From Streptomyces sp. rh34 (GTDB taxonomy: Bacteria > Actinomycetota > Actinomycetes > Streptomycetales > Streptomycetaceae), in contig NZ_NTGZ01000004.1 in the NCBI RefSeq assembly GCF_002551245.1, forward strand, positions 1-64,000: a stretch of DNA of 64,000 nucleotides, written 5' to 3'. The translations under genes and the position numbers were made by a program. Of the stretch, positions 1 to 64,000 are shown in pieces. Under the pieces are notes generated by a model, which was given only the letters and a program-made list of their open reading frames with translations, had not been told where the DNA came from and ran no database searches. Positions within the stretch are counted from its first letter, which is position 1. Every line of letters begins with the position of its first letter.

Positions 1-72
1 GAGGGCGATGGCCAGGCCAGCGGCGGTGTGTGCGGGGGTCGGGTTCTGGCCGGTGGGGTGGTTATCGGTCAT
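1..72 (-). CDS. N-terminal fragment of an unknown protein, cut by the left window edge
   Basis: An ATG at 72 opens a leftward frame (MTDNHPTGQN...) that runs out of the window, so only 24 residues are visible and no family can be named. The start is supported by a GGAAGG ribosome binding site about 9 bases upstream and by a promoter at 212-240 pointing this way. The visible part is polar, then Ala/Leu-rich (AAGLAIAL), which could be the start of a helix. The binding site lies in one arm of a long hairpin, so translation may be controlled by the leader. Confidence 0.55.
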   Translation of the reverse strand, partial: MTDNHPTGQNPTPAHTAAGLAIAL

Positions 73-78
73 CGTGGT

Positions 79-138
79 GGCCTTCCGGGGCGTGGTGGGT
101 GGTGCTGGTGGACGATGGGGCCACCACGCCGGAAGGCC
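79..138 (-). promoter_or_regulatory. Leader hairpin covering the ribosome binding site of the left-edge gene
   Basis: Positions 79-98 and 121-138 are inverted repeats: 18 paired bases with a 2-base bulge around a 22-base loop. Read as leftward RNA, the second arm contains the GGAAGG ribosome binding site (81-86 on the plus strand) of the gene starting at 72. The fold would hide that site. This is seen in sequence; regulation is inferred. Confidence 0.5.
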
Positions 139-211
139 TCCTGGGGGAGGACCGGTTGGGAGTCGCACCGCGGGCCTTAGGCCTCGGAACCGGAGGCCCG
201 GGTGCGCACCC

Positions 212-244
212 AACATACCCACTCTCGTATTGCGTAGCAATACG
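212..244 (-). promoter_or_regulatory. Leftward promoter with palindromic operator
   Basis: On the minus strand, -35 TTGCTA (240-235), 17 bases, -10 TATGTT (217-212). The palindrome CGTATTGC-N3-GCAATACG (226-244) overlaps the -35 and spacer, as expected for a repressor site. The same palindrome with a different 3-base centre lies at 63518-63536 over another promoter. It would drive the left-edge gene through a leader of about 130 bases. Confidence 0.65.
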
Positions 245-254
245 GTTCGAGGTT

Positions 255-1628
255 CTATGTGTGGGCCATGTCGACAAACCGGCTGTAGTGCCCCTGGAAC
301 GCAACCGTGACCGTGGCAGTTGGCCCGTTGCGGTGCTTCGCCACGATGATGTCCGCCTCGCCGGCGCGCGGGGACTCCTTCTCGTACGCGTCCTCCCGAT
401 GGAGAAGCATCACGATGTCGGCGTCCTGCTCGATGGATCCCGATTCGCGGAGGTCGGACACCATGGGCTTCTTGTCGGTGCGCTGCTCCGGTCCGCGGTT
501 GAGCTGTGACAGGGCGATGACGGGCATGTGGAGCTCCTTCGCGAGGAGCTTGAGGCCGCGAGAGATCTCGGAGACTTCCTGCTGGCGGCTCTCGGCGGCC
601 TTCCCGCCGTTCTGCATGAGCTGCAGGTAGTCGATGACGATCATCTTGATGCCGTGGCGCTGAACCATGCGCCGGGCCTTGGCCCGGATGTCCATCATCG
701 TGAGGTTCGGGGACGCGTCGATGTAGATCGGGGCCTGCTTGATCTCGGCCTGGGCGGTCGCGAGGCGCGTCCAGTCGTCCTCGGTCATCGATCCGCTGCG
801 GATGTGGTGCAGGGCGACCTTCCCGGTGGCGGACAGCAGCCGGTAGTTGATCTCGCGGCGGCCCATCTCGAGAGAGAAGAACGCGGTCGGCATATCGCCC
901 TTGACGGAGCAGGCGCGGATGAAGTCCATGGCGAGGGTGCTCTTGCCCATCGCGGGCCGTCCAGCGACGACGATGAACTGCTCGGGGTGGAACCCGGTGA
1001 GGAGCTGGTCGAGGTCCATGAACCCGGTGGGAAGGCCGGTGAGGTCGGTGCCGCGGCGTCCGATCTCCTCGATCCAGTCGATGTCCTCCTCGAGGGTGTC
1101 GCCGGCCAGGGCGTAGTCCTCGTCGGCGTTCTCGTCGGCGACCTGGAACAGCTCGGCGCCCGCGGTGTTCAGGTCGTCGGCGAGTTCACCGTCTGCGTAG
1201 CCGAGCTGGGTGATGCGGGTGCCCGCTTCGACGAGGCGGCGGCGGGTGGCGCGCTCCTTGACGATGTCGGCGTAGTACGAGGCGTTCGCCGCGGTGGGCA
1301 CGGCCTGGACGAGGGTGTGGAGGTAGGTGGCGCCGCCGACCTTGGTGAGCATGCCGGTCTTGGCGAGCTCGGCGGCGGTGGTGATGGGGTCGGCAGGCTC
1401 GCCCTTCGCGTACAGGTTGAGGATCGCCGTGTAGACCATCTCGTGGGCGGGCCGGTAGAAGTCGCGGCCTTTCAGCTTCGCCTCGGTGACGACGTCCTCG
1501 ATGGCGTCCTTGGACAGCAGCATGCCGCCGAGGACGGACTGCTCGGCGTCCAGGTCCTGCGGGGGCATCCGGTCGAACATGCCGCGGTCGCGGTGTGCGG
1601 GCTCGGCAGCCTGCGGGGGGATACTCAT
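255..1628 (-). CDS. dnaB: DnaB-family replicative helicase
   Basis: A 457-residue hexameric helicase of normal DnaB length. The N-terminal domain begins at PPQDLDAEQSVLGG (residues 21-34). The RecA-like domain has Walker A GRPAMGKST (about 223-231), Walker B MIVIDYLQLM (about 329-338) and the C-terminal HRNG motif typical of DnaB. The ATG at 1628 is chosen because GAAGGAG lies 7 bases upstream; a longer frame to 1685 has no such site. It follows the initiator-like gene in a leftward operon, an order like lambda O and P or other initiator-helicase pairs. It should unwind the element's DNA at the fork after loading, perhaps with the DciA-like protein at 58.5 kb. Confidence 0.93.
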   Translation of the reverse strand: MSIPPQAAEPAHRDRGMFDRMPPQDLDAEQSVLGGMLLSKDAIEDVVTEAKLKGRDFYRPAHEMVYTAILNLYAKGEPADPITTAAELAKTGMLTKVGGATYLHTLVQAVPTAANASYYADIVKERATRRRLVEAGTRITQLGYADGELADDLNTAGAELFQVADENADEDYALAGDTLEEDIDWIEEIGRRGTDLTGLPTGFMDLDQLLTGFHPEQFIVVAGRPAMGKSTLAMDFIRACSVKGDMPTAFFSLEMGRREINYRLLSATGKVALHHIRSGSMTEDDWTRLATAQAEIKQAPIYIDASPNLTMMDIRAKARRMVQRHGIKMIVIDYLQLMQNGGKAAESRQQEVSEISRGLKLLAKELHMPVIALSQLNRGPEQRTDKKPMVSDLRESGSIEQDADIVMLLHREDAYEKESPRAGEADIIVAKHRNGPTATVTVAFQGHYSRFVDMAHT

Positions 1629-1709
1629 GGTGTGGCTCCTTCGGGAGTCCCGGAAGCAGCGGCCGGCCCTTGGACGGGGAATCACCGGCCGCTGCGCTCG
1701 TGTTCGGGG

Positions 1710-2876
1710 TCAGGCTCGGGCGAACTTCGGGTGGCACTCGGGGCACGGCACGTCACGCCCGTCAGGGAGCTCCCTGGTGCGCTGGTACGCGGCTGCGGGC
1801 CTCTCGCCGACGTTGCACACCCCACACCACTCCACAAGGCCGCCAGAAGCCGCCTGAGCCCCGGGAAGGGGCTTCTCCTCGACGCGGCGGCGCTTCAGGT
1901 TCCGCACCCGGTACGGCATAACCCTCGACGGGCGGGTCGCCGGCTTGTCCGCGTCGTCCTGGACCAGAACCAGCTCAAGGAACGTGTCGAACTCGTACCC
2001 CTGCGTGTGAGCTCTCGAGGCCAGCAGCGGGGCGAGCGCCCGCGCTTCGTCCGGACCCATCTGCCACTTCCCAGGGAGGTCCTGAAGGAACGCGTCAGCA
2101 GCCCGGATCTCCTCGGTGGTCGGCTGGTAGTCGTCAGCAGTCAGCGCGCACTGCTCGGCGTACCGGTCAGCCTTCGGCGCCCTTCCCTTGTTGCGGGGGT
2201 TAGGGGGAGGAGTACCTCCTCCTCCCTCCGGGGGGTGTGGGGGGGACGGCTCAATGCGTCCCGGAATTGGGGAAGCATTCTGACCTGCGGGAACACGCCT
2301 TCCACCACGTCCCGGAACTGGGGAACTGGTGTAACCGGATCCCTGGTTCCGGGAAGCATTCTGACCTGCGGCTTTCCCCGGTCGCCCAACTTCCCCATCC
2401 ACCAGTTCCCTGGTTCCGGAACGTGTTCTGACCTGCGACTTCTCGGAGGGCTTCAGAGGGTCGCTGCCTACCTGGCGGGCCTGCCAGTCGGGGTTCCACG
2501 CCGGGTTGTCGTACAGCCTGTACGCGATTCGGCCCTTGCGGCCCGGGTGCTTCTCGTTCGGCAACTCGACCCGCAGCAAGTAGCCGGCCGCGATGATCCG
2601 GGTGAACGACTCGTACACCGAGTTCTTCCCGACGAGCTCCTCCCGATTCTTCGTCGACCGAATCCCGCGCTCCTTCAGTCGCTCCCACACCCTCAGCGGT
2701 GTGACGTCCATTCCGGAGGTGACGTCGAAGAGAACTTGCAGCAGCACGACGTAGTCGATGCCGTCCACAAGGTCGGAGCCCACACCCATGTGGGCAGGTA
2801 CAGATACGCCGCTGACCGGCACTTTGGCGCGCGTGATGCCGCCGTTCTCGTTGAACTCCTCAGCCTGCGGTTTCAC
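1710..2876 (-). CDS. Replication initiator-like HTH protein
   Basis: 388 residues. The N-terminal 130 residues look like a winged-helix domain (PLRVWERLKERGI, then GKNSVYESFTRIIAAGYL). A proline/glycine-rich linker follows (about 145-230), and the C-terminus carries a CxxC...CxxC pair (WCGVCNVG and PCPECHP) that could bind zinc. This two-part build and its position just upstream of dnaB fit a phage or plasmid initiator. The linker is encoded by DNA holding three iteron-like repeats. The start overlaps the upstream stop by four bases (ATGA). I infer an initiator role; it could instead be a helicase loader or a regulator. Confidence 0.7.
   Translation of the reverse strand: MKPQAEEFNENGGITRAKVPVSGVSVPAHMGVGSDLVDGIDYVVLLQVLFDVTSGMDVTPLRVWERLKERGIRSTKNREELVGKNSVYESFTRIIAAGYLLRVELPNEKHPGRKGRIAYRLYDNPAWNPDWQARQVGSDPLKPSEKSQVRTRSGTRELVDGEVGRPGKAAGQNASRNQGSGYTSSPVPGRGGRRVPAGQNASPIPGRIEPSPPHPPEGGGGTPPPNPRNKGRAPKADRYAEQCALTADDYQPTTEEIRAADAFLQDLPGKWQMGPDEARALAPLLASRAHTQGYEFDTFLELVLVQDDADKPATRPSRVMPYRVRNLKRRRVEEKPLPGAQAASGGLVEWCGVCNVGERPAAAYQRTRELPDGRDVPCPECHPKFARA
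2271..2437. repeat. Three iteron-like direct repeats inside the initiator-like gene
   Basis: A 19-20-base unit with core TTCTGACCTGCG on the plus strand recurs at 2271-2289, 2352-2370 and 2418-2437. Each is followed or preceded by short TTCCGG and CAGTTCC palindromic pieces. The unit is translated in different reading frames (QVRTRSGT in one, GQNAS in two), so the DNA rather than the protein appears to be conserved. This resembles the lambda origin inside gene O. Confidence 0.65.
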
Positions 2877-3103
2877 GCGGTCACCCCCGCCGTACGGAGG
2901 ATCACAGAGCGTGGACTTGTTGGCGTGACTCTCGGGGCCGATACTGTGTGCATCGAGATCTGCTCTCTGAAGGTGGAGCTCGTTGATGCAGCGGGTTCCC
3001 GTCCGCTGTTGTGCTTGGAAGCCCGGTGGTCTGCGATCCGCCGGGCTTTCGCACGTCCAGGACTACCGCGTACCGCGGCTATGGCTGGACGTAAGCGGCT
3101 CAC
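2873..3103 (-). CDS. Possible small coupled protein of unknown function
   Basis: A 76-residue frame starting GTG at 3103 and ending at 2875, overlapping its neighbours by four bases on both sides (GTGA upstream, ATGA downstream). The coupling argues for translation. The sequence is basic and low in recognisable structure, and no family is recognised. The opposite strand here holds a well-formed candidate RNA gene, so this frame may be a ribosome carrier or chance. Low confidence. Confidence 0.35.
   Translation of the reverse strand: MSRLRPAIAAVRGSPGRAKARRIADHRASKHNSGREPAASTSSTFREQISMHTVSAPRVTPTSPRSVILRTAGVTA
2920..2947 (+). promoter_or_regulatory. Promoter for a candidate antisense RNA
   Basis: -35 TTGGCG (2920-2925), 16 bases, -10 TACTGT (2942-2947), on the strand opposite the replication operon. 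Predicted start is near 2950-2954. The -10 matches the TACTGT hexamers seen at the 50.05 and 63.55 kb promoters. Confidence 0.55.
2950..3050 (+). ncRNA. Candidate antisense RNA opposing the replication operon
   Basis: Downstream of the promoter at 2920-2947 the sequence folds into three consecutive elements: GCATC/GATGC (2950-2954 with 2985-2989), AGCGG/CCGCT (2990-2994 with 3003-3007), and a 9-bp stem with one G-U pair (3021-3029 with 3038-3046) followed by TTTC, which fits an intrinsic terminator. It lies antisense to the mRNA upstream of the initiator-like gene, the position used by countertranscript RNAs that set plasmid copy number. No obvious coding frame is present in it. Function is inferred. 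Confidence 0.55.
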
Positions 3104-3381
3104 GACTCGCCGCCTGAAGCGCGGGGGTGCTCCCGGAAGAACGCGAGGAACGGCTCGGTCTCCATCACTGTGGCCTTGGCCAGTTCCCAGTACGGGTAGG
3201 GCCGGCCGTCGCCGAACGGCCAGTCCGGGTGTGTGGCTGCGATGTAGCGAATGCCCTGGTGGGTGATGTGCTCGACGATTCCGAGCTGGATGAGGAGTTG
3301 CGCGCCGCTCTGGTAGGTCACCGCGGGAGGGAGGCGGTGTTCGGTGGCGCTCACCACTGGTGGACGATCATGGAAGGGCAC
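3100..3381 (-). CDS. Small protein heading the replication operon, possible winged helix
   Basis: 93 residues from a GTG at 3381; the next frame starts inside its stop (GTGA). The middle (TYQSGAQLLIQLGIVEHITHQG) looks like the recognition part of a small winged-helix fold, and the rest (YIAATHPDWPFGDGRP) is aromatic. No clear ribosome binding site precedes the start; a second GTG nine residues on is possible. No family is recognised. As first gene of the operon it may be a regulator or accessory replication factor. Confidence 0.55.
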   Translation of the reverse strand: MPFHDRPPVVSATEHRLPPAVTYQSGAQLLIQLGIVEHITHQGIRYIAATHPDWPFGDGRPYPYWELAKATVMETEPFLAFFREHPRASGGES

Positions 3382-3451
3382 AAGTGTGCGCTGGTGGATC
3401 TCACTAGTAGGCTCCGGTGTGTGGGTTAACTCTTCGCGGGTTCTCTCACTG

Positions 3452-3518
3452 CTGCCGACTTCGCAGGTCGGTAGTGCTCAAAGGACGGCCGGGCGGGGTC
3501 GGTAGCCCCCTCGGCCGT
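3452..3518. terminator. Two hairpins between the replication operon and the GntR gene
   Basis: An 8-bp stem with one G-U pair at 3452-3474 and a longer imperfect hairpin at 3485-3518 (ACGGCCG/CGGCCGT around GGGG/CCCC). The second lies 37 bases past the GntR stop and could end its leftward transcript. No T-run follows, so the terminator call is tentative. Confidence 0.4.
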
Positions 3519-3555
3519 TCGCGCGTCCGAGCTGGATGCCGGGACGCTTCAACGG

Positions 3556-4356
3556 TCAGGCGCCAACCCCCTCGGGACCGTCGCCCTCGATAGACCATCC
3601 ATACCGCAGCGTCCACTGGTGCGTGGGCATGATGTGCTCGGTCACCTCGACGACGCGCCCCTCGGCGGTCCGGGCGATGTGGAGCAGCTCGTAGACGCGC
3701 GCGTCCTCGGCGAGCTCCAGAGCCTCGACCTCGGCCTGCGACGGAGGCCGGACGTTGATCTCCTCGGTAATGTCGGACTGCGCCTGACCCATCTCGGCAA
3801 GGCGGCTGATCATCCCTCCGGCCCCGGTGTCGATGTCCTCAAGGGCGCTCCCGAACCCGATGTCACCCGGCACGTAAGACGTGGCGAGCTGGACCGGGGT
3901 CTCGTCCGCGAGCATCCGGCGCGACCGCGAAAGGGTCGACACCTCGTCCGCTGACACTTCGAGCAGTTCGGCGATGCGCGCCGGCGGGGCGACCCGGTCA
4001 ACGCTGACCTCGGACACGGCCCGCATCCCGAGCGCCTTCACCTCCGACGCAAAGGCGCCCCGAGACGGCGCCCCGTCGGCAGTGGCCTCCCGGAAGGTCT
4101 TCGTGTACCGGACGTTGGCGTCCCGGTGGATCTTGTTGAGCAGAGGGCTCACGGCGTAGTTGCGTCCTTTCTTGATCAGGTACCCCTCGGCCAGAAGCAG
4201 GCGGACTGCCTGACCAACGGTTCCTCGGTTGGTTTCGTACCGCGTGGCCAGCGTCGCGTCCCCAGGCAGTGAAGCGCCGGGCGCGAAGGTGCCGTCAGTG
4301 ATGGCGGTACGCAACAGATCTGCGACATGGCGGTATGCCGGACGGTTGCTAGTCAT
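3556..4356 (-). CDS. GntR-family transcriptional repressor (KorA-like)
   Basis: 266 residues. An N-terminal winged helix (RHVADLLRTAITDGTFAPG, then LATRYETNRGTVGQAVRLL, residues about 5-70) is followed by a UTRA-type effector domain of the HutC group. This is the usual repressor of Streptomyces plasmid transfer genes (KorA/TraR type). The ATG at 4356 is chosen because a promoter -10 sits 7 bases before it, giving a leaderless mRNA; longer frames reach 4548 but would cross the promoter. It is divergent from the transfer operon, with two repeated operator-like sites between them. It probably represses itself and the operon. Confidence 0.88.
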   Translation of the reverse strand: MTSNRPAYRHVADLLRTAITDGTFAPGASLPGDATLATRYETNRGTVGQAVRLLLAEGYLIKKGRNYAVSPLLNKIHRDANVRYTKTFREATADGAPSRGAFASEVKALGMRAVSEVSVDRVAPPARIAELLEVSADEVSTLSRSRRMLADETPVQLATSYVPGDIGFGSALEDIDTGAGGMISRLAEMGQAQSDITEEINVRPPSQAEVEALELAEDARVYELLHIARTAEGRVVEVTEHIMPTHQWTLRYGWSIEGDGPEGVGA

Positions 4357-4363
4357 GGTCAAA

Positions 4364-4436
4364 ACCTTACCCGCAACACCTTTACTGGGCAACGCAATGC
4401 GAGCTATTGACATCGCATTGCGAGTTGGTGTTGAGT
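4364..4436. promoter_or_regulatory. Divergent promoter region with tandem operator repeats
   Basis: Leftward: -35 TTGCCC (4392-4387), 17 bases, -10 TAAGGT (4369-4364), start codon 7 bases on, so leaderless. Rightward: TTGACA (4407-4412) with a weak -10 TTGAGT 18 bases on. The direct repeats GCAATGCGAG (4394-4403) and GCATTGCGAG (4415-4424) are 21 bp apart, two helical turns, and overlap both promoters. They are likely sites for the GntR protein. Confidence 0.6.
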
Positions 4437-4564
4437 AGGTCACGTCGGAAACGGCGGGAGCCCTGAAATGCCAAACGGCCCTGGTGCTGAAGACACCAGA
4501 GCCGCTCAGGGGCCCGAAAGCCCGACGGACCGTGTTCCACCTGCTCAATCAGGAGGAGATCCGC

Positions 4565-4702
4565 GTGAATCAGCGTAGCCGCATCACCGGACAGACCGCA
4601 CCCACCACCAGCAACGACATGGACGAGGCCCTCCGCCGCGTCCAGGGCCGACCCGCCCCCACCACGAGCCCCCGCCTCACCGCGACGGCGGTGGCGGCAT
4701 GA
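4565..4702 (+). CDS. Small first protein of the transfer operon
   Basis: 45 residues from a GTG at 4565 with a strong AGGAGGAG ribosome binding site 6 bases upstream. The product is short, Thr/Pro/Ala-rich and has no recognisable domain. Its stop overlaps the start of the next gene (ATGA at 4699), so it may mainly serve translational coupling. It is the first gene after the GntR-controlled promoter. Confidence 0.55.
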   Translation: MNQRSRITGQTAPTTSNDMDEALRRVQGRPAPTTSPRLTATAVAA

Positions 4703-5508
4703 GCTTCGTACCGGCCCCTCGCGTCGCCGACGTCTACGAGTCCCACGACCGGGAGCGCTTGCGCCTGAGGTCCGCGGCCTCCCCCTGCATGAACCCGATC
4801 CTCAGCGCCGAAGCGGCCGTAGCACAGACCGCGCTTCTGCTGGAGAACCTGACCCGGGAGCACGAGGAGAACCTCGACCGCCTCAACCGGGCACGCACTC
4901 TCCTCGGCCTGGACGCTGTCCCGCAGCCGATCTCGGCCCCGGAGCCGGCCCCCGCCACGCCACCGTCTTCCACGCAGCCCAAGACCACGCTGCCGCCGCG
5001 CCAGGCCAACATGCACCCGACGTACACCGACCACGCTGGTCGCATCACCAGCCGGGCCCGCCTCACCACCCTCACCAAGACCACCGGCTTCTTTCGCACC
5101 GCCACCGGCGAAACCTGGCGTTGGGTGGCCTCCGCCACCTACGTCGACCTCCTGGAGGAGCTGTTCGCCGGCGCACCGGTCGTCGCCACCCTCTTCGACC
5201 GCGGTGACGGATTCGTCGTCATCCAGGCGGTCCGCCCCGCGAGCCGCGTGGACTGGGACACCGACGAGTTCGACTTCAACGAGCACGCCGGACTGGGGCA
5301 GGCCACGGTCACCCACCGGCAGGGCATGAAGAAGATCCTCGCCAAGCAGAACGGCCTGGTCTGCGCGTCCTGCGACCGCAACCTCGGAAAGCACGCTCAG
5401 GCCGCCATCGCGGCAGAGCCCCTCAAGCCTACGGTCCTCATGTGCCGACCGTGCAAGGAGGACTGGCGCGACGCCCAGGCCGCCCGCCCCCTGAAGGCGG
5501 TGGCGTGA
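4699..5508 (+). CDS. Unknown protein with C-terminal zinc-type cysteines
   Basis: 269 residues. The start overlaps the previous stop. An N-terminal helical stretch (ALLLENLTREHEENLDRLNRAR) resembles a short coiled coil, a Pro-rich linker follows (about 75-95), then a compact domain with aromatic residues (GFFRTATGETWRWVA). The C-terminus has CASCDRN and MCRPCKE, a CxxC-CxxC pair suited to zinc. No family is recognised. Position in a KorA-TraB region suggests a plasmid accessory role. Confidence 0.75.
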   Translation: MSFVPAPRVADVYESHDRERLRLRSAASPCMNPILSAEAAVAQTALLLENLTREHEENLDRLNRARTLLGLDAVPQPISAPEPAPATPPSSTQPKTTLPPRQANMHPTYTDHAGRITSRARLTTLTKTTGFFRTATGETWRWVASATYVDLLEELFAGAPVVATLFDRGDGFVVIQAVRPASRVDWDTDEFDFNEHAGLGQATVTHRQGMKKILAKQNGLVCASCDRNLGKHAQAAIAAEPLKPTVLMCRPCKEDWRDAQAARPLKAVA

Positions 5509-5735
5509 TGGCCGCTCTCCCCGTCACCCCGCACCCGCGTCTCGTCGCGGAGATCGTCGACCTGGCCACCCAGTACGACTACGACGTCATCGACCTCATC
5601 GACAACGTCGAGTACGTGTTCGCGGTCATCGACCCCCAGTCGTACCTCGACGACGTGTTCGGCTCTCCCGACGCCGAAGCGTCCCTTGCCGCGTACGAGC
5701 AGCTGGTCACCGGCGAATGGGACGGCCGGCTGTGA
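5508..5735 (+). CDS. Small acidic unknown protein
   Basis: 75 residues from the ATG at 5508, which overlaps the upstream stop as TGATG. The protein is acidic (DLATQYDYDVIDLIDNVEY) and probably globular and soluble. No domain is recognised. A longer frame to 5442 would lie inside the previous gene and is not favoured. It is coupled to the next small frame by GTGA. Confidence 0.65.
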   Translation: MAALPVTPHPRLVAEIVDLATQYDYDVIDLIDNVEYVFAVIDPQSYLDDVFGSPDAEASLAAYEQLVTGEWDGRL

Positions 5736-5869
5736 CCGCCGCCGAAGCCAACGCCAACGCTGCTACAGCGGCCGCGCTCGAAGCCGCCCGCGCCCAAGCC
5801 GCCCAGGACCTTGCGGCCGCCGAAGAAGCTGCCGCCCGCCTCCACCAGCTCACCGGAGGCGACCAGTGA
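5732..5869 (+). CDS. Alanine-rich helical mini-protein
   Basis: 45 residues from the GTG at 5732, inside the GTGA overlap with the gene before. It is almost pure Ala with spaced Glu, Arg and Gln (for example ALEAARAQAAQDLAAAEEA), which predicts one long helix or coiled coil. Its stop again overlaps the next start (GTGA at 5866). Coupling on both sides is the main support; function unknown. Confidence 0.5.
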   Translation: MTAAEANANAATAAALEAARAQAAQDLAAAEEAAARLHQLTGGDQ

Positions 5870-6258
5870 CCCCCAACCCCGTGCACACCGCCGGGAACGC
5901 GGTCCCCCCGCTCGACCCCGACCTCGCAGGTGTCCTCGACGACCTGGACGGCATCCACGCCGGCATCGACCTCATCCGCGACGGGATCCGCCTCCTCGCC
6001 CTCGACCGCCACACCCCGGACGGCACGCAGACGCTCCTCGCGACGCTCGCCGGTTCGGCCGGCGCCGACGTGGTCACCGCGGTGGCCCACCTCGTCGCCC
6101 GGTTGGCCAACGCCGACCTCAACCCCGCCCTCCACGGCCTCCCACTCGACACCCAGAAGACCACCCGCCACCTCGGCGAGCAGGCCGCCTACCACCTCGC
6201 CGACCCCGACCTCCACCAGCCCGCCTCCGAAGCCTCCGCCACCATTACCGGCACCTGA
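5866..6258 (+). CDS. Unknown plasmid accessory protein, helical
   Basis: 130 residues from the GTG at 5866, overlapping the upstream stop. The central part (GVLDDLDGIHAGIDLIRDGIRLLAL and ADVVTAVAHLVARLANADL) reads as amphipathic helices. No cysteine motif or membrane span is visible. Its last 15 codons and following ribosome binding site are repeated at 6780-6825, just before another small gene. No family recognised. Confidence 0.65.
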   Translation: MTPNPVHTAGNAVPPLDPDLAGVLDDLDGIHAGIDLIRDGIRLLALDRHTPDGTQTLLATLAGSAGADVVTAVAHLVARLANADLNPALHGLPLDTQKTTRHLGEQAAYHLADPDLHQPASEASATITGT

Positions 6259-6268
6259 AAGGTCCGAC

Positions 6269-6436
6269 ATGTACGAGTGCGCGAACTGCGGGGCTTCCTG
6301 CGGCTACCGGCACCGGACCGGCGACCACCTGTTCTGCAGCGCCGACTGCCAGGCCGCAGCACCCAACGACGACACACCGATCTGGGACCCCCTGATCAAG
6401 GCACCGCCGACCGACACCACGAAGCGCCCGTTCTGA
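6269..6436 (+). CDS. Small zinc-finger-like protein
   Basis: 55 residues with a GAAAGG ribosome binding site 6 bases before the ATG. It has CANCGASCGY near the N-terminus and FCSADCQ further on, a CxxC...CxxxC layout like small zinc ribbons or FCS fingers. Such mini-proteins are common in Streptomyces plasmid and phage operons, with unknown partners. The C-terminal tail is Pro/Thr-rich. Confidence 0.65.
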   Translation: MYECANCGASCGYRHRTGDHLFCSADCQAAAPNDDTPIWDPLIKAPPTDTTKRPF

Positions 6437-6459
6437 CCCGACACCAGAAGGAGACCACC

Positions 6460-6768
6460 ATGACCGCCACGAAGACCCTCACCGCCGACAGCCTCATCGC
6501 CGAGTACGCCGACGACATCGCGTTCGCCGCCGAAGAAGAGCAGCCCGCCACCACCGTTGACGACTTCGCCGCCCAGCTGCGGGACGCCATCCGGAACTTC
6601 GAACGCGCCGGAATCAACGGCGGAGACGAGCTGGAGAACGCGGCCACGTACCTGGTCGACGCCGCCACCAGCACCAACCCCACCGAGCAGGCCGTGTTCC
6701 TGAAGAAGGCCGCCAAGGGCCTGGCCTACGTCGACGACATGGTCTCCGAACTCCGCGACATGGTCTAA
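6460..6768 (+). CDS. Small acidic helical protein
   Basis: 102 residues. AGAAGGAG lies 8 bases before the ATG at 6460. The product is acidic and helical (IAEYADDIAFAAEEEQ, then FAAQLRDAIRNFERAG and LKKAAKGLAYVDDMVSELRDMV), with no cysteine or membrane motif. No family recognised. It sits among small transfer-operon genes. Confidence 0.68.
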   Translation: MTATKTLTADSLIAEYADDIAFAAEEEQPATTVDDFAAQLRDAIRNFERAGINGGDELENAATYLVDAATSTNPTEQAVFLKKAAKGLAYVDDMVSELRDMV

Positions 6769-6779
6769 CCCCCGCCCCC

Positions 6780-6825
6780 ATCCGAAGCCTCCGCCGCCAT
6801 CACCGGCACCTGAAAGGACCCGCAC
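6780..6825 (+). repeat. Relic copy of an upstream gene end
   Basis: The sequence from about 6780 to 6825 repeats 6226-6268, which is the 3' end of the 5866 gene plus the stop and GAAAGG site, with a few substitutions. Here it lies outside any gene, immediately before the ATG at 6826. It marks a local duplication of a gene-end and ribosome-binding cassette. Confidence 0.6.
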
Positions 6826-7026
6826 ATGAGCACCCACGCCGACGCCATCGCCGCCGCCGACAACCTCCGCCGCGAACTCTCCGCCGCCGGAGCCCACCAC
6901 GACCCCGCCGGCATGACCGACACCGACATCACCCGCATCACCGCCGCCGTACAGCACCTCGCCGCGGTCACCAACGGCAACCAGCACCAGACCCACGAAG
7001 CCATCCACACCGCCCACGCCGCCTGA
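6826..7026 (+). CDS. Small helical unknown protein
   Basis: 66 residues; GAAAGG lies 8 bases before the ATG. The sequence (MSTHADAIAAADNLRRELSAAG, then TDTDITRITAAVQHLAAV) predicts two to three helices and resembles other short Ala/His-rich proteins of this operon. No known domain. The start region was apparently created by the duplication just upstream. Confidence 0.6.
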   Translation: MSTHADAIAAADNLRRELSAAGAHHDPAGMTDTDITRITAAVQHLAAVTNGNQHQTHEAIHTAHAA

Positions 7027-7041
7027 CCCGGCCCGCCCTGT

Positions 7042-7069
7042 CGTCACCAACCCCCACCGGTTGGTGACG
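7042..7069. terminator. Perfect 10-bp hairpin inside the transfer operon
   Basis: CGTCACCAAC (7042-7051) pairs with GTTGGTGACG (7060-7069) around an 8-base loop in the gap between two small genes. No T-run follows, so it may attenuate rather than fully stop transcription, or protect an mRNA end. Confidence 0.4.
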
Positions 7070-7132
7070 GCATGGCAGCCCGGACCACCCCGGCCCTGCA
7101 CCCCGCCACTCAACGACGAGAAAGGCACCCCG

Positions 7133-7291
7133 ATGACCGCCACCGAATTCCGCCAGCAGCACGGAGACCCCACCACCTGGACCACCGCCGACATCGAAAC
7201 CCAGCAGAACCTCGCCGCCTGCGACGCCCACCCCAACGACATCAAGGCCGCCGCCGACCGGCTCCGCGCACTCCTCGCCCCCGCCGCCTGA
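7133..7291 (+). CDS. Small unknown protein
   Basis: 52 residues from the ATG at 7133 with GAGAAAGG 7 bases upstream. It begins MTATEFRQQHGDPTTWTTAD and continues as a helical Ala-rich stretch. No domain recognised. It lies directly before the SpdB-like gene and shares the ribosome-binding pattern of its neighbours. Confidence 0.58.
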   Translation: MTATEFRQQHGDPTTWTTADIETQQNLAACDAHPNDIKAAADRLRALLAPAA

Positions 7292-7323
7292 CCGCCGCTA
7301 CCCGCACCCGAAAGGACCGACCC

Positions 7324-8337
7324 GTGAAGCTCCTCCCGGCCAAGGCGACCAACCGGTCCCCCCTCCTCTGGCCCGCACTCGGCCTCTCCGCCGCCTCCCT
7401 CGCCTGGACCACCTGGAGCCTCGTCGACCTCCTCGGAGCAGGCCTCATCGGCGTCACCGTTGCCGCCGGCGCCGACGTCATCTGGGGATCCGTCATCATC
7501 GCCGAAGCCCGCGGCCTCCGCGTCGCCGTCGGCAAGAAGAAGAACCGCAACATCGTCTCCGCCTTCGGCTGGGCCTCCCTCCTCGTCGTCGCCGCCTTCC
7601 TCGCCCTCCACGGCATCCAGAAGGACAGCCTCGCCATGGCCGCCGCCGGCCCCTTCCTCCCCTTCGGCGCCAAGGCCGTCTGGGCCCTCGCCCTCGCCGA
7701 CATGCGCGACCCCGCCGCCCTCACCGACAACGAGAAGAACACCCTCGCCGAGATGGAACGCCACATGGCGTTCGAGGAGGCGCAGCACCTCATCGAGATG
7801 CGGCGCCGCGAGATGGGCGCCGAACGCCAGATGTCCGAGGTGTCCGTCGACTTCGACATCGAACTGATGCGGCAGGACAAGACCCGCGAACTGATGCGCC
7901 GCCGCCCCCTGGAACTCACCGCCGGTGATGCGGCTGGCGATGCGCACCGCATCACTGATGCGCCGCACGACCGCCTCACCCCTGATACGGCCACTGGGTA
8001 CTCCGCATCATCCGCCCAGCACACGATGCTCAACGCGGCCGCCCACCGCACCGACGCGGTTCGTGAAACCGCAGCTCAGACCCATGATGCGCCCCTGATG
8101 CGGACGACACGCGACCCGGCTGCGGCGCCCCGTATCGCCGGTGAGGCGCAGCACCTCGAAGGCCTCTCCAAGGCCGCCGCAGTCCGAGTGATGCGTGATG
8201 CGGACCCCACCGCATCAGCGCCGCAGATCGTGGAGCGCCTCGCGCATCACGGAATCGAAGCGGACCCCGGATACGTCCGCACCGTCCTTTCCCGCACTAA
8301 GCAGCAGCGCAACACCACGGAAGGCGGCTACCTGTGA
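7324..8337 (+). CDS. spdB: SpdB-like membrane protein of plasmid spread
   Basis: 337 residues from the GTG at 7324 (GAAAGGACC upstream). Four hydrophobic segments occupy about residues 12-135 (around LGLSAASLAWTTWSLVDLL, GLIGVTVAAGADVIWG, FGWASLLVVAAFLAL and LAMAAAGPFLPFGAKAVWALAL), then a charged coiled coil (EMERHMAFEEAQHLIEMRRRE) and a basic C-terminal part that looks like a small HTH (GLSKAAAVRVMRDADP...). This layout matches the SpdB proteins that help intramycelial plasmid spread in Streptomyces. The coding DNA also carries 15 copies of an 8-bp motif, a candidate clt site. Confidence 0.7.
   Translation: MKLLPAKATNRSPLLWPALGLSAASLAWTTWSLVDLLGAGLIGVTVAAGADVIWGSVIIAEARGLRVAVGKKKNRNIVSAFGWASLLVVAAFLALHGIQKDSLAMAAAGPFLPFGAKAVWALALADMRDPAALTDNEKNTLAEMERHMAFEEAQHLIEMRRREMGAERQMSEVSVDFDIELMRQDKTRELMRRRPLELTAGDAAGDAHRITDAPHDRLTPDTATGYSASSAQHTMLNAAAHRTDAVRETAAQTHDAPLMRTTRDPAAAPRIAGEAQHLEGLSKAAAVRVMRDADPTASAPQIVERLAHHGIEADPGYVRTVLSRTKQQRNTTEGGYL
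7797..8249. repeat. Cluster of 8-bp motif TGATGCGG, candidate clt/TRS site
   Basis: TGATGCGG or its complement occurs perfectly at 7865, 7926, 7947, 8003, 8096, 8196 and 8210, and with one mismatch at 7796, 7892, 7938, 7956, 7983, 8085, 8189 and 8242. The copies fall in several reading frames and both orientations within 454 bp. Streptomyces TraB proteins recognise clustered 8-bp repeats at clt, and the TraB-type gene is 4 kb downstream. The assignment to clt is inferred. Confidence 0.62.
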
Positions 8338-8852
8338 GCCGCCACACCGCCCCGGCGCCGCAGACGGCCACCCCGTCTGCGGCCCGGACCCACGACCGCA
8401 TCACCACCGCCCCGGTCACGCTCCAGCCAGCCATCGCCCCGGCCCCGCCGGCTGCCCCGGACTGGCCGACATGGGGGCAGCGGATCCTCCCCACCCCGCT
8501 CCGCGGTCTCCTCGTCGACCTCGGCATGTGGCAGGACCCCCAGCCCCTGCCGCCGTCCGGGCACCTCACCCAGACCATCGCAGTCCTCGACCGGTACGGA
8601 TGGTGCCGGTCCCTCGACTACAGCCCCACCGGGCGGATGTGTATCCGCGGCGCCCAGAACCTCCTCGAAAAGACCGGCCACGTCACCCCCGCAGCCCGCG
8701 ACCGGGCCGTCGACCACATGCAAACCGTCCTGTCCCGGCACGGCGTCACCATGCCGTTCCACGCTTGGAACGACCTCCCCCACCAGCAGTTTTCCAACAT
8801 CCAGACCCTCCTCACCCGAGCCGCGTACACCGCACGAGCGAACGGAGAATGA
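8334..8852 (+). CDS. Unknown protein, resembles the DUF6197 type
   Basis: 172 residues from a GTG that overlaps the SpdB stop (GTGA). After a Pro/Ala-rich start, the C-terminal 110 residues contain VLDRYGWCRS, RMCIRGAQNLL and a final WNDLPHQQFSNIQTLLTRAAYTAR, the order of conserved pieces I associate with DUF6197 proteins, which are common in actinobacterial plasmids and phages. No catalytic motif is evident. The link to transfer comes only from context. Confidence 0.6.
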   Translation: MSRHTAPAPQTATPSAARTHDRITTAPVTLQPAIAPAPPAAPDWPTWGQRILPTPLRGLLVDLGMWQDPQPLPPSGHLTQTIAVLDRYGWCRSLDYSPTGRMCIRGAQNLLEKTGHVTPAARDRAVDHMQTVLSRHGVTMPFHAWNDLPHQQFSNIQTLLTRAAYTARANGE

Positions 8853-9481
8853 CCGTGACCGCCCCCGACAACCACGAGTTCGAGCGCATCATCCACGGCG
8901 GAATGCAGCCCCCCACCGCACCCCCCACCTGGGCCGACCCCACCCCCTACGGCACCTCCGCCGGGCACGCCCACACTGCCAAGACGGGTCTCACCACCCG
9001 CGGGAAAGCAGCCCTCGGACTCGGCGCCGCAGTCCTCGCCGGCGGCACCCTCCTCGGCTATCAGTCGTACTCCGCCAGCACCGCCCAGGCCGACCTCAAA
9101 GCCCAGGAACTCGCCCTCAAGTCCGAAGCTCTCGAGCTCGAGAAGCTCAAGGTCCTCAACGAGACGAAGACGGTCGCCGAGAGCAAGGCCACCGAGCAGG
9201 CCACAGCCCGTCAGACCGCGGTCGACACCTGCGTGAAGGGCCTCAAGAGCCAGGTCGGGAAGGGCTACGGCGCCCCGACGTACGGGGAGATCGTCGAGGA
9301 CTGCCAGTCCCAGTACCCGGACACCTCCGCCACCACCGACATGCAGGCCGCCAGCTCGTCCAGCACCTCCTCCGGCAGCACCGGAGGAGGCATCAACGAC
9401 GCCGCCGTCCTCGGCATCGGAGCCCTCGTCCTCCTCGGCGGGTTCGCCGTCCGGAAGAACACCCGCCCCAACCCTGCGTAA
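8849..9481 (+). CDS. Membrane protein with coiled coil, transfer operon
   Basis: 210 residues; the ATG at 8849 overlaps the previous stop. A hydrophobic segment (ALGLGAAVLAGGTLLGY, about 58-74) is followed by a helical coiled coil (AQADLKAQELALKSEALELEKLK), two cysteines in a soluble part, a Ser/Thr/Gly linker and a second hydrophobic segment near the end (LGIGALVLLGGFAV) with a basic tail. This suggests two membrane anchors with a domain between them. It probably belongs to the spread complex; no family recognised. Confidence 0.65.
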   Translation: MTVTAPDNHEFERIIHGGMQPPTAPPTWADPTPYGTSAGHAHTAKTGLTTRGKAALGLGAAVLAGGTLLGYQSYSASTAQADLKAQELALKSEALELEKLKVLNETKTVAESKATEQATARQTAVDTCVKGLKSQVGKGYGAPTYGEIVEDCQSQYPDTSATTDMQAASSSSTSSGSTGGGINDAAVLGIGALVLLGGFAVRKNTRPNPA

Positions 9482-9493
9482 CCAACCCGACCT

Positions 9494-9590
9494 ACTACCT
9501 ACCTCTTCCCGCGCCGAAAAGCCCCGGTCAACCCCCGCACAGGACGGGCAAGATCCGGGATTCTCCGGCGTGGGAAGTAGGAAGTAGGGA
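9494..9590. repeat. Imperfect inverted repeat between transfer genes
   Basis: CTACCTACCTCTTCCCGCG-type sequence near 9497-9518 is mirrored by CGGCGTGGGAAGTAGGAAG near 9568-9590, about 22 bp with a few mismatches around a 50-base loop that itself is GC-rich. It fills most of the only sizeable gap in the transfer operon. It could be a terminator-promoter boundary or an operator; no -10/-35 pair is clear. Confidence 0.4.
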
Positions 9591-9611
9591 CTACCGAGAG
9601 TGAGGAATGTG

Positions 9612-11603
9612 ATGTCGGCAGACGCCGCACCGGCAGCCGCCACCACCCCCAGCATCGCGATTCCGCCTGCCCCGAACACCGCCCCCACGGCCACCGGGGC
9701 GGGCCCGCGGCAGAGCCTCCTCGCGTCCATGGTCGCCCCCGTCGAACCCGCCCGACCCGCCTTCACCCTCGACCCCGCAACCGCCGCACAGAACCCCACC
9801 CAGGGCGGCACCGACGTGCCCTCCGGAGGGGTCTCCAGCGCCTCCTTCCACGACGACACCACCCCCGCCGACACCAAGACGAACAACGCCTCCGGGAACG
9901 GCGCGGGGAAGCCGAAGCAGGGCATGATCCGGGCCCTCGTCCTCGCCGCCGCCGCACGGTGGGCGAAGGGCGGCGGCACCGCGAACAAGCGCCTCGACAT
10001 GCACAAGGCCCGCGCCCAGGCCGACCAGGTCAAGGAGACCCGGCAGGTCACCGTGAACCGCAGCCCCGGCACCGGAGGGGGCACCGGAACCGGCAAGGGG
10101 GCCGGTGCCGGTGGGGGCCGCGACTCCAAGGGCTCCGGCACCGGCTCTGCGGGCGGGTCTGGCGGGAAGTCCCTGGACCGGAAGTCCTCCGGCGGCACCA
10201 AGAACAGCGGATCCACGGGGCCGAAGAACAACACCAGCCCGGCCAAGAGCCCGAAGAGTCCGTCAGCCTCCGACAAGAACAGCAACTCCCGCGGCTCCTC
10301 GGGGTCGTCGGGCTCCTCCGGGCGCGGTAGCACGGGCGGGACAGGGGCAGGCGGGTTCGGAGGCGGCAAGAACACGGGCGGCGGCCGGACCGACTCCAGC
10401 GCCACACCGAAGCCGACCAAGACCAAGGACACCGCGGCGAACACCCCGAAGCCCTCGGTCGCCCCGAAGGGCAGCGGCAAGACCAGCACCGGCGGCGGCG
10501 CGGCGTCCGGCGGGGCGAAGGGAAGCGCAGGCAGCGAGGGCAAGCCGGGGAAGGACGGCAAAGCCGGCCCCGCCCCGACCGCCCCCAAAGGGCCGTCCGC
10601 AGGCGGCAGCACCAACACCAAGGACGCCCCGGCCAGTCCCCGGATCCCGAAGCAGACCACCAACGACAAGAAGACCACCGACAAAGACGCCAGCGACACG
10701 GCCAAGGACCCCAAGGCCAAGCCGGACCTGACGAAGGACCAGAAGCCGAAGGACCCCGCCACCAAGGACAGCGACACCCCGAACAAGCCCGACCCGGCCG
10801 ACAAGGCGACCGGCGACGAGAAGCAGCCCACCGGCAAGACCACCACCCCCGACCAGACCACTACCGCCGACGCCAGCGGGAAGCCCCTCGCCACCCAGCC
10901 AGCCCGCGAAACCGGCTACCGCGACGGCGCCCGTGCCGGAAAGGTCGCCGCCCACGTCCGCGCCTACCGTGACGGCGTGAAAGACGGCTGGGCCGACAGC
11001 CTCACCGCCGCCGACCACGAGAAGGCCCTCCTCGACGAGGCCCGCGAAGACCGCAAGCACAGCCGCGACGAAACCCGAGAGAGCGAGCAGCCCGTGGCCA
11101 CCGTGATCGCCAGCAGCGCCGACCACCACGACACTGCCCCCGGCGGACCGCAGCCCATCCAAGTCGCCGGGATCGACGCCAAGAACCTCCACCTCGGCGA
11201 CGGGGCCTCCCGCACCACCATCAGCCGCGGCGAAGTCCGCTCACTCAAGCAGTTCGAACGCCGCCTCGAGGAGCGGCTCGCCACCCTCCAGCAGACAGCC
11301 GACACCACCAAGCAGCTCCAGGCCCACGCCGAAGGCCAAGCCCAGCAGGCCCAGAACCTCCTCGAGCAGGCCAAGGGCGTCCAGGGCGGCGACAAGCTCG
11401 CCTCCGCCCTGTCCCGCCTCACAGAGGACGCCAAGAAGCAGGCCACCGAAGCCGAAGAGATCCACAAGCGGGCCGTACGGTCCGCCGACGCCTGCGCCGC
11501 CGTCCTCGCCAACGCTTCCACCCGCTACGGCGGCATGTACCAGGCCGTCGTCGACTCACCCGAAACACTCCCCGCCGAACTCACCTACTACCAGGGAGCC
11601 TGA
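9612..11603 (+). CDS. Large low-complexity transfer-region protein
   Basis: 663 residues. The ATG at 9612 is preferred because GAGGA lies 5 bases upstream; a GTG at 9600 is the alternative. About residues 130-420 are disordered, rich in Lys, Gly, Ser, Thr and Pro. A short conserved-looking block (TGYRDGARAGKVAAHVRAY) follows near 435, and the C-terminal 120 residues form a coiled coil (LKQFERRLEERLATLQQTADTTKQ). No enzyme motif. It may be a scaffold or cell-wall-spanning partner of the TraB translocase; this is inference from position. Confidence 0.68.
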   Translation: MSADAAPAAATTPSIAIPPAPNTAPTATGAGPRQSLLASMVAPVEPARPAFTLDPATAAQNPTQGGTDVPSGGVSSASFHDDTTPADTKTNNASGNGAGKPKQGMIRALVLAAAARWAKGGGTANKRLDMHKARAQADQVKETRQVTVNRSPGTGGGTGTGKGAGAGGGRDSKGSGTGSAGGSGGKSLDRKSSGGTKNSGSTGPKNNTSPAKSPKSPSASDKNSNSRGSSGSSGSSGRGSTGGTGAGGFGGGKNTGGGRTDSSATPKPTKTKDTAANTPKPSVAPKGSGKTSTGGGAASGGAKGSAGSEGKPGKDGKAGPAPTAPKGPSAGGSTNTKDAPASPRIPKQTTNDKKTTDKDASDTAKDPKAKPDLTKDQKPKDPATKDSDTPNKPDPADKATGDEKQPTGKTTTPDQTTTADASGKPLATQPARETGYRDGARAGKVAAHVRAYRDGVKDGWADSLTAADHEKALLDEAREDRKHSRDETRESEQPVATVIASSADHHDTAPGGPQPIQVAGIDAKNLHLGDGASRTTISRGEVRSLKQFERRLEERLATLQQTADTTKQLQAHAEGQAQQAQNLLEQAKGVQGGDKLASALSRLTEDAKKQATEAEEIHKRAVRSADACAAVLANASTRYGGMYQAVVDSPETLPAELTYYQGA

Positions 11604-11605
11604 CC

Positions 11606-11986
11606 ATGGCCACCGACATCCGGTTCCGGGAACTCCAGAAAGCCGTCAACGACCTCGGCAAGCAGGTCGTCCGCGCCTCCGAGATGATCCACCAGCACGG
11701 CGAGCACATCACCGGTGAAGCGCAGGACACCGCCCGCACCGCCGAAGGCATCGCCGCCATGGGCGTCGACCCCGAAACCGTCGCCGAGACCCAGCACCTC
11801 GCCCGCCTCATGGACGGACTGTCCGACTCCGCCCACGCCTACGTGTCCGCCGCCGACGCCACGGCCAAGTCCGCCCGCGCCGCCCACGCCCAGAACCAGG
11901 CCTCCCACGGCGGCATCGCCGAAGCCGTCGCCCGCTCCACGGTCCAGACCGACAACCTGCACCGCGAATGGCTCCGCGAGGAGTAA
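11606..11986 (+). CDS. Small helical protein preceding TraB
   Basis: 126 residues starting 3 bases after the previous stop. It is predicted nearly all helix (RFRELQKAVNDLGKQVVRAS, ETVAETQHLARLMDGLSD), hydrophilic and without cysteines. The heptad-like pattern suggests oligomerisation. It lies between the coiled-coil protein and the translocase gene, so it may join that complex. No family recognised. Confidence 0.65.
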   Translation: MATDIRFRELQKAVNDLGKQVVRASEMIHQHGEHITGEAQDTARTAEGIAAMGVDPETVAETQHLARLMDGLSDSAHAYVSAADATAKSARAAHAQNQASHGGIAEAVARSTVQTDNLHREWLREE

Positions 11987-12054
11987 CCCCACTGGGGCGG
12001 CCGCCCCGCCCCGGCCCCTTTCCCGCCCGGCACCCCCACCGTCAGGAGACCCCC

Positions 12055-14331
12055 ATGACCACGCCCGCCACCACGACCACCCGGTCAGCCACCACCGAAC
12101 GCGCCATCGCCATCGCCACCACCGCAGCCCCCATCGCCACCGGCATCCTCGCCCCCCTCCTCGACGGAGGCGCCGCCTTCACCGCAACCCTCGCCTACGG
12201 GGGAGCAGCCGGCTTCCTTGCCGCGAACTACATGGGCCGCCTCCCACCCGCCCTCCGCGCGAACCTCCCCGCCGCCGACATCGCGGAGGCTCACCGCGGC
12301 CCCCTCTTCATCTCAACGCTCACCACCGGCACTGCCCTCGCCATGGGCACCCTCATGGGCCCCGAAGGCTCCGACGCCCTCATGGCCGGCATCCTCGACC
12401 AGCCCACCATCCCCGGCATCGTCTCCCTCGGCTGGTGGGCCGCCGTCGCCCTCGTCCCCTTCAAGCTCCGCAATGTCCTTCGCCGCGTCCACCCCGCAGC
12501 CGCCCCCAGCCCTTCGGTCACCCCTCACGCAGCCCTGGCCACCGAAGCCGACCACATCGCCCAACGCTGGGGACACCACATCTCCCACCCCAAGACCGGC
12601 ACCCACCGCGGCCAGATCCTCACCGTCAACACCGTCACCCCCACCCGCTGGGCCGGCATCATCACCGCCCCCGTCGGCGGCACCGTCACGGTCACCCCTG
12701 ACGCCATCTCCTCCGTCTACCAAGTCCCCGCCGCCTGGATCACCCTCCAGCCCGGCGCGCACGCGGGGGAGCGGCAGATCACCGTCAACCTCACCCCACC
12801 CGCCGACGTCGACCCCACCACCCTTGCCGGGGCCTGGCGCAAGTGGGTCGCCAAGACCAACGGCATCATGGCCGGCACCCACCTCGAGGACGTCCAGGAC
12901 GACCCCAACACTGGCGGCCAAGTCGCCTACGTCGTCGCCGGCGAGAACCTCGACCGGCTCCCCACCCCCGACCAGGCAAGCCTCGCCGGAGCCCTCCGCA
13001 CCAACACGCTCCTCTGCTCCTACACCCACACGCCCGGAAACCCCCGCCGCGGCGAGATCCGCCTCATGAAGGAGAACCCGCTCCAGAGCGGCGTCCCCTT
13101 CCCCGGCCGCCACGTTCTCGAGATCAGCGCTGGCGGATACGTCCAAGTCGGCCGCCACGTTTCCGGCTTTCCCGCCCGCATCCAGTTCACCGACCCCACT
13201 CTCGGCGCCCGACACGTCTTCATCGCCGGCGTCACCGGCTCCGGCAAGGGCGGCCTCGTACAGATCGTCGCCCTCGCCGACCACGTCAACGGCCACGCCA
13301 TTATCTACATCGACCCGAAGGGCTCCTCGAACCCCGACATCGAAACCATCGCCGCCTACTCAGGCCTCGGCGAAGAAGGCTCCATCCAGGGCCTCCGTGT
13401 CGCTTACGCCCTTATGCAGTGGCGGATCGCCGAGTCCGCCCGCCTCAAGATGAAGAACTTCGTCGCCACCCCGGAACGCCCCTGGGTCCGCGTCATCCTC
13501 GACGAAGCCCACGTGCCCCTTTCTGAACTCGAGGAGCACAAGAAGGAAGCCCAGACCATCCTCGAGGCGCTCGCAGCGAAAGCCCGCTCCCTCGGCATCA
13601 TCCTCTGCATCGTCAACCAGGCCATGAACGCTGACAAGCTCGGCGGCTCCACCGCCCTGCGCACCAACGTCATCCAAGGCGGATCCCTCGTCATGCTCCG
13701 CACCGACTCCGGCCAGCAACACCTCGCCACCACCGGCTTCGAAGGCGTCGACCCCGGCCAGATCCCCGCCGCCTGGGACGTCGACCGCCCCCTCGTCTAC
13801 GACTCCACCGTCACCCTCAAAGACCCCCGCACCACGTTCGGACTGGGCTACACCCTCGGCCCCGGCGGCACAGCCGAGATGATGCGCACCTTCATGCTCG
13901 AGTCCGCCGCCCCCCACATCGACAGCAGTGCGGTTGCGTACCCCGCAGACTGGCCCGACTGGGACAACCGGTACGACATTGCGAATACCCCGATCCTCGG
14001 AGGGGACCAGGCCGGCAGCGACTTCGACTTCCCTTCCACCCCCGGCACCCTCTCCGTTCCCCCGCCACCGAAGAAGCTGACCAGCACCGACGACAAGATC
14101 CTCCAAGCCCTTAAGGACGTCGCCGACCCCATCGGCCACGACACCGCGTACCTCCACAAGGACCAGCTCGCCACCATGACCGGATCCAGCGGATCCACCC
14201 TCGACAACGCCCTCACCCGCCTCACCAAGACGGGCCAGATCCACCGGCGCACCGAGGGCGACAAAGTCATCCGCGGCGAGTACGGGCCCGGCCCGGGGCC
14301 CGCAGACGACACCACGACCGAGACAGGCTGA
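12055..14331 (+). CDS. traB: TraB/FtsK-family DNA translocase
   Basis: 758 residues. The N-terminus has hydrophobic segments (about 20-150) that could anchor it in the membrane. The motor domain has Walker A GVTGSGKGG (about 392-400) and Walker B VRVILDEAH with D483 and E484. The C-terminus (about 680-745, DDKILQALKDVADPIG... and TLDNALTRLTKTGQIHRR) is a winged helix, as in TraB where it reads 8-bp repeats at clt. The ATG at 12055 has CAGGAG 7-8 bases upstream. Streptomyces conjugation needs only such a hexameric pump that moves double-stranded DNA. Its length and layout fit that family. Confidence 0.87.
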   Translation: MTTPATTTTRSATTERAIAIATTAAPIATGILAPLLDGGAAFTATLAYGGAAGFLAANYMGRLPPALRANLPAADIAEAHRGPLFISTLTTGTALAMGTLMGPEGSDALMAGILDQPTIPGIVSLGWWAAVALVPFKLRNVLRRVHPAAAPSPSVTPHAALATEADHIAQRWGHHISHPKTGTHRGQILTVNTVTPTRWAGIITAPVGGTVTVTPDAISSVYQVPAAWITLQPGAHAGERQITVNLTPPADVDPTTLAGAWRKWVAKTNGIMAGTHLEDVQDDPNTGGQVAYVVAGENLDRLPTPDQASLAGALRTNTLLCSYTHTPGNPRRGEIRLMKENPLQSGVPFPGRHVLEISAGGYVQVGRHVSGFPARIQFTDPTLGARHVFIAGVTGSGKGGLVQIVALADHVNGHAIIYIDPKGSSNPDIETIAAYSGLGEEGSIQGLRVAYALMQWRIAESARLKMKNFVATPERPWVRVILDEAHVPLSELEEHKKEAQTILEALAAKARSLGIILCIVNQAMNADKLGGSTALRTNVIQGGSLVMLRTDSGQQHLATTGFEGVDPGQIPAAWDVDRPLVYDSTVTLKDPRTTFGLGYTLGPGGTAEMMRTFMLESAAPHIDSSAVAYPADWPDWDNRYDIANTPILGGDQAGSDFDFPSTPGTLSVPPPPKKLTSTDDKILQALKDVADPIGHDTAYLHKDQLATMTGSSGSTLDNALTRLTKTGQIHRRTEGDKVIRGEYGPGPGPADDTTTETG

Positions 14332-14334
14332 CCC

Positions 14335-14538
14335 TTGCCCCGCACCACCCGAACGGTCACCGCCCGCCTCCCCGGCGGGCGGTACCTCGTCGCCATCCTC
14401 GACCCTGACACCGCCGCCCAGCACAGCCCGCTGCGCCGCCACCTCCGCACCGAAGCGACCCAAGCGACCGAACGTCGGCAGGGACCGAAGGGGCCCGAAG
14501 CCGGAGAACTCCCGGCGGACGGCACCGGCCCAGGCTGA
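14335..14538 (+). CDS. Possible small basic protein at end of transfer operon
   Basis: 67 residues from a TTG at 14335, three bases after the traB stop. The first half (RTVTARLPGGRYLVAILDPDT) reads like a small beta-rich fold; the second is basic and low-complexity. There is no clear ribosome binding site, so translation would depend on coupling. No family recognised. Confidence 0.4.
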   Translation: MPRTTRTVTARLPGGRYLVAILDPDTAAQHSPLRRHLRTEATQATERRQGPKGPEAGELPADGTGPG

Positions 14539-14597
14539 CGATCCGGGGAAGAGCAGCCCGGACAAACCCTGATTCGTACGCCACGCTGGTACTGCAC

Positions 14598-14645
14598 GGC
14601 CGGTCAGGGAGCCCCGGTGTCCCCGCGCCCACTCCCCGACCGGCC
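14598..14645. terminator. Hairpin after the transfer operon
   Basis: GGCCGGTC-A-GGGAG (14598-14611) pairs with CTCCC-C-GACCGGCC (14632-14645): 13 bp with one mismatch. It follows the last transfer-operon frame by 60 bases and lacks a T-run. Confidence 0.5.
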
Positions 14646-14692
14646 GGCCGCACACCGCGCCGCCCGGCCCCCAGCCGCCAGCGGCGCACAAC

Positions 14693-14724
14693 GGCCCCTC
14701 CAGTACCCGAGGTCTGGAGGGGCC
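14693..14724. terminator. Bidirectional hairpin between convergent operons
   Basis: A perfect 11-bp stem, GGCCCCTCCAG (14693-14703) with CTGGAGGGGCC (14714-14724) and a 10-base loop, between the rightward transfer operon and the leftward lipoprotein gene. It is placed to stop both. Confidence 0.6.
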
Positions 14725-14748
14725 GCCGTACGTCCAGGACGTGGCCGG

Positions 14749-15456
14749 CTACTTCACCGGCTTCCACACCGCGCACCGCTCCGACGTGAACTGACCGTCA
14801 GACGACGCAATCGTCACCGTGATCGACCTGGCCGACGTCGCGAAATTGTTGTCGATGATGTCCCCGCCCTCCGACGTCCGCTCCCAATAGCAGTCCTCCA
14901 CCCGGCCCGACGCCCGATACGTACCCGGCGGGATCGTCACCAGGTCCTCGTCCTCCTCCAACTGCTCCGCGGTCGGCTGCTTCGACGACACCACGTACGT
15001 GCCGTTCCCGAACCACCGCTCGTAGTCCCCGGACACGGCCTCCTTCACCGTCTTCGTCCACTTCGGGCACAGCTTCGGAACCCCCGCCAGCAGCATCGCT
15101 TCACCCGAGCCCTCCAGCATTCCGGACTCGACCAGCCACTGCGGCCGCGACGCCCCATCCACCGCGCTCACCGGCAGCGAGTCGCAGATGTCCCGCACGA
15201 ACTCCGACGCCGACCCGTACAAGTCATCGACGATCCACCCCTTCTCGTCCGACATCCGGTCGATGTCACCCTCCGGCCCGGCCGCGTACACCGGCTCCGG
15301 ATCTTCAGTCACCGGCGGCACCGTGCTCGGTACCACCTCCGGGCTCGACACCGCGGACGCCGGCTTCCCGTCGTCGCCCCCTCCACCGCACCCCGACACC
15401 AACACCACCGCAGCCAAACCAGCCGCCACGAACCCCACCCCACGCATCACTCTCAT
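14749..15456 (-). CDS. Secreted lipoprotein of unknown function
   Basis: 235 residues from the ATG at 15456. The start MRVMRGVGFVAAGLAAVVL is a classic signal peptide (two Arg, hydrophobic core) ending in the lipobox VSGC, so the mature protein should be anchored to the outer face of the membrane at that Cys. The mature part has a Pro/Thr-rich linker then a folded domain with four further cysteines (DICDSL, KLCPKW, EDCYWE, ERCAVW) that could form two disulfides. It is a single leftward gene between the transfer and virion modules. Superinfection or entry exclusion is a reasonable guess from context, not from sequence. Confidence 0.75.
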   Translation of the reverse strand: MRVMRGVGFVAAGLAAVVLVSGCGGGGDDGKPASAVSSPEVVPSTVPPVTEDPEPVYAAGPEGDIDRMSDEKGWIVDDLYGSASEFVRDICDSLPVSAVDGASRPQWLVESGMLEGSGEAMLLAGVPKLCPKWTKTVKEAVSGDYERWFGNGTYVVSSKQPTAEQLEEDEDLVTIPPGTYRASGRVEDCYWERTSEGGDIIDNNFATSARSITVTIASSDGQFTSERCAVWKPVK

Positions 15457-15525
15457 GCGCCGCAGAATGACACCCCACCAGAGCAGGGGGAAGGAAAACC
15501 GGGACATCGGGGATCATCAGTAACA

Positions 15526-15537
15526 GGCGCGGGGCCT
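15526..15537 (+). repeat. 12-mer GGCGCGGGGCCT, copy 1 of 3
   Basis: Lies 38 bases upstream of the small terminase start. Identical copies precede the portal (19762-19773) and scaffold (21719-21730) starts. Each is preceded by an ATCA within about 12 bases. Confidence 0.5.
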
Positions 15538-15574
15538 AACCAGCACAACCACACACAGCGGGAGCCCTACCGCC

Positions 15575-16111
15575 ATGGCAAAAGGAAAGCCCGTCGAAGC
15601 CGAAGTCTCCGCCCGCCGCGCCAAGCTCATCAGGCTGCGCCGCGAAGGCGTCCGCTACGACGACCCACGCATCCTGGACCTCGGATACAGCGACAGCGGT
15701 GCCGCCCGTAAGGACGTTATCCGCGCCCTTGAACGGAACCGCAACGAGGAAGCCGCCGAGGTCTCCGTCTACCGGCAGCAGGAGAACGAACGCCTCGACT
15801 CCCTCCTCGAAGCAGTCTGGGACAAAGCCACCACCCCCAGCCTCGTCTTCAACAAGGAGCGCGAGGTTGTCGCCGAGGAGATCGACCTCAAGGCCGTCGA
15901 CACCGTCCTCAAGCTCATGGACCGCCGCGCCAAGCTCAACGGCCTGGACATGCCGCAGCGCACCGAACTCTCCGGGCCCGACGGCGGCGCGGTCCCGTTT
16001 GGCACCGGGTCCCTCGACGAGCTGAACGCCCTGATCGGCTTCGCCGGACAGAACACCCCCACGAAGGCGACCGCCAAGCCGAAGGACACCGGTGGCAACA
16101 CCGACGGATGA
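15575..16111 (+). CDS. terS: Probable small terminase subunit
   Basis: 178 residues immediately before and overlapping the large terminase gene by 20 bases. The N-terminal part is basic with a HTH look (AKLIRLRREGVRYDDPRILDLGYSDSGAARKDV), suited to recognising packaging DNA. A helical middle (DLKAVDTVLKLMDRRAKLNGL) resembles the oligomerisation region and the phrase RRAKLNGLD is common in phage small terminases. The C-terminus is flexible. It should form a ring that presents phage DNA to the large subunit. Confidence 0.75.
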   Translation: MAKGKPVEAEVSARRAKLIRLRREGVRYDDPRILDLGYSDSGAARKDVIRALERNRNEEAAEVSVYRQQENERLDSLLEAVWDKATTPSLVFNKEREVVAEEIDLKAVDTVLKLMDRRAKLNGLDMPQRTELSGPDGGAVPFGTGSLDELNALIGFAGQNTPTKATAKPKDTGGNTDG

Positions 16112-19100
16112 GCTCCTCGAGGACGCACTGCTCCACGAATACCGGGAGCTGCCCGTCCCCGAACGGCGCCGTATCGCCCAAGCGGCCAGCCCCGACATCC
16201 GCCTCCGCCTCGCCTGGGTGGAGCGGCAGATGGCCATGGACCGCTCTCCGGGCGCCCTCGCATCCGTCCTTACCGAAGGCCGGGAGAAGCAGGCCCCGCA
16301 CCTCGACATGATCGACGACGTGTTCCGGCGGATTGCCGCAGGGGAGCGAATGCAGGTGATGATCACCTGCCCGCCAAGGCACGGGAAGGCGCTGGCCCTT
16401 GAGACGCCCATTCCCACGCCGAAAGGCTGGACGACCATGGGCGAACTCAAGGCCGGCGATGAGGTCTTCGACGAGCTCGGGAAGCCGTGCACGGTCACCT
16501 GGACTTCGCCCACTTGGTACGACAGGCCGTGCTTTGACGTCGTCACCGACAGCGGCGGACACATCGTTGCGGACTACGCCCACGAGTGGAAGGCCAGCCT
16601 GGACCGGCGGTACCCCGATCGTCTCTACAACACCTGCGACCTCGCACGCACGCGCGCCAAGCAAGCAATGATCTGGACAGCGAACGCCCTCGAGCTCCCG
16701 GACCAAGAGCTCCCCGTACCGCCGTACCTGCTTGGAGCCTGGCTGGGAGATGGGCGCTCCGACGATGGCGGCATAACGGCGGACCCGGAGGACGCCAAGC
16801 ATCTGCGAACCGTCATCCACGAGCTTGGCTACAAGACGGTCCAGTGGTCGAGGCCAACCGTCTTCGGTGTAGTCGGCTTGCGCAGCCAGCTCCGCAGTCT
16901 TGGAGTGCTCGGCAACAAGCACGTCCCGGCGCAGTACCTGCGAGGATCGATCGAACAGCGCAGGGCTCTGCTTCAAGGCCTCGTGGACACCGACGGGCAT
17001 GTGGCCAAGGACGGGCAGGTCGAGTTTTGCAGTATCAAGCGAGGACTCGCGGAAGCCGTGCAGGAGCTGGTGTACAGCTTGGGCGGGAAAGCCTCGCTCA
17101 TCACAGGAGACGCCACGCTCAACGGGCGCTTCATCTCCAAGAAGTACCGCGTGATGTTCTACATGGAGGGAGCCGCTCGGCTGCCACGCAAGGCAGCCAA
17201 GTGCCGTACCGGCATACGGAGCAACCGGCACTACGTCATGGCGATGCGGCGTAGCGCGACAGCCACCCGCTGTATCGAGGTCGACTCCCCATCACACCTC
17301 TTCCTGGCCGGTCGAGCCATGATCCCCACCCACAACAGCCAGCGCGCCTCCCGGTGGGGGCCGCTCTGGTACCTCCGCCGGAACCCGACCGCCCGGGTCA
17401 TGCTCGCCTCGTACGGTGCCGAGCTCGCCGACGACCACGGGCGCTGGGTCCGCGACCAGCTACGCCTTCACGGCAACACCCTCGGCGTACGCCTCGACCC
17501 CGCCTCCCGGGCCGCGAACCGCTTCGACCTCGAAACTCCCCGCGGGTCATCCGTACGCGGCGGCATGGTCACTGCTGGCGTCGGAGGGTCGCTGACCGGC
17601 AAGGGATTTTCGCTCGGCGTCATCGACGACCCGTTCAAAGGTTCCGACGACGCGAACAGCCCTGCCCAGCGCCAACGCGTCTGGGACTGGTACCGGTCCG
17701 TGTTCTACACCCGCCGCGCCCCCGGCGCCTCCATCGTCCTCATTAACTGTATAGTGGGATCCATGAGAGCTTTGGGGGGAGATGGGCGCTGGAAGCCCAT
17801 ATCTGAGATTCGACCTGGCGACACGGTTGTGTCTCTGGCGGATGATCAGAAGACGCTTGTCACGGCCAAGGTCATGGGTCAGCGACTGTCCGGGGAGGAC
17901 GCCACGCTCAACGTCGCGACGGATCGGCTGTCCCTTCGGGTGAACGGACGGCACCCCTTCGCCGTTCTTCGCTCGGACAAGGTGCGCCCTGATCCGCTGA
18001 AGGACCTCCACTGGGTCAGGGCGGAGGACTTGGAGGTGGGTGACCTCGTCATCACGACCAAGTCACTTCCGGACGACTACGTGGCGAGCGATGTCCTACC
18101 GGACGGGTCACCTGTCGATGAAGAACGCGCCTGGTTGCTCGGATACCTACTCGGAGACGGGTGGGCTGGGGAGAACAGACGAGCCAACGGCCGGATCAAC
18201 TACTACGTGGCCTGCGCTAAGGGCAGCAGCCAGAAGGAGTGGAAGCAGGACCTGGATGATCGCTTGTTCGCAGCGCTGGATGGGTGGTCGCCGAACAAGG
18301 TCTACGAGACCAAGTTCGGGTACTGGCGGACCGAGTGGGCTGACGGAGGGCGACTCCTGCGCCAGATGGGTTATGGAAGCGGCGCGAGGGGCAAGCGCGT
18401 GCCGGACTGCGTTTGGGGCTGGTCTCCGAGTCTGCGGCGCGCGTTCCTGTTCGGATACGCAGAAGCTGACGGAGGGCTCCAGTACAAGGGGAAGAAGCGT
18501 GACACCGCGCCCGTGTGGCGTATCGGGTCGGTCAATAAGGAACTCCTCGATGACGTGCGGGACCTTGCGCTGACCTGCGGTGTCAGGCCGACCACCGTCT
18601 TCGTGGACAGGCCGCGTTGGCAGCAGCCTCCCGGGAGCCCGAAGCCGGTTCTCAGCACCCTCTGCAGCATCGGTCTCTCCTTCGGTCCATCCCACGCAGA
18701 AGGGCGGGGATCGATCCGAATCGGCTCACCACACCCGGCCCCTGAGCATCTGCGCTACGAGAGGATCAGGAGCATCACTCCCGGCCCTGCCTTGCCCGTA
18801 TACGACCTTGCGGTCGAGGGAACGGAGAATTTCGTCGCCGAAGGGTTCGTGGTTCACAACACGCGCTGGCACGAGAAGGACCTCTCCGGGCAGATCCTCG
18901 ACACCGAACCCGAGAACTGGACCCTGATCGACCTCCCCGCCCTCGCTCTCTCCGACACCGACCCCCTCGGCCGGCAACCCGGCGAAGCCCTCTGGCCCGA
19001 GCAGTACGACGAAGAGGAACTCGCCCGCACCAAACGAGCCGTCGGTGAACGTGTCTGGTGGGCCCTCTACCAACAGCAGCCCCGCCCCCTCGAAGGCGGC

Positions 19101-19718
19101 GTCTGGCAGTGGGCATGGATCACCGACAACCGCATCAACCCCGTTGCGTTCCGCGCCGTCGACCTCACCCGCGTCGTCGTCGCCCTTGACCCCGCGGGAG
19201 GCGACACCCCCGGGCACGACGAATCCGGGATCGTCGCCGCCGGCCGTTCCGCCGACGGCCACTACTACGTCCTCGCCGACCGCACCGGAAGCCATAGCGC
19301 CGAAGCCCGCGGCCGTGAAGCCTGCCTCCTCGCCCTTGAACTGCAAGCCGATGCCATCGCCGTCGAAACGAACTACGGCGGCGACATGGCCCGCCAGAAC
19401 GTCATCCAGGCCTGGAACGAGCTCGAGCGGAATGGGCGCACCAAGGGGCAGCCGATGCCCCGGGTGGTGGACGTCACCGCGAAGAAAGGCAAACGCCTAC
19501 GCGCCGAGCCCATTGCCCAGCTGTACGAGACGAACCTGGTGCACCACCTTGCCGAGTTCCCATCTCTCGAGACCCAGATGGTCACCTGGGTGCCCGGCAT
19601 GGACTCACCCGACCGGCTCGACGCACTCGTCCACGCACTCACCGAGCTCGCCAACCCGGCCGCAGCGTCCGTCGGAACCAGTACGTACAGCGACCACCGC
19701 CTGACCGGGCGCCGCTGA
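16092..19718 (+). CDS. terL: Large terminase subunit precursor interrupted by two inteins
   Basis: 1208 residues as translated; removing two inteins (316 and 371 residues) leaves 521, a normal large terminase. The GTG at 16092 has AAGGA 6 bases upstream. The ATPase has Walker A CPPRHGK|S split by intein 1, Walker B LGVIDDP (about 509-515), and the coupling motif IVLIN|TRWHEKDL split at its start by intein 2. The nuclease domain shows ALDPAGGD, then VETNYGGD and finally SPDRLDALVHAL, acidic clusters typical of the RNase H-like fold. It cuts and pumps phage DNA into the prohead through the portal. Splicing is required for activity because both insertions disrupt catalytic motifs. Confidence 0.95.
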   Translation: MATPTDELLEDALLHEYRELPVPERRRIAQAASPDIRLRLAWVERQMAMDRSPGALASVLTEGREKQAPHLDMIDDVFRRIAAGERMQVMITCPPRHGKALALETPIPTPKGWTTMGELKAGDEVFDELGKPCTVTWTSPTWYDRPCFDVVTDSGGHIVADYAHEWKASLDRRYPDRLYNTCDLARTRAKQAMIWTANALELPDQELPVPPYLLGAWLGDGRSDDGGITADPEDAKHLRTVIHELGYKTVQWSRPTVFGVVGLRSQLRSLGVLGNKHVPAQYLRGSIEQRRALLQGLVDTDGHVAKDGQVEFCSIKRGLAEAVQELVYSLGGKASLITGDATLNGRFISKKYRVMFYMEGAARLPRKAAKCRTGIRSNRHYVMAMRRSATATRCIEVDSPSHLFLAGRAMIPTHNSQRASRWGPLWYLRRNPTARVMLASYGAELADDHGRWVRDQLRLHGNTLGVRLDPASRAANRFDLETPRGSSVRGGMVTAGVGGSLTGKGFSLGVIDDPFKGSDDANSPAQRQRVWDWYRSVFYTRRAPGASIVLINCIVGSMRALGGDGRWKPISEIRPGDTVVSLADDQKTLVTAKVMGQRLSGEDATLNVATDRLSLRVNGRHPFAVLRSDKVRPDPLKDLHWVRAEDLEVGDLVITTKSLPDDYVASDVLPDGSPVDEERAWLLGYLLGDGWAGENRRANGRINYYVACAKGSSQKEWKQDLDDRLFAALDGWSPNKVYETKFGYWRTEWADGGRLLRQMGYGSGARGKRVPDCVWGWSPSLRRAFLFGYAEADGGLQYKGKKRDTAPVWRIGSVNKELLDDVRDLALTCGVRPTTVFVDRPRWQQPPGSPKPVLSTLCSIGLSFGPSHAEGRGSIRIGSPHPAPEHLRYERIRSITPGPALPVYDLAVEGTENFVAEGFVVHNTRWHEKDLSGQILDTEPENWTLIDLPALALSDTDPLGRQPGEALWPEQYDEEELARTKRAVGERVWWALYQQQPRPLEGGVWQWAWITDNRINPVAFRAVDLTRVVVALDPAGGDTPGHDESGIVAAGRSADGHYYVLADRTGSHSAEARGREACLLALELQADAIAVETNYGGDMARQNVIQAWNELERNGRTKGQPMPRVVDVTAKKGKRLRAEPIAQLYETNLVHHLAEFPSLETQMVTWVPGMDSPDRLDALVHALTELANPAAASVGTSTYSDHRLTGRR
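16389..17336 (+). other. Intein 1 with LAGLIDADG endonuclease, class 3 features
   Basis: 316 residues (precursor 100-415) between K99 and S416 of the terminase. It begins with Ala instead of Cys or Ser and ends His-Asn. It has W67 two residues after the block B His (AHEW), C295 in block F (RCIEVD) and T314 before the final His-Asn, the W-C-T set that defines class 3 inteins, which start splicing from the internal Cys. Two LAGLIDADG-like motifs (LLGAWLGDG near 117 and LLQGLVDTDG near 194) mark a homing endonuclease. Boundaries are set by the restored Walker A motif. Confidence 0.88.
17748..18860 (+). other. Intein 2 with LAGLIDADG endonuclease, class 1
   Basis: 371 residues (precursor 553-923). 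It starts with Cys (CIVGS), has a block B His in NGRHPF, ends VVHN and is followed by Thr as the +1 residue, the standard class 1 arrangement. LAGLIDADG-like motifs are LLGYLLGDG (near 130) and LFGYAEADGG (near 234). Its codon use is less GC-biased than the flanking extein, consistent with separate arrival. Removal joins IVLIN to TRWHEKDL. Confidence 0.9.
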
Positions 19719-19744
19719 CCGGGGGCAGCACCAGAGCCCCGCGA

Positions 19745-19773
19745 CCGTACGCTGATCACATGGCGCGGGGCCT
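19745..19773 (+). promoter_or_regulatory. Repeated signals upstream of the portal gene
   Basis: CCGTACGCTGATC (19745-19757) also occurs at 39477-39489 before the protease gene, and GGCGCGGGGCCT (19762-19773) is copy 2 of the 12-mer. Together they fill the 72-base gap before the portal. They may be late promoter or mRNA elements. Confidence 0.45.
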
Positions 19774-19790
19774 GTCACAGAGGAGTTCTG

Positions 19791-21692
19791 GTGGGTCTCA
19801 GGCAGATCGCCATCCACGCATGGAGCTGGCTGAACTACAAGCCGGTGTACTCCGACGCGATGGGCATGCCCAACCGGCGGGCATTCCCCGAGGCCCAGGC
19901 CATGTGGGTGCCCGCCGAAGACGAGCGGCGCCTCGCCGCGTACAAGCTGCTGTCCGCGTACGACCACAACCAGGCCGCCGAGATCGCCGAGGTCGTCGAC
20001 GGGGCATCCGCCCGCGACCGGCGCGAGTTCGGCGATCCGTCAATGTTCATCGACACGCTCGTCGCGAACGTCCTGGGGCGTGACCAGAAGATTGTGGTCC
20101 CCGGCGCCGAGCAGACCGCGGCAGGGGAGGCTGACGCAGCGTCTGTCGCCATGGCGGAACGCGTCCAGGACCTGTTGCGGGACTGGGCCAAGGCTGAGCT
20201 GCTGCCCATGCGCCTCCAGCAGTGCGAACGCAAGACCGTTGCCCTCGGGGACGGTGTGTACCGCATGGCGTGGGACCCGGCGAAGCGCCGGCCGACGCTG
20301 CGGGTCACAGACCCCGGGTTCTACTTCCCCGTGATCGGGGAGGACGACGACGGCGGCGAGTACCCGCGGCGCGTCCACTTCGCATGGGAGCTGCCCGCCG
20401 ACCCCAAGCGGGGTCTCAAGGCCAGGTTGCGGCGCATCACGTACGAGCTGGACTGGATTCGGCCCCTCACCGTCGCAGGGGTCGACGAGACCGGCACGCG
20501 CGCCGTCCGAGCCCTGCCCCCGCCTCCCGACTCCGTCCCAAGCGACGCTGACGCCACCGAGCCCGTTGGCCCCGCCCTGACCCCTGGCGACATCATCGAG
20601 CCCGAGTCCGGGGCCATCGCCCGCCAGTACGCATGGAACGACGAGCCCTCCTACTTCACCTGCTACCTCACCGACGCCACCTGGATCATCGGCGACATCA
20701 AGGGCCCCGTCGACGTCGACTCCCTCCCCGCCGCCGGGGCCACCTACGCAACCCGGTCCGACGGAGAAGTCCTCGACCACCTCGACCTCCTTATCGACTT
20801 CATCCCGGTCGTTCATGTCCCCAACACGGTGCCGCCGGCCGAAGAGCACTGGGGGCAGTCGTCCCTCGCGAAGGCGTTGCAGGTCTTCGACGAGCTGGCC
20901 GGCTCCGACACCGACTCCGCCCGCGCGTCCGCAACCACCGGGCTGCCGATGCTCGCCGTGTCCGGCGTCAGTGACCCCCGGCAGGAACTGGCCGCGGGCC
21001 CCGGCATGGTCTTCAAGCTGGGGGACAACGGGCGCCTCACCGCCGTCGACACCTCCAACGCCCTGGCCGAACTCCGCAACCACGTCGCCGACCTCAAGGA
21101 CCGGGCGTCAACGATCGTGCGCCTGCCTGCGGTGTCCCTGGGCACCCTCAGCCCGTCCGAGGTGCCGTCCGGGTTCGCCATGCAGATCAGCCTCGGCCCC
21201 CTCGACTCCCTCATCGGCAGCATGCGCCTGGCCCGCGAACACAAAGAAGCCCTCGTCCTCAAGTTCGCCCAACGCCTGTACATCGCAGGGCAGCACCCCG
21301 ACTGGGTGGGCGTCACACCGCAGGACGCCGAACTGGTCCGCGGCCCGTACACGCCGACCGACAAGGCCGCTGTCCTCGAGCAGGTCGCCAACGGGGTAGA
21401 GAAGGGTGTTCTGTCTCTCGAGACGGGGGTGCGGATGCTCACCGACGCCGGTTTCCCCATCGACGACGTCGAGAGGGAGATCGAGCAGATTCAGTCCCGT
21501 CAGTTCGAGCAGGCCCGGTTCCTCGCCGACGCCCTCGGCAACGCGGAAGAGGTCGCCGACTTCCTCGGACGGCAGGCCCCGGAACAGCAGGAGGCTCCCG
21601 CCCCCGTCCTTCCCCCAGTCGGCAACGAGGGAGAAGAGGACGACGAAGACCCCCTGACCCAGGGGCAGCAGGGGAGCGGGGGCAACGAATGA
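19791..21692 (+). CDS. Phage portal protein
   Basis: 633 residues. The GTG at 19791 has GAGGAG 5 bases upstream. Length, place after the large terminase and the phrases EDERRLAAYKLLSAYDHN and the conserved central region (DELAGSDTDSARASATTGLP, then ITVRLPA-like TIVRLPAVSLG) fit SPP1-type portal proteins of actinophages. The dodecamer sits at one capsid corner, passes DNA and starts head assembly. The C-terminus is acidic and Gln/Glu-rich and probably extends into the head. Its stop overlaps a possible upstream start of the scaffold gene. Confidence 0.85.
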   Translation: MGLRQIAIHAWSWLNYKPVYSDAMGMPNRRAFPEAQAMWVPAEDERRLAAYKLLSAYDHNQAAEIAEVVDGASARDRREFGDPSMFIDTLVANVLGRDQKIVVPGAEQTAAGEADAASVAMAERVQDLLRDWAKAELLPMRLQQCERKTVALGDGVYRMAWDPAKRRPTLRVTDPGFYFPVIGEDDDGGEYPRRVHFAWELPADPKRGLKARLRRITYELDWIRPLTVAGVDETGTRAVRALPPPPDSVPSDADATEPVGPALTPGDIIEPESGAIARQYAWNDEPSYFTCYLTDATWIIGDIKGPVDVDSLPAAGATYATRSDGEVLDHLDLLIDFIPVVHVPNTVPPAEEHWGQSSLAKALQVFDELAGSDTDSARASATTGLPMLAVSGVSDPRQELAAGPGMVFKLGDNGRLTAVDTSNALAELRNHVADLKDRASTIVRLPAVSLGTLSPSEVPSGFAMQISLGPLDSLIGSMRLAREHKEALVLKFAQRLYIAGQHPDWVGVTPQDAELVRGPYTPTDKAAVLEQVANGVEKGVLSLETGVRMLTDAGFPIDDVEREIEQIQSRQFEQARFLADALGNAEEVADFLGRQAPEQQEAPAPVLPPVGNEGEEDDEDPLTQGQQGSGGNE

Positions 21693-21718
21693 CGCAACCC
21701 GTGCTTTCCTTGGATCAA

Positions 21719-21730
21719 GGCGCGGGGCCT
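21719..21730 (+). repeat. 12-mer GGCGCGGGGCCT, copy 3 of 3
   Basis: Lies 28 bases before the preferred scaffold start at 21758. The other two copies are in untranslated gaps, which supports a non-coding role here too. Confidence 0.5.
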
Positions 21731-21757
21731 GGAACAAGTTTGGGAGGACTTGCGCTT

Positions 21758-22501
21758 ATGCGTCGCCCCACGCAGCACCACCGCATCCCCACCACCCAGC
21801 CGGCGTGGATGCACCCCTACACCGGCGTGACCGCCCTCGGCGTGTTCTACAACGACGGCGGCACCCCCCCGGCCGGAGACTCGAACCCCCAGGACCCCCC
21901 GAAGCCCAGCCCGCCCGCCACACCCCGCACCTTCACCCAGGACGAACTCACCGCGCTCGCCGCGAAGGAGAAAGCCCAGGGGGAACGCGCCGGCGCGAGG
22001 GCCGCCCTCGAGAAGGTTGCCGCCGACCTCGGGTTCACGAACCTTGAGGACGCGAAGGCGTTCATCGAGGAAGGCCGCAGGGCCAAGGAAGCCCAGCTCA
22101 CCGAGCAGGAGAAGCGGGAACGTGAACTCGCCGACCGCGAGGCCCGCGCTGACGCCCGCGAGAAGGCCGCCGCCGACCGGGAACGGGCCGCGACCCGTCG
22201 GGCCATCCTCGTCGGGCTCGGTGCGACCGGTGTAGACCTCGAGGACGCTGTCGCCCTTCTCCGTGTCCCCGACGACGCCGACGACACCGCGATCACCGAG
22301 GCTGCCGAAGCGCTCAAGGGGCGCCGCGGTGAGCTCTTCGGAGTCGCCCGCCCCAGTGACCCGGCGGCCGTCTCGGGGCTCCCCCCGGCCCCCGGCGGTG
22401 CACCCGCCGGAGGACCCCCCGCACGCCAGACCCCCACCGGTAAGCCCGGCGACCGAGGGCGCGAAATGGCCCGCCTGCGCGGCCACAAGCCCGCCGCATA
22501 A
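21758..22501 (+). CDS. Capsid scaffolding protein
   Basis: 247 residues. It has the classic scaffold make-up: a Pro-rich start, a long charged helix (about 75-165, for example EKRERELADREARADAREKAAADRERA) and a basic Gly/Pro-rich tail ending RGHKPAA that would contact the capsid protein. It lies between portal and capsid genes. The ATG at 21758 is preferred (GGGAGG about 10 bases upstream, 12-mer repeat before it); an in-frame ATG at 21689 that overlaps the portal stop would add 23 residues. Confidence 0.8.
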   Translation: MRRPTQHHRIPTTQPAWMHPYTGVTALGVFYNDGGTPPAGDSNPQDPPKPSPPATPRTFTQDELTALAAKEKAQGERAGARAALEKVAADLGFTNLEDAKAFIEEGRRAKEAQLTEQEKRERELADREARADAREKAAADRERAATRRAILVGLGATGVDLEDAVALLRVPDDADDTAITEAAEALKGRRGELFGVARPSDPAAVSGLPPAPGGAPAGGPPARQTPTGKPGDRGREMARLRGHKPAA

Positions 22502-22543
22502 CCACAGACTTCCCGGCCACTGGTCGGGGTTGGGACCACGCCC

Positions 22544-22606
22544 TCTCCTCGTGGACGCACACCCCACGGGGTGCAGCTGTCACCGCACGCCGCTTTCACG
22601 AGGAGA
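22544..22606 (+). promoter_or_regulatory. Inverted repeat masking the decoration gene ribosome binding site
   Basis: TCTCCTCGTG (22544-22553) is the exact complement of CACGAGGAGA (22597-22606), and the second arm contains the AGGAG site for the GTG at 22612. A smaller ACCCC/GGGT hairpin sits in the loop. The fold would reduce translation until opened. Confidence 0.5.
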
Positions 22607-22611
22607 AGGCA

Positions 22612-23037
22612 GTGAACGACTTCCAGCCCTCCTCCTACACGGACAGCGTCACAGCCGACCGGCCGTGGCTCGCGTCCCTGGTAGGAGTCCAGGACACCAA
22701 CACCATCACCCTCGACCTGAGCAAGTTCACCGCGGACACCCACTACGTGGTCTCCGCGAACCCGCTGCTCCAGGGTCGTACGGTCATGAAGTCCGGCATC
22801 CCTCTCGGGAAGATCACCGCGTCCGGGCTGTACGCCCCGTACGCGTCCGCTGCCGTGGACGGCAGCGAGGACCTCGCAGGGTTCCTGGTCTCCGAGATCA
22901 GCTTCAACCCCACCTCCGTGAAGGCTTCCGGTGCCCTTCTGTGGCACGGAGAAGTCTTCGCCGCAGAGCTCCCCGTCGCCCTCGACCCGGCCACCGTCAC
23001 CTCCGTGGCGCCCGGCGTCAACATCCACTACCGGTAG
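22612..23037 (+). CDS. Head decoration protein
   Basis: 141 residues from a GTG with AGGAG upstream. The sequence is beta-rich with small hydrophobic residues (ITLDLSKFTADTHYVVSANPLLQGRTV and PSVKASGALLWHGEVFAAELP-like end). It directly precedes the major capsid gene, the lambda gpD position, and resembles the lambda D / HK97-type head stabiliser group. It would bind the outside of the expanded capsid. Confidence 0.75.
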   Translation: MNDFQPSSYTDSVTADRPWLASLVGVQDTNTITLDLSKFTADTHYVVSANPLLQGRTVMKSGIPLGKITASGLYAPYASAAVDGSEDLAGFLVSEISFNPTSVKASGALLWHGEVFAAELPVALDPATVTSVAPGVNIHYR

Positions 23038-23052
23038 AAGGAGGAGATCACT

Positions 23053-24105
23053 ATGGAGGCTCTTGAGCTCCTCCTGCAGGACACCAACGACACCGACCTG
23101 ACGGTGTTCGCCCGCTCCATCGACACCCCCGCGAACTACCGGCTCACCCAGGAAGTGCTGCCCGAGCGGCAGATCCAGGGCGTCCGGTTCAAGACGACGT
23201 CCGCGAAGCGGCGGGTCAACGCCGCGAAGTTCCGGGCGTACGACGCGCCGACGGCCATGGCGAAGCGCCAGGCCGAGCGAGTCGTGAACGAGGGCATGCT
23301 GCCCGCCCTGGGCCAGACCCTCGCCGTCTCCGAGATGGACCAGATCCTCCTCGACGTCGGCCACGGCCAGGACACCCAGCAGTACATCGACCTGCTGTAC
23401 TCCGACGTGGAGCGGCACGTCGAATCCATCAAGACGGCACAGGAACTCGCCGCCGGCCAGCTCCTGGCCACCGGTGCGGTCAACCTCCCCGGCCTGGGCC
23501 TGGACGTCGACTGGAACGTCCCGGCGCTGAACATGCCGACCGCGGCAGTCCTGTGGGACGACCCGGCCGCCACCCCCCTGTCCGACGAGCGGGCGTGGAT
23601 GGACTACCTCGTCGACAACGGCGCCCCCGCCCCGCGCGAGATCATCACCTCGCGTCGGGCTCGGGCACTCCTCGCGTCCAACGCCGAGTACCGGACCGCC
23701 TACTACGGCTCATCCACCGTGGGCGGAACCCCGACCGCGACGCTCGCACCGAACGAAGTCGACACGGTCCGAGCCCGCTACGGGCTCCCGCCGATCGTCA
23801 CGTACGACGTGCAGGTGTGGAACGACGACGTCTACCAGCGTGTCCTCCCGGACAACAAGTGGATCATGGTGCCGAACGTTCCGGCCTCCGAGTGGGCACA
23901 GACCCAGTACGGAGTCACCCGCGAAGCCGCCAAGTTCACGTCCGGCACCAACCCGGCGCTCGTCCGGGAAGAGGCCCCCGGCATCGTCGTCGTCTCCAAG
24001 GTCGACGACAACCCCGTCCAGATCTACACCCGCGGCGCTGCGATTGGCATGCCCGTTCTGTACGTCCCGGACATCCACATCTCCGCGACCGTCCTCGGGG
24101 CGTGA
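23053..24105 (+). CDS. Major capsid protein, HK97 fold (lambda gpE type)
   Basis: 350 residues; AAGGAGGAG lies 7-8 bases before the ATG. Length, gene order and phrases such as RLTQEVLPERQIQGVRFKTT, a long helix with AMAKRQAERVVNEGMLPALG, DNKWIMVPN and the closing GAAIGMPVLYVPDIHISATVL fit the lambda gpE-type major capsid family seen in actinophages. No N-terminal delta domain is present, in line with a separate scaffold gene. It forms the icosahedral shell. Confidence 0.88.
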   Translation: MEALELLLQDTNDTDLTVFARSIDTPANYRLTQEVLPERQIQGVRFKTTSAKRRVNAAKFRAYDAPTAMAKRQAERVVNEGMLPALGQTLAVSEMDQILLDVGHGQDTQQYIDLLYSDVERHVESIKTAQELAAGQLLATGAVNLPGLGLDVDWNVPALNMPTAAVLWDDPAATPLSDERAWMDYLVDNGAPAPREIITSRRARALLASNAEYRTAYYGSSTVGGTPTATLAPNEVDTVRARYGLPPIVTYDVQVWNDDVYQRVLPDNKWIMVPNVPASEWAQTQYGVTREAAKFTSGTNPALVREEAPGIVVVSKVDDNPVQIYTRGAAIGMPVLYVPDIHISATVLGA

Positions 24106-24110
24106 CCGCC

Positions 24111-24404
24111 ATGGCCAAGCTCAGCAAGGCCGTGTACGTACGCGACCCGGAACGCCACCGAACCGTCGTCCTGCTCCCGGGCGAGGAACCCGCACCGCAC
24201 CTTGCGGCACTGGTCACCAACCCCGACTGCTGGGAAGACGGCAAGGCGCCGTCCGCCCAGGACGACGCCGACACCCCGCCCAAGGACGAAACGGCCGCCA
24301 AGGGCGACGACTCCGAGGACACCAAGCAGGCCGCCCGTAAGACGGCGGCCAAGAAGCCGGCCCGGGGCCGGACGGCCGCCGATGAGGGCACCGGCGGCCA
24401 GTAA
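24111..24404 (+). CDS. Small head protein with Lys/Ala-rich tail
   Basis: 97 residues, ATG at 24111 five bases after the capsid stop. The first 45 residues form a small beta-like domain (AVYVRDPERHRTVVLLPGEEPAPHLAALV), and the rest is a charged, disordered Lys/Ala/Asp tail (TKQAARKTAAKKPARGRT). Small proteins of this type often follow the capsid gene in Streptomyces phages. It may stabilise or decorate the head; no family is certain. Confidence 0.65.
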   Translation: MAKLSKAVYVRDPERHRTVVLLPGEEPAPHLAALVTNPDCWEDGKAPSAQDDADTPPKDETAAKGDDSEDTKQAARKTAAKKPARGRTAADEGTGGQ

Positions 24405-24409
24405 GCGGC

Positions 24410-24453
24410 GTGCGGGCCCGACCCCCTGGTGGGGCGCCAGGCCGGGCCCGCAC
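24410..24453 (+). terminator. Terminator hairpin after the capsid genes
   Basis: Perfect 11-bp stem GTGCGGGCCCG (24410-24420) with CGGGCCCGCAC (24443-24453), in the 85-base gap after the capsid-proximal gene. It probably lowers expression of the connector genes relative to capsid. Confidence 0.55.
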
Positions 24454-24489
24454 CTGCACCCCTTCCCCCGCCCCTGACAGGAGGACCTG

Positions 24490-24819
24490 GTGGACACAGC
24501 CGTACAGGCCTGGCTGATCTCCCAGCTCGGCGCCGACACCGACCTCATAGACCTCACCGTCCGCTACACCCGCCTCGGCACCGCCCGTGCGGTGGCCCTC
24601 GAAGTGGTGCGCGAGCGCCTGGCCGCCCTGCTCGCCTCACCCGGCTCGGTGTCCGTGTCCGGGGTCGTCTCCGTCAACTTCGGCGCGAACATCACCGCGT
24701 ACGAGCGGCAGATCCTGTCCCTCGAATCCGGTGAACCGCCCGCACCCGACGATCCGGACGACGGCGACACCAGGGACAGGCTCGGCATCATGTACCTCAC
24801 CGAACGGCCCCGCCGATGA
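24490..24819 (+). CDS. Probable head-tail connector protein
   Basis: 109 residues from a GTG with GGAGG 6 bases upstream. It is mainly helical (AVQAWLISQLGADTDLIDL and TARAVALEVVRERLAALLA) and acidic at the end. Its place just after the capsid block matches head completion adaptors, and the start resembles short gp6-like proteins. The next gene starts inside its stop (ATGA). Confidence 0.6.
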   Translation: MDTAVQAWLISQLGADTDLIDLTVRYTRLGTARAVALEVVRERLAALLASPGSVSVSGVVSVNFGANITAYERQILSLESGEPPAPDDPDDGDTRDRLGIMYLTERPRR

Positions 24820-25649
24820 GCACCCCCACCCGGCGCCGCACCCTGCGCGCCCGCCTTCTGGACTTCATCCGCGGTGGAGTCAGCCGCCTTACAAGCGCGT
24901 GGCGGATCCTCACCGACGCCCAGAACCGGCTCCTCACCGCCCTCGCCTCCATCCGGCCCGGGCGCGCCGCGGCCGCCCGCATCCGCGCCGCCGTCCTCAC
25001 CTTCCAGCAGGCCCTCGCCGCATTCAGCCGGGACACCGGGGCGTTCATCGAACGCTGGGCCGCCACCGACCTCCCCACCGCGTACCGCGACGGGTCCCTC
25101 GCCATGCTCGACCGGGCCGACCGCCCCCACCGCTCCTGGTCCTGGACCCGCCGGCACCAGAGCACCGTCACCACCCTGACCGCCCAGTATTACGCCGACC
25201 TCATGGGCCGCCTCCAGGAAGCCATCCGCCGGGGACAAGCCTTCCTCCGCGCCGCCCAGGACGCCGCCCGCGCGAGGGTCACCCAGTTTGACGCCGGGAG
25301 CTTCGACCCGGACGCTCTGCGCCAGCAGCACCCCCTCAACACCGTCATATACGTCAACGACGCCCGGCACCCCGTGGAGACGTGGGCGGGGGCCGCCTTG
25401 TCCTGGCAGGCCGTCACCACCGCCAACGCCGGGGCGGTCACCACGGCGTACGAGCAGCTCGGCTGCACCCGCGTCCAGGTCCGTGATGGGAACGGCTGTG
25501 GCTGGCAGAGCCACGACGACTCCGATCTTGCCGACGGCACCTACCGCAGCATCGACGACGCTCTCGCTCACCCCAGCGCGCACCCGAACTGCCAGCGCGA
25601 ATTCCTCCCGCACTTCGACCGCCCCAACGCCCTAGGAGCCCTCGCATGA
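24816..25649 (+). CDS. Minor head / head morphogenesis protein
   Basis: 277 residues. Basic N-terminus with long helices, then VNDARHPVETWAGAALSW and a C-terminal part with RVQVRDGNGCGW, HDDSDLADGTY, the HPSAHPNCQREFLP closing. The CGW...H..HPNC pattern is characteristic of SPP1 gp7 / Mu gpF-type minor head proteins, where Cys and His may bind metal. A few copies normally enter the capsid with the portal. Start overlaps the previous stop. Confidence 0.75.
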   Translation: MSTPTRRRTLRARLLDFIRGGVSRLTSAWRILTDAQNRLLTALASIRPGRAAAARIRAAVLTFQQALAAFSRDTGAFIERWAATDLPTAYRDGSLAMLDRADRPHRSWSWTRRHQSTVTTLTAQYYADLMGRLQEAIRRGQAFLRAAQDAARARVTQFDAGSFDPDALRQQHPLNTVIYVNDARHPVETWAGAALSWQAVTTANAGAVTTAYEQLGCTRVQVRDGNGCGWQSHDDSDLADGTYRSIDDALAHPSAHPNCQREFLPHFDRPNALGALA

Positions 25650-26017
25650 TCAGCCCTGAGAAGTTCCGCAAGAAGCCCGTCGAGATTGAGGCCGTACACC
25701 TCACCAACGGCGTCGCTCCCGACGAAGTCGCCTCTTGGTGCGGGGGCCGAGTGGCCGCCCATCCTGAGCAGAACTACACCGGTGGAGCGATCGTCATCGA
25801 GATTGACACCCTCGAAGGCACCATGCGGGCCGAGCCCGGCGACTGGATCATCAAGGGAGTGGCAGGCGAGTTCTACCCCTGCAAGCCGGACATCTTCGAA
25901 GCCACCTATGAGGGGGCGGGCTCTACAGATGTCAGCTCGGATGCCGTTCGCTGCTGTGGTCGACCGCAGAACGGCATCTGCGTTCATGACGTCATCCAGC
26001 CTTCTCCGGGACGGTGA
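25646..26017 (+). CDS. Conserved phage protein of unknown function
   Basis: 123 residues. It starts MISPEKFRKKPVEIEAVHL and contains PGDWIIKGVAGEFYPCKPDIFEATYE-like text, the hallmark of a small family found in many phages of different hosts. Role unknown. The C-terminus adds a CC and a GICVHDV segment not usual in that family. It lies between head genes, coupled by overlap with the minor head gene. Confidence 0.7.
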   Translation: MISPEKFRKKPVEIEAVHLTNGVAPDEVASWCGGRVAAHPEQNYTGGAIVIEIDTLEGTMRAEPGDWIIKGVAGEFYPCKPDIFEATYEGAGSTDVSSDAVRCCGRPQNGICVHDVIQPSPGR

Positions 26018-26021
26018 GCGT

Positions 26022-26405
26022 ATGACCGCCCCGAGCATGGCCGATGAGCCCCGTCACGTCCGTATCACCGCCGACGGCGTCATGGGTTCCGTCGCAGTCG
26101 ACGGCACCGACATCAGCAAGTCCGTCCAGGGTTACAACCTGGAACACCGCGTCGGCTCCGCCCCGCTCCTCGTCCTCTACGCCGCACCGCAGACCGGCGT
26201 GCAGTTCGACGGCCTCGCGCACGTCGCGGTCGGCGACCAGCAGGACCCCGGCGACACCGTCGCAGCGTTCCTCGCCAACATCGACCCCGCCGCCCTGAGC
26301 CGCGCCGCCCTGAACCGCGACGATCTCGACGGCACCCCCCACGAACTCACCCGCGCCATGCTCCAGACCCTCGCCGACATGGCCCTCGGCAAGGCAGGCA
26401 CCTGA
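26022..26405 (+). CDS. Small connector-region protein, unknown
   Basis: 127 residues from the ATG at 26022. The first half is beta-like (HVRITADGVMGSVAVDGTDISKSVQGYNLEHR), then helical with DPAALSRAALNRDDL. It sits among neck genes and may be structural. The stop overlaps the next start by one base. No family recognised. Confidence 0.6.
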   Translation: MTAPSMADEPRHVRITADGVMGSVAVDGTDISKSVQGYNLEHRVGSAPLLVLYAAPQTGVQFDGLAHVAVGDQQDPGDTVAAFLANIDPAALSRAALNRDDLDGTPHELTRAMLQTLADMALGKAGT

Positions 26406-26863
26406 TGGCCGGACTCGACCAAGCGCTCGCCGGCGTCACCCGATGGATCGGCAACAACCTCCTCATCGACACCGTCCGCGTCACCCGACCCGGCAGCGGC
26501 GAACCCGTCCTGAACACCAACACAGGCCAACTGGAGTACCCCGAAGGCGACGTCCTGTACGAGGGGCCGGGTGGGGTTTTCCCGTCCAGCGGTACCACTG
26601 AGCGGGCCGCTGTACCCGACGCGAGCCAGCCGTGGACACAGCAGCAGAAGCTCGCCTACTTCCTCTTCACCCCGCTGCCCGCGCCACCCCCGCCCGAGAG
26701 CGCCATTGTGTCCGTCGTCGCCGTGCACGACCCGGCCCGGACCGCGCTCCTCGGGCGCACCTGGACGTGCGCCGGACCGGGAATGGCCAGCACTGTCGAG
26801 GTCGTCCGCAAAACACCGCTGGACCAGAACACCATCCCGGCCGGCGTGGATGGTGGCATGTGA
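26405..26863 (+). CDS. Head-tail connection protein of DUF6093 type
   Basis: 152 residues. The start (ALAGVTRWIGNNLLIDTVRVTRPG), the SGQ-like LNTNTGQLEYPEGDVLYEGPGGV and the later SIVSVVAVHDPARTALLGRTWTCAG match the layout of DUF6093 proteins found after the capsid genes in Streptomyces phages. It likely acts as a head-closure or stopper protein joining portal to tail. Next gene overlaps by GTGA. Confidence 0.68.
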   Translation: MAGLDQALAGVTRWIGNNLLIDTVRVTRPGSGEPVLNTNTGQLEYPEGDVLYEGPGGVFPSSGTTERAAVPDASQPWTQQQKLAYFLFTPLPAPPPPESAIVSVVAVHDPARTALLGRTWTCAGPGMASTVEVVRKTPLDQNTIPAGVDGGM

Positions 26864-27249
26864 CGCCCGATGAGATGGCCGACCGGCTCGACGCCGCCGC
26901 CGACAGCCTCGGCGACGCCATCGCCCGCCGCGTGGTGCACACCGCCGAACTCGGGCGCGGCATGATCCGTGCCAACGCCACCGGCCGCCCCGGCCCCAAC
27001 GTCATCACCGGCAAATACCGGTCCTCGTGGGAAGTCGTCGGCCGGGCCATCCCGCACGGAGCACAGTGCACCATCGGCACCAACGCCCCCCAGGGCCGCC
27101 GCCTGGAGTACGGCTTCTGGGACATGACCGACAGCATCGGCCGGCACTTCTACCAGCCGCCGTACCCCCACGTCGGGCCCGCCGTACCCCGCATGGAAGC
27201 CGTCCTGCGTGAACAGATGCTCGGCGCCGTTCAGGAGGTGCTGGGATGA
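26860..27249 (+). CDS. Neck protein, HK97 gp10-like
   Basis: 129 residues from a GTG inside the previous stop. Helical start (DEMADRLDAAADSLGDAIARR), then GMIRANATGRPGPNVITGKYRSSW and RRLEYGFWDMTD...PHVGPAVPRMEAVLREQ, which is the usual ending of HK97 gp10-family tail completion proteins. It should help join the tail to the head. Confidence 0.72.
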   Translation: MTPDEMADRLDAAADSLGDAIARRVVHTAELGRGMIRANATGRPGPNVITGKYRSSWEVVGRAIPHGAQCTIGTNAPQGRRLEYGFWDMTDSIGRHFYQPPYPHVGPAVPRMEAVLREQMLGAVQEVLG

Positions 27250-27695
27250 TCGACCGCCTTCCCGTCACCATGGCCCTGTCAGCGCTCCTCGCCTCCGCCA
27301 CCAGCCTGCCGGTCGGCCGGGGCAGCAAGCCGCCCAACATCCCACCCCCGTACTTCCTGCTGTACGCCATGCCCGCCGAACTGTCCGGTGCACCGCTGGC
27401 CGACGAACACGAGGACGCCTCGCTCGTCTACCAGGTGACCTCGGTGTCCGGACCGGACCCGTCGAAGCCAGACTCGCGGGGTGTCGCTGACCAGGCGGAG
27501 TGGATGGCCGACAAGGCGCGCAAGGCTTTCCTCGGGCGCGACCCGGCAACCGGATTGTGGCTGCGCACCCTCACCATCCCCGGCGTGAAAGTCACCGCCC
27601 GGTCCCTCGACGTTGAAGCGGGGGGAACGAATGATCCAGCCGATGCCATCATGAGTTACGTGCAGAGGTTCAGGTTCGACCTGACCCCCGCCTGA
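27246..27695 (+). CDS. Tail terminator protein
   Basis: 149 residues, ATGA overlap with the gene before. It sits directly before the tail tube gene, the normal place of the tail terminator. Its text (PPYFLLYAMPAELSGAPLAD, SLVYQVTSVSG, RAFLGRDP-like KAFLGRDPATG and a final MSYVQRFRFDLTPA) matches short tail terminators of actinophages, whose ring stops tube growth and binds the neck. Confidence 0.7.
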   Translation: MIDRLPVTMALSALLASATSLPVGRGSKPPNIPPPYFLLYAMPAELSGAPLADEHEDASLVYQVTSVSGPDPSKPDSRGVADQAEWMADKARKAFLGRDPATGLWLRTLTIPGVKVTARSLDVEAGGTNDPADAIMSYVQRFRFDLTPA

Positions 27696-27825
27696 CATCT
27701 GATCAGGCGTTTCACCGCACCGCGGCGGCCCCTTCGCGGACGTGCCACTCGTGGCCGACTCCCACACCGCATCGCATTCAGGGGCCACACGCCAGCAGGC
27801 ACAGCCCCGGGACAAGGGGCCCACC

Positions 27826-28296
27826 ATGGCCAGGTTTAACCGCAAGGGCGTCACGAAGATTCTCTTCGCCGACACGATCGCCGACACCGGATACATGCCG
27901 ACGCTCGTCGAAGTCACCGGAGCCGAGGACTACACCAAGGCCATCGCCGCCGTCGACGGGTTCTCCATCGAGAACCAAGAGATCGACACCCCCGACATGG
28001 ACTCCACGTTCGTGGCGAAGATCCCCGGCGACGACAGCGCAGCCGACAGCTCCCTGACGTTTTACGAGGACGACACCACCGACGACATCGAAACCGCCCT
28101 CGCCAAGGGCACCACCGGCTTCATCATCATCTGCCGCAAGGGCAAGGCCGCCAGCACCGCAGGCATGGACGTCTATCCGGTACGCGTCGCGTCGAACTCC
28201 GCGACGATCACCGCCGACAACGAGGCCGCGAAGATCGCCGTCCGGTTTTCCATCACCGACCGGCCGCTGCTCAACGCCACCGTCCCGGCTGCCTGA
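27826..28296 (+). CDS. Major tail tube protein
   Basis: 156 residues. AAGGGG lies 7 bases before the ATG at 27826. The N-terminus MARFNRKGVTKILFADTIAD and the core (AVDGFSIENQEIDTPDMDS, LTFYEDDTTDDIETALAKG, RFSITDRPLLNATVP) match tail tube proteins of siphophages. It polymerises into the tube through which DNA passes. The gene is followed by a strong hairpin, in line with a separate high-level transcript end. Confidence 0.83.
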   Translation: MARFNRKGVTKILFADTIADTGYMPTLVEVTGAEDYTKAIAAVDGFSIENQEIDTPDMDSTFVAKIPGDDSAADSSLTFYEDDTTDDIETALAKGTTGFIIICRKGKAASTAGMDVYPVRVASNSATITADNEAAKIAVRFSITDRPLLNATVPAA

Positions 28297-28333
28297 CCCC
28301 CTCTCAGCTCCCGGCCGGGCCCGACAGCGTTTC

Positions 28334-28374
28334 GGGAAGGGGCGCCCGTTGGCGCCCGGCCGGGTCCCCTTCCC
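28334..28374 (+). terminator. Strong hairpin after the tail tube gene
   Basis: GGGAAGGGG (28334-28342) pairs with CCCCTTCCC (28366-28374), with a GGCGCC/GGCGCC stem in the loop. It fits partial termination between tube and chaperone genes. Confidence 0.6.
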
Positions 28375-28393
28375 CTGACGGAGGACCCTCCTC

Positions 28394-28954
28394 ATGACCA
28401 CCGCACGAAAGACCGCCGCACCCAAGCCTCCCGCTGCCGCCGTAGCGCAGGATGCGCACTGGGCCGCGACTCGGGAGCGGCTCCTGGCCCGCGCCCGCCC
28501 CGTCCTGAAGCTGACGATCTGCGACGACGACGGGGCGAAGCAGGCCGTGTACGCCGCCCGGGCCGCCGAGCTGGAGGCCAAGGGGGAGGCGGAGCGCAGC
28601 CCGGAGGACGAAGCCGCCCAGGCCGCCCACCGGGTGGCCGCCGCCGCCCTTGCCGACGCGCAGGCAGCCCTCGACGCCGTGTCGATCCCGCTCCGCTTCC
28701 AGGCACTGGACCGCAAGACGTACAAGGAGCTTCTCGCCGCGCACCGGCCGACGGAGGAGCAGGCCGAGGACGGCTACGACTTCAACCTCGACACCCTCGG
28801 TCCCGTGCTCATCGCCGCCGCCTCCCTCGACGGGATCACCGAGGAGGACGCGCAGACGTTCCTCGATGACTGGTCGAAGGCGGAAGCCGAATCGCTCCTG
28901 AACACGGCCTTCGGGGTGCAGCGCGAAGAGCGCATGGACCTGGGAAAAGGCTGA
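28394..28954 (+). CDS. Tail assembly chaperone, short form (gpG type)
   Basis: 186 residues. Ala-rich start, a helical middle, and an acidic end (EEDAQTFLDDWSKAEAESLLN). It lies between tail tube and tape measure genes, the place of lambda G. Near its end, CTG GGA AAA GGC TGA contains the slippery heptamer GGGAAAA. A fraction of ribosomes should shift back one base and make a longer product. The short form probably binds the tape measure. Confidence 0.8.
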   Translation: MTTARKTAAPKPPAAAVAQDAHWAATRERLLARARPVLKLTICDDDGAKQAVYAARAAELEAKGEAERSPEDEAAQAAHRVAAAALADAQAALDAVSIPLRFQALDRKTYKELLAAHRPTEEQAEDGYDFNLDTLGPVLIAAASLDGITEEDAQTFLDDWSKAEAESLLNTAFGVQREERMDLGKG

Positions 28955-29346
28955 TCGCCGATGAAGCCTTTCGTGTCGAACTGGCCCTCTGCGACCGGTG
29001 GGGTATCCCGCACTCCCAGTTCCGGGGTGCAGGCGACGGCACGTGGACGGCACGCGACCGGGAGAAGGCACTGGCCTACCAGGAGTACCTCTCCACGGTG
29101 TGCCCGCAGTGCCGGACCCGGCACGACGACTGGGACCACGGCGGCCCCGACGAAGAGGACGCCTGGGCGGCCACCGTGCAGCTGTGCATCGGCTGCCAGG
29201 TCATCGCCGACAAGCAGGCCGAACTGTCCCGCGACAAGGGCGACGACACCCACGGACTCAAGGTCGCACTGATCCCCGCAGCGACCGCCGCGGCGATCGA
29301 AGCCGAACGAGAGCAGAAAGCACACCGCCGCCGGCACGGCGGCTGA
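28394..29346 (+). CDS. Tail assembly chaperone, frameshifted long form (gpGT type)
   Basis: A -1 shift at GGGAAAA (28942-28948) joins 28394..28948 to 28948..29346, giving 317 residues. The second part (RLIADEAFRVELALCDRWGIPHSQF, then TARDREKALAYQEYL) is typical of actinophage GT proteins, and it ends with CPQC...CIGC, a possible zinc site. The downstream frame has no good start of its own until a GTG at 29098 that would cut the domain. GT proteins carry the tape measure to the tube subunits. Confidence 0.78.
28942..28948 (+). other. Programmed -1 frameshift slippery site GGGAAAA
   Basis: A canonical X-XXY-YYZ heptamer in frame as G GGA AAA, four bases before the zero-frame stop of the tail chaperone gene, with the downstream frame open for 132 residues. 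Confidence 0.78.
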
Positions 29347-29372
29347 CAACGAAGACGAGAGGAGGGCGGCCG

Positions 29373-32300
29373 GTGGCCCACTGGAATCTCGACGTGTCCT
29401 TGCGCGGGCAGGGCAACAACCTTTCCCGCAAGCTCAAGACGGCGGCCGCCGACGCCCGCGACCTGGCCGACGCCGCCCGCGACGCCCAGAGCGAGGTCAC
29501 CCAGCTCGGCACCGTATCAACCGCCACCGGGAAGGCCGTCAAGAAGCTCGGCACCGCCTCCGAAGCGGCAACCGCCCGGCTCCTCGCGATGGGAGCCCAG
29601 GCCAAGTCCGCTGCAAAGGACATGCGGAAGCTGGAACGGGACCTGGCGTCCGCGGACGCCCAGATCCGGGCCATGGCCAACGAGGTCAGCATCCGTGCTG
29701 AGCTCGACGACCAGACCGCTACCGGCACCGCGTCAGTACGGGCATCACTCGCCACCCTGGCAGGGCTCAGCCCCATCGGCCTGCGGGCCACCCTCGACGA
29801 CGACACCGGGCTCGGGATTGCGGCCGTCACTGCTGCCCTCGCCAACCTGCGCGCCCAGAGCCCCGTCGACATCACCGCGACCTTCACCGGCGACAGCAGT
29901 CAGATGGTGACCGCCGCCACCGCCATCGGCGACCTGCGCGACCGGGCCGACAGCGCGGACACAGCCCTGGCCGCACTTGCCGCACAGTCCGCCACCACCG
30001 CGGCCGCCCTGAACACCGTCCAGCAGGAAGCCCGCGACGCCTCCCGCGCCCTCCGCACGCTGCGCGCCCGTGCCGCCGCCGCTGCCGAGGCGCTCGAGGA
30101 GCTCGGCAGCCGGGCCATCCTCGCCGCGACCGGGCTGCGCAGTCTCGGCGACGGGGCGAACACCGCCAACGGCAACCTGACCGCCCTGTCCGGGAACACC
30201 CGGACCCTGCGCGGCGACATGGACGACCTCGACGGCACCCTCACACGCGTCACCGGGCGCCTTGGAGGGCTGAGCGGGTCCCTCGGCACGGTCAGCACCA
30301 CCAGCAGTGGCACGACCGGCAACATGCGGAACCTCATGGTCGCCGCGGTCGCCCTCGGTACCGCCCTCATCCCCATTGCCGCAGCCACCGCCCCGATCGC
30401 CGCCGGGCTCGCCGCATCCGGGGCCGCGATCGGAGCGTTCGGCCTAGCGGTAGGCGGTCAGATCGCCGCGCTCGCCGAAGCGTCCGAGGCCGAGACGAAA
30501 TACCAGGACGCGGTCGACGAGCACGGCAAGTCCTCCGAAGAGGCCGCCAAGGCCGAGGCGGAGTACCTGCGGACCCTGGCCGACATGCCCCCCGCCGCCC
30601 GGGAATCCGCCGCCGCCCTGGCCGTCCTCAAGGACGAGTACAAAGACTGGTCGAACGCTCTGGCCGGCGACACCATGCCCGTCGTCACCAAATCCATGGG
30701 CCTCTTCCGTGCGCTCCTCCCGCACACCACCGGCCTCGTCAAGGGCACCTCCCGGGAGCTCGACCGGCTCCTCAACGTCGCCGCCGGCGGCATGACCACC
30801 CCCGGCTTCGACCGGTTCATCAAATCCTTCACGGCCTTCGCCACCGGGGCCCTGGCCCGCGGCACCACCCACCTGACGGGCTTCATCCAGGCCCTCAACA
30901 CCGGCGAGATTGGTGCCGACCTCCGTGAGTTCATGGCCTACGCCCGCGAGCACGGGCCCCTTGTCGGTGAAACGCTGATGAACCTCGCGAAGGCCGTCAT
31001 GACCCTGCTGGTCGCAGCCTCCGACATGGGCGTCAGCGTCCTTACCGCCGTCAACGCCCTCGCCCAGCTCGTCAACGCCATCCCCCCCGAGGCCCTGTCC
31101 ACGTTCATCCAGCTGTACGCGGTCATGAAACTCGTGACGCTCGGCATGGCCGCCATGGGCGCCGTCGCAGGCGGGGCCGCGCTCGCCAACGTCACCGCGT
31201 TCGGCCGCGCCATGATGTTCGGTGGGGTCCGCCCGGCGATCGGCGGCGTCATCCAGGGCATGTCGGGGCTCCAGAAGGCTGCCGTTGCCCTCGGTGTTCT
31301 CGGCGTCGTGGCGATCGGCCTCGACATGCTGACCGACAAGGTCCGCGACGCGCCGCCGGATGTCGACAAGATGACGAGCAGCCTGGCCCGCTTCGCCGAT
31401 TCAGGCCGCGTGGCCGGCGAGATGTCCCGCGTTTTCGGCAAGGACCTGTCCGGCCTGGTCGACACCCTCAGCGTGATGGGTTCGAAAGGTAAGGGTGCCG
31501 ACTTCTTCGCGGCCTTCGAGAAGAGCCCGGTCAACCTGAAGGAGTCGAAGAAGGAGTTCGAGGCGTTCGACAAGAGCCTCGCTTCCCTCGTCACCGGCGG
31601 CAAGGCCGACCTTGCGGCGGCCGGGCTGGCCCGCGTCAAGGCGATGATGGAGGCGGCGGGGAAGCCGACGGCCGGAATGAAGGATCGGCTCACCGAGTAC
31701 AAGGAGGCGCTGGCTGCCGCAGCGTTCGAGCAGCAACTTGCCGCCGACGGCATGGGCCTGTTCGGCCAGCAGGCGCAGGCGGTGCAGACGAAGCTGGACG
31801 CGCAAAAGGCAAGCACCGACGGTCTACGCCAGTCGATCGTCGCTTTGAACGAGACGAACCGGGCCGCGCTCGGCGGGATGATCGGATTCGAGGCCAGCAT
31901 CGACGCCGCCGCGAAAGCGGCGAAGGAGAACGCCGGGGCCCTCAAGATGGTCAACGGCGAGCTCGACCTGAACTCCCCGAAGGCCCAGGCCGCAGCGACT
32001 GCTCTCCAGGACCTTGGGGCGAAGACCGACGAAGCAGCAACCGCCGCCCTCGACTCCGGAAAGTCGTGGGAGTACGCGAACGGGATCTACGAACGCGGCG
32101 AGCAGGCCATCATCAAGTCCGGCCAGGCGATGGGCCTCACCAAGGCCCAGGCCCAGGCCCTCGCCGCCACCGTGCTGACCATCCCGGAGAAGAAGGTCAG
32201 CACGATCGAGATGCGGCGCGAGGACGCCATCGCCGGTCTCGACGCCGTCATCGCGAAGATCAAGGCCACCCCCGGCAACAAATCCGTCACCGTGAAGGCC

Positions 32301-33932
32301 CTCACCGCTGACGCCCGCGCACTGCTCGACGAACTCGGCTACAAGACGAAGACACTGCCCGACGGCAGCGTCCAGGTCACCGCCCGCACCGGTAGCGCCC
32401 TGTCCGGTCTGCAGCAGGTCAAGTACGCCCGCGACAGCCTCTCCGACAAGACGATCACCATCACCACGAACTACCGCGTCACCGGCTCCACCGCCCGGCG
32501 TGAGGGCGCGCACGGATCCCAGCTCCGGGAAGCCGACGGCGGGATCGTCGACTACTACGCCGACGGCGGTATCCGCGGCCGCGCCACCCGGCACTTCGCC
32601 GACGGGTCCGAGAACCACGTCGCCCAGATTGCCCCTGCCGGCGCAATGCGGGTGTGGGCCGAGCCGGAGACCGGCGGGGAAGGGTACGTCCCGTTCTCTC
32701 CGTCGAAGCGCCCCCGGTCCCGGGCCATCACCGAGGAGATCGTGCGCCGCCTCGGAGGCGACCCCGCAGCGATCCAGTGGAACGCGGACGGGAACGTCAC
32801 CGACTGGCGGTACGACCCCGCCAGCGGGTCCCTGTACTCGCCCACGGACGCAGGGCAGGCCGGGCACAAGACGAAGAAGGTGAAGGTCAAGGGCAAGAAC
32901 GGCAAGACCACCACCAAAGACGTCGAATACTTCTCCCTGGCCGCAGTTGAGAAGCAGCTCAAGGCCAACTCGAAGGCCACCCGGGTCTGGAACAAGGACC
33001 TCGAGAAGGTCGCCGACCGGGTTGGTGGTGACGTCGCAGACGCCCTGGCCGCTATGGGCAAGGACGGTGTGGCCCTCGCGAAGAAGATGGCGAACGGGTC
33101 GACGAAGTACATCAACGAGATGGCGGCCGCCCTCCGTGGCCTGTCCGCGACGGCCAAGGCCAGCCTCACGGACTACACCCGGCAGCTCGACAAGGCCACC
33201 GGCGCCGACTCCGCGTTCACTCGCAATCTCGCCACCCTCGCGGCCCGCGGGTACGGGGACCTCGCCAAGCAGCTCGCCGCCCAGGGCGACACCGCAGCCC
33301 AGCAGCTTGCCGCCTCCGCCGTTGCCGACACCAAGAAGGCCGGCAAGGCGAACACCGCGGCGAAGAAGGCCAACACCGCCCTCACCGGCGACGAGGTCGA
33401 CCAGCTCATCGCGATCATCGCCGCGATCAAGACCAGCAAGACGGGCATCCACACCGTCTCCGATGCCACCGGGCTCGGCGAGGACGCCATCATCGCCACC
33501 GCCACGAAGGCCCAGGCCCAGATCAAGTCGTCCCTCGGCGCCCGCGCGGCAAAGTTCATCGCCGACCTGGCCCGCGCCAACAAGGGGCTCAGCTACGAGA
33601 ACGGCGGGATCCGGGAGGGCATCTACTCCACCCGCGGCGGCGCGGTGACCTTCGCTGAACCGTCCACCGGCGGCGAGGCGTACATCCCCCTCGGAGCCGC
33701 GAAGCGCGGCCCGGCCACGAACGTCCTCCGAGACGTGGCCTCCCGCTTCGGAGTCGGCCTCACCGACGCCACCAGCAGCCGCCCCATGGTCATCGTCCGC
33801 GAGGGCGGCGACACCAACGTCACCGTCCACACCGTCCGCACCGGGGCATCCGCCTCGGACATCGGCGCCCAGGTCGGGCGCAGCGTCCGCAGGGCGCGCA
33901 GGGGAGGGGTGAGCGCCCGTGCCGCCGCTTGA
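29373..33932 (+). CDS. Tape measure protein
   Basis: 1519 residues, the longest gene, from a GTG at 29373 with GAGGAGGG upstream. Long Ala-rich helical stretches dominate the first 330 residues. Hydrophobic segments follow (around LMVAAVALGTALIPIAAATAPIAAG and MKLVTLGMAAMGAVAGGAALA), which may cross the host membrane during DNA entry. The C-terminal 400 residues contain two related blocks, each with an ENGGI/DGGI-type start and a GGEAYIPLG/GGEGYVPFS phrase that is common in tape measures. Its length sets tail length, about 1500 residues predicting a tail well over 200 nm. It overlaps the next gene. Confidence 0.88.
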   Translation: MAHWNLDVSLRGQGNNLSRKLKTAAADARDLADAARDAQSEVTQLGTVSTATGKAVKKLGTASEAATARLLAMGAQAKSAAKDMRKLERDLASADAQIRAMANEVSIRAELDDQTATGTASVRASLATLAGLSPIGLRATLDDDTGLGIAAVTAALANLRAQSPVDITATFTGDSSQMVTAATAIGDLRDRADSADTALAALAAQSATTAAALNTVQQEARDASRALRTLRARAAAAAEALEELGSRAILAATGLRSLGDGANTANGNLTALSGNTRTLRGDMDDLDGTLTRVTGRLGGLSGSLGTVSTTSSGTTGNMRNLMVAAVALGTALIPIAAATAPIAAGLAASGAAIGAFGLAVGGQIAALAEASEAETKYQDAVDEHGKSSEEAAKAEAEYLRTLADMPPAARESAAALAVLKDEYKDWSNALAGDTMPVVTKSMGLFRALLPHTTGLVKGTSRELDRLLNVAAGGMTTPGFDRFIKSFTAFATGALARGTTHLTGFIQALNTGEIGADLREFMAYAREHGPLVGETLMNLAKAVMTLLVAASDMGVSVLTAVNALAQLVNAIPPEALSTFIQLYAVMKLVTLGMAAMGAVAGGAALANVTAFGRAMMFGGVRPAIGGVIQGMSGLQKAAVALGVLGVVAIGLDMLTDKVRDAPPDVDKMTSSLARFADSGRVAGEMSRVFGKDLSGLVDTLSVMGSKGKGADFFAAFEKSPVNLKESKKEFEAFDKSLASLVTGGKADLAAAGLARVKAMMEAAGKPTAGMKDRLTEYKEALAAAAFEQQLAADGMGLFGQQAQAVQTKLDAQKASTDGLRQSIVALNETNRAALGGMIGFEASIDAAAKAAKENAGALKMVNGELDLNSPKAQAAATALQDLGAKTDEAATAALDSGKSWEYANGIYERGEQAIIKSGQAMGLTKAQAQALAATVLTIPEKKVSTIEMRREDAIAGLDAVIAKIKATPGNKSVTVKALTADARALLDELGYKTKTLPDGSVQVTARTGSALSGLQQVKYARDSLSDKTITITTNYRVTGSTARREGAHGSQLREADGGIVDYYADGGIRGRATRHFADGSENHVAQIAPAGAMRVWAEPETGGEGYVPFSPSKRPRSRAITEEIVRRLGGDPAAIQWNADGNVTDWRYDPASGSLYSPTDAGQAGHKTKKVKVKGKNGKTTTKDVEYFSLAAVEKQLKANSKATRVWNKDLEKVADRVGGDVADALAAMGKDGVALAKKMANGSTKYINEMAAALRGLSATAKASLTDYTRQLDKATGADSAFTRNLATLAARGYGDLAKQLAAQGDTAAQQLAASAVADTKKAGKANTAAKKANTALTGDEVDQLIAIIAAIKTSKTGIHTVSDATGLGEDAIIATATKAQAQIKSSLGARAAKFIADLARANKGLSYENGGIREGIYSTRGGAVTFAEPSTGGEAYIPLGAAKRGPATNVLRDVASRFGVGLTDATSSRPMVIVREGGDTNVTVHTVRTGASASDIGAQVGRSVRRARRGGVSARAAA

Positions 33933-34821
33933 GCTGACGGACTGGCAGTACGACCTGGGCGGATTCCTCATGGGCGCCGGAACCTCTATCCAGGTCCTGG
34001 AGACTACCGGCCTCGGCCGGCCCCCGGTCCGGGACAACGACGTTGACCAGCCGTCCATGGACGGAGTGTTCGCCGGTCCGGACTACTACGGGGCCCGGCA
34101 GGTGCAGATCGACGCCGCGATCCGTATCCCCGGCGACCCTGCCGCCTGCCACGACGTCGTAGCCGCCCTCCAGGCCGACGCCGACGACCCCGCGGTCCGG
34201 CTGGCCGGCGGGGTAACGATGCCGCTGCGGATCCTGCGCCCCGGCCGTTCAGTGAAGCGCCTGGACGGCCGGCTGCGCCGAGTCGACCCCGAGTACCGGC
34301 AGGTCATCCACGGCTACGTGCCCCTGGACATCGAGTTCATCGCCACCGACCCCGGCTTCTACGCCGACGAGGAGACCACCACCGAGATCCCCCTCGGCTG
34401 GCTCACCGGCGGCGGGTTCGCGGCCCCGATCGTCGCCCCGATCTTCGTCCAGTCAGGCACCACCGCCGCCGACCGTCCCGGGTGGGCCATCAACGCGGGG
34501 ACCGGGCACGCCTGGCCCGTCATCCGCATCACCGGGCCCGTCGCCAACGTGTCCGTCATCCACTCCACGTCCGGCCGCCGCCTCGACCTCCCCACCCTCA
34601 ACCTGACCGCGGGCCAGTGGGTGGAGATCGACACCCGACCCGGCTACCGAACCGTCACCCGGGAGAACGGCGGCAACGCCTCCACGCTGCTCACCCCCAC
34701 CTCCCGCATCGACCTCTTCAGCCTGCCCCCGGGCCAGTCCGAGTTCCGGTGGACCGGCTTCGACGCCACCAACACGTCCCGTCTCCGCCTGACCTGGCGC
34801 GACGCCTACACCGCCCTCTGA
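33919..34821 (+). CDS. Distal tail protein
   Basis: 300 residues from a GTG that overlaps the tape measure end by 14 bases. The order after tape measure, the N-terminal beta region (GAGTSIQVLETTGLG, YYGARQVQIDAAIR) and the phrase RRVDPEYRQVIHGYVPLDIEFIATDPGFY match distal tail (Dit-like) proteins. The C-terminal half looks like a beta-sandwich ending LPPGQSEFRWTGFDATNTS. It would form the hub that joins tube and tip. Confidence 0.75.
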   Translation: MPPLELTDWQYDLGGFLMGAGTSIQVLETTGLGRPPVRDNDVDQPSMDGVFAGPDYYGARQVQIDAAIRIPGDPAACHDVVAALQADADDPAVRLAGGVTMPLRILRPGRSVKRLDGRLRRVDPEYRQVIHGYVPLDIEFIATDPGFYADEETTTEIPLGWLTGGGFAAPIVAPIFVQSGTTAADRPGWAINAGTGHAWPVIRITGPVANVSVIHSTSGRRLDLPTLNLTAGQWVEIDTRPGYRTVTRENGGNASTLLTPTSRIDLFSLPPGQSEFRWTGFDATNTSRLRLTWRDAYTAL

Positions 34822-34831
34822 GGAGCACACC

Positions 34832-35773
34832 ATGCCGCTGTACCCAGTGCCGATCCTCACCGACGGCGCCACCCACTCCGCAGAGCAGTTCCGCGCCATG
34901 GTCCAGGACCTCGCCCGCGGCGCCGAGGGCATCACCCAGGGCACCGACCTCAAGGTCACCCAACTCGGCACCCCCGGCGGCAGCGTCCAGGTCGCCAGCG
35001 GGTCCGGTGTCGTCCGCGGCCGGGTCAACGCTTTCCAGGGCAGCTACGCCGTACGCAACCAGGGCACCGACACCGTGACCGTCGCCTCCACCGGCGGATC
35101 GCCGCGCTCCGACATGCTGATCCTCCGGGTGGAGGACCCTCAGTACGAAGGCACCCTCAACCCCGAAGTCGACAACATCAACTACTTCCAGATCATCTCG
35201 AACGTGTCCTCCAGCGCCACGACGATCCCCGACGGGCGCACCGGTATCCCCTTGGCCCGGATCGACATCCCTGCGTCCACGTCCACGATCACCGACGCCA
35301 TGATCAAGGATCTGCGGACGATCGCGAACCCTCGCCGTGACCGGCAGATGTTCCCGCACTCTCCGTCCTCGGCCTCTACCGAGATCACTGGCAGTGCCAG
35401 CAGCTGGGGGTACTTCACCACCGAGGCCGGCTGGAGCCTGGCCGTCCCGACATGGGCCAGCAAGGCCCTGGTCCGCATCGACATGTACAGCGTCCGCGTC
35501 TCCACCGCGAACTTCTACGGTGCGGTCCGCGCCGTCTTCGGGTCCTCCCTCCTCGTCGTCCAGGCGGTGTCCGTGGACGACAACCAGGGAACCGCGATCC
35601 GCCGCATCAACGTAGGCATCGCCGACACCATCACCATTCCCGACGCCTACCGGGGCACCACCCAGCTCCTGCGCCCCCAGGCCGCCGGGTACTCCGGCAA
35701 TACCGGCCGGATCAGCGTCGACGGGTCCTCGACCTTCGTGTACGAGGTCGAGTTCTACGAGGGGCCCCGATGA
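34832..35773 (+). CDS. Minor tail protein, possible adhesin base
   Basis: 313 residues with GAGGAG before the ATG. The N-terminal domain (PVPILTDGATHSAEQFRAMVQD, VQVASGSGVVRGRVNAFQGSYAV, LDIPASTSTITDAMI-like text) is a common module of actinophage minor tail proteins. The C-terminal 120 residues are beta-rich (VRIDMYSVRVSTANFYGAVRAV) and may be a carbohydrate-contacting domain. Overlaps the next start by four bases. Confidence 0.68.
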   Translation: MPLYPVPILTDGATHSAEQFRAMVQDLARGAEGITQGTDLKVTQLGTPGGSVQVASGSGVVRGRVNAFQGSYAVRNQGTDTVTVASTGGSPRSDMLILRVEDPQYEGTLNPEVDNINYFQIISNVSSSATTIPDGRTGIPLARIDIPASTSTITDAMIKDLRTIANPRRDRQMFPHSPSSASTEITGSASSWGYFTTEAGWSLAVPTWASKALVRIDMYSVRVSTANFYGAVRAVFGSSLLVVQAVSVDDNQGTAIRRINVGIADTITIPDAYRGTTQLLRPQAAGYSGNTGRISVDGSSTFVYEVEFYEGPR

Positions 35774-36876
35774 CCACAACCCCGGGCCGGGTCCTCACGC
35801 AGCACGCGCTGACGGGGGAGTGGCTGTCCACGGCCCTGCCGCTGAGCGATCTGGAGTACGGGCCCGAACTCAACGGGCCCGGCTCCCTCTCCGGGACCCT
35901 GTCGCCCCGTCTGCTGTCTCAGCACCCCACCCTCATCGACCCCGGCACCACCCTCATCTACGTCGAGGAGGACGGGGAACTCCGGTGGGGCGGCCTGGTG
36001 TGGCACCTGGAGATGCAGGGCGACCGCCTCTCCCTGGAGGCCGCCTCGTGGTCGTCGTACCTGCAGAAGCGCCGGGATCTCGACGGAAACTATGGGGGCC
36101 GCGGGCCGTACGTGTACGCCGACCCGTGCACCGTGATCCGGGACATCTGGGCGTACGCGCAGTCCATCCCCGACGGTGATCTCGGAGTCACCGTTGACTC
36201 GACCACGTCGACGGCGAAGGTCGGCACCCCCGCCGAGCCGCTCGCCTCACCTTTCTGGGAGAAACCGGTCCTTGGGGAGGCCGCCGACAACCTCGTCTCC
36301 GGTGAGGCCACCCCCGACTACACCTGCTCTGTGGCCTGGAACCCGGCCAAGACCGCACCCGTCCGCCGCGTGCGCCTCGGCTGGCCGCGCCTTGGGGCCC
36401 GCCGCACCGACATCACCTTCAGCTCCGGCGTGAACATCATCGAGGACCCCCCGGTCACGATGGCCGCCGACGACTACGCCCAGGTCGTCATCGCCACCGG
36501 CGAAGGCGACGGCTCCGCGAAACCCTCCGAGATCTCCGCCGTGCGCAACGGTCGGCTCCGCCTGGAGCACCTCATCGACATCCCCGACGTCAAAGGGCGC
36601 GACATCCTCGCCTCCCGCGCCGCTGCTGAACGGACCCGCCGGCAGAACCTCGGCTCCGTCGACCAGATCACCATCCGCAACACCCCCGCCGCCCCGTTCG
36701 GCTCCTGGCAGGTCGGCGACGACGTGTACACCCGCGTCAACAACGCCTGGACCAGCTACGTCGGCTGGCGGCGCATCACCGGCTGGCGGACCCAGCCCCA
36801 CGCCAACGGCGGGCCCCGCGCCGTCATCGACCTCCAACCCGCCGACTCCTACCAGTACGGAGGCGTCACCTCATGA
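35770..36876 (+). CDS. Tail tip / tail-associated protein
   Basis: 368 residues from the ATG at 35770 inside the previous stop. It starts with VLTQHALTGEWLSTALPLSDLEYGPELNGPGSL-like text that I associate with baseplate hub (gp27-like) proteins of actinophages: several beta domains and a Trp-rich end (SYVGWRRITGWRTQ). It probably forms the tip through which the tape measure and DNA leave. No enzyme motif is visible. Confidence 0.65.
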   Translation: MTTTPGRVLTQHALTGEWLSTALPLSDLEYGPELNGPGSLSGTLSPRLLSQHPTLIDPGTTLIYVEEDGELRWGGLVWHLEMQGDRLSLEAASWSSYLQKRRDLDGNYGGRGPYVYADPCTVIRDIWAYAQSIPDGDLGVTVDSTTSTAKVGTPAEPLASPFWEKPVLGEAADNLVSGEATPDYTCSVAWNPAKTAPVRRVRLGWPRLGARRTDITFSSGVNIIEDPPVTMAADDYAQVVIATGEGDGSAKPSEISAVRNGRLRLEHLIDIPDVKGRDILASRAAAERTRRQNLGSVDQITIRNTPAAPFGSWQVGDDVYTRVNNAWTSYVGWRRITGWRTQPHANGGPRAVIDLQPADSYQYGGVTS

Positions 36877-39443
36877 CCGTCGACATCGGGCGTATCCTCG
36901 CCGACATCGGACGCCGCCTGGCAAAGGTCGAGGCACAGTCCCGCCTCAAGTCCGCCTCGATAGACGACGCCGCACTCCTGGTCCGCGACGGCACCGGTTC
37001 CCTGCGCGGCATCGTCGGACAGCAGGGCGACGGCACCACCGCAGTCACCATCGTCAACGGCCCGCCCCCGCCACAACCGTCAGCACCGATCGTCACCTCC
37101 GTCCTCGGAGGGGTCGCCGCCTCATGGGACGGCCAGTTCACCGACGGCCAGGTACTGCCCCTGGACTGGTCCCGCGTGGAAGTCCACGCCTCGACGGACC
37201 CCGGATTCGTCCCGTTCGCTGGCACGCTGCACTCAACGATCGAAACCGCCCAGGGCGCCACGGTCATCGTCGCGACCGACGACCCGGTGTACGTACGGCT
37301 CCTCGCCCGCAGCACATCCGGCACCGCCTCCCCGCCCTCCACCCCAACCGGACCGCACGGGCCGACACCCGTGGTCGCCACCGAACTCCTCGACGGCATC
37401 GTCACCACCGTCAAGCTCGCCGACGACGCGGTCACCGCCGCCAAGGTCGCCGCCGCCGCCGTCACCCCCGACGCGCTCGCCCCGGTCCTCGCCGACACCG
37501 TGTCCCAGCGGTGGGTCGACACGATGGACGACCCCGCAGCGTGGACCCTCGTCGCCCAGGAAACCGGAGCCACCTGGTCACACCAAACCGTCACCGACGC
37601 CTCAGTCGGCGGCGGCAGTGTCGGGCAGGCCGCCGGATACGTTGGGGTACGCGGCACCACCCTCATCCCGCACGACCCCTCCACCATGTACCGCATCTCC
37701 GTGCGCATCCGGGCCAGCCCCGAGCCGGCCGCCGGCCCCGACACCTGCTACCTCGGCCTCATTGGATTTGCCGCAGACAGGACCACCATGGTCAACCGGG
37801 CCGGTGCGGACAGCGTCGACTCCCAGTACTACCCCGTAGCCAGGCTCCAGGCGGTGGCCGCCGCCGACGGGTGGACCGTGTACACCGGATTCATCCAAGG
37901 TCGCGGCGCCCCGGCCACCAGCGTCGGCGGCGGCCCGGCCCCGGACCCCTTGGCACCCGAACCGCTCCACAGCCAGGTCCGGTTCATCACCCCGTACCTG
38001 CTGCTCAACTACACGCGCCGCGACAACGCAGGCATCATGCAGGTCGACACAGTGTCAGTCGAGGCCCTGCGTACTGGTGTGGTGACCGCCGCGTACCTGG
38101 CGGCGGGAAGCGTCTCCACGTCGAAGCTCGTCGCCGGCGCCGTGCAGACCGCGCAGCTTGACGCGGAGGCTGTCAACGCCTCGAAGATCGCCGCCGGGGC
38201 CGTCACCACAGCGAAGCTCGACGCGCTGGCCGTGACTGCTGACAAGATCGCGGCGAACACCATCACCACAGCGAAGCTCGCCGCCGGGTCCGTAGACGCC
38301 ACTGCTCTGAAAGCCGACGCGATCACCGGCAAGACCATCACTGGTGGCGTCATCAACGGCGCCGAATTCCACTCCGATGATGGTGCGGGCGGCCTCGTCG
38401 ACATCGAGAGTGGAACCGTCCTGACGACAGCCTCCACTGGTTGGCGGATCGCCATCGACCCCAGTAAGCCTCAGCCCGCCGTCGTCTGGCTCAACGACAC
38501 CGGGGTCATCGCCGGAGAGATCAACGGCATGGGTGACTCCACCCGCCCCGGCCTCGTCCTGTCCTCCGGGCCCTTCACCGACGGAGCTGTCACCGACTGG
38601 CGGTGGGCCACCCGCTCCGGAGCCGACGGAGCCATCAACGGGTGGCGCACCGGGCGTTTCCGCGAATCCGACCAGAACACCATCCTCGGCGGCTATATCA
38701 ACCTCGCCCCCGACAAGGCCACCCTGGCCTGGATCGACACCGCCAACTCCGCCACGAACACCATTCTCCAGATCAGCCAAGGCCTCTTTGTGTTCGACGA
38801 AGGCCGCTTCGTCATCGAGCCACCCGTCTCATCGGCGCCAGCCTTCCACCTAGCTGCGCAGACCGGCCATACCGGACACCTCATCAGAGCCCAGGTCAAC
38901 CTCGTCAACCAGTTCGTCGTCACCGCAGGCGGGGCAGTCACCGCCACCGGATCCGTCACCGGGGCCAGCTTCACCACGGCGGGATCAGTCAACGCAGCCA
39001 CCGTCACCACCACCAGTAATGCCACAGTTGGTGGCACTCTCGGCATAGCCAACGCCACCGTCTCCGGGCAGATCACCAAGGACGCCACCTGGTCCACCCT
39101 CAGCACCGGAACCGGTTGGGCCGGATACGGCGGCGCCTACGGCATCGGACGCTACCGGCGTATGCCTGACGGCAGCGTCGTCATCCGCGACCTCATCAAC
39201 CGCACCGCCTCCACCACCATCCCCAGCGGCGAGATCGTTGCAACCCTCCCCGTCGGCTACCGCCCCGTCACCCAGGTCCAGCAGAACATTTTCGTCGGCG
39301 GCTCCTCCGGCGGCTCCCTCTCCATCAACATCAACACGAACGGCACTATCACCCTCACCAACATCACCCCCGGGGCCGTCACCTACCTCTCCACCGGCAG
39401 CGGCTACATCAGCCTGAACGGCTACCAGTTCTTCACCGACTGA
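36873..39443 (+). CDS. Tail fibre / long minor tail protein
   Basis: 856 residues. A helical start (GRILADIGRRLAKVEAQSRLK), a fibronectin-like region, then a run of short repeats of the type ADDAVTAAKVAAAAV and AGAVTTAKLDALAV (about 180-205 and 405-495) that form trimeric beta-prisms or stalks in phage fibres. The C-terminus is beta-rich (GNGTITLTNITPGAV-like). It likely trims into a fibre that contacts the host surface. Overlaps the preceding gene. Confidence 0.72.
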   Translation: MTVDIGRILADIGRRLAKVEAQSRLKSASIDDAALLVRDGTGSLRGIVGQQGDGTTAVTIVNGPPPPQPSAPIVTSVLGGVAASWDGQFTDGQVLPLDWSRVEVHASTDPGFVPFAGTLHSTIETAQGATVIVATDDPVYVRLLARSTSGTASPPSTPTGPHGPTPVVATELLDGIVTTVKLADDAVTAAKVAAAAVTPDALAPVLADTVSQRWVDTMDDPAAWTLVAQETGATWSHQTVTDASVGGGSVGQAAGYVGVRGTTLIPHDPSTMYRISVRIRASPEPAAGPDTCYLGLIGFAADRTTMVNRAGADSVDSQYYPVARLQAVAAADGWTVYTGFIQGRGAPATSVGGGPAPDPLAPEPLHSQVRFITPYLLLNYTRRDNAGIMQVDTVSVEALRTGVVTAAYLAAGSVSTSKLVAGAVQTAQLDAEAVNASKIAAGAVTTAKLDALAVTADKIAANTITTAKLAAGSVDATALKADAITGKTITGGVINGAEFHSDDGAGGLVDIESGTVLTTASTGWRIAIDPSKPQPAVVWLNDTGVIAGEINGMGDSTRPGLVLSSGPFTDGAVTDWRWATRSGADGAINGWRTGRFRESDQNTILGGYINLAPDKATLAWIDTANSATNTILQISQGLFVFDEGRFVIEPPVSSAPAFHLAAQTGHTGHLIRAQVNLVNQFVVTAGGAVTATGSVTGASFTTAGSVNAATVTTTSNATVGGTLGIANATVSGQITKDATWSTLSTGTGWAGYGGAYGIGRYRRMPDGSVVIRDLINRTASTTIPSGEIVATLPVGYRPVTQVQQNIFVGGSSGGSLSININTNGTITLTNITPGAVTYLSTGSGYISLNGYQFFTD

Positions 39444-39476
39444 CCGCCGACCAGGGGGAGTGCCCGGCCCGCACAC

Positions 39477-39489
39477 CCGTACGCTGATC
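39477..39489 (+). promoter_or_regulatory. Second copy of CCGTACGCTGATC
   Basis: Same 13-mer as upstream of the portal (19745-19757), here 95 bases before the protease gene and after the last tail gene. Possibly a late promoter part; TACGCT could be a -10 but no good -35 is seen. Confidence 0.35.
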
Positions 39490-39584
39490 CGTAGGGCGAC
39501 CCTCCGCCCGCGCTTCACACCCGAGGGACTGCCACCCGGCCCCGGCCGGCGCAGCACGCCAATCAGTCAGCTCGGGCGCGGGGA

Positions 39585-40424
39585 GTGCAGGAGCAGGCGT
39601 TGCCGGACACCTACGTCCGCGAGTACACCCCGGCCGGGCACCTCGGCCGCCACATGGCCTTGGACTCGCGGAGTCTCGCCTACCGGCGCCCGTACGACGG
39701 GCAACCCCTACGCGCCACCGCGTGGGAACCCCGCCTGCCCGTCCTCGACCAGACACGGCTCCTCTCCCAGGGCATCCACACCGCAGAGGCCTACGGTCTC
39801 GAGTCGGATGCCGACGCACTGGCCTCCTGTACCGGGAACGCGGCCACCGCCCTCCTGTCGGTCCTTCTCACCCCCGAGCAGGCGCACGCCGCCGCCCTGA
39901 ACCTGGCGGACCCGGCGATGGCGCAGCATTTCGCGATCGGCCTGTACGCCGACGCCACGACCTGTGACCAGTGGTCCGAACTCGCCTGGCCTGACCAGGA
40001 CGTTGGCTCGTCCGGGCTCGGCGTCGCCAAGGTCATGCGCGCACGCGGGCTGATCGACCAGTACGGGCACGCCACCACCGCCGAGGAGGTGTGCACGCTC
40101 CTGCAGACCGGCCCGGTGCTCCTCGGAATGCCGTGGCACGCCGCGTTCTCCGACCCTGACCTGGATGGGTTCATTGACGCTGACCCTGCCTGGGCGGACT
40201 CGCCATTGGAGGGCGGCCACGAGGTGTGCGTCACCGCCCTTGAAGCCGTCGCCCTCAACGACGGCACCCTCATGCCGGAGCACACGATCCTGCGCTTCAG
40301 AAACTCCCATGGCGCCGCGTGGGGAGACCACGGCGACGGCCGGCTCCGCCTCTCCACGTACCTGGCCATCCGCGACCAGGCCGACGTCATCCAGCCCCGC
40401 CTCGACTCCTGGAGAACCCGATGA
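39585..40424 (+). CDS. Papain-like cysteine protease
   Basis: 279 residues. The likely catalytic set is C82 (SCTGNAATALL), H212 (GGHEVCVTAL) and N240 (FRNSHGAAWGDHGDGRL), in the order and context of C1-like peptidases, where the Asn is followed by a W-G-x-x-G run. The GTG at 39585 is used; a TTG at 39600 with AGGAG upstream is an alternative. It lies between the tail fibre and lysis genes. It may cut host surface protein or peptidoglycan cross-bridge during entry or release. No signal peptide. Confidence 0.7.
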   Translation: MQEQALPDTYVREYTPAGHLGRHMALDSRSLAYRRPYDGQPLRATAWEPRLPVLDQTRLLSQGIHTAEAYGLESDADALASCTGNAATALLSVLLTPEQAHAAALNLADPAMAQHFAIGLYADATTCDQWSELAWPDQDVGSSGLGVAKVMRARGLIDQYGHATTAEEVCTLLQTGPVLLGMPWHAAFSDPDLDGFIDADPAWADSPLEGGHEVCVTALEAVALNDGTLMPEHTILRFRNSHGAAWGDHGDGRLRLSTYLAIRDQADVIQPRLDSWRTR

Positions 40425-40831
40425 GCCGCCTCAGCAAGCCCGACACCACCGACTCCCCTGACACCCCCAGCGCCAGCACGCCGGAGGAGACGCCCGCCCG
40501 TACCTCGGCGGCCTCCGGCGCACCGGAGCCCACAACGGCGACTGACGCCACCAGCGCGTACGAGCCGTACCCCGGCGCCCACTACTTCCACGGCGGCCGC
40601 CACAGCCAGATCGTCCACGCCATGGCCCGCCGCCTCGTCCAGGAAGGCCACTGGACCACCACCCAGCCTGCCGGGCCGGACTGGACGAACGGACACAAGC
40701 GGGCCTTCGCCGCCTTCCAGCACACCCTTCGCCCCAAGGAGGGCGGTGACGTCAGCGGCATTCCCGACGAGGTGGCGTGGGACCGGCTGCAGGTGCCCCG
40801 TGTCAGCCCCGTCCCGATCAGGGAGAACTGA
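40421..40831 (+). CDS. Peptidoglycan-binding domain protein
   Basis: 136 residues, ATGA overlap with the protease gene. The first 50 residues are a Ser/Thr/Pro linker. The rest (HYFHGGRHSQIVHAMARRLVQEGH, GPDWTNGHKRAFAAFQHTL and DEVAWDRLQVP) has the spacing of the peptidoglycan-binding domain that is usually fused to actinophage endolysins. Here it is a separate protein next to the amidase, so it may act as a detached wall-binding subunit. Confidence 0.68.
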   Translation: MSRLSKPDTTDSPDTPSASTPEETPARTSAASGAPEPTTATDATSAYEPYPGAHYFHGGRHSQIVHAMARRLVQEGHWTTTQPAGPDWTNGHKRAFAAFQHTLRPKEGGDVSGIPDEVAWDRLQVPRVSPVPIREN

Positions 40832-40833
40832 CC

Positions 40834-41907
40834 GTGGCCACTCCGCTGTCCGCCGAGCGGCAACTCGCGGCTCTGCGCACCGAGGGTGTGAAGGTCTCGG
40901 AGCACCGCAGTTGGCGCACCCACAACCGCAACCACAAGGGAGCATGGGGCCCGGTCCACGGGGTGATGATCCACCACACCGTCAGCTCCGGCGACGACTC
41001 CTCAGTGGCCCTCTGTTACAACGGCCACTCCGCCCTGCCCGGCCCGCTGTGCCACGGAGTCGGCCGCAACGATGGCACCGTCGCGCTCGTATCGTCCGGC
41101 CGTGCGAACCACGCTGGCTCCGGCGACGGTGACGTGCTGCGCGCCGTCATCAACGAGACCGCCCTGCCCCCGGCCAACGAGGCGAACACCGACGGGAACC
41201 GGCACTACTACGGGCTGGAGATCGTCAACCTCGGCAACAACAAGGACACCTACACCCGCGCCCAGTACCGGGCCGCGGTGCTGTGGGCGGCCGCCCTATG
41301 CCGGGCGCACGGCTGGTCGGAGCGCTCGGTCATCGGCCACAAGGAGTGGCAGCCCGGAAAAATCGACCCCCGCGGCCCGATCGAGGGCGGCGGCTCCTTC
41401 TCGATGACCCAGTTCCGCGCCGACGTGCGAGCACAACTGGCGACGAAGCCGGGCAGCGACCCGACGCCGACCGCCCCCACCAAGCCGACGGCGCCGACGC
41501 CAGCCGTCAAGGAGGAACCGCCCGTGCCCGCCACGAAGGTCATCACCGAGTCCGTACCCGCGTCCGACCGACTCCCCGCCGGCGAGTACACGCTGATCAA
41601 GCTCGCCAAGGACACGGCCGCGCTCCAGGGCCCGTGCACCTACGTCGTCACCGCCTACGCCACGATCACCGGCACCCCCGGCACCAGGGTCACCGCCCGG
41701 TACCACGACCTGCCACTCGCCACCGGCCGCCCATCCCTCGACCTCCCAATCGACGGCGGCGTCATCGGCCCGGACGGCACCCTCAACCTCTCCGCCACCC
41801 GCAACGGAGGCCTCGACGCGAAGGAGCAACTCCGCCTGGAGCTGCGGGCCGACGCCGACGCCACCGTCACCCGACGTGTCCTGCGCGCCCTGCGCACCGA
41901 CGCCTGA
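40834..41907 (+). CDS. Endolysin, N-acetylmuramoyl-L-alanine amidase
   Basis: 357 residues from a GTG with GGGAGAACTG upstream. The Amidase_2 domain covers about residues 20-200: zinc ligand His in VMIHHT (47-48), substrate part YYGLEIVNLG, and GHKEW...GKIDPRG near 168-181 with the second His and the catalytic region. A Pro/Thr linker follows, then a C-terminal beta domain (about 230-357) that likely binds the cell wall. It cleaves the bond between muramic acid and the stem peptide at lysis. Confidence 0.87.
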   Translation: MATPLSAERQLAALRTEGVKVSEHRSWRTHNRNHKGAWGPVHGVMIHHTVSSGDDSSVALCYNGHSALPGPLCHGVGRNDGTVALVSSGRANHAGSGDGDVLRAVINETALPPANEANTDGNRHYYGLEIVNLGNNKDTYTRAQYRAAVLWAAALCRAHGWSERSVIGHKEWQPGKIDPRGPIEGGGSFSMTQFRADVRAQLATKPGSDPTPTAPTKPTAPTPAVKEEPPVPATKVITESVPASDRLPAGEYTLIKLAKDTAALQGPCTYVVTAYATITGTPGTRVTARYHDLPLATGRPSLDLPIDGGVIGPDGTLNLSATRNGGLDAKEQLRLELRADADATVTRRVLRALRTDA

Positions 41908-41924
41908 CCCAGAAGGAGTACCCC

Positions 41925-42188
41925 ATGAGCGACACTCCGTTCCCTCTCCCGTCCACCGAGACCGTCATCAAGGGAGCGCGCACCTACGCCCGCGACCTGG
42001 CCGAGCGCGTCACCGCAACGTTCCTTCAGACCTTCGTCGGCGGGCTGGTGCTGACTCAGCCGTTCGATATCGGCATGTGGGAGGCCGCCGCTGTCGGCGG
42101 TGTCGGCGCCGCGCTCTCTCTGCTGAAGGGGCTGGTCGCGCGGTGGCGGGACGTCACCCATTCCGCGTCGCTCGCCAAGGGTGTCTGA
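41925..42188 (+). CDS. Holin
   Basis: 87 residues with AGAAGGAG before the ATG. It has a hydrophilic start, then hydrophobic stretches (RVTATFLQTFVGGLVLTQPFDIG and AAAVGGVGAALSLLKGLVARW), matching r1t-type actinophage holins. It sits directly after the endolysin. It would form the membrane hole that times lysis. Confidence 0.78.
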   Translation: MSDTPFPLPSTETVIKGARTYARDLAERVTATFLQTFVGGLVLTQPFDIGMWEAAAVGGVGAALSLLKGLVARWRDVTHSASLAKGV

Positions 42189-42214
42189 CCCACCTCGCAC
42201 CAGGAGGCATGTAC

Positions 42215-42526
42215 GTGGACGCTGCGACCATCGGCGCCGTCGGAACGATCGTCGTCGGGCTCGCAGCGGCTGCGGCTGCTCTGATCGGACAGCGCACCAA
42301 CGCGAGGGCCACCCACCAAGGGGTTGTGATGACCGGGTTCGGTGGGCTCGTCAACGAGCTCCAGGAGGAACGGGCCGACCTCCGCGAGAAGCTCGCCCAA
42401 GCGCACGCCGAGCTGGCTGGGGAACGCTCCGACAAGGCCCAGCTGCACGCGCAGATCGCACAGTTGCAAGCCGAGATCGCCGAACGTGACCGCCAGATCG
42501 CCGCCCTACGGAGGACCGCCCCGTGA
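42215..42526 (+). CDS. Membrane-anchored coiled-coil protein of the lysis cassette
   Basis: 103 residues. AGGAGG lies 7 bases before the GTG at 42215; an ATG at 42209 is too close to that site. One N-terminal membrane segment (IGAVGTIVVGLAAAAAALIG) is followed by a long coiled coil (ELQEERADLREKLAQAHAELAGE, then AQLQAEIAERDRQIAALRR). The shape recalls Rz-like or accessory holin proteins. Function inferred from shape and place. Confidence 0.65.
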   Translation: MDAATIGAVGTIVVGLAAAAAALIGQRTNARATHQGVVMTGFGGLVNELQEERADLREKLAQAHAELAGERSDKAQLHAQIAQLQAEIAERDRQIAALRRTAP

Positions 42527-43206
42527 CCCGCCATCGCCCTGAAGGGATACTCGCTCGCCGCTGGCGGTCGCTCGCCGTCGCCGCGGTGCTTGCCGTGTTG
42601 TCCGGCGCGATCGTGCTGGTGTGGCTGCGCATCGATGCTGAGGCGCAGCGCACCGCGAATGTGGCGGCTGAGGCGGACCGGCGCGGTGACGCGGTGTCGA
42701 CGCTGGCCGGGGACGTGCGCACCCTACGCGCGCAGATCCAGGCCGAGGGCGGCACCCCTGCTGCACCGGACCCGGCGGCGGCGGTCGATGACCTGCCGGA
42801 CCGGGTCGAGGTCCCGGTGCCGATCCCCGGGCCGTCGGGCCCGCGCGGGCAGAAGGGCGAGGCGGGCACTCCTGGGAAGGACGGTACGGACGGGGAGCCG
42901 GGCGCGGCTGGGTCGCCGGGTCCGGCAGTCACGGGAGAGCCCGGCCGGGACGGGGTGAACGGCGCCGACGGAACCGACGGAGCACAGGGAATCCAGGGTG
43001 AGCGCGGCGAGAAGGGCGAGCCCGGCGAGCGCGGCCAGGCGGGTCCTCCTGGCCCGGCCTGCCCCGACGGATTCAGTCTCCAGCCGCCGCCGGGTGATCC
43101 GGATGGGCTGATGTGCCGGCGTGATGGTGCGCCACCGCCGGAGACTCCTGCCGGGTCACCGAGCCCGCTCGCTCTGGCGCTCGATCCGCGCCGCCAGTAC
43201 CCATGA
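42523..43206 (+). CDS. Membrane-anchored collagen-like protein
   Basis: 227 residues; GTGA overlap with the gene before. A membrane segment (SLAVAAVLAVLSGAIVLVWL, about 16-35) is followed by a coiled coil and then Gly-X-Y repeats (about 104-178: GPSGPRGQKGEAGTPGKDG..., GERGEKGEPGERGQAGPPG), ending in a Pro-rich tail with two cysteines. The repeats predict a trimeric collagen rod outside the membrane. Its place as the last lysis-cassette gene suggests envelope disruption or surface display. Confidence 0.72.
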   Translation: MTRHRPEGILARRWRSLAVAAVLAVLSGAIVLVWLRIDAEAQRTANVAAEADRRGDAVSTLAGDVRTLRAQIQAEGGTPAAPDPAAAVDDLPDRVEVPVPIPGPSGPRGQKGEAGTPGKDGTDGEPGAAGSPGPAVTGEPGRDGVNGADGTDGAQGIQGERGEKGEPGERGQAGPPGPACPDGFSLQPPPGDPDGLMCRRDGAPPPETPAGSPSPLALALDPRRQYP

Positions 43207-43239
43207 TCGCGACGTGAAAGGGGCGGTCTGCCTGCCTAC

Positions 43240-43279
43240 CTGTCCTATAGTTTTGCGACTTTAATAACGTGATCTTGCT
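43240..43279 (+). repeat. 40-bp AT-rich inverted repeat, left copy
   Basis: Core TTTTGCGACTTTAATAACG in a GC-rich background. The right copy at 55190-55229 is its reverse complement with one mismatch in 40. The two bound 11.9 kb that includes a tyrosine recombinase. It lies in the 238-base gap after the lysis genes; the rest of that gap shows no clear promoter. Confidence 0.75.
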
Positions 43280-43444
43280 CAGATCTCCGGCCACGCTCCG
43301 CCGCTCATCGGCAATCCCCGGGTTACCGCAAAGCCGCTGGTCAGAACGGATTGTCAGTGGTCCCGTCTACCGTGGATTGGGTACGGACTGCCGGGAAGCC
43401 ACGGGGCTTCGGGAGCACGTCAGTCCCTGGCCCGGGGAGGCCGC

Positions 43445-43723
43445 ATGGCAAGGAGCAAGGTCACGTTCGACTCGAACGCGTTCCGCCGGAACCTGAACAA
43501 GGTCGCGAACGAGGCGGCAGGGAAGGTCGGGGCGAAGATCTCGGCGGTGCTGAATGGCATGTCGTCGGAGTTCGAGGGCCGGCCGGTGGAGGAGATCAAG
43601 CCGGTGTTGCAGCAGCGTTGGGCTGGTGTGGCTGGTGGGTCGATTACGGATCCGGAGTTGTCGGAATATGCAGCGAAGATCGCGGCGGGTGAGACGTTCG
43701 ACGTGAAGGTCAACGTACGCTGA
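43445..43723 (+). CDS. Small basic phage protein, unknown
   Basis: 92 residues with GGGGAGG before the ATG. It starts MARSKVTFDSNAFRRNLNKVANEAAGKVG and is followed by a helix and an acidic end (DPELSEYAAKIAAGETFDVKV). Proteins of this type are seen near lysis genes of Streptomyces phages, role unknown. A strong terminator follows 5 bases after the stop. Confidence 0.68.
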   Translation: MARSKVTFDSNAFRRNLNKVANEAAGKVGAKISAVLNGMSSEFEGRPVEEIKPVLQQRWAGVAGGSITDPELSEYAAKIAAGETFDVKVNVR

Positions 43724-43727
43724 CACG

Positions 43728-43765
43728 GTGATGCCCCCGGCCACTTGTCCTGGCCGGGGCATCAC
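43728..43765. terminator. Strong bidirectional terminator hairpin
   Basis: GTGATGCCCC-C-GGCCA and TGGCCGGGGCATCAC form a stem of about 15 bp with one bulge and a 7-base loop. It separates a rightward gene (stop 43723) from a leftward operon (last stop 43776). Confidence 0.75.
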
Positions 43766-43775
43766 GCTGTGCGGG

Positions 43776-44015
43776 CTACTGCTCGGTTACGAGGAGGGCG
43801 GCAGGGGTTCCACCGGCGCTCCGGATCGGGGACACCTTCCACCCCTCGCCCTCCAGGGCGTACCTGATCTCATCGGCCCCGAGGCCTGCGCGCCCGAGGT
43901 GCACAGTGACCCTCCCGTTATCCGGGACTCCGGGGGTGGCGTGCTCGATTCGCTCGATCAGGTGTCGCTGATCGGCTACGAACGCAGCATCGGCAACGGC
44001 TTCGATTGAAGGCAT
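43776..44015 (-). CDS. Small unknown protein
   Basis: 79 residues from the ATG at 44015 with GTGAGGACC upstream, the same leader as the gene before it. It reads as a helix (AVADAAFVADQRHLIERIEHA) then a small alpha/beta part (RVTVHLGRAGLGADEIRYALEGEGWKV). No family recognised. Last gene of a three-gene leftward operon. Confidence 0.65.
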   Translation of the reverse strand: MPSIEAVADAAFVADQRHLIERIEHATPGVPDNGRVTVHLGRAGLGADEIRYALEGEGWKVSPIRSAGGTPAALLVTEQ

Positions 44016-44026
44016 GGTCGTGGTCC

Positions 44027-44422
44027 TCACCGCTCGGGGCCGAGGGCTCGGATGGTGGTGCACGGCCAGCTGATGTCGCCGTGGTTGGAGCACACGTCAC
44101 AGTAGGCCCCGGTTCCGGCGTCGGAGTCGCGCTTCTCGTGGAGTGCACGCACCCGCTGGATGGCGTCGCGCTGCTCGGCGAGCTTGGTGACGAACTGGGG
44201 GATGGTGTGGGTGTTCAGGTGCTCCAGGAGCACGGCGTCGATCTGTTCGATGTGGAGCCGTGCGGTGTCGGCCGCCATGCGCGTTACGACGTCGGAGATC
44301 GTCTCGCTGGGGCCCTGGGTGTAGCGGTTGGGGTTGTCTTCGGCGGTGGCCTGGGGTGCGTCGTGGTGCCACCCGCAGTCGAGTGGGCATTGGTAGCGCA
44401 TCGTCGGGCCGTAGGTCTGCAT
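44027..44422 (-). CDS. Zinc-motif protein of unknown function
   Basis: 131 residues, ATG at 44422 with GTGAGGACC upstream. CPLDCGWHHDAP near the start and CDVCSNHG..WPC near the end form two Cys pairs with a helical middle (RLHIEQIDAVLLEHLNTHT). Proteins with this layout occur in many actinophages and are probably zinc-binding. Function unknown. Confidence 0.68.
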   Translation of the reverse strand: MQTYGPTMRYQCPLDCGWHHDAPQATAEDNPNRYTQGPSETISDVVTRMAADTARLHIEQIDAVLLEHLNTHTIPQFVTKLAEQRDAIQRVRALHEKRDSDAGTGAYCDVCSNHGDISWPCTTIRALGPER

Positions 44423-44430
44423 GGTGGTCC

Positions 44431-44736
44431 TCACTGGTCGCTCTTGTGGGGCTTCTTCTCGTGGTTGCGCATGCTGGCCGGTGCTCCGATGTAGCCGCAT
44501 CGCTCGCACTCTTCCCACCCGGCGTCTTCGCGTGCTTTGTGGGTGACGGAGTGGCTGGGGCCGAAGCCCTTGGCGTGGAGCATCTGGGCGACGGAGCCGC
44601 CGTATTCGACGGCGATGAGGGCGGCTTCGGCGACCTTGTCGTGGCCTCGGGCGAAGAAGCTGCCGAGGCCGATGTCGGTGCCGCAGCCGCAGAAACACTT
44701 GCCGGTGGGGATGAGGCGGGGGAGGCTCTTCGTCAT
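44431..44736 (-). CDS. Small zinc-motif protein, first gene of a leftward operon
   Basis: 101 residues from the ATG at 44736. It has KCFCGCGTDIGLGSFFARGHDKVAEAA, a pattern I have seen in small actinobacterial proteins (CxCGC then GHD), and a second CERCGYIG finger. No ribosome binding site is visible, but a TACCTT -10 ends 7 bases before the ATG, which suggests a leaderless mRNA. Longer frames to 44898 are not needed. Confidence 0.65.
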   Translation of the reverse strand: MTKSLPRLIPTGKCFCGCGTDIGLGSFFARGHDKVAEAALIAVEYGGSVAQMLHAKGFGPSHSVTHKAREDAGWEECERCGYIGAPASMRNHEKKPHKSDQ

Positions 44737-44838
44737 GCAGACCAAGGTAGCGCTTCTTGGTTGGCATTCATAGTCACTTTTCAAGAATGTGGGGCGGTCG
44801 GGGGCAGCAACTCGCCCCATCGGGCGCACCCTTGAACC

Positions 44839-44982
44839 ATGAGCACTGACTCGACTCCCCGCGAGGTCGAGGCGCCCAGCCCCGACGACACCGCGCACCC
44901 CGGCGAACCACCCGACCCGCCGGAGCGGCCGCGCGAACCGGGCGCCCGGCCGGCCCCGCTGTCCCGGCTGCTGTTCCCGTGA
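44839..44982 (+). CDS. Short Pro/Glu-rich protein
   Basis: 47 residues starting MSTDSTPREVEAPSP, disordered, with a hydrophobic end (LSRLLFP). No ribosome binding site is seen. The main support is the GTGA overlap with the next frame. It may be a leader for that frame. Confidence 0.4.
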   Translation: MSTDSTPREVEAPSPDDTAHPGEPPDPPERPREPGARPAPLSRLLFP

Positions 44983-45158
44983 CGCGGATGCTGGGCGCCT
45001 GGTCGTCGCCGTGGTGCCCGTACTGTCGTGGCCCGGCGGGGGTGGACTGCCCGGACCGGTCGTGGTCGAAGAAGCAGCAGCGGGCGCGGGAGGAACGGGC
45101 CTGGCGGCGGGAACTTTTCCAATTCCCCCTCTACACTATTAAGGTCGACGAAATGTAA
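44979..45158 (+). CDS. Short zinc-motif protein
   Basis: 59 residues from the GTG at 44979 in a GTGA overlap. It has WCPYCRGPAGVDCPD, a CxxC plus Cys, and a basic helix (KKQQRAREERAWRRELFQ). No family recognised. It ends shortly before the HTH-array gene. Confidence 0.5.
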   Translation: MTRMLGAWSSPWCPYCRGPAGVDCPDRSWSKKQQRAREERAWRRELFQFPLYTIKVDEM

Positions 45159-45176
45159 AGGGTGGGGCACAGCATC

Positions 45177-46076
45177 ATGCCGCGAGCGCTGACCGATGAG
45201 CAGGTCGAGGAAGTCCGCGCCCTGTACGCCCAAGGGGTCAGGACCGTAGAGATCGCTGAGCGGTACGGCGTTTCCCGCCCCACCGTCCTCAAGGCCGTCC
45301 CTGCGGAGGAACGGCGGCCGCGAGGCCCATGGAAGCCGTTCACGGAAGCCGAGGAGGTGGTCGCGAAGTACCGGAGCGGTCAGACCATCGTTGCCCTCGC
45401 CGAGGCATACGGCGTCGACACGACGAAGATCCGCCGGATTCTCATAGATGCTGGCGTCGAGAGGCGGCCCGCTAAGCCCCCTGCGCTTGACCTGCCAGCG
45501 AAGGAGATCGCCGACGCCTATCGCTCGGGTAAGACACTTCGCGCGATCGCCGCCGTCTACGGCGTTACTCCTGACCCGATCCGGCGTGTGCTGGCCGAGC
45601 AGGGCGTGGAGACGAGGTCGACCGGGTACGCCCCCTCGCTCAGCAGCGAGCAGAAGGAGGAGGCCCGCAGGCTGCGCGAGCAAGGTGCCAGCACCCTCGA
45701 ACTCGCGGAACGGTTCAGTGTGTCGCGAGCCGTCATGCAGGCAGCCGTTCGAGGTGTCCGAGGTCCCAACTCGGGCGAGAAGACTCGTCAGACAGACGCC
45801 GAGATCGTTGCCGCCTACGAACGAGGGGTAAGCATCCAGGAGCTAGCGCGCCGCAATGGAATGGCTCACCCCACCGTTACCAAGGTACTGAAGGACGCAG
45901 GTGTGGCGCTCCGTGGACGTGGCGCTCCTCGAAAAGGCCTGCCGGAGCACGAGATCCTTGAGAGAGCCAATTCGGGTGAGAAGCTGACTGATCTGGCCAA
46001 GGCGTACGGCATCAGCGATCCGACCCTCCGGCGCGTGCTCCGGGAGGGCGGGTTCCGCTTTCAGCGCTCCCGTTGA
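45177..46076 (+). CDS. Protein of six tandem helix-turn-helix repeats
   Basis: 299 residues built almost wholly of six related 38-45-residue units (about 6-42, 57-94, 106-146, 156-193, 205-246, 255-294). Each has the pattern E-I/V-x3-Y-x2-G-x-T/S-x3-I/L-A-x2-Y-G-V/I followed by x3-T/P-I/V-x2-V/I-L, as in EIADAYRSGKTLRAIAAVYG and EILERANSGEKLTDLAKAYG. That is a Hin/homeodomain-like HTH. No catalytic domain is attached. The ATG at 45177 is used (GGTGGGG upstream); a GTG at 45162 is possible. Six linked HTHs predict a protein that reads a long DNA site or bridges several. Confidence 0.75.
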   Translation: MPRALTDEQVEEVRALYAQGVRTVEIAERYGVSRPTVLKAVPAEERRPRGPWKPFTEAEEVVAKYRSGQTIVALAEAYGVDTTKIRRILIDAGVERRPAKPPALDLPAKEIADAYRSGKTLRAIAAVYGVTPDPIRRVLAEQGVETRSTGYAPSLSSEQKEEARRLREQGASTLELAERFSVSRAVMQAAVRGVRGPNSGEKTRQTDAEIVAAYERGVSIQELARRNGMAHPTVTKVLKDAGVALRGRGAPRKGLPEHEILERANSGEKLTDLAKAYGISDPTLRRVLREGGFRFQRSR

Positions 46077-46094
46077 GCCTGGCCGCGAATCGGG

Positions 46095-46111
46095 GCGATC
46101 CTTAGGATCGC
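46095..46111 (+). terminator. Hairpin after the HTH-array gene
   Basis: GCGATCC-TTA-GGATCGC, a perfect 7-bp stem 18 bases past the stop. No T-run. Confidence 0.45.
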
Positions 46112-46197
46112 GCACACAGCAGAAACGGCGGCGACCTCCGGATGCGGACCCGCGATAAGCTCACTTGCGTCCACTTAGCCTGATTCGTGAGGGTTCC

Positions 46198-46473
46198 ATG
46201 GTCCAGCACGCTGCTACGTGCCCGCTCTACCCGACTCACTGGCTCCGGTTCGCCGTGGCCACGACCGGACTCCTCCTCCAGGACCCGCCCGACCCGGGCG
46301 GAGACCGGATCTCGGCGATGATGCTGACCGACGCGCTCGCCCACCTTGCCGAGCTCCCGAATTGGGAGACCGTCACCCTGAAGGATGTCGTGGACCAGGT
46401 GGACTGGGTGGAGAGTTCTCCCAACCGCGAGTGGCTGCGGTCGCAGTGCACCTGCGGAGCTCTGGACGGCTGA
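46198..46473 (+). CDS. Unknown protein
   Basis: 91 residues from the ATG at 46198 with GAGGG 3-4 bases upstream. It has HWLRFAVATTGLLLQDPPDPGG, a helical middle and a final CTCGALDG. No family recognised. It precedes the recombinase gene by 81 bases. Confidence 0.55.
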   Translation: MVQHAATCPLYPTHWLRFAVATTGLLLQDPPDPGGDRISAMMLTDALAHLAELPNWETVTLKDVVDQVDWVESSPNREWLRSQCTCGALDG

Positions 46474-46514
46474 GCCAGCGTCGCACCTGAGCAGGCGGAC
46501 CGTTGCGTCTCACC

Positions 46515-46537
46515 TCGGATAACCTTTCGTTATCCGA
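46515..46537. repeat. Perfect 9+9 bp palindrome upstream of the recombinase
   Basis: TCGGATAAC (46515-46523), 5-base spacer CTTTC, GTTATCCGA (46529-46537). It ends 17 bases before the recombinase start. Its size suits a tyrosine recombinase core site or a repressor operator. No second copy was found. Confidence 0.55.
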
Positions 46538-46554
46538 TCACTCAGGAGGATCGC

Positions 46555-47616
46555 GTGGGAAACGCCCCCGCACCCATCCCGGAGTCCGACGAGGCGCTCA
46601 CGCTCCGCTGGGCCGAACGACACGGCGTCGACACTGCCCGCCGGCTGGTCGACGCGGAGAACCTCGCCGACGCAGTTGCGCGCGAGATCACCCCCGACAA
46701 CACGATCGACACCTACGCCAAGTCCTGGCGCGTGTGGAAACGGTTCTGCGTGTCCCAGAACTTCCCCCTCACCGAAGGAACCCGCGGCTCCCTCGTCGCC
46801 TTCGCCGTCTGGATGCTCCGCGAGGGCCGACAGGACGGCACCGGCTACGCACCCACCGCCGCCAAGACCCACCTGGCGGCCACCGCTGTGGGGTTGCGCC
46901 AGCGGGGCCACCCGGTGAGCAAGGACGTATTTGCTGAAGCCCGCGACGCCCTCGACGGCCTGGCCGTGCAACTCCTCAAGGCGGGTGAACGTCGGGGCCG
47001 CGGCAAGGCAGTGGCCGCCAGCGTCGATGGGTTGAGCATGATTGTCCGCGCCTGCCCGCCCGACCTGACCGGGCTCAGGGACAAGGCCCTCGTGCTCACC
47101 GGCTTCAACTTCGCCTCGCGCGCCTCCGAACCGGCAGGACTGCTGGCCGGTGACATCACGGTGCAGCCGCGCGGCATGGTCGTCTCCGTCCTCACCGGCA
47201 AAACGCGGTACTCCGTACGGGAAGCGAAGATCCCGTACTCGCAGACACCTGAACTCTGCCCGGTACGGGCTTGGATCGCCTACCGCGAGCAGCTCGTCGC
47301 CGAGCACGGGTCGAAGTGGGCCGCCCCCTCCACGCCGGCCTTCGTCGCCATCAGCCGCTGGGGAAAGGTAACGGGAGGCCTCGGTCCGGACGGCGTCACC
47401 CGTGCCATCAAGCGGATCTCCGCCCGCGCCCAGGTCCCGATCGTCTGGACCGGCCACTCTCTGCGCGCCGGCCTCGCGACCGAGGGACGCAGGAAGGGCA
47501 AGGACGCTGTCTCCATCTCCCGCCAGGGTGGATGGGCTCCCAACAGCCGCGAGATGCTCGGGTACATGCGAACGGCTGACGAATGGGACGACAATGCCTC
47601 CGCGGGACTGACCTGA
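46555..47616 (+). CDS. Tyrosine recombinase
   Basis: 353 residues from a GTG with AGGAGG 6 bases upstream. The N-terminal SAM-like domain (about 40-135, DTYAKSWRVWKRFC) is followed by a catalytic domain with R189 (FASRASEP), K216 (LTGKTRY), HSLR at 301-304, W327 in GGW and Y337 in MLGYMR, a complete active-site set. It could integrate the element, resolve multimers or invert the segment between the 40-bp repeats. It overlaps the next gene by TGATG. No attP was identified. Confidence 0.85.
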   Translation: MGNAPAPIPESDEALTLRWAERHGVDTARRLVDAENLADAVAREITPDNTIDTYAKSWRVWKRFCVSQNFPLTEGTRGSLVAFAVWMLREGRQDGTGYAPTAAKTHLAATAVGLRQRGHPVSKDVFAEARDALDGLAVQLLKAGERRGRGKAVAASVDGLSMIVRACPPDLTGLRDKALVLTGFNFASRASEPAGLLAGDITVQPRGMVVSVLTGKTRYSVREAKIPYSQTPELCPVRAWIAYREQLVAEHGSKWAAPSTPAFVAISRWGKVTGGLGPDGVTRAIKRISARAQVPIVWTGHSLRAGLATEGRRKGKDAVSISRQGGWAPNSREMLGYMRTADEWDDNASAGLT

Positions 47617-48722
47617 TGCCTACGAGTGGAGCCGACGTGACCCCGAAGGTGTACGAGGCGGCGTCGGTGCGGCAGCTGTCCGCGGTGGTGGACGGCATGA
47701 CCGGCACGGTGTCCGACAGCCGACTGCGGCAGTTGCGGATGGTCGTCGGCATGTTCGACCGGGCGGTGGGCCGGGACGAGATGCCGGGCAGGGCGTCCCG
47801 GTCAGCAGCCCAGTTGTTCACGTGGGCGGCGCTACGCCCGTTCTGGGAGCTGGCGGCCGCCGGGGAACTGCGGCATTGGGAGAAGGACATCGGGAAACCG
47901 CTGCCGGTGACCACGCTGCGGGTGGTGCGGAACTGCTTGGAGGTTCTGGCTGGCCGGGTGCTGCCTGCGGGTCGGCGGGTGCGGTTGCCGGAGCTGGAGG
48001 CGCCTGTGCTGAAGTCGACGGTGGATGACCGGTCGTTGGCCGCCTTGTATCGGGGGATGGTGGATCTGGCGGCGACAGGGCCGTTGGTGCGGGACGGGAC
48101 GGCCCTGTCGCCGGAAGACCGGGCGCGGACGTTGGCGATGGTGGCGGTGCTGCTGGATGCGGGGCTGCGGTCGGGGGAGATGGCCGCGCAGACGTTGTCG
48201 GACCTGGCACCGGGGGTGGCGGCGGTGGGGGTGCGCCGGCGGGCCCAGCGGCGGGACGAGGCTCGGGCCGGGGAGGTTGCCGCGGTGACAGGGCTGCACC
48301 CGTCGACCGTGACGAAGGTGTTGTCCGGGTTGGGGCATGACCGGTCGTTGGCGACGGAGGCCCGGGTCCTGGAGGCTGCCGCGGCGTTGCCGCCGGTGCC
48401 GGAGGTGGAGTGGTTCGAGCTGCGGGAGGGGTCCCGGGTGGCGGTGCGCCGGTGGCTGGCCGTGCGGGAGCTGCTGGTGTCGGAGGATGTGCCGTTGACG
48501 GGGCAGCGGACAGCGTTGTGGGTGACGTTGACGCCGTCGAAGGCGGGGCCGATCGGGATCCCGCTGCGTCCACAGGGGCTCAGGCAGGCGTATGCGCGGG
48601 GGATCACGGCGTTGAACTGGGTGATGGCCGCGTCGCATGGGTGGGAGCCGTTGCCGACGACGATGGAGCAGGTGCGCCGGTCGGTGGACGTGGTGCCGCT
48701 GCTGGACCCGCCCGGGGTGTGA
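47616..48722 (+). CDS. Degenerate recombinase-like partner protein with HTH insert
   Basis: 368 residues, coupled to the active recombinase. It has a SAM-like N-terminus (about 35-120) and GLRSGE with R185, which matches the first catalytic Arg motif of tyrosine recombinases. The second motif reads QGLRQAYA (His replaced by Gln), followed by SHGWEPLPTT, and no Tyr is present at the end. Between them a LacI-like HTH (about 218-240, EVAAVTGLHPSTVTKVLSGLG) is inserted. I infer a non-catalytic DNA-binding partner. Confidence 0.6.
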   Translation: MPTSGADVTPKVYEAASVRQLSAVVDGMTGTVSDSRLRQLRMVVGMFDRAVGRDEMPGRASRSAAQLFTWAALRPFWELAAAGELRHWEKDIGKPLPVTTLRVVRNCLEVLAGRVLPAGRRVRLPELEAPVLKSTVDDRSLAALYRGMVDLAATGPLVRDGTALSPEDRARTLAMVAVLLDAGLRSGEMAAQTLSDLAPGVAAVGVRRRAQRRDEARAGEVAAVTGLHPSTVTKVLSGLGHDRSLATEARVLEAAAALPPVPEVEWFELREGSRVAVRRWLAVRELLVSEDVPLTGQRTALWVTLTPSKAGPIGIPLRPQGLRQAYARGITALNWVMAASHGWEPLPTTMEQVRRSVDVVPLLDPPGV

Positions 48723-48727
48723 GCGGG

Positions 48728-48934
48728 TCAGGTGCCGGGGATGGTGTCCTGGTCGACTTCGTGGGGTGCGGCGGCTTGTGGCCGGCGGGCGGGATCGCAG
48801 TCCGGCCCCCATCCGTTCAGGCGTGAGCTGAGCGCGGTCAGCGGGCGTCCGCAGCGTCGGCAGTACCGGTGTCGGTAGCCGGTTGCGGGGTCGTTGATGA
48901 GGGTGGGCTGCTGGTTCCGGTGGGTGCGGGCCAT
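48728..48934 (-). CDS. Small zinc protein of DUF6011 type
   Basis: 68 residues. YCRRCGRPLTALSSRLNGWGPDC follows the CxxCGRxLxxxxSRxxGxGPxC pattern of DUF6011, a small treble-clef-like zinc module frequent in Streptomyces phages and plasmids. No clear ribosome binding site. It is leftward and its end nearly meets the partner gene of the recombinase. Confidence 0.62.
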   Translation of the reverse strand: MARTHRNQQPTLINDPATGYRHRYCRRCGRPLTALSSRLNGWGPDCDPARRPQAAAPHEVDQDTIPGT

Positions 48935-48978
48935 GGGTTCAGTGTCCGGTGTGGTGGCGGCTGGTGCGAGGTGCGGTC

Positions 48979-49050
48979 TACAATCGCCGTGATCTCACGG
49001 TTGTGCCCGTGAGCGAGGCCACCACCCAAACGGGGCGGTGGCCTTCGGCG
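48979..49050 (+). ncRNA. Candidate small RNA / bidirectional terminator
   Basis: A -10 TACAAT (48979-48984) is followed by a hairpin TCACGG/CCGTGA (48995-49012) and a long stem AGGCCACC/GGTGGCCT (49016-49044). The leading text GTCTACAATCGCC recurs at 61540-61552 before another hairpin set. The second stem also lies just past the stop of the leftward operon ending at 49060 and could end it. Confidence 0.4.
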
Positions 49051-49059
49051 TTCACGGGG

Positions 49060-49293
49060 TCAGGCGGCCCGGTGGAGTGCGAGGCAGTCCGGGCACCAGC
49101 GCTCGTTCTCCTTCACCAGCCGGACCGGCACGTCCTGCTTCGGCCCGGGCGCTACGATCCCCTCTTCCTTGCTGCACGCGATGGGGTGGAAGTCGCATTC
49201 CCCGGTGCACCGGTGGCCGGGGGCGGGCTTGTGCCAGACGGTCTGGTCGGGGGTGCGGCCGTAGCCGGGGACACGTTCCGAGACGGCGAGCAT
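49060..49293 (-). CDS. Small zinc-motif protein
   Basis: 77 residues from the ATG at 49293 with GAAGGAG upstream. It has HRCTGECDFHPIAC and a final WCPDCLALHR, giving several Cys and His for metal binding. A longer frame to 49440 is not favoured. No family recognised. Last gene of the leftward WYL operon. Confidence 0.65.
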   Translation of the reverse strand: MLAVSERVPGYGRTPDQTVWHKPAPGHRCTGECDFHPIACSKEEGIVAPGPKQDVPVRLVKENERWCPDCLALHRAA

Positions 49294-49318
49294 GGCTTCT
49301 CCTTCGGCGTTCACGGGG

Positions 49319-49606
49319 TCAGGCGCCCCGAGTGGCGCTGGCGTCCTGCGCGGCAACACGGAGGCGGGCATATCGCAGGGGCGACTTGGCCTGGAAGAAG
49401 TGGCCGCGACGGTACTCCCGAACCTGCTCCCCGCCCTCATCGGTCAGGGCCAGGTAGCTGATGGAGCCGTAGGCGCTGAAGAGCCGGATGGCGGCCTCTT
49501 CGGCTGCCGACTCGCTCTCAACCGGGCGGGGCTCGATGTGGGGTGTCGGGTACTGCTGGTGCCGTCCGTCGCGGATGCCGCCGGTCATGGGGTGCAGGGT
49601 GAGCAT
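49319..49606 (-). CDS. Small unknown protein of the WYL operon
   Basis: 95 residues from the ATG at 49606 with AAGGAG 6 bases upstream. Histidine and proline-rich start, then AAEEAAIRLFSAYGSISYLALTDEGGEQVREYRRGH, a small alpha/beta fold. No family recognised. Co-transcribed with the genes on either side. Confidence 0.65.
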   Translation of the reverse strand: MLTLHPMTGGIRDGRHQQYPTPHIEPRPVESESAAEEAAIRLFSAYGSISYLALTDEGGEQVREYRRGHFFQAKSPLRYARLRVAAQDASATRGA

Positions 49607-49616
49607 GGTGTTCTCC

Positions 49617-50015
49617 TTATGCGGCGAGGCTGGTGTGAGTCTGGTCGATGCGGCGGCTCGGGAGGTAGTCCCGGCCGAGTTCGCGGGCGATGAGTTGTGC
49701 GGGGCTACGCACCACGATGACCGCACCCGCCGGGGTCGTTGCCTCCGGGCGGTCCAGGACGAACGCCATGCGGTGCAGGGTGTAGCTGACGATCTTGTGG
49801 ACCAGGAAGCCCCGGGCCTCTCCCCGGAGGCGGCACATGGCGCGGACCTCGATGCGGCCGGACTTCGTGGTGCGGATGTCATACGGCTCGATCGTCCGGA
49901 TGGACTCGGTGCCGTCCTGGTCGAGGTAGGTGATGGTGACGGCTTCGGCGCGGTCCAGGGCTCGGTACAGGTCGGTGAGGGTCTTGGTGCTGGTCTGCTG
50001 GTTGGTGTGTCGCAT
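49617..50015 (-). CDS. Stand-alone WYL-domain protein
   Basis: 132 residues. A helical start (LTDLYRALDRAEAVTITYLD) leads into a WYL-like fold: ITYLDQDGTESIRTIEPYDIR, then RIEVRAMCRLRGEARGFLVHKI. WYL domains sense nucleic acid or nucleotide signals and control phage and CRISPR genes; here no HTH is attached. The promoter 26 bases upstream is back-to-back with that of a ribbon-helix-helix gene. Role as a regulator is inferred. Confidence 0.68.
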   Translation of the reverse strand: MRHTNQQTSTKTLTDLYRALDRAEAVTITYLDQDGTESIRTIEPYDIRTTKSGRIEVRAMCRLRGEARGFLVHKIVSYTLHRMAFVLDRPEATTPAGAVIVVRSPAQLIARELGRDYLPSRRIDQTHTSLAA

Positions 50016-50047
50016 CTTGTGCCCCCGCGTCTCGTGGTGTTGTGAAG

Positions 50048-50093
50048 ACAGTACCTATATTCCATGGCGTACGCAATAGGAATGGGGTACGGT
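50048..50093. promoter_or_regulatory. Overlapping divergent promoters for the WYL and RHH genes
   Basis: Leftward: -35 TTGCGT (50076-50071), 17 bases, -10 TACTGT (50053-50048). Rightward: TGGCGT (50065-50070), 17 bases, TACGGT (50088-50093). The centre ATTGCGTACGC resembles half of the CGTATTGC palindrome at 226 and 63518. One bound protein could control both. Confidence 0.62.
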
Positions 50094-50171
50094 GGTCACA
50101 CCAGGAACCGCCTGGAGTACCCGCAAGCCCAACAGCTGTGGCGTACGCACTACAAAAAGGAGGACACTGGC

Positions 50172-50762
50172 GTGGCACACACCCCCATCACGCGCCCGCC
50201 TGGCCGCCCCCGGTCCGATCGGCGCGCGTCGCCGAGAGGACCCCGCCCCGTGGCACTCCGCCCCGAAGACCAGAAGCGCGTCAACGACCTCACCGAAGCC
50301 GCCCAGCACCTCCGTACCACCGGTGCCCCACAGCTCGCGGACAGCGTTGACTACGTCCTGTCCATGGACGGTCTCGCGTTCATCGGCCGACTGAGGTTGG
50401 AGCGCATGCACACGCAGGCCGCCGAGGGTGACCTCGACCCGAACCTGCCGATGGCGATGCCGCGCCCCGTCCGGGACCAGATCAAGTCGACGGCCCGTCA
50501 GCAGGGTCGGGATTTGACAGCGGAGGCGCACAAGGCGCTGGAGGAGTTTTGCGCTGGCCGGTTCACTCCGGACCGCCCGGTTCGCGCCGCACATGGTTCG
50601 GGCGAGGTGAAGGTGAACCTGAATCTTCGGGTTAACGCCGACCTGCGGGCCCGGGCGGAGAAGCACGGTAAGGACGTGGCCGCCGAGCTGGGCTGGGCGC
50701 CGCGCGCTTCGCATGTCATCACTGGCTGGCTGATCCGGGAGTTCACCGGGGCCAGTAGGTAG
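50172..50762 (+). CDS. Protein with two ribbon-helix-helix-like segments
   Basis: 196 residues from a GTG with AGGAGG 7-8 bases upstream. Two segments look like Arc-type ribbon-helix-helix units: MPRPVRDQIKSTARQQGRDL with the following helix, and VNLNLRVNADLRARAEKHGK with its following helix. A basic, Pro-rich start precedes them. Such proteins are dimeric repressors; with two units in one chain it could bind as a pseudo-dimer. It is a candidate ligand of the shared operator. Confidence 0.65.
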   Translation: MAHTPITRPPGRPRSDRRASPRGPRPVALRPEDQKRVNDLTEAAQHLRTTGAPQLADSVDYVLSMDGLAFIGRLRLERMHTQAAEGDLDPNLPMAMPRPVRDQIKSTARQQGRDLTAEAHKALEEFCAGRFTPDRPVRAAHGSGEVKVNLNLRVNADLRARAEKHGKDVAAELGWAPRASHVITGWLIREFTGASR

Positions 50763-50842
50763 TGCCCACCCCGTGACGGGGTGGGTTCGGACGCCGACAC
50801 CCGGGCCTGCCCCCGCACAGCGATAACCCCATAGGAGACCTC

Positions 50843-51838
50843 ATGGCCACGGCCACCGAGGCCCCCGCCAGCGTCACGGCGGAGGGCCCCACCTCGCACA
50901 CCCAAAACCAGGCAGTCCCCAGCATCTACCAGCTCATGGCCCTGGTCATGCGCGACGTCCGCGACGTCGGCAAGAACGGCTTCAACGACCACCAGAAGTA
51001 CAAGTTCCGTGGTGTCGACGACTTCATCGGCGCCCTCGCCCAGCCGCTCCGTGACCACGGCGTGTTCATGATGACGGAGATCCTCGACTTCCAGACCTCG
51101 GTCCGCGGAAAGATGAACGCCGTCCACATGCGGGTCGCGTTCCACTTCCACGGCCCGGCCGGCGACAAGGTCACCACCAGCACCCTGGGCGAGGCGTCCG
51201 ACACGGCGGACAAGGCGTCGAACAAGGCAATGTCCGCGGCGCTGAAGTACGCCCTGATGCAGACGTTCATGATCCCGGTCGACGCAGGGTCGCTCGACGA
51301 CGGAGACCGGGACCACCCAGTGGGCCAGCGGTCACCGGCGGACGCGTACCTGGAGCGGCTGCGGAAGCCCACGGTGTGGAACAACGTGACGGCGCTGACC
51401 GCGATGCACGCGGAGGCGAAGGGTGACGGCCTCTTGGGTTCGGCGGTGCAGGGCCCGGATGGGGAGACGACGCTTGGGGATCTGATCGTGTCCCGCGGCC
51501 GGCAGCTCAAGGACGAGTTGGCGGCCCGGGAGGAGCGCCAGGCGCAGGAGGCTCCGGTGGCGGCCGCGCAGGTGGCTGCCGAGCACGGTGCTGGCCCGGA
51601 CCCGATCGACAACCTCGTCGGCCAGGTGCAGCGCGGGTGGAACGACGCCACGGAGCTCACGAAGGTCCTTGCGGAGGCGGGGCGCCGAAATCAGCTGCTC
51701 CGGGAGGTCGACGGTCCGACCGGCGGCATGGTCCAGTTCGGCGACATGGTGACGGCCCGCGTACAGGAGCTCAAGGAGCAGGCTCGGCAGGCCGAGCGGA
51801 ACGGGCACACCGACACCCACGAGAGGAGCGCCGCCTGA
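50843..51838 (+). CDS. erf: ERF-family single-strand annealing protein
   Basis: 331 residues; AGGAG lies before the ATG. The core (about 25-150) has VGKNGFNDHQKYKFRGVDDFI and the conserved ALKYALMQTFMIPV end, typical of the ERF superfamily of phage recombinases. It anneals complementary single strands and helps circularise or repair phage DNA. The C-terminal half is helical and repeats an LDxRWNDA-like NDVTELTK/NNVTALTA piece. Its stop overlaps the next start. Confidence 0.85.
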   Translation: MATATEAPASVTAEGPTSHTQNQAVPSIYQLMALVMRDVRDVGKNGFNDHQKYKFRGVDDFIGALAQPLRDHGVFMMTEILDFQTSVRGKMNAVHMRVAFHFHGPAGDKVTTSTLGEASDTADKASNKAMSAALKYALMQTFMIPVDAGSLDDGDRDHPVGQRSPADAYLERLRKPTVWNNVTALTAMHAEAKGDGLLGSAVQGPDGETTLGDLIVSRGRQLKDELAAREERQAQEAPVAAAQVAAEHGAGPDPIDNLVGQVQRGWNDATELTKVLAEAGRRNQLLREVDGPTGGMVQFGDMVTARVQELKEQARQAERNGHTDTHERSAA

Positions 51839-52848
51839 TGACCGCCTCTCAGGAGCGGGAGCACGGGTACGCGCGGTACAAGCTGGACAAGTGCCGCTGT
51901 TACACCTGCGCGTGGGAGGTGTCCCAGTACGTCGAGGCCCGCGCCCGGGCCATCGCCTACGGAACGTGGCAGCCGTTCGTTGACGCCGAGCCCGTCCGGC
52001 AGCACCTCCAGAACCTTCAGTCGTGCGGTATCGGCCTGCGCCGCATAGCCGAAGCCGTCGGCGTGGACAGGAAGAGGCTGCAAGCGGTCCTGACTGGCCG
52101 GCCAGAACGGGGTACGGGCCCGCAGGAGCGGGTGCGCCCGGAGTTCGCGGCGGCGGTCCTGGCTTTGGAGCATTCACTGGAACTGATGGGCCCCACCACC
52201 CCCATCAACGCGGCCGGTACCCACCGGAGGCTTCAGGCCCTGATGGTCGCCGGGTGGCCTGTGGAGCGGATTGCTGAGGCTCTGGGGCAGCGAACCTCCA
52301 ACATGGCGGCCTTGATGCTTCGCCCGCGGGTCATTGTCCGTACGGCCCTCACGGTCCAGGGCTTGTACGACCAGTGGTGGAAGTCCGACCCGCGTATGCA
52401 CGGTGTCGACGTTCAGGCGTACACCGAGACCCGGAAGCACGCCGCCCGCCTGGGGTGGGCTCCGGTCGGCGCGTGGGACGACGACACCATCGACGACCCG
52501 GCCGCGGTACCGGACCTGGGCGAGCAGGTCACGCGGACTGAAGCGATCGCCGAGGACGCCACCTGGCTGATGGAGAGCTTCGGCTACGACCGGCAGGCCG
52601 CCGCGGATCGTCTCGGCATCTCGAAGAACGGTGTCGCGCAGGCACTGTCGAGAACGGCGCGCGCAAGCGCCAACGGTTCAGCACCGACAGAACGGCCGGT
52701 GCTGACGTGGGAGCCCCCGAAGTGTGGCGAGGCACGCATGTACCGGCAGCATCTGCGCCGCGGCGAGTCCTGCGAGGAGTGCCGCGGTGCCAACGCTGCC
52801 GCGGATCGCCGGTACCGGCTGACAGGAAGCCGCGCGGAGGCGTCCTAG
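51838..52848 (+). CDS. HTH protein with Cys motifs at both ends
   Basis: 336 residues. It begins with HGYARYKLDKCRCYTCAWEV, carries an HTH near residues 60-85 (SCGIGLRRIAEAVGVDRKRLQ), a second one near 115-155 (VAGWPVERIAEALGQ), a third near 250-275 (DRQAAADRLGISKNGVAQALS), and ends with GEARMYRQHLRRGESCEECRGANA. This type is common near WhiB-like genes of actinophages and probably regulates transcription. The start overlaps the erf stop. Confidence 0.72.
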   Translation: MTASQEREHGYARYKLDKCRCYTCAWEVSQYVEARARAIAYGTWQPFVDAEPVRQHLQNLQSCGIGLRRIAEAVGVDRKRLQAVLTGRPERGTGPQERVRPEFAAAVLALEHSLELMGPTTPINAAGTHRRLQALMVAGWPVERIAEALGQRTSNMAALMLRPRVIVRTALTVQGLYDQWWKSDPRMHGVDVQAYTETRKHAARLGWAPVGAWDDDTIDDPAAVPDLGEQVTRTEAIAEDATWLMESFGYDRQAAADRLGISKNGVAQALSRTARASANGSAPTERPVLTWEPPKCGEARMYRQHLRRGESCEECRGANAAADRRYRLTGSRAEAS

Positions 52849-52932
52849 CCGCCTGTTCAGCCACTGCATCACCGGCCGGTCCCACCCCGGGGCCGGCCGA
52901 AGTCGTCTCCATCACCTGTTGGGAGGCCCGCC

Positions 52933-53070
52933 ATGGGCGTTGTCCTGCTGTACCTGTCCGTCTCTCTGCTGCTGTCGGCGCCGTTCGGTGTGGCCGCGTG
53001 GCGGCACTGGTCGGACCGAATGCCCGACCGGCCCGGCGTCCCCCCGTTGTCCGAATCTGGGCCGCGATGA
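52933..53070 (+). CDS. Small single-span membrane protein
   Basis: 45 residues with GGGAGG 6 bases before the ATG. VVLLYLSVSLLLSAPFGVAAW is one membrane segment; the tail is Pro-rich. It is followed by overlapping frames in the same direction. Function unknown. Confidence 0.5.
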   Translation: MGVVLLYLSVSLLLSAPFGVAAWRHWSDRMPDRPGVPPLSESGPR

Positions 53071-53120
53071 CTCGACCCATGACCCAGCTGTACCGGAGCC
53101 CCGGAGAGGAGGCGATGACC

Positions 53121-53447
53121 ATGACCACCACCCAGCAGTACACCGCGATGGCCGCGGTGCTCGTCGTCCTGGCGGGCGCCGGCCGGGTCTGGTGGCAGAT
53201 GCACCGGTTGCGGCGGCTCCTGCGGTCGGAGCGTGCCGCCGCACTGCTGACCGATGCCACGCACCACCGGGACATGGAGGCGTTCCGGGCCAGGGTCGCC
53301 CGCGCGGTCGCCGAGCAGCGGGCCGCGGAGGAGTTCACAGCCCGGTTCCTGGACGACCTGGCGGTCATGGCCGCCGCCGACGAGGTGGTGGCCGCCGAGC
53401 TGGCCCGCACCACACACCACAACCCGCAGGAAGGGGACACCCCATGA
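53121..53447 (+). CDS. Membrane protein with charged helix
   Basis: 108 residues from the ATG at 53121, 8 bases after AGGAGG; in-frame ATGs at 53115 and 53067 are possible. One membrane segment (YTAMAAVLVVLAGAGRVWW) is followed by a basic helix and a long acidic/alanine helix. Its stop overlaps the WhiB-like gene start. Function unknown. Confidence 0.58.
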   Translation: MTTTQQYTAMAAVLVVLAGAGRVWWQMHRLRRLLRSERAAALLTDATHHRDMEAFRARVARAVAEQRAAEEFTARFLDDLAVMAAADEVVAAELARTTHHNPQEGDTP

Positions 53448-54310
53448 CCACGACCGTCGATGCGATTGCCGCCCGGCAGCGCCTGGTGGACGACCGGCAC
53501 TACCGGTACCGCGGGTGCGCCCCCGACCCTGACACCCCGGGCATGTCCGCGGGGGACCCTGATGTGCCGCTGGACGCGTGGGGCCCGTACACGGGTGACG
53601 GTGCGGAGGCGCAGAAGACTCGCCTGGACCGGGAGAAGACCGCCCTGCAGATTTGCGGCAGGTGCCCGGTGCTGGCGCTGTGCCGCACCTACGCCAACAC
53701 CACCACCGTGGAGGTCGATGCGAACGGCCGGCAGGTCGAGCACCTCGTCGAGCCGGAAGGGGTCATGGGCGGGCAGAAGGCGCTGGCCCGGCACAAGGCA
53801 CTCATCGAACGCAAGCACGTGGAGGCCGCCACCGCCGTGGCGCCTGTGCGGGATCTGGCCGACGCCCGCACTCCGCAGAAGGTCGCGGTCCTGCTCGCCC
53901 TGGCCGCCGAGGTGGCGGACGTACGGGTGGCACACCGTGCCGGTATGGACCTGCGGACGTGCAACTGGCACCGCAGCGCCCTGTGCTCTCTCCTCGACCT
54001 GGACAAGGAGACCGCGACCCGCGACGAACTCCTTACGGTCGCGGTCCTGCGGGGGTTGCTGCCGTCGGCGGCCGGGGTGGTGTGGGACGGGCTGTGGCCT
54101 GTCGCCGCAGCTCCTACGACGGACGGTGTGCGCCAGCGGCGGATAGCCCCGGACATGCCGTTGACCGCCCTCATCCCGCGGCCGCGCACCCGACGCCGGA
54201 AGCCGCCGGCCACCGACACCCGGCTGCGCGTGCGGTACGTCGCGGTGCCTCTCTTCCCGGTGGCGCTGGTCGCCCCGGCCCCTACCCGAGCCCTGGAGCC
54301 CGCAGCATGA
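53444..54310 (+). CDS. WhiB-like iron-sulfur regulator with long C-terminus
   Basis: 288 residues. C25 (GCAPD), C71, C74 and C80 (ICGRCPVLALC) give the four cysteines of a Wbl cluster, and EGVMGG near 106-110 matches the GVWGG turn. Wbl proteins bind a 4Fe-4S cluster and alter sigma-factor use. This one is three times the usual length; the extra part (about 120-288) contains another possible HTH region and a basic tail. Phages use such proteins to change host transcription. It overlaps its neighbours on both sides. Confidence 0.82.
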   Translation: MTTTVDAIAARQRLVDDRHYRYRGCAPDPDTPGMSAGDPDVPLDAWGPYTGDGAEAQKTRLDREKTALQICGRCPVLALCRTYANTTTVEVDANGRQVEHLVEPEGVMGGQKALARHKALIERKHVEAATAVAPVRDLADARTPQKVAVLLALAAEVADVRVAHRAGMDLRTCNWHRSALCSLLDLDKETATRDELLTVAVLRGLLPSAAGVVWDGLWPVAAAPTTDGVRQRRIAPDMPLTALIPRPRTRRRKPPATDTRLRVRYVAVPLFPVALVAPAPTRALEPAA

Positions 54311-55080
54311 ACCAGCCCACCACCACCGCGGCGGCCGACGCCTCGTCACCGGCCCACGTCGACCGTGCCCTCGCCGACCGGTGCCAGACCTCCGGCGACT
54401 ACATCGCCGGCCTCATCGCCCACGGCCACCTCGAAGCCGCCGGCACACCCCGCAAGCTCCCCGCCGCCCTCTTCCCCGACCAGGACCCCGCCGCCGTGCA
54501 GCAGGTGTGGGACGCGGCGCTGGCGGTCGGGTACCGGGCCGGGCAGCTGTCCGTACGACCCACGTGGACGAGGGACGCCCTGGACCGTCTCCAGGCCGCC
54601 CTCGACGGGGCCGGGTTCGTGGCGATGGGACGTCTGGCCGCACGGTCCGCGACCCTGCACCCGCCCCGGCACCCCGCCGACGGCGAGCACCCCGCCGGGC
54701 ATGACGAGGACGACACCACGGCGCGGGACGGGGGCACTGGTGACCGCCCCCCGCCGCGGCCGGCCCGCCGTGTTCGCGCCCCCCGCCCAGACCGCCTACC
54801 TCGACCTCGTACACCACGGGATGCGGCTGGGGGACGCCGCCGAACACCTGGGCATCAACCGGGCCGTGCCCACCCGGCACGCCCGCACCGACCCCGAGTT
54901 CGCCACCCTGCTCGACGAAGCGAAGGCCGTGGGGGCGAAGGTACGGCGGGAGGGAGTACCGCACGACGAGTACCGGTACAACGTGCTCGGCTGCCGCTGC
55001 CCGGACTGCGGCCTGGCCGCCAGGGTCGGCCGCGCCGGACGCCGTACGGACGCAACCGCCGACGAACCCCCGGGCGGTGA
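54307..55080 (+). CDS. Unknown protein; 3' part overlaps another gene
   Basis: 257 residues as an open frame from the ATG at 54307, overlapping the WhiB-like stop. The first 140 residues look real (RCQTSGDYIAGLIAHGHLEAAGTP, AVQQVWDAALAVGYRAGQ). From about 54740 the sequence is more convincing in another frame, where a separate gene starts, so the last 110 residues (Arg/Pro-rich) may be read through without function, or a frameshift may have split one gene. No family recognised. Confidence 0.5.
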   Translation: MNQPTTTAAADASSPAHVDRALADRCQTSGDYIAGLIAHGHLEAAGTPRKLPAALFPDQDPAAVQQVWDAALAVGYRAGQLSVRPTWTRDALDRLQAALDGAGFVAMGRLAARSATLHPPRHPADGEHPAGHDEDDTTARDGGTGDRPPPRPARRVRAPRPDRLPRPRTPRDAAGGRRRTPGHQPGRAHPARPHRPRVRHPARRSEGRGGEGTAGGSTARRVPVQRARLPLPGLRPGRQGRPRRTPYGRNRRRTPGR

Positions 55081-55171
55081 CACCACCGGGGACGTCCACC
55101 CGATCCGACTGGACGGGGCCGTCGTTGGCGACTCTTCTCTTCCTTCCTTTTTGCTGGCCAGGGCTTCTTGA
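54740..55171 (+). CDS. HTH protein with CxCxxC motif
   Basis: 143 residues from a GTG at 54740 (GGGGG upstream). It has a HTH (YLDLVHHGMRLGDAAEHLGI) and the sequence GVPHDEYRYNVLGCRCPDCG, whose Y-x-x-GCRCxxC pattern is like the N-terminal motif in the 51.8 kb gene. A second HTH-type regulator of that group is likely. It is the last gene before the right 40-bp repeat. Confidence 0.6.
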   Translation: MTAPRRGRPAVFAPPAQTAYLDLVHHGMRLGDAAEHLGINRAVPTRHARTDPEFATLLDEAKAVGAKVRREGVPHDEYRYNVLGCRCPDCGLAARVGRAGRRTDATADEPPGGDTTGDVHPIRLDGAVVGDSSLPSFLLARAS

Positions 55172-55189
55172 GGGGTACCGGGGAAGCTC

Positions 55190-55229
55190 AGCAAGATCAC
55201 GTTATTAAAGTCGCAAAAGTATAGGACAG
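55190..55229 (-). repeat. 40-bp AT-rich inverted repeat, right copy
   Basis: Reverse complement of 43240-43279 with a single mismatch. The plus strand reads GTTATTAAAGTCGCAAAAG then TATAGG, which could also act as a promoter -10 for the downstream operon, although no standard -35 is present. Confidence 0.75.
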
Positions 55230-55314
55230 CGCCCCTGGCCCGTACGGCTGTGCGATGAGCCGCATACCTGACGACAAGTCGGATGAACAACACGATCAGC
55301 AAGGAGGCAGACAA

Positions 55315-55617
55315 GTGGCGAGAGGAACGGGTAGGCTGCGCTTGACGCCAGACGACCACTCAGGTCCCGGGTGTGCACAGACAAATAGAACGGCCTCGCT
55401 CCCCCGGCTGGTAACCGGGATCGACGCGAGGCCGGTGCCGCAGACAGTCCCTGAAGACTCCTACGGCCGGCCGACACACAACAACGACGAAGGTGCCGAC
55501 ATGGCGAAGCGTACCCGGGAATCATGCCCCGCAGACAGTAGGCCCCGCAGTTCCGGCGTGAAGATCACACCGCCGACGCACGCGGGCCCTGTCGCCACTA
55601 CCAACCACGTCGCGTGA
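55315..55617 (+). CDS. Unknown protein, first gene of the maintenance operon
   Basis: 100 residues from a GTG with AAGGAGG 7 bases upstream. A second possible start is the ATG at 55501 (GAAGG upstream), which would leave 38 residues (MAKRTRESCPADSRP...). The product is basic and disordered, with no known domain. A GTGA overlap with the next gene supports translation through this stop. Confidence 0.45.
   Translation: MARGTGRLRLTPDDHSGPGCAQTNRTASLPRLVTGIDARPVPQTVPEDSYGRPTHNNDEGADMAKRTRESCPADSRPRSSGVKITPPTHAGPVATTNHVA
55392..55433 (+). terminator. Nested hairpin in the maintenance-operon leader
   Basis: GGCCTCGC (55392-55399) pairs with GCGAGGCC (55426-55433), with a CCCGG/CCGGG stem inside. 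It lies within the first frame of the operon. It may be an attenuator or structured leader, which would argue for the downstream start at 55501. Confidence 0.4.
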
Positions 55618-56039
55618 CCGCCGCCGTCCGGCAGCTTCGCCGGACAGTGCCGCACGTCGCTGCTCAGCCGACCAACAGCAGCCCTGACACCACCGAGGCG
55701 CACGGCCTCCCAGGTGGAGACTGCCTCTGTGGTCGCGGTGAGACCATCGGCACCTGCATCGTCACGGGCGACCGACTGTGGTTCCGGGCTTTCCGAGACT
55801 CGCCCGCCGCCTACCACTTCCAGCGCGTCACCGACTGGGCCTGCGTGGACTGTGTAGCCGACGCCGCCCTGGACGTGGCCACCGGAGTGATCCGCAACCA
55901 GATGCGTGAGCAGGCCCGCGAGCGCGCGGCAGAGATGAACGCACTGATGCGGACCAAGGCCATGCGACAGGAGGCTGGTCTGCCGCCCGTCTCTGCGGCC
56001 ATCCCTGAGGGTTGCGACTGGCCGGAGGGCGAGCGATGA
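55614..56039 (+). CDS. Unknown protein with zinc-type cysteines
   Basis: 141 residues from a GTG in a GTGA overlap. It has GDCLCGRGETIGTC and WACVDCVADAAL, then a long helix (RNQMREQARERAAEMNALMRTKAMRQEAG). Possible zinc protein. No family recognised. Overlaps the next gene by ATGA. Confidence 0.6.
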   Translation: MTAAVRQLRRTVPHVAAQPTNSSPDTTEAHGLPGGDCLCGRGETIGTCIVTGDRLWFRAFRDSPAAYHFQRVTDWACVDCVADAALDVATGVIRNQMREQARERAAEMNALMRTKAMRQEAGLPPVSAAIPEGCDWPEGER

Positions 56040-56308
56040 CCCTCGACCCTGCAGCGCAGCAGCGCTACCAGCGACTCGAAGCCCAAATCGCAACCCTCGG
56101 CGGCGAAGACGTGCCGATGACAACCGAGGAACTGCGCGACCTCCTCGGCGCGATCATCCACGGCCACAGCCACAGGGATCGCACGGACTTCGACCTCAAC
56201 CTCGCGATGATCGGCGTCGAGAGGCACGTCGAACTCCGCATCCAAGACTTCCTGGCCAAGCAGGCACAGGAGCAGACCTCGCCCAGCAAGGGGGATCAGG
56301 TGACCTAG
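56036..56308 (+). CDS. Small unknown protein
   Basis: 90 residues from an ATG that overlaps the previous stop. Helical (RYQRLEAQIATLGG, MTTEELRDLLGAIIHGHSHRD). GHSHRD gives possible metal ligands but no enzyme family fits. Ends just before the four-hairpin array. Confidence 0.6.
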   Translation: MTLDPAAQQRYQRLEAQIATLGGEDVPMTTEELRDLLGAIIHGHSHRDRTDFDLNLAMIGVERHVELRIQDFLAKQAQEQTSPSKGDQVT

Positions 56309-56333
56309 CGATCTTCTAAGCGGGAGGTCCTGG

Positions 56334-56461
56334 GCCCCTTGGCGGGGGCACTTCCTCTACCGCTGGCCGCTGATGTTGGCGCATCGTGCGCGGCCACTTC
56401 CTACGGCTCGGTTTGGCGACCGAGCTAAGGCCCGACTTCCGACTTCCGGTTTGGCGACCGG
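56334..56461 (+). repeat. Array of four hairpins with identical TTGGCG loops
   Basis: Four stems of different sequence present the same 6-base loop TTGGCG: GCCCC/GGGGC (56334-56349), GATG/CATC (56372-56385, enclosed by TGGCCGC/GCGGCCA at 56364-56396), GCTCGGT/ACCGAGC (56406-56425) and CCGGT/ACCGG (56446-56461). ACTTCC recurs between them at 56350, 56396, 56435 and 56442. The stems vary but pair, so single-strand or RNA structure with a fixed loop appears selected. It fills the 250-base gap before the HTH replication-type gene. The rest of the gap shows nothing else clear. Confidence 0.7.
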
Positions 56462-56559
56462 GGCCGATCAGGTCGAGCGACTACTGGGTTCCCACCCATT
56501 CACGAGGACCCCATCGGGGCTCTCGCTTTCATCCATCCCAAGAAGAGGACGGGTACATA

Positions 56560-57942
56560 GTGCAGTACGACGCACCTGCTTGTCAGCTTGAGCGCGCAAA
56601 CGATGGCGATTCGCGGCAAAAGTCCACCCCAGAACTCGGCACCCAGTGCCCCACCCTGGCCCCGTGGGCGCCCGTCAGTGCCACCGCCATGGAGGTCGGC
56701 ACCACCACCTCCCGGCACACCGGCCCCCGGAACTGGCTCCGCTCCGTCGAGTGGCTTATCGCCGCCGGCCTCCACCCCAAGGCCAACCACACCACCCTCG
56801 CCGTCGCCCAGGACCTCGCCAAGCGCATGGACTACAGCACGGGGCACGTCCGCTACGGACTCGAGGACATGGCCGTACGGCTCGACCTTGACCGGTCCAG
56901 CGTCGCCCGGCACGTGAAGTACCTCCGTCAGCTCGGCGCTCTCGTGTGGGCGCAGCACGGCTCCCGCAGCAACATCAAGCGCATCCTCGGCCGCCCCGGG
57001 TACGCAGCCACCGCCACCGTGTACGCCGCGACGATCCCGGCCGCCTACGACCACGCCATGGGCCACCGCGTCCTCGGCGAGGGGTACGAGGCGCGGGCCA
57101 TCGCGGTCCGCCAGGAGACCGCCGTTGCCGGGGGTGCGAATGGGGCCGAATCGGCTGTGGACAACTCCCTTTCGGGCCCTGTGGATAACCCCGCTAAACG
57201 ATCTCTTGCGACCCCTTCCCTTACCCCAGCCACCTATGGGGTTCAGGTTCAGATGGTGGGGGGTGTAACTACTACCGCGACGCGGCAGCAAACCACCCCC
57301 AGCCCCCCCTCCCGGACGGCCAAAACCAACAGCGGCAGCAAGAAGCGGGCCACGATCCTCGGCAACACGGTCACCGCGACCGGCATGCGCCTCGGAGACC
57401 GCCTCGCCCACGCCATCCGCCGCGCCGTTCCGTGGACCCGCCGCGCCACCCACGACCAGCTCCGGTGGATCTGCGCCGACATGGGCGAGCAGCAGTGGAC
57501 CGAGGACCAGGCCGTACGGTTCACCGTCGAGACCGGCCACCAGCACGCCGCCGGATACGCCTGGAACCCCCACCAGCCCCACCGCGTCCTCGCTGCCGCC
57601 CTCCGCACCGCCGACGCCGACCAGCTCGAGGACATCCCCCTCGACTCGGCGCACACCGTGGCGTACGAGGACTCCACCGTCGCCCGCAACCGGGCCTCCC
57701 TTGAAGCGCTGTTCGCCCTGATCCCCGCTGACGCTGCCCCGGAGCTCGAGGAGATTCCGGCCGACAGGTACACCAACGAGGACCGGCTCCGCGCCCGCCT
57801 CAACTGGAACGACTGGCCCGAGGTCGCCCGCCACTACGCCGACGACCCCGACGACGCCCTCGACCTCTACGGCACCAAGCTCTGCACCTACGCCGTCGGC
57901 CGGGACGCCCGCGCCAACAACAGCACCCTCACCCACATCTGA
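56560..57942 (+). CDS. HTH replication-type protein of Streptomyces plasmids
   Basis: 460 residues from a GTG at 56560 with GAGGACGGG upstream; the frame is open to 56386 but that part is the hairpin array. The N-terminal domain (about 45-175) with AVAQDLAKRMDYSTGHVRYGLEDMA, LDLDRSSVARHVKYLRQLGALVW and YAATATVYAATIPAAYDHAMGH belongs to a family frequent on Streptomyces plasmids and integrative elements and often linked to replication. A low-complexity linker (about 195-260) carries two DnaA-box matches in its DNA. The C-terminal part is helical with conserved Trp. I infer an initiator; a transcriptional role cannot be excluded. Confidence 0.7.
   Translation: MQYDAPACQLERANDGDSRQKSTPELGTQCPTLAPWAPVSATAMEVGTTTSRHTGPRNWLRSVEWLIAAGLHPKANHTTLAVAQDLAKRMDYSTGHVRYGLEDMAVRLDLDRSSVARHVKYLRQLGALVWAQHGSRSNIKRILGRPGYAATATVYAATIPAAYDHAMGHRVLGEGYEARAIAVRQETAVAGGANGAESAVDNSLSGPVDNPAKRSLATPSLTPATYGVQVQMVGGVTTTATRQQTTPSPPSRTAKTNSGSKKRATILGNTVTATGMRLGDRLAHAIRRAVPWTRRATHDQLRWICADMGEQQWTEDQAVRFTVETGHQHAAGYAWNPHQPHRVLAAALRTADADQLEDIPLDSAHTVAYEDSTVARNRASLEALFALIPADAAPELEEIPADRYTNEDRLRARLNWNDWPEVARHYADDPDDALDLYGTKLCTYAVGRDARANNSTLTHI
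57156..57188. other. Two DnaA-box matches inside the replication-type gene
   Basis: TGTGGACAA (57156-57164) is the complement of the Streptomyces DnaA box TTGTCCACA, and TGTGGATAA (57180-57188) of TTATCCACA. They are 24 bp apart in the same direction. They could form part of an origin that uses host DnaA. Confidence 0.5.
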
Positions 57943-57953
57943 CAGGAGCCCGC

Positions 57954-58487
57954 ATGCCCAAGCACGAGGACGCCAACCTCACCGCCGTACGCAACACGGT
58001 CAGCGAGAACATCAGCTTCTCCGAGGCTGCGAACCTGTCCGAGACCCCCGACACCCTCACCGACGCCCTTCACGCGCAGGCTCTCCTCCAGGCCGCCCGC
58101 ATCGTCACCGCCACAGCCACTCCGGGCAGTTCACTGACCGAGGTAGTCGAAGGGGTCGTGCGTGCACTTCACCGAGAAGCCGCCCGCCTGACCGCACCTG
58201 AGGCCGCTGGCACCGCCGACCCGAACCTCGCGGCCATGGAGAAGGCGTCCCGGGAGCTGTCCCCCGCACTTAGGCAGTCACGCGCGCAGCTAGCCGACGA
58301 TGCCGAACGATGCCCGGAGTGCACCACCAGCCTGGCTGCCTACTCCACCCACGAACTCGTCCACGTGCGTATGGAGCCGCGCCCGTTCTGCTCTGGCGAA
58401 TGCGCCATTGAGTTCGACGCCCGTCGCAGCGACGCCGCCGTTTACCACCGAGCCTGGGACGTCGTCCGTAAGGGAGACCGCTCGTGA
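57954..58487 (+). CDS. Unknown protein with C-terminal Cys motifs
   Basis: 177 residues with ACAGGAG before the ATG. Helical first part, then AERCPECTTSLAAY and PRPFCSGECAIEFDARR, a CxxC...CxxxC arrangement like that of small zinc ribbons. No family recognised. Overlaps the DciA-like gene by GTGA, so it belongs to the replication/partition operon. Confidence 0.63.
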   Translation: MPKHEDANLTAVRNTVSENISFSEAANLSETPDTLTDALHAQALLQAARIVTATATPGSSLTEVVEGVVRALHREAARLTAPEAAGTADPNLAAMEKASRELSPALRQSRAQLADDAERCPECTTSLAAYSTHELVHVRMEPRPFCSGECAIEFDARRSDAAVYHRAWDVVRKGDRS

Positions 58488-59248
58488 CCCAGCCGAAGAC
58501 GGCTGCCGGGGCGGACCTCGCCCGCCAGGCCCTCGCCGCCTACAAAGCCACCGCACCCAGACAAGGCGCCCCCAAACCCCGCCACCGCGCCCGGCGTGCA
58601 AACCGAGGCGCCGGCCGCGACCCCGTCGGCCTCAGCGGACTCCTCGGCCACCTCAACACCGAACAAGGCTGGGAACTCTCCCTCTCCGCCGGAAGCATCA
58701 CCGACCGGTGGGCCGCCCTGTGCCCCGAACTCGTCGGCCACGTCGAACCTGTCGCCTACGACCCCGACCGAGGACGCCTCGACCTCCGCCCCGCCACCCA
58801 TGCCTACGCCGCCCACCTCCGCCTCCTCGGCGGACAGATCGCCAAGCGCATCAACGACCAGCTCGGCCGCCAGGTCGTCCGCACCATCCGGCCCCTGCCC
58901 GTCGGCCCCATCACCGCCACCCCCGCGGCGGCCGCGCCCGGCCGACCCACCGTGCAACGCCCCATCCGCACCCGGGACACAGCGTGCGACGGGTACAAGG
59001 AAGCCCTCGCCGCGATCCGCCGAGCCGAGAAGCCCACGGTCAACCCGAAGGCCGCTGCGGCGATCGAGCGGCAGAACCAGGCGATGGCCCGCGAGCCCGA
59101 GGGCCAGTTCGCCGACGCCGTTGTCGCGGCCGAGGAAGCAGCCGGCCCGCAGCTGTCCGACTCCGAACGCGCCCGCCAAGCCGCCATCGCCCACAAGCAC
59201 ACCGGCGGCCACACCGCGCCCGTACGACGCGTCTTCGACGTCGCCTGA
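58484..59248 (+). CDS. dciA: DciA-like (DUF721) helicase-loader protein
   Basis: 254 residues. The domain at about 46-125 (DPVGLSGLLGHLNTEQGWE, ITDRWAALCPELVGHVEPV, RLDLRPATHAYAAHLRLLGGQI, INDQLGRQVVRTIRPL) is the DUF721/DciA fold, which in most bacteria loads the DnaB helicase. Streptomyces chromosomal DciA has the same basic N-terminal extension. A long Ala/Arg/Glu-rich tail follows. With the element's own dnaB at the left end it probably forms a dedicated loader-helicase pair. The stop codon overlaps the first parS-like palindrome. Confidence 0.75.
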   Translation: MTQPKTAAGADLARQALAAYKATAPRQGAPKPRHRARRANRGAGRDPVGLSGLLGHLNTEQGWELSLSAGSITDRWAALCPELVGHVEPVAYDPDRGRLDLRPATHAYAAHLRLLGGQIAKRINDQLGRQVVRTIRPLPVGPITATPAAAAPGRPTVQRPIRTRDTACDGYKEALAAIRRAEKPTVNPKAAAAIERQNQAMAREPEGQFADAVVAAEEAAGPQLSDSERARQAAIAHKHTGGHTAPVRRVFDVA

Positions 59249-59268
59249 GTTTTACGGCCGTAAAACTC
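59247..59268. other. Candidate parS palindrome 1
   Basis: A perfect 22-bp palindrome whose core is GTTTTACGGCCGTAAAAC. It overlaps the DciA stop and lies 98 bases upstream of parA. The same 18-bp core is inside parB. ParB sites are usually palindromes of this size next to or inside par genes. Confidence 0.7.
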
Positions 59269-59366
59269 GCCCCGCCCAGAGCCCTCTCCGAAGACACCCG
59301 ACCGGTCTGACAGACTGCCCCCAGTCCGGAGTACCGGAACATCGGGAAGTATTCGGAGAGAACCAC

Positions 59367-60095
59367 ATGCCCTACATCACTGTGCTCTTGAACAGGAAGG
59401 GCGGAGTGGGCAAATCGCTCATCACCGTCAACCTGGCCGCCGTCCTCGCCGAGATCGTCGGCGAAGACCAGTCCGTCGCCGTCGTGTCGATAGACCCCCA
59501 GGCCACCAGCGTCGAGCACGCCGAAGAAGTCCGGAAGCAGGGCCGCGAAGTCCCCTTCCGCGTCGTCAACGCCAGCCGCAACGTCGAGCAGCTCCGCAAG
59601 CTCCGACGCGCCAAGGCCGACTTCGTCATCGTCGACACCCCCGGCTTCATGCCCCTCAACGAGGAAGAGGAAGACGACGACTCGATCGACCCCCTCGGCG
59701 ACGGCACCGTCGGAGACGCCCTCCGCGCCGTCCTCGACGTAGCCGACGACGTCATCGTCCCCCTCGAAGCCGAAGGGTCCGCCTTCCGCCCCACCCGCAC
59801 CACCATCGAACGCGTCCTCATGCCCCGGCAGATCCCCTACGGCGTCGTCGTCAACAACTGGGATCCCCGCGACGGCGAGATCGACCGCGACCGGACCATC
59901 AGCATGGTCAAGAAGCGCGGCTGGAACCTCTACAACACGACGCTCCGCCACTACAAGCCCCACACCCGCGGCATCACCAACGGACGCTTCTGCACCCAGT
60001 ACGAGTCCAACCACACCGCCACCAAGGCCAAGCAGGACTTCGTCGCCCTCGCCCTCGAGCACCAGATCCGCCGCCAGAAGCAGGCGACCCTCTGA
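59367..60095 (+). CDS. parA: ParA partition ATPase
   Basis: 242 residues with GGAGAG before the ATG. A deviant Walker A, NRKGGVGKS (9-17), a FVIVDTPG motif and VSIDPQA identify the ParA/MinD family; there is no N-terminal HTH, so it is the short type Ib-like form or a chromosomal-size ParA. It moves plasmid copies apart with ParB bound at parS. Its stop overlaps parB by TGATG. Confidence 0.9.
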   Translation: MPYITVLLNRKGGVGKSLITVNLAAVLAEIVGEDQSVAVVSIDPQATSVEHAEEVRKQGREVPFRVVNASRNVEQLRKLRRAKADFVIVDTPGFMPLNEEEEDDDSIDPLGDGTVGDALRAVLDVADDVIVPLEAEGSAFRPTRTTIERVLMPRQIPYGVVVNNWDPRDGEIDRDRTISMVKKRGWNLYNTTLRHYKPHTRGITNGRFCTQYESNHTATKAKQDFVALALEHQIRRQKQATL

Positions 60096-61240
60096 TGGCG
60101 ATGAACCCCAACGAGTTCGACGACTTCCTCGAGGACGACGACGCCCCCGACCACGTCATCGACACCCGGGCCGACGGCCGGCTCCTCCGTGTCCCCCTCG
60201 GCCGCATCTCGCCGAACCTCGTGAACCCGCGGAAAGACTTCGGCACCGAAGACGACCTCAAGGACTTCGGGCGCAGCCTGAAGCGCCGACAAATCCAGGC
60301 CGTCCCCGTCGTGACCCGCAAGGCGTACCTCAACCTCTGGCCCGACCACAAAGACGGAATCGGCAACGTCGACGTCGTCATCGTCAGCGGGGAGCGCCGC
60401 TACCGCGGAGCCAGCGCCGTAGACCTGCCGGCGCTCGAGTGCGTCATCAACGACGGGTACGCCGAGTCCCGCAAGACGTTCCTCGACGCGGTCGTCTCGG
60501 AGAACATCGACCGGCAGAACTTCGACGCCATCGAGGAAGCCAACGCCGTCGAGGTCCTCGTCGAAGCGTTCGGCACCGCCCGGGCAGTGGCCGAGCACTA
60601 CGAACGGGTCGACGGCTGGGTATCGCAACGCCGGATCCTGCTCCGCCTCGCCCCCGAAGCGCAGGAGCTCGTGCGCCGCCAGAGCATGCCGCTCGACGCG
60701 GCACGCAAGCTCGGCAAGCTCGTCAAGGACTACCAGTGGTCCGCCTCGGACCAGTTGCAGTGGTGGGAGGACGAACAGCAGGAGCGAGCGAAGAAGGCGG
60801 CGGCGAAGAAGGCGGCCCGCGCTGCGGAGCGAAAGGCCGCCGCTCAGGCCGCTCCGATGCCACCGAGTTTTACGGCCGTAAAACCGGTTGGTGTGGCACC
60901 GGCCCCGGACCCGGGCATTCCGCAGCGCGTCGAGCCGGAGCAGAGCAGCCCCGCCCCGACACCGGACCCGGCCCCGGCCGCTCTTCCGGTTCAACGGGAG
61001 ACGGCACCCTCGCCGACTCCAACACCATCAGAGGCCCCACTCAACGTTGCCACGCCCGCAGTGAGACCGACAGGACCCATTCGGCAGTCCGTAGCCGCTG
61101 AGCCCTCTGTCCGGGTGCAGCAGCTGCCGACGCACGACTGGCAGCAGCTCGCGGACATCGTCATCGCCGAACTCCCCCGAGCAGCACTGCAAAACCTGAC
61201 CGAGCGACTCCTCGAGGCGGCTACAAGCCGTTCCGCCTGA
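60095..61240 (+). CDS. parB: ParB partition protein
   Basis: 381 residues. The N-terminal ParB/Noc domain has NPRKDFG (44-50), VVIVSGERRYRGA with the CTPase motif GERRYR (99-104), and ENIDRQNFDAIEEANAVEVL. The HTH region (about 155-215) includes VAEHYERVDGWVSQRRILLRL. A disordered Pro/Ala-rich linker leads to a C-terminal dimerisation helix. It binds parS, spreads along DNA as a clamp and activates ParA. A copy of the candidate parS lies inside this gene at 60867-60884. Confidence 0.9.
   Translation: MAMNPNEFDDFLEDDDAPDHVIDTRADGRLLRVPLGRISPNLVNPRKDFGTEDDLKDFGRSLKRRQIQAVPVVTRKAYLNLWPDHKDGIGNVDVVIVSGERRYRGASAVDLPALECVINDGYAESRKTFLDAVVSENIDRQNFDAIEEANAVEVLVEAFGTARAVAEHYERVDGWVSQRRILLRLAPEAQELVRRQSMPLDAARKLGKLVKDYQWSASDQLQWWEDEQQERAKKAAAKKAARAAERKAAAQAAPMPPSFTAVKPVGVAPAPDPGIPQRVEPEQSSPAPTPDPAPAALPVQRETAPSPTPTPSEAPLNVATPAVRPTGPIRQSVAAEPSVRVQQLPTHDWQQLADIVIAELPRAALQNLTERLLEAATSRSA
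60867..60884. other. Candidate parS palindrome 2, inside parB
   Basis: Perfect palindrome GTTTTACGGCCGTAAAAC, identical to the core of the upstream site, read through as SFTAVKP in ParB's linker region. Confidence 0.7.
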
Positions 61241-61248
61241 CCCAACAG

Positions 61249-61291
61249 AACCGGCCCCGCCCTCACCATCACGGTGCGGGCGGGGCCGGTT
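61249..61291 (+). terminator. Intrinsic terminator after parB
   Basis: A perfect 14-bp stem AACCGGCCCCGCCC (61249-61262) with GGGCGGGGCCGGTT (61278-61291) and a 15-base loop, ending in TTT, 8 bases past the parB stop. Confidence 0.85.
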
Positions 61292-61437
61292 TCGTGTGCG
61301 GTCGGTTTCGGTCGCATTCCGGCACCTTGCCGGGGTTTTTCGGTCACACGTCCGAGTGACTCCACGACCCGCCCCTTCCCACCTGCGGCCGGTCGTGACT
61401 TGGCTGGAAACGCCGTGCGCCCAAACCGGGTACGGCA

Positions 61438-61486
61438 GCAGGGGCAGGGGCGCCCCCGCCCGGGTTCGCAGCACCCCTGCCCCTGC
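61438..61486. repeat. Long GC-rich hairpin in a non-coding stretch
   Basis: GCAGGGGCAGGGG (61438-61450) and CCCCTGCCCCTGC (61474-61486) form a perfect 13-bp inverted repeat. It is part of the roughly 590-base gap after parB (61292-61885), which otherwise contains the candidate RNA at 61542-61648 and no convincing gene. Confidence 0.5.
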
Positions 61487-61541
61487 CCCAGCTCTCACCA
61501 GGAACCTTGCCCAACGCATTCCGCTGACGAGAGCCGAGGTC

Positions 61542-61648
61542 TACAATCGCCATCATCTGATGGGCATGCCCCGTGAGGTCTCAAGCCCCCGCAAGACCGG
61601 AAGCTGGCGTCGGCGAAAGCACCAGCCCCCGACCGCGGGGGCTTCCTC
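61542..61648 (+). ncRNA. Candidate small RNA with terminator
   Basis: -10 TACAAT (61542-61547) within GTCTACAATCGCC, the same text as at 48977. The transcript would start near 61554 and end in a 10-bp stem AAGCCCCCGC/GCGGGGGCTT (61583-61592 with 61635-61644) that encloses a GCTGG/CCAGC hairpin, followed by CCTC. No open frame of note. Could be a regulatory RNA or a promoter plus attenuator for 61886. Confidence 0.42.
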
Positions 61649-61885
61649 ATGCCCACACCCAGACAGCAGCACGACCCTCCCGGACACCTGACCAAGGACT
61701 GGCCGGGACCCTACCCCAGCAGGGGCGCACCGGTATCAAAATCCAGACCTGCCTTACCCACGTGGCCAAATCAGTGTCACAGTGAACATCCCCCGGTATA
61801 GGCCACCGGCAGCCAGCCGGGGGAGGCCGCACGGACTGCGATCGTGTGGTCGCCCTTCCCAATGCCGGAGGAGCGGAGACGCCCC

Positions 61886-62293
61886 ATGCCCTCATCAGTC
61901 GAGCCCGCCCCCACCACGGGCCACCACACACCCGGGCCCCCAGGCCCCGACACCACGCGCCCGCCTGGCGATACGTCCAACCGGGTCATCCCGTTCGGCC
62001 GGCGCACCACCCGCACCGGGCGCGGCCGCCGCACCCCGCAGCCCGCCCTGCCGGAACGCGTCGTCGCCCCAGACAGCCCTCAGCAGCGCCTCGCCGAAAC
62101 CGCCGAAGCATGGTTCCTCGCCCGCGGCGCCACCCTGACCGACGAGACGACCGCCGACACCTACCGGGCCACCCTCGACCTGGTGCAGCTCATGATCGAC
62201 GGATCCCGCGCCGAGAACCTTGTCGGCGAGGACGAACACCAGACCCTGACCGGCATGATGCGCGGCCTCCGAGACACCCCCGACGTGCTGTGA
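61886..62293 (+). CDS. Unknown protein, helical C-terminus
   Basis: 135 residues from the ATG at 61886; GGAGGAGCGGAG lies upstream. The first 65 residues are Pro/Arg-rich and disordered. The rest (SPQQRLAETAEAWFLARGATLTDET, YRATLDLVQLMIDGSRAENL, GMMRGLRDTP) is helical. No family recognised. Confidence 0.6.
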   Translation: MPSSVEPAPTTGHHTPGPPGPDTTRPPGDTSNRVIPFGRRTTRTGRGRRTPQPALPERVVAPDSPQQRLAETAEAWFLARGATLTDETTADTYRATLDLVQLMIDGSRAENLVGEDEHQTLTGMMRGLRDTPDVL

Positions 62294-62513
62294 ATATGCC
62301 AACCACCAATGCGGTTCGATGGGTGGCGACTCGACCACAGTCACACACAGCCCGTTGATCACTTAGCACTTTCTGTTCAACACGGGACCAATACGTGCCA
62401 TCATGGGCGTCCGGAACTACCCGGAGTCACACTCTCCGGCCACCGGCGCGCGCCCCGGCCCCACACCGCACGCCCCGCGCCCCCGGCCGGTTTCCAACGG
62501 GATCGGGGACACC

Positions 62514-63050
62514 ATGCTGGGAGACGACACCACCACCGAACGTAGACTCCGGCTCCTCCAGGCGGAGTTTACCCAGCTTGAGCAACGCGGGCCCGGTGAC
62601 GGGCGCACCGCCACCCGCACCGAATCACCCGCACCCCTCAACCTCGCCGTCATCGACCGCATCCGCGCCGCTGTGTACGAGGTCGAAACCCACACCCGCG
62701 CCGCCGTGCCCGACGCCGGCCCCCTCCCGGCGGACGCCGCCCGCGTCTACGACTGGGCACGCCAGCACACCGCAGACCTCGAGCCTCAACGCCAGCAGGC
62801 CCGCGAGACCCTGATCTACCGACAAGGCCTCGAGCACGCCATCGAGATGGGTGACGCCAGCGTCATCCGCAAGCACCCCTGCCCCGGCTGCGGATGCTGG
62901 GGACTCATCTGGCGGCCCGCCGCCCACCGCGCCGCCTGCGTCAACCGGTACTGCGTGGACCACGACGGGCTCTCCCACACCTGGCCACTCAAGACGCTCG
63001 CCCACCACCACGTCGCCCGCCAATTCGCCACGAAGACCAGCGCAACCTGA
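62514..63050 (+). CDS. Zinc-motif protein of unknown function
   Basis: 178 residues from the ATG at 62514 (GGGGA upstream); an ATG at 62403 with a possible -10 just before it would add 37 Pro-rich residues. Helical middle (LNLAVIDRIRAAVYEVETHTRAA) and a C-terminal HPCPGCGCWGLIWRPAAHRAACVNRYC with five Cys, a treble-clef-like zinc site. This group is frequent on Streptomyces phages and plasmids, role unknown. Confidence 0.65.
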   Translation: MLGDDTTTERRLRLLQAEFTQLEQRGPGDGRTATRTESPAPLNLAVIDRIRAAVYEVETHTRAAVPDAGPLPADAARVYDWARQHTADLEPQRQQARETLIYRQGLEHAIEMGDASVIRKHPCPGCGCWGLIWRPAAHRAACVNRYCVDHDGLSHTWPLKTLAHHHVARQFATKTSAT

Positions 63051-63183
63051 CCGCCCTCCCGACGGTCAAACAACCAGCACCCCCCGCAACAACCTCATCA
63101 CGCACAACCCTCACGGGCCCACCAGCCCACCCCGTGTCGGCCGCCGGAGCTGCGAACGATGGCCGCCCGACCCCGGGAGCACC

Positions 63184-63441
63184 ATGGCCGTCGAGCACTT
63201 CGTCCCTCACCCGGCACCGAACGACCTGATGCCCCTGCCGGCCATCTACGACCTCCTCCAGGACACCGGTCATCCCGCGTCCGAGTCAACGATCCGCCGG
63301 TGGATCGCCCAGGCGGAGGCCCGCGGTGAGGCCATGTACGTCGAGCGCCGGCTGTCCTTCGCCGGGCGCCGGCGGGATCTCGTGTCCGTCTCCGACATCC
63401 TGATGGCTCACCGTGACTGGGTGAACGGCACCGTGCCCTGA
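63184..63441 (+). CDS. Small HTH protein, possible excisionase-type regulator
   Basis: 85 residues with GGGAG before the ATG. LPAIYDLLQDTGHPASESTIRRWIAQAEARGE reads as a winged-helix or MerR-like DNA-binding segment, followed by a basic wing (RRLSFAGRRRDLVSVSDIL). Size and shape fit recombination directionality factors and small regulators. A terminator follows. Confidence 0.6.
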   Translation: MAVEHFVPHPAPNDLMPLPAIYDLLQDTGHPASESTIRRWIAQAEARGEAMYVERRLSFAGRRRDLVSVSDILMAHRDWVNGTVP

Positions 63442-63463
63442 CTGGGCGTCACCCGCAGAGACC

Positions 63464-63498
63464 AGCCCTCACCCCTTTCCCCCGGGGGTGGGGGCTTT
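63464..63498 (+). terminator. Intrinsic terminator before the last promoter
   Basis: AGCCCTCACCCC (63464-63475) pairs with GGGGTGGGGGCT (63485-63496) with one wobble, followed by TT. It separates the upstream operon from the promoter at 63522. Confidence 0.7.
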
Positions 63499-63517
63499 CT
63501 CATGCCATCACCCCGAA

Positions 63518-63550
63518 CGTATTGCATAGCAATACGAGAATGGGTACTGT
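63518..63550 (+). promoter_or_regulatory. Rightward promoter with palindromic operator
   Basis: -35 TTGCAT (63522-63527), 17 bases, -10 TACTGT (63545-63550). The palindrome CGTATTGC-ATA-GCAATACG (63518-63536) overlaps the -35 and spacer exactly as in the leftward promoter at 212-244. Confidence 0.68.
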
Positions 63551-63608
63551 GGTGTCACCGGAAGGGAGAACACCCCCACCGGACCACCACCCCAACCAGG
63601 AGGCCGCC

Positions 63609-63962
63609 ATGGGCCACGCCGTGATGACGCACGCCCCCAACCGGGCCACCACCGTCAACTACGCCGACCTCACCGCCCTCGCACAGGACGCCTTCGACCA
63701 CCACATGGAGCAGGCCGACAACGCCCGCACCAACACCGACTACCGCCAGGCCATGACCTGCGCCGCCCTCACCGCCGGAATCCCCCTCCCCACCGGAGGC
63801 GAGATCGCCCTCTGCGCCTGCCCCAACTGCTGGGACTGCGACCGCATCTTCAACGCCAACGACCCCGACGCCCACCCCTTCGGGCAGTCCACCGGCTACA
63901 ACCTCGGCCGCATCCAGTGCCCCCACTGCACCGACGCGCACCGCGCGACCGACGAGCAGTAA
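63609..63962 (+). CDS. Zinc-motif protein under the shared operator
   Basis: 117 residues from the ATG at 63609 with AGGAGG 6 bases upstream. A helical first part (YADLTALAQDAFDHHMEQADN) is followed by CACPNCWDCDRIF and IQCPHCTDAH, two CxxC pairs for zinc. No family recognised. It is the first gene driven by the promoter at 63522-63550. The last 38 bases of the window hold nothing recognisable. Confidence 0.65.
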   Translation: MGHAVMTHAPNRATTVNYADLTALAQDAFDHHMEQADNARTNTDYRQAMTCAALTAGIPLPTGGEIALCACPNCWDCDRIFNANDPDAHPFGQSTGYNLGRIQCPHCTDAHRATDEQ

Positions 63963-64000
63963 CCCACCGGCCCCCGCTCCTGCCAACCGCGACGTGGCAG

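Follow-up and report, generated by a model that had tools for sequence, protein, structure and literature searches.

Antisense-driven attenuators of plasmid rep genes are known from pT181 and pIP501, the loops of antisense RNAs carry the U-turn motif YUNR, and in the leaders of I-complex plasmids a downstream sequence complementary to the loop forms a pseudoknot. In phage N/boxB antitermination, the loop sequence class differs between related phages. Plasmid iterons are long identical direct repeats bound by Rep, and ANTAR target RNAs carry hexaloops in pairs, in which position 1 is A and position 4 is G. The antisense-RNA target of plasmid ColIb-P9 has the loop motif UUGGCG; compatibility in the I-complex is decided by loop nucleotides, a single nucleotide change in RNAI giving compatibility of IncK1 and IncK2 and only top-loop and interior-loop positions being of importance, as reported in PMC10724649. 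The cluster A prophages of mycobacteria have RNA-based origins and are extrachromosomal; they carry parABS, and their maintenance depends on a noncoding RNA region (PMC7157519). The words "loop", "hairpin" and "stem-loop" are absent from the main text of this source.

The analysed window comprises 64,000 bases (1-64000) of an 86,709-base contig. Four tandem hairpins with a TTGGCG loop, described at 56334-56461 in an earlier note made from the sequence alone, are indeed present there, with loop-to-loop spacing of 37, 37 and 38 nt and stems P1 to P4 of 5, 5, 8 and 7 pairs (G-T counted); a second, outer stem surrounds P1, P2 and P4 (Table 1). The word TTGGCG occurs 65 times in the window (16 on the + strand, 49 on the - strand), and stems of at least 5 pairs flank only the four sites of the array; a search of both strands of the whole contig for further TTGGCG hairpins, at 5 stem pairs including 4 Watson-Crick ones, found none. 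The stretch folds no better than its shuffles (z of -0.67 for the + strand as RNA and -0.72 for the - strand as DNA), and thus the support for the structure is comparative, not energetic. The ACTTCC words between the hairpins, which the note had counted in, are absent as a conserved feature from the alignment of relatives.

Comparison with the described systems revealed both common and distinct features. Like pT181 and pIP501, the locus has a long hairpin leader ahead of rep, here with the G+C-rich hairpin P6 between leader and start; the number and identity of loops differ, and P6 passes a strict terminator test in few arrays. Unlike N/boxB, the array has several copies per leader and is exchanged, so far, without a linked protein gene. 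The near-regular spacing upstream of rep is reminiscent of iterons, but only the six loop bases are repeated, on differing stems, and no exact direct repeat within the array exceeds 14 nt (present twice); the array was therefore not classed with iterons. An ANTAR target RNA was rejected as well, since the class words of the array begin with T or C. The I-complex is similar in its structured leader upstream of rep and in the loop word UUGGCG of ColIb-P9 (PMC10724649), which the window array also shows; the differences are that (i) one loop is present there and up to four in the Streptomyces array, with words changing as a set, (ii) the array is exchanged as a cassette between Rep families, and (iii) its antisense RNA is a prediction. 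The cluster A prophages resemble the element here in being extrachromosomal prophages of actinobacteria that carry parABS and a noncoding region, but those phages lack repA (PMC7157519) and have their noncoding RNA beside parA, whereas a rep-type frame stands behind the Streptomyces array.

Table 1. Features of the hairpin array and its surroundings (window coordinates).
Feature	Coordinates	Strand	Remarks
Conserved 3' end of upstream gene, CAGACCTC...GATCAGGTGAC.TAG	56273-56308	+	Kept despite differing upstream genes; read in arrays
P1 outer stem, GCGG-GAGG / CCTC-(TA)-CCGC	56320-56327 with 56354-56363	+	P1 span 56320-56363
P1 inner stem	56334-56338 / 56345-56349	+	Loop TTGGCG 56339-56344
P2 outer stem, GGCCGC / GCGGCC	56365-56370 with 56390-56395	+	P2 span 56365-56395
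P2 inner stem	56371-56375 / 56382-56386	+	Loop TTGGCG 56376-56381; most constant hairpin
P3 stem, GGCTCGGT / ACCGAGCT	56405-56426	+	Loop TTGGCG 56413-56418; most covarying stem
P4 outer stem, GC-CGAC / GTCG-GC	56430-56436 with 56472-56478	+	P4 span 56430-56478
P4 inner stem	56446-56450 / 56457-56461	+	Loop TTGGCG 56451-56456
P5 hairpin, TGGGT-TCCC-ACCCA	56485-56498	+	GGTTC-n-GAACC, loop variable, in most relatives
P6 G+C-rich hairpin	56503-56525	+	Precedes ribosome-binding site; possible attenuator
Candidate antisense RNA (complement of P4-P3, loops CGCCAA)	56405-56478	-	Predicted from P3 A-C pairs and cassette exchange
rep-type gene	56560-57942	+	Start GTG 56560 chosen by conservation of first codons; 460 aa
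Two DnaA-box sequences, TTGTCCACA and TTATCCACA	57156-57188	-	Inside rep; origin candidate

The DNA around the array has matches in 74 plasmid records, every one from Streptomyces, and among phages in ZL12 only, which is present as two records. Among the neighbouring genes, matches to ERF and DciA exceed the Pfam cut-offs; those to ParB and ParA fall under the curated cut-offs, ParA lying further downstream than the rep-type frame. In ZL12 and pCQ4 (NC_019307) alike, the array is followed by a rep-type gene, then a DciA/DUF721-type gene and the par genes, and the window element is read as a pZL12/pCQ4-like phage-plasmid. The array is located 0.1 kb ahead of the rep-type gene. Arrays also occur on elements as large as 239 and 892 kb, and one (L115) is present on pSLE1 of Streptomyces leeuwenhoekii.

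Relatives were gathered from plasmid, phage, viral-contig and genome collections, which gave 88 array loci and 64 distinct arrays; nhmmer rows under 30 bits in the first pass and under 25 bits in the second were dropped before counting, and from 55 genome-contig loci only those also matching the array profile were used. By DNA similarity (E up to 0.01), 54 of 72,556 plasmid records matched, the weakest rows being short matches and one, L112, a CRISPR spacer. This spacer, on a Streptomyces anulatus plasmid (positions 1502-1533, NZ_CP109348.1), is identical in 32 of 32 bases to window 56417-56448, the P3-P4 portion of the array; read from this identity, some host took the array cassette as a CRISPR target.

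A covariance model (R1) was built from 49 TTGGCG-type arrays, and Infernal's stricter filters were on in both genome surveys. Of 394 genomes drawn from the class, 2 had the array; both belong to the window's genus, and one is the window's own, with a single copy. Of 394 drawn from the family, 10 had it (own included), in 4 of 17 genera. The remark of the earlier note that the array is not recognised from known families holds for Rfam: no match in the window reaches the gathering score in release 15, and the best hit at E up to 5 is at chance level (14.1 bits against a cut-off of 46). It does not hold for the loop word, which equals that of the ColIb-P9 antisense target as given in PMC10724649. 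Among published papers searched by title and abstract none appears to describe the array; the original description of pZL12, which lies outside that search, may cover the region.

Conservation of the stems was assessed in an alignment (A1) of 48 distinct rows and 48 pairs. Paired changes maintaining a single-strand structure, as proposed from the window alone, were found: 14 pairs show changes at both partners (7.0 in shuffles), as do 51 cells (12.5 in shuffles). The fraction of paired cells is 94.3%, compared with 91.2% in shuffles and 38-45% with partners slid by 1-3 columns, and the covariation score is 0.097 compared with 0.052; none of 500 shuffles reached any of these four values.

Because MAFFT misplaces P3 in A1, this hairpin was counted also from its 3' arm. 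The 59 arrays anchored in this way have 24 haplotypes of the P3 interior stem, 15 with A-C and none with G-T or another mismatch. For P1, 8 of 23 haplotypes have G-T and one has A-C, a count that includes two arrays with spurious loops (L042 and L117; without both, G-T is in 7 of 21). The haplotypes of either stem are related to one another. Since A-C on the + strand corresponds to G-U on the - strand, the pattern suggests that P1 is maintained in + strand RNA and P3 in the - strand, as RNA or DNA. This A-C pattern has partial confounders: 9 of the 15 P3 haplotypes share one position whose 3' base falls in the near-invariant GAGCTAAGG; the outermost P3 pair, G-T on the + strand in most arrays, runs against it, and P4 is mixed in this respect.

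The loop, previously described as fixed, is not: its word differs among relatives, but the hairpins of one array change together rather than freely. Words were called hairpin by hairpin, and the array class was defined by the P2 word (in L114, by its other hairpins). The 64 arrays comprise 50 TTGGCG, 2 TTGACG, 6 TTGCCG/TGCCA and 6 CGCCAA arrays. Internal agreement of the word was observed in 61 of 64, against a mean of 28.8 and a maximum of 35 in 2000 shuffles that permuted each hairpin's words among arrays, a figure that is not a probability since the arrays are related; full agreement on some word besides TTGGCG was seen in 12 arrays, against 0.12 in shuffles. Set aside in this count were the P4 calls of L020, L088 and L099, which are really P5, and the spurious P1 loops of L042 and L117. 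A class change requires several parallel changes in hairpins that are dissimilar outside the loop. The discordant arrays are L050 (P1 TTGGCG, the other three TTGACG), L123 (P3 TTGACG, P2 and P4 TTGGCG-type) and L128 (P3 CTGCCA, P2 and P4 CGCCAA).

P2 keeps the class word in 63 arrays, the exception being L114 (TTCCAC). The class word is found in P3 and/or P4 of all 64 arrays and is never absent from both; it is lacking from P1 in up to 15, from P3 in 11 and from P4 in 8 arrays; P1 of L051 was scored as missing only through a differing anchor word. The scaffold words GCGGGAG, ACCGC and AAGGCC are largely constant across loop classes. Three arrays from other genera of the family, added later and kept out of the counts of 64, were read by eye: L156 has TTGGTG, TTGGTAG and CTGGTAA, a further class TTGGTG/TGGTA; L157 is TTGGC-type; and L158 has TTGCCG three times and ATGCCA once. 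The CGCCAA loops (L107, L121, L125, L126, L128 and L130) are the exact reverse complement of TTGGCG, in a scaffold of unchanged orientation. P5 was considered as a fifth hairpin with the class word: five TTGGCG arrays have GGTTC-TGGC-GAACC there, and three CGCCAA arrays have GGTTCGCCAGAACC. It was rejected because most P5 loops differ.

Pairwise comparison of loci revealed exchange of the array. Between L003 (TTGGCG) and L125 (CGCCAA), identity is 46% in the array, 94% from P6 to the ribosome-binding site and 93-98% in rep, with the junction immediately before P5; their Reps are 94% identical yet belong to different loop classes. L126 (CGCCAA) has two blocks with 89% and 92% identity to L003, separated by about 220 bases; in L003 the corresponding stretch is about 1.1 kb and holds the array plus two small genes. 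The Reps of L001 (TTGGCG) and ZL12 (CGCCAA) are 89.6% identical. The converse is also observed: P1-P4 of L001 and L003 are 98% identical with rep bodies at 39-49%, and the arrays of L005 and L006 are 99% identical with rep bodies at 42%. The pair L001/L121 was rejected as a clean exchange; the same gene seemed to be directly upstream, but about 250 extra bases separate gene and array in L121.

The Reps recovered for 55 of 64 arrays form families of 27 and 24, with four single, and each large family is paired with all four words (the array shared by L005 and L006 was counted once, under the L006 Rep). Clustering of the upstream neighbours of 62 arrays gave 33 groups, and these neighbours differ even within one loop class. 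Near-identical reps with different words, together with near-identical arrays before unrelated Reps, argue that Rep does not set the word. As far as sequence comparison can tell, the word is tied neither to Rep nor to the next upstream gene, and the array recombines as a cassette independently of both. The conserved end of the upstream gene (Table 1) could mark the leader promoter or a recombination junction. On the same comparative footing, the element is real, conserved and covarying, and its loop word changes in concert and moves as a cassette.

We hold, with belief and doubt about evenly balanced, that the array may be an RNA leader module for rep copy control and incompatibility, in which the loops set specificity and are read by a complementary antisense loop. 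The earlier note had listed an mRNA leader read by a loop-binding protein among its options; the leader is kept here as the best reading, whereas the reader proposed is a complementary loop and not a protein. Because the ColIb-P9 target word recurs here in an equivalent position, the leader of a rep gene, antisense loop-loop recognition is taken as most likely, and for a word independent of Rep and upstream gene the simplest place for the reader would be the cassette's own other strand. The proposed mechanism would include the following steps: (i) the array lies in the 5' leader of rep and acts as RNA, (ii) the opposite strand of the cassette, probably in the P4-P3 part, gives rise to an antisense RNA, (iii) the TTGGCG loops are the first contacts for the complementary CGCCAA loop, with P2, together with P1, as target and the - strand of P4-P3 as candidate donor, and (iv) loop-loop pairing, while the leader is still being made, reduces rep expression, by attenuation or at translation, to a degree proportional to copy number. 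Plasmids with the same word would then be incompatible, and those with different words would not. If the antisense RNA spanned the whole array, it would pair with it regardless of the loops, and therefore equal loops would need short or hairpin-wise antisense RNA. This mechanism is plausible.

Several observations bear on this antisense reading. The YUNR motif fits TTGGCG, TTGACG and TTGGTG, and fits CGCCAA on the complement; TTGCCG fits on neither strand, and the lack of YUNR in the TTGCCG and TGCCA loops counts against the reading, as does the loss of P3's own word in 11 of 64 arrays. A consensus scan of 56150-56900 on both strands found no promoter and no terminator, which also speaks against it, as does a fold energy no better than in shuffles. 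In elements of the TTGGCG, CGCCAA and TTGACG classes (the window contig, ZL12 and 100,000 of the 102,011 bases of NZ_CP109332), no complementary-loop hairpin with 5 pairs (4 Watson-Crick) was found outside the arrays, in keeping with a reader placed within the cassette; single hairpins with the element's own or another class's word occur elsewhere in all three. P6 was not confirmed as a firm attenuator, since the strict terminator test was passed downstream in only 14 of 64 arrays, some hits not being at P6, and the consensus scan gave none in the window. In the pair L003/L125, no pseudoknot partner downstream of the array follows the loop class, the segment from P6 to the ribosome-binding site being so similar in two arrays with different words.

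Tentatively, and with more doubt than belief, we suggest that the words may form a replication-immunity code, in which one antisense hairpin reads up to four identical loops. A class switch would then proceed either stepwise, with all loops converted one by one (as in L050, with three TTGACG and one TTGGCG), or by swapping the cassette of about 200 bases with Rep retained. Since the TTGGCG and CGCCAA words are exact reverse complements, leaders of co-resident elements could pair in trans. If the antisense reading is true, a six-base word would tell the incompatibility of these Streptomyces phage-plasmids, altering the loop word only could make elements with the same rep compatible, and the arrays would be a source of compatible low-copy vectors; the evolution of loop-loop recognition with several loops changing together would become directly testable. 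Whatever the mechanism, the array is a conserved structured element outside every Rfam family.

We consider it unlikely that the loops are instead RNA sites for an element-encoded RNA-binding protein, a repressor or an antiterminator like N of N/boxB, with classes reflecting protein specificities. Identical loops on differing stems are what a loop-binding protein would select, and a class change could follow a change of the protein. However, no class-linked protein was found among Rep and the upstream genes: the closely similar Reps of L003 and L125 differ in class, and upstream genes vary within one class. That two loop classes are reverse complements comes naturally with base pairing but would be unusual in a single protein family.

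That the hairpins act as DNA, as single-strand or cruciform origin sites for Rep, for DciA/helicase loading or for priming, appears improbable. An origin or primosome site had been suggested from the array's place before a replication-type gene, which itself was confirmed, a rep-type frame being downstream in the 55 arrays with a recovered Rep. A nearby DciA-like gene and the tolerance of P3 for changes as though the - strand folded would suit a DNA site; on the other hand, the same array precedes two Rep families, and loop words differ among elements with Reps up to 94% identical. The window-type reps offer a better candidate, as all 22 window-type reps examined contain DnaA boxes (a pair in 17 and a single box in 5; the other 5 of the 27 had cut or short frames), compared with none of 22 in the second family. 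This points to a putative window-type origin within rep rather than at the array.

The window Rep has a helix-turn-helix region near residues 99-128 and an AlphaFold model with mean pLDDT of 52; searches of Pfam, PHROG and NCBIfam at E 0.01 gave it no match, and in particular none to RepZ-type initiators. The other Rep family behind the same array matches PHROG replication initiation profiles (E 1.5e-5).

A packaging, transfer or recombination signal, the first two proposed earlier, is very improbable, for although exchange junctions are frequent in the surrounding region and the array is matched by a CRISPR spacer, no evidence for packaging or transfer was found, mobility typing assigned 50 of the 54 matching plasmid records as non-mobilizable, and the arrays followed have a rep-type frame behind them (55 of 64 recovered), even on the 239 and 892 kb elements.

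Two further observations concern the rep and par genes. The DNA word TTGTCAGC in the first rep codons (window 56580-56592) is kept in 54 of 64 arrays, in both Rep families, some of the other 10 being cut sequences. It includes TGT and CTT codons, which are rare in GC-rich Streptomyces, and its retention is best described as a constraint at the nucleotide level, as far as the alignment indicates. The palindrome TTTTACGGCCGTAAAA is found in exactly two copies, at 59250-59265 near the parA start and at 60868-60883 within parB, with zero expected in shuffles, and is a candidate parS site.
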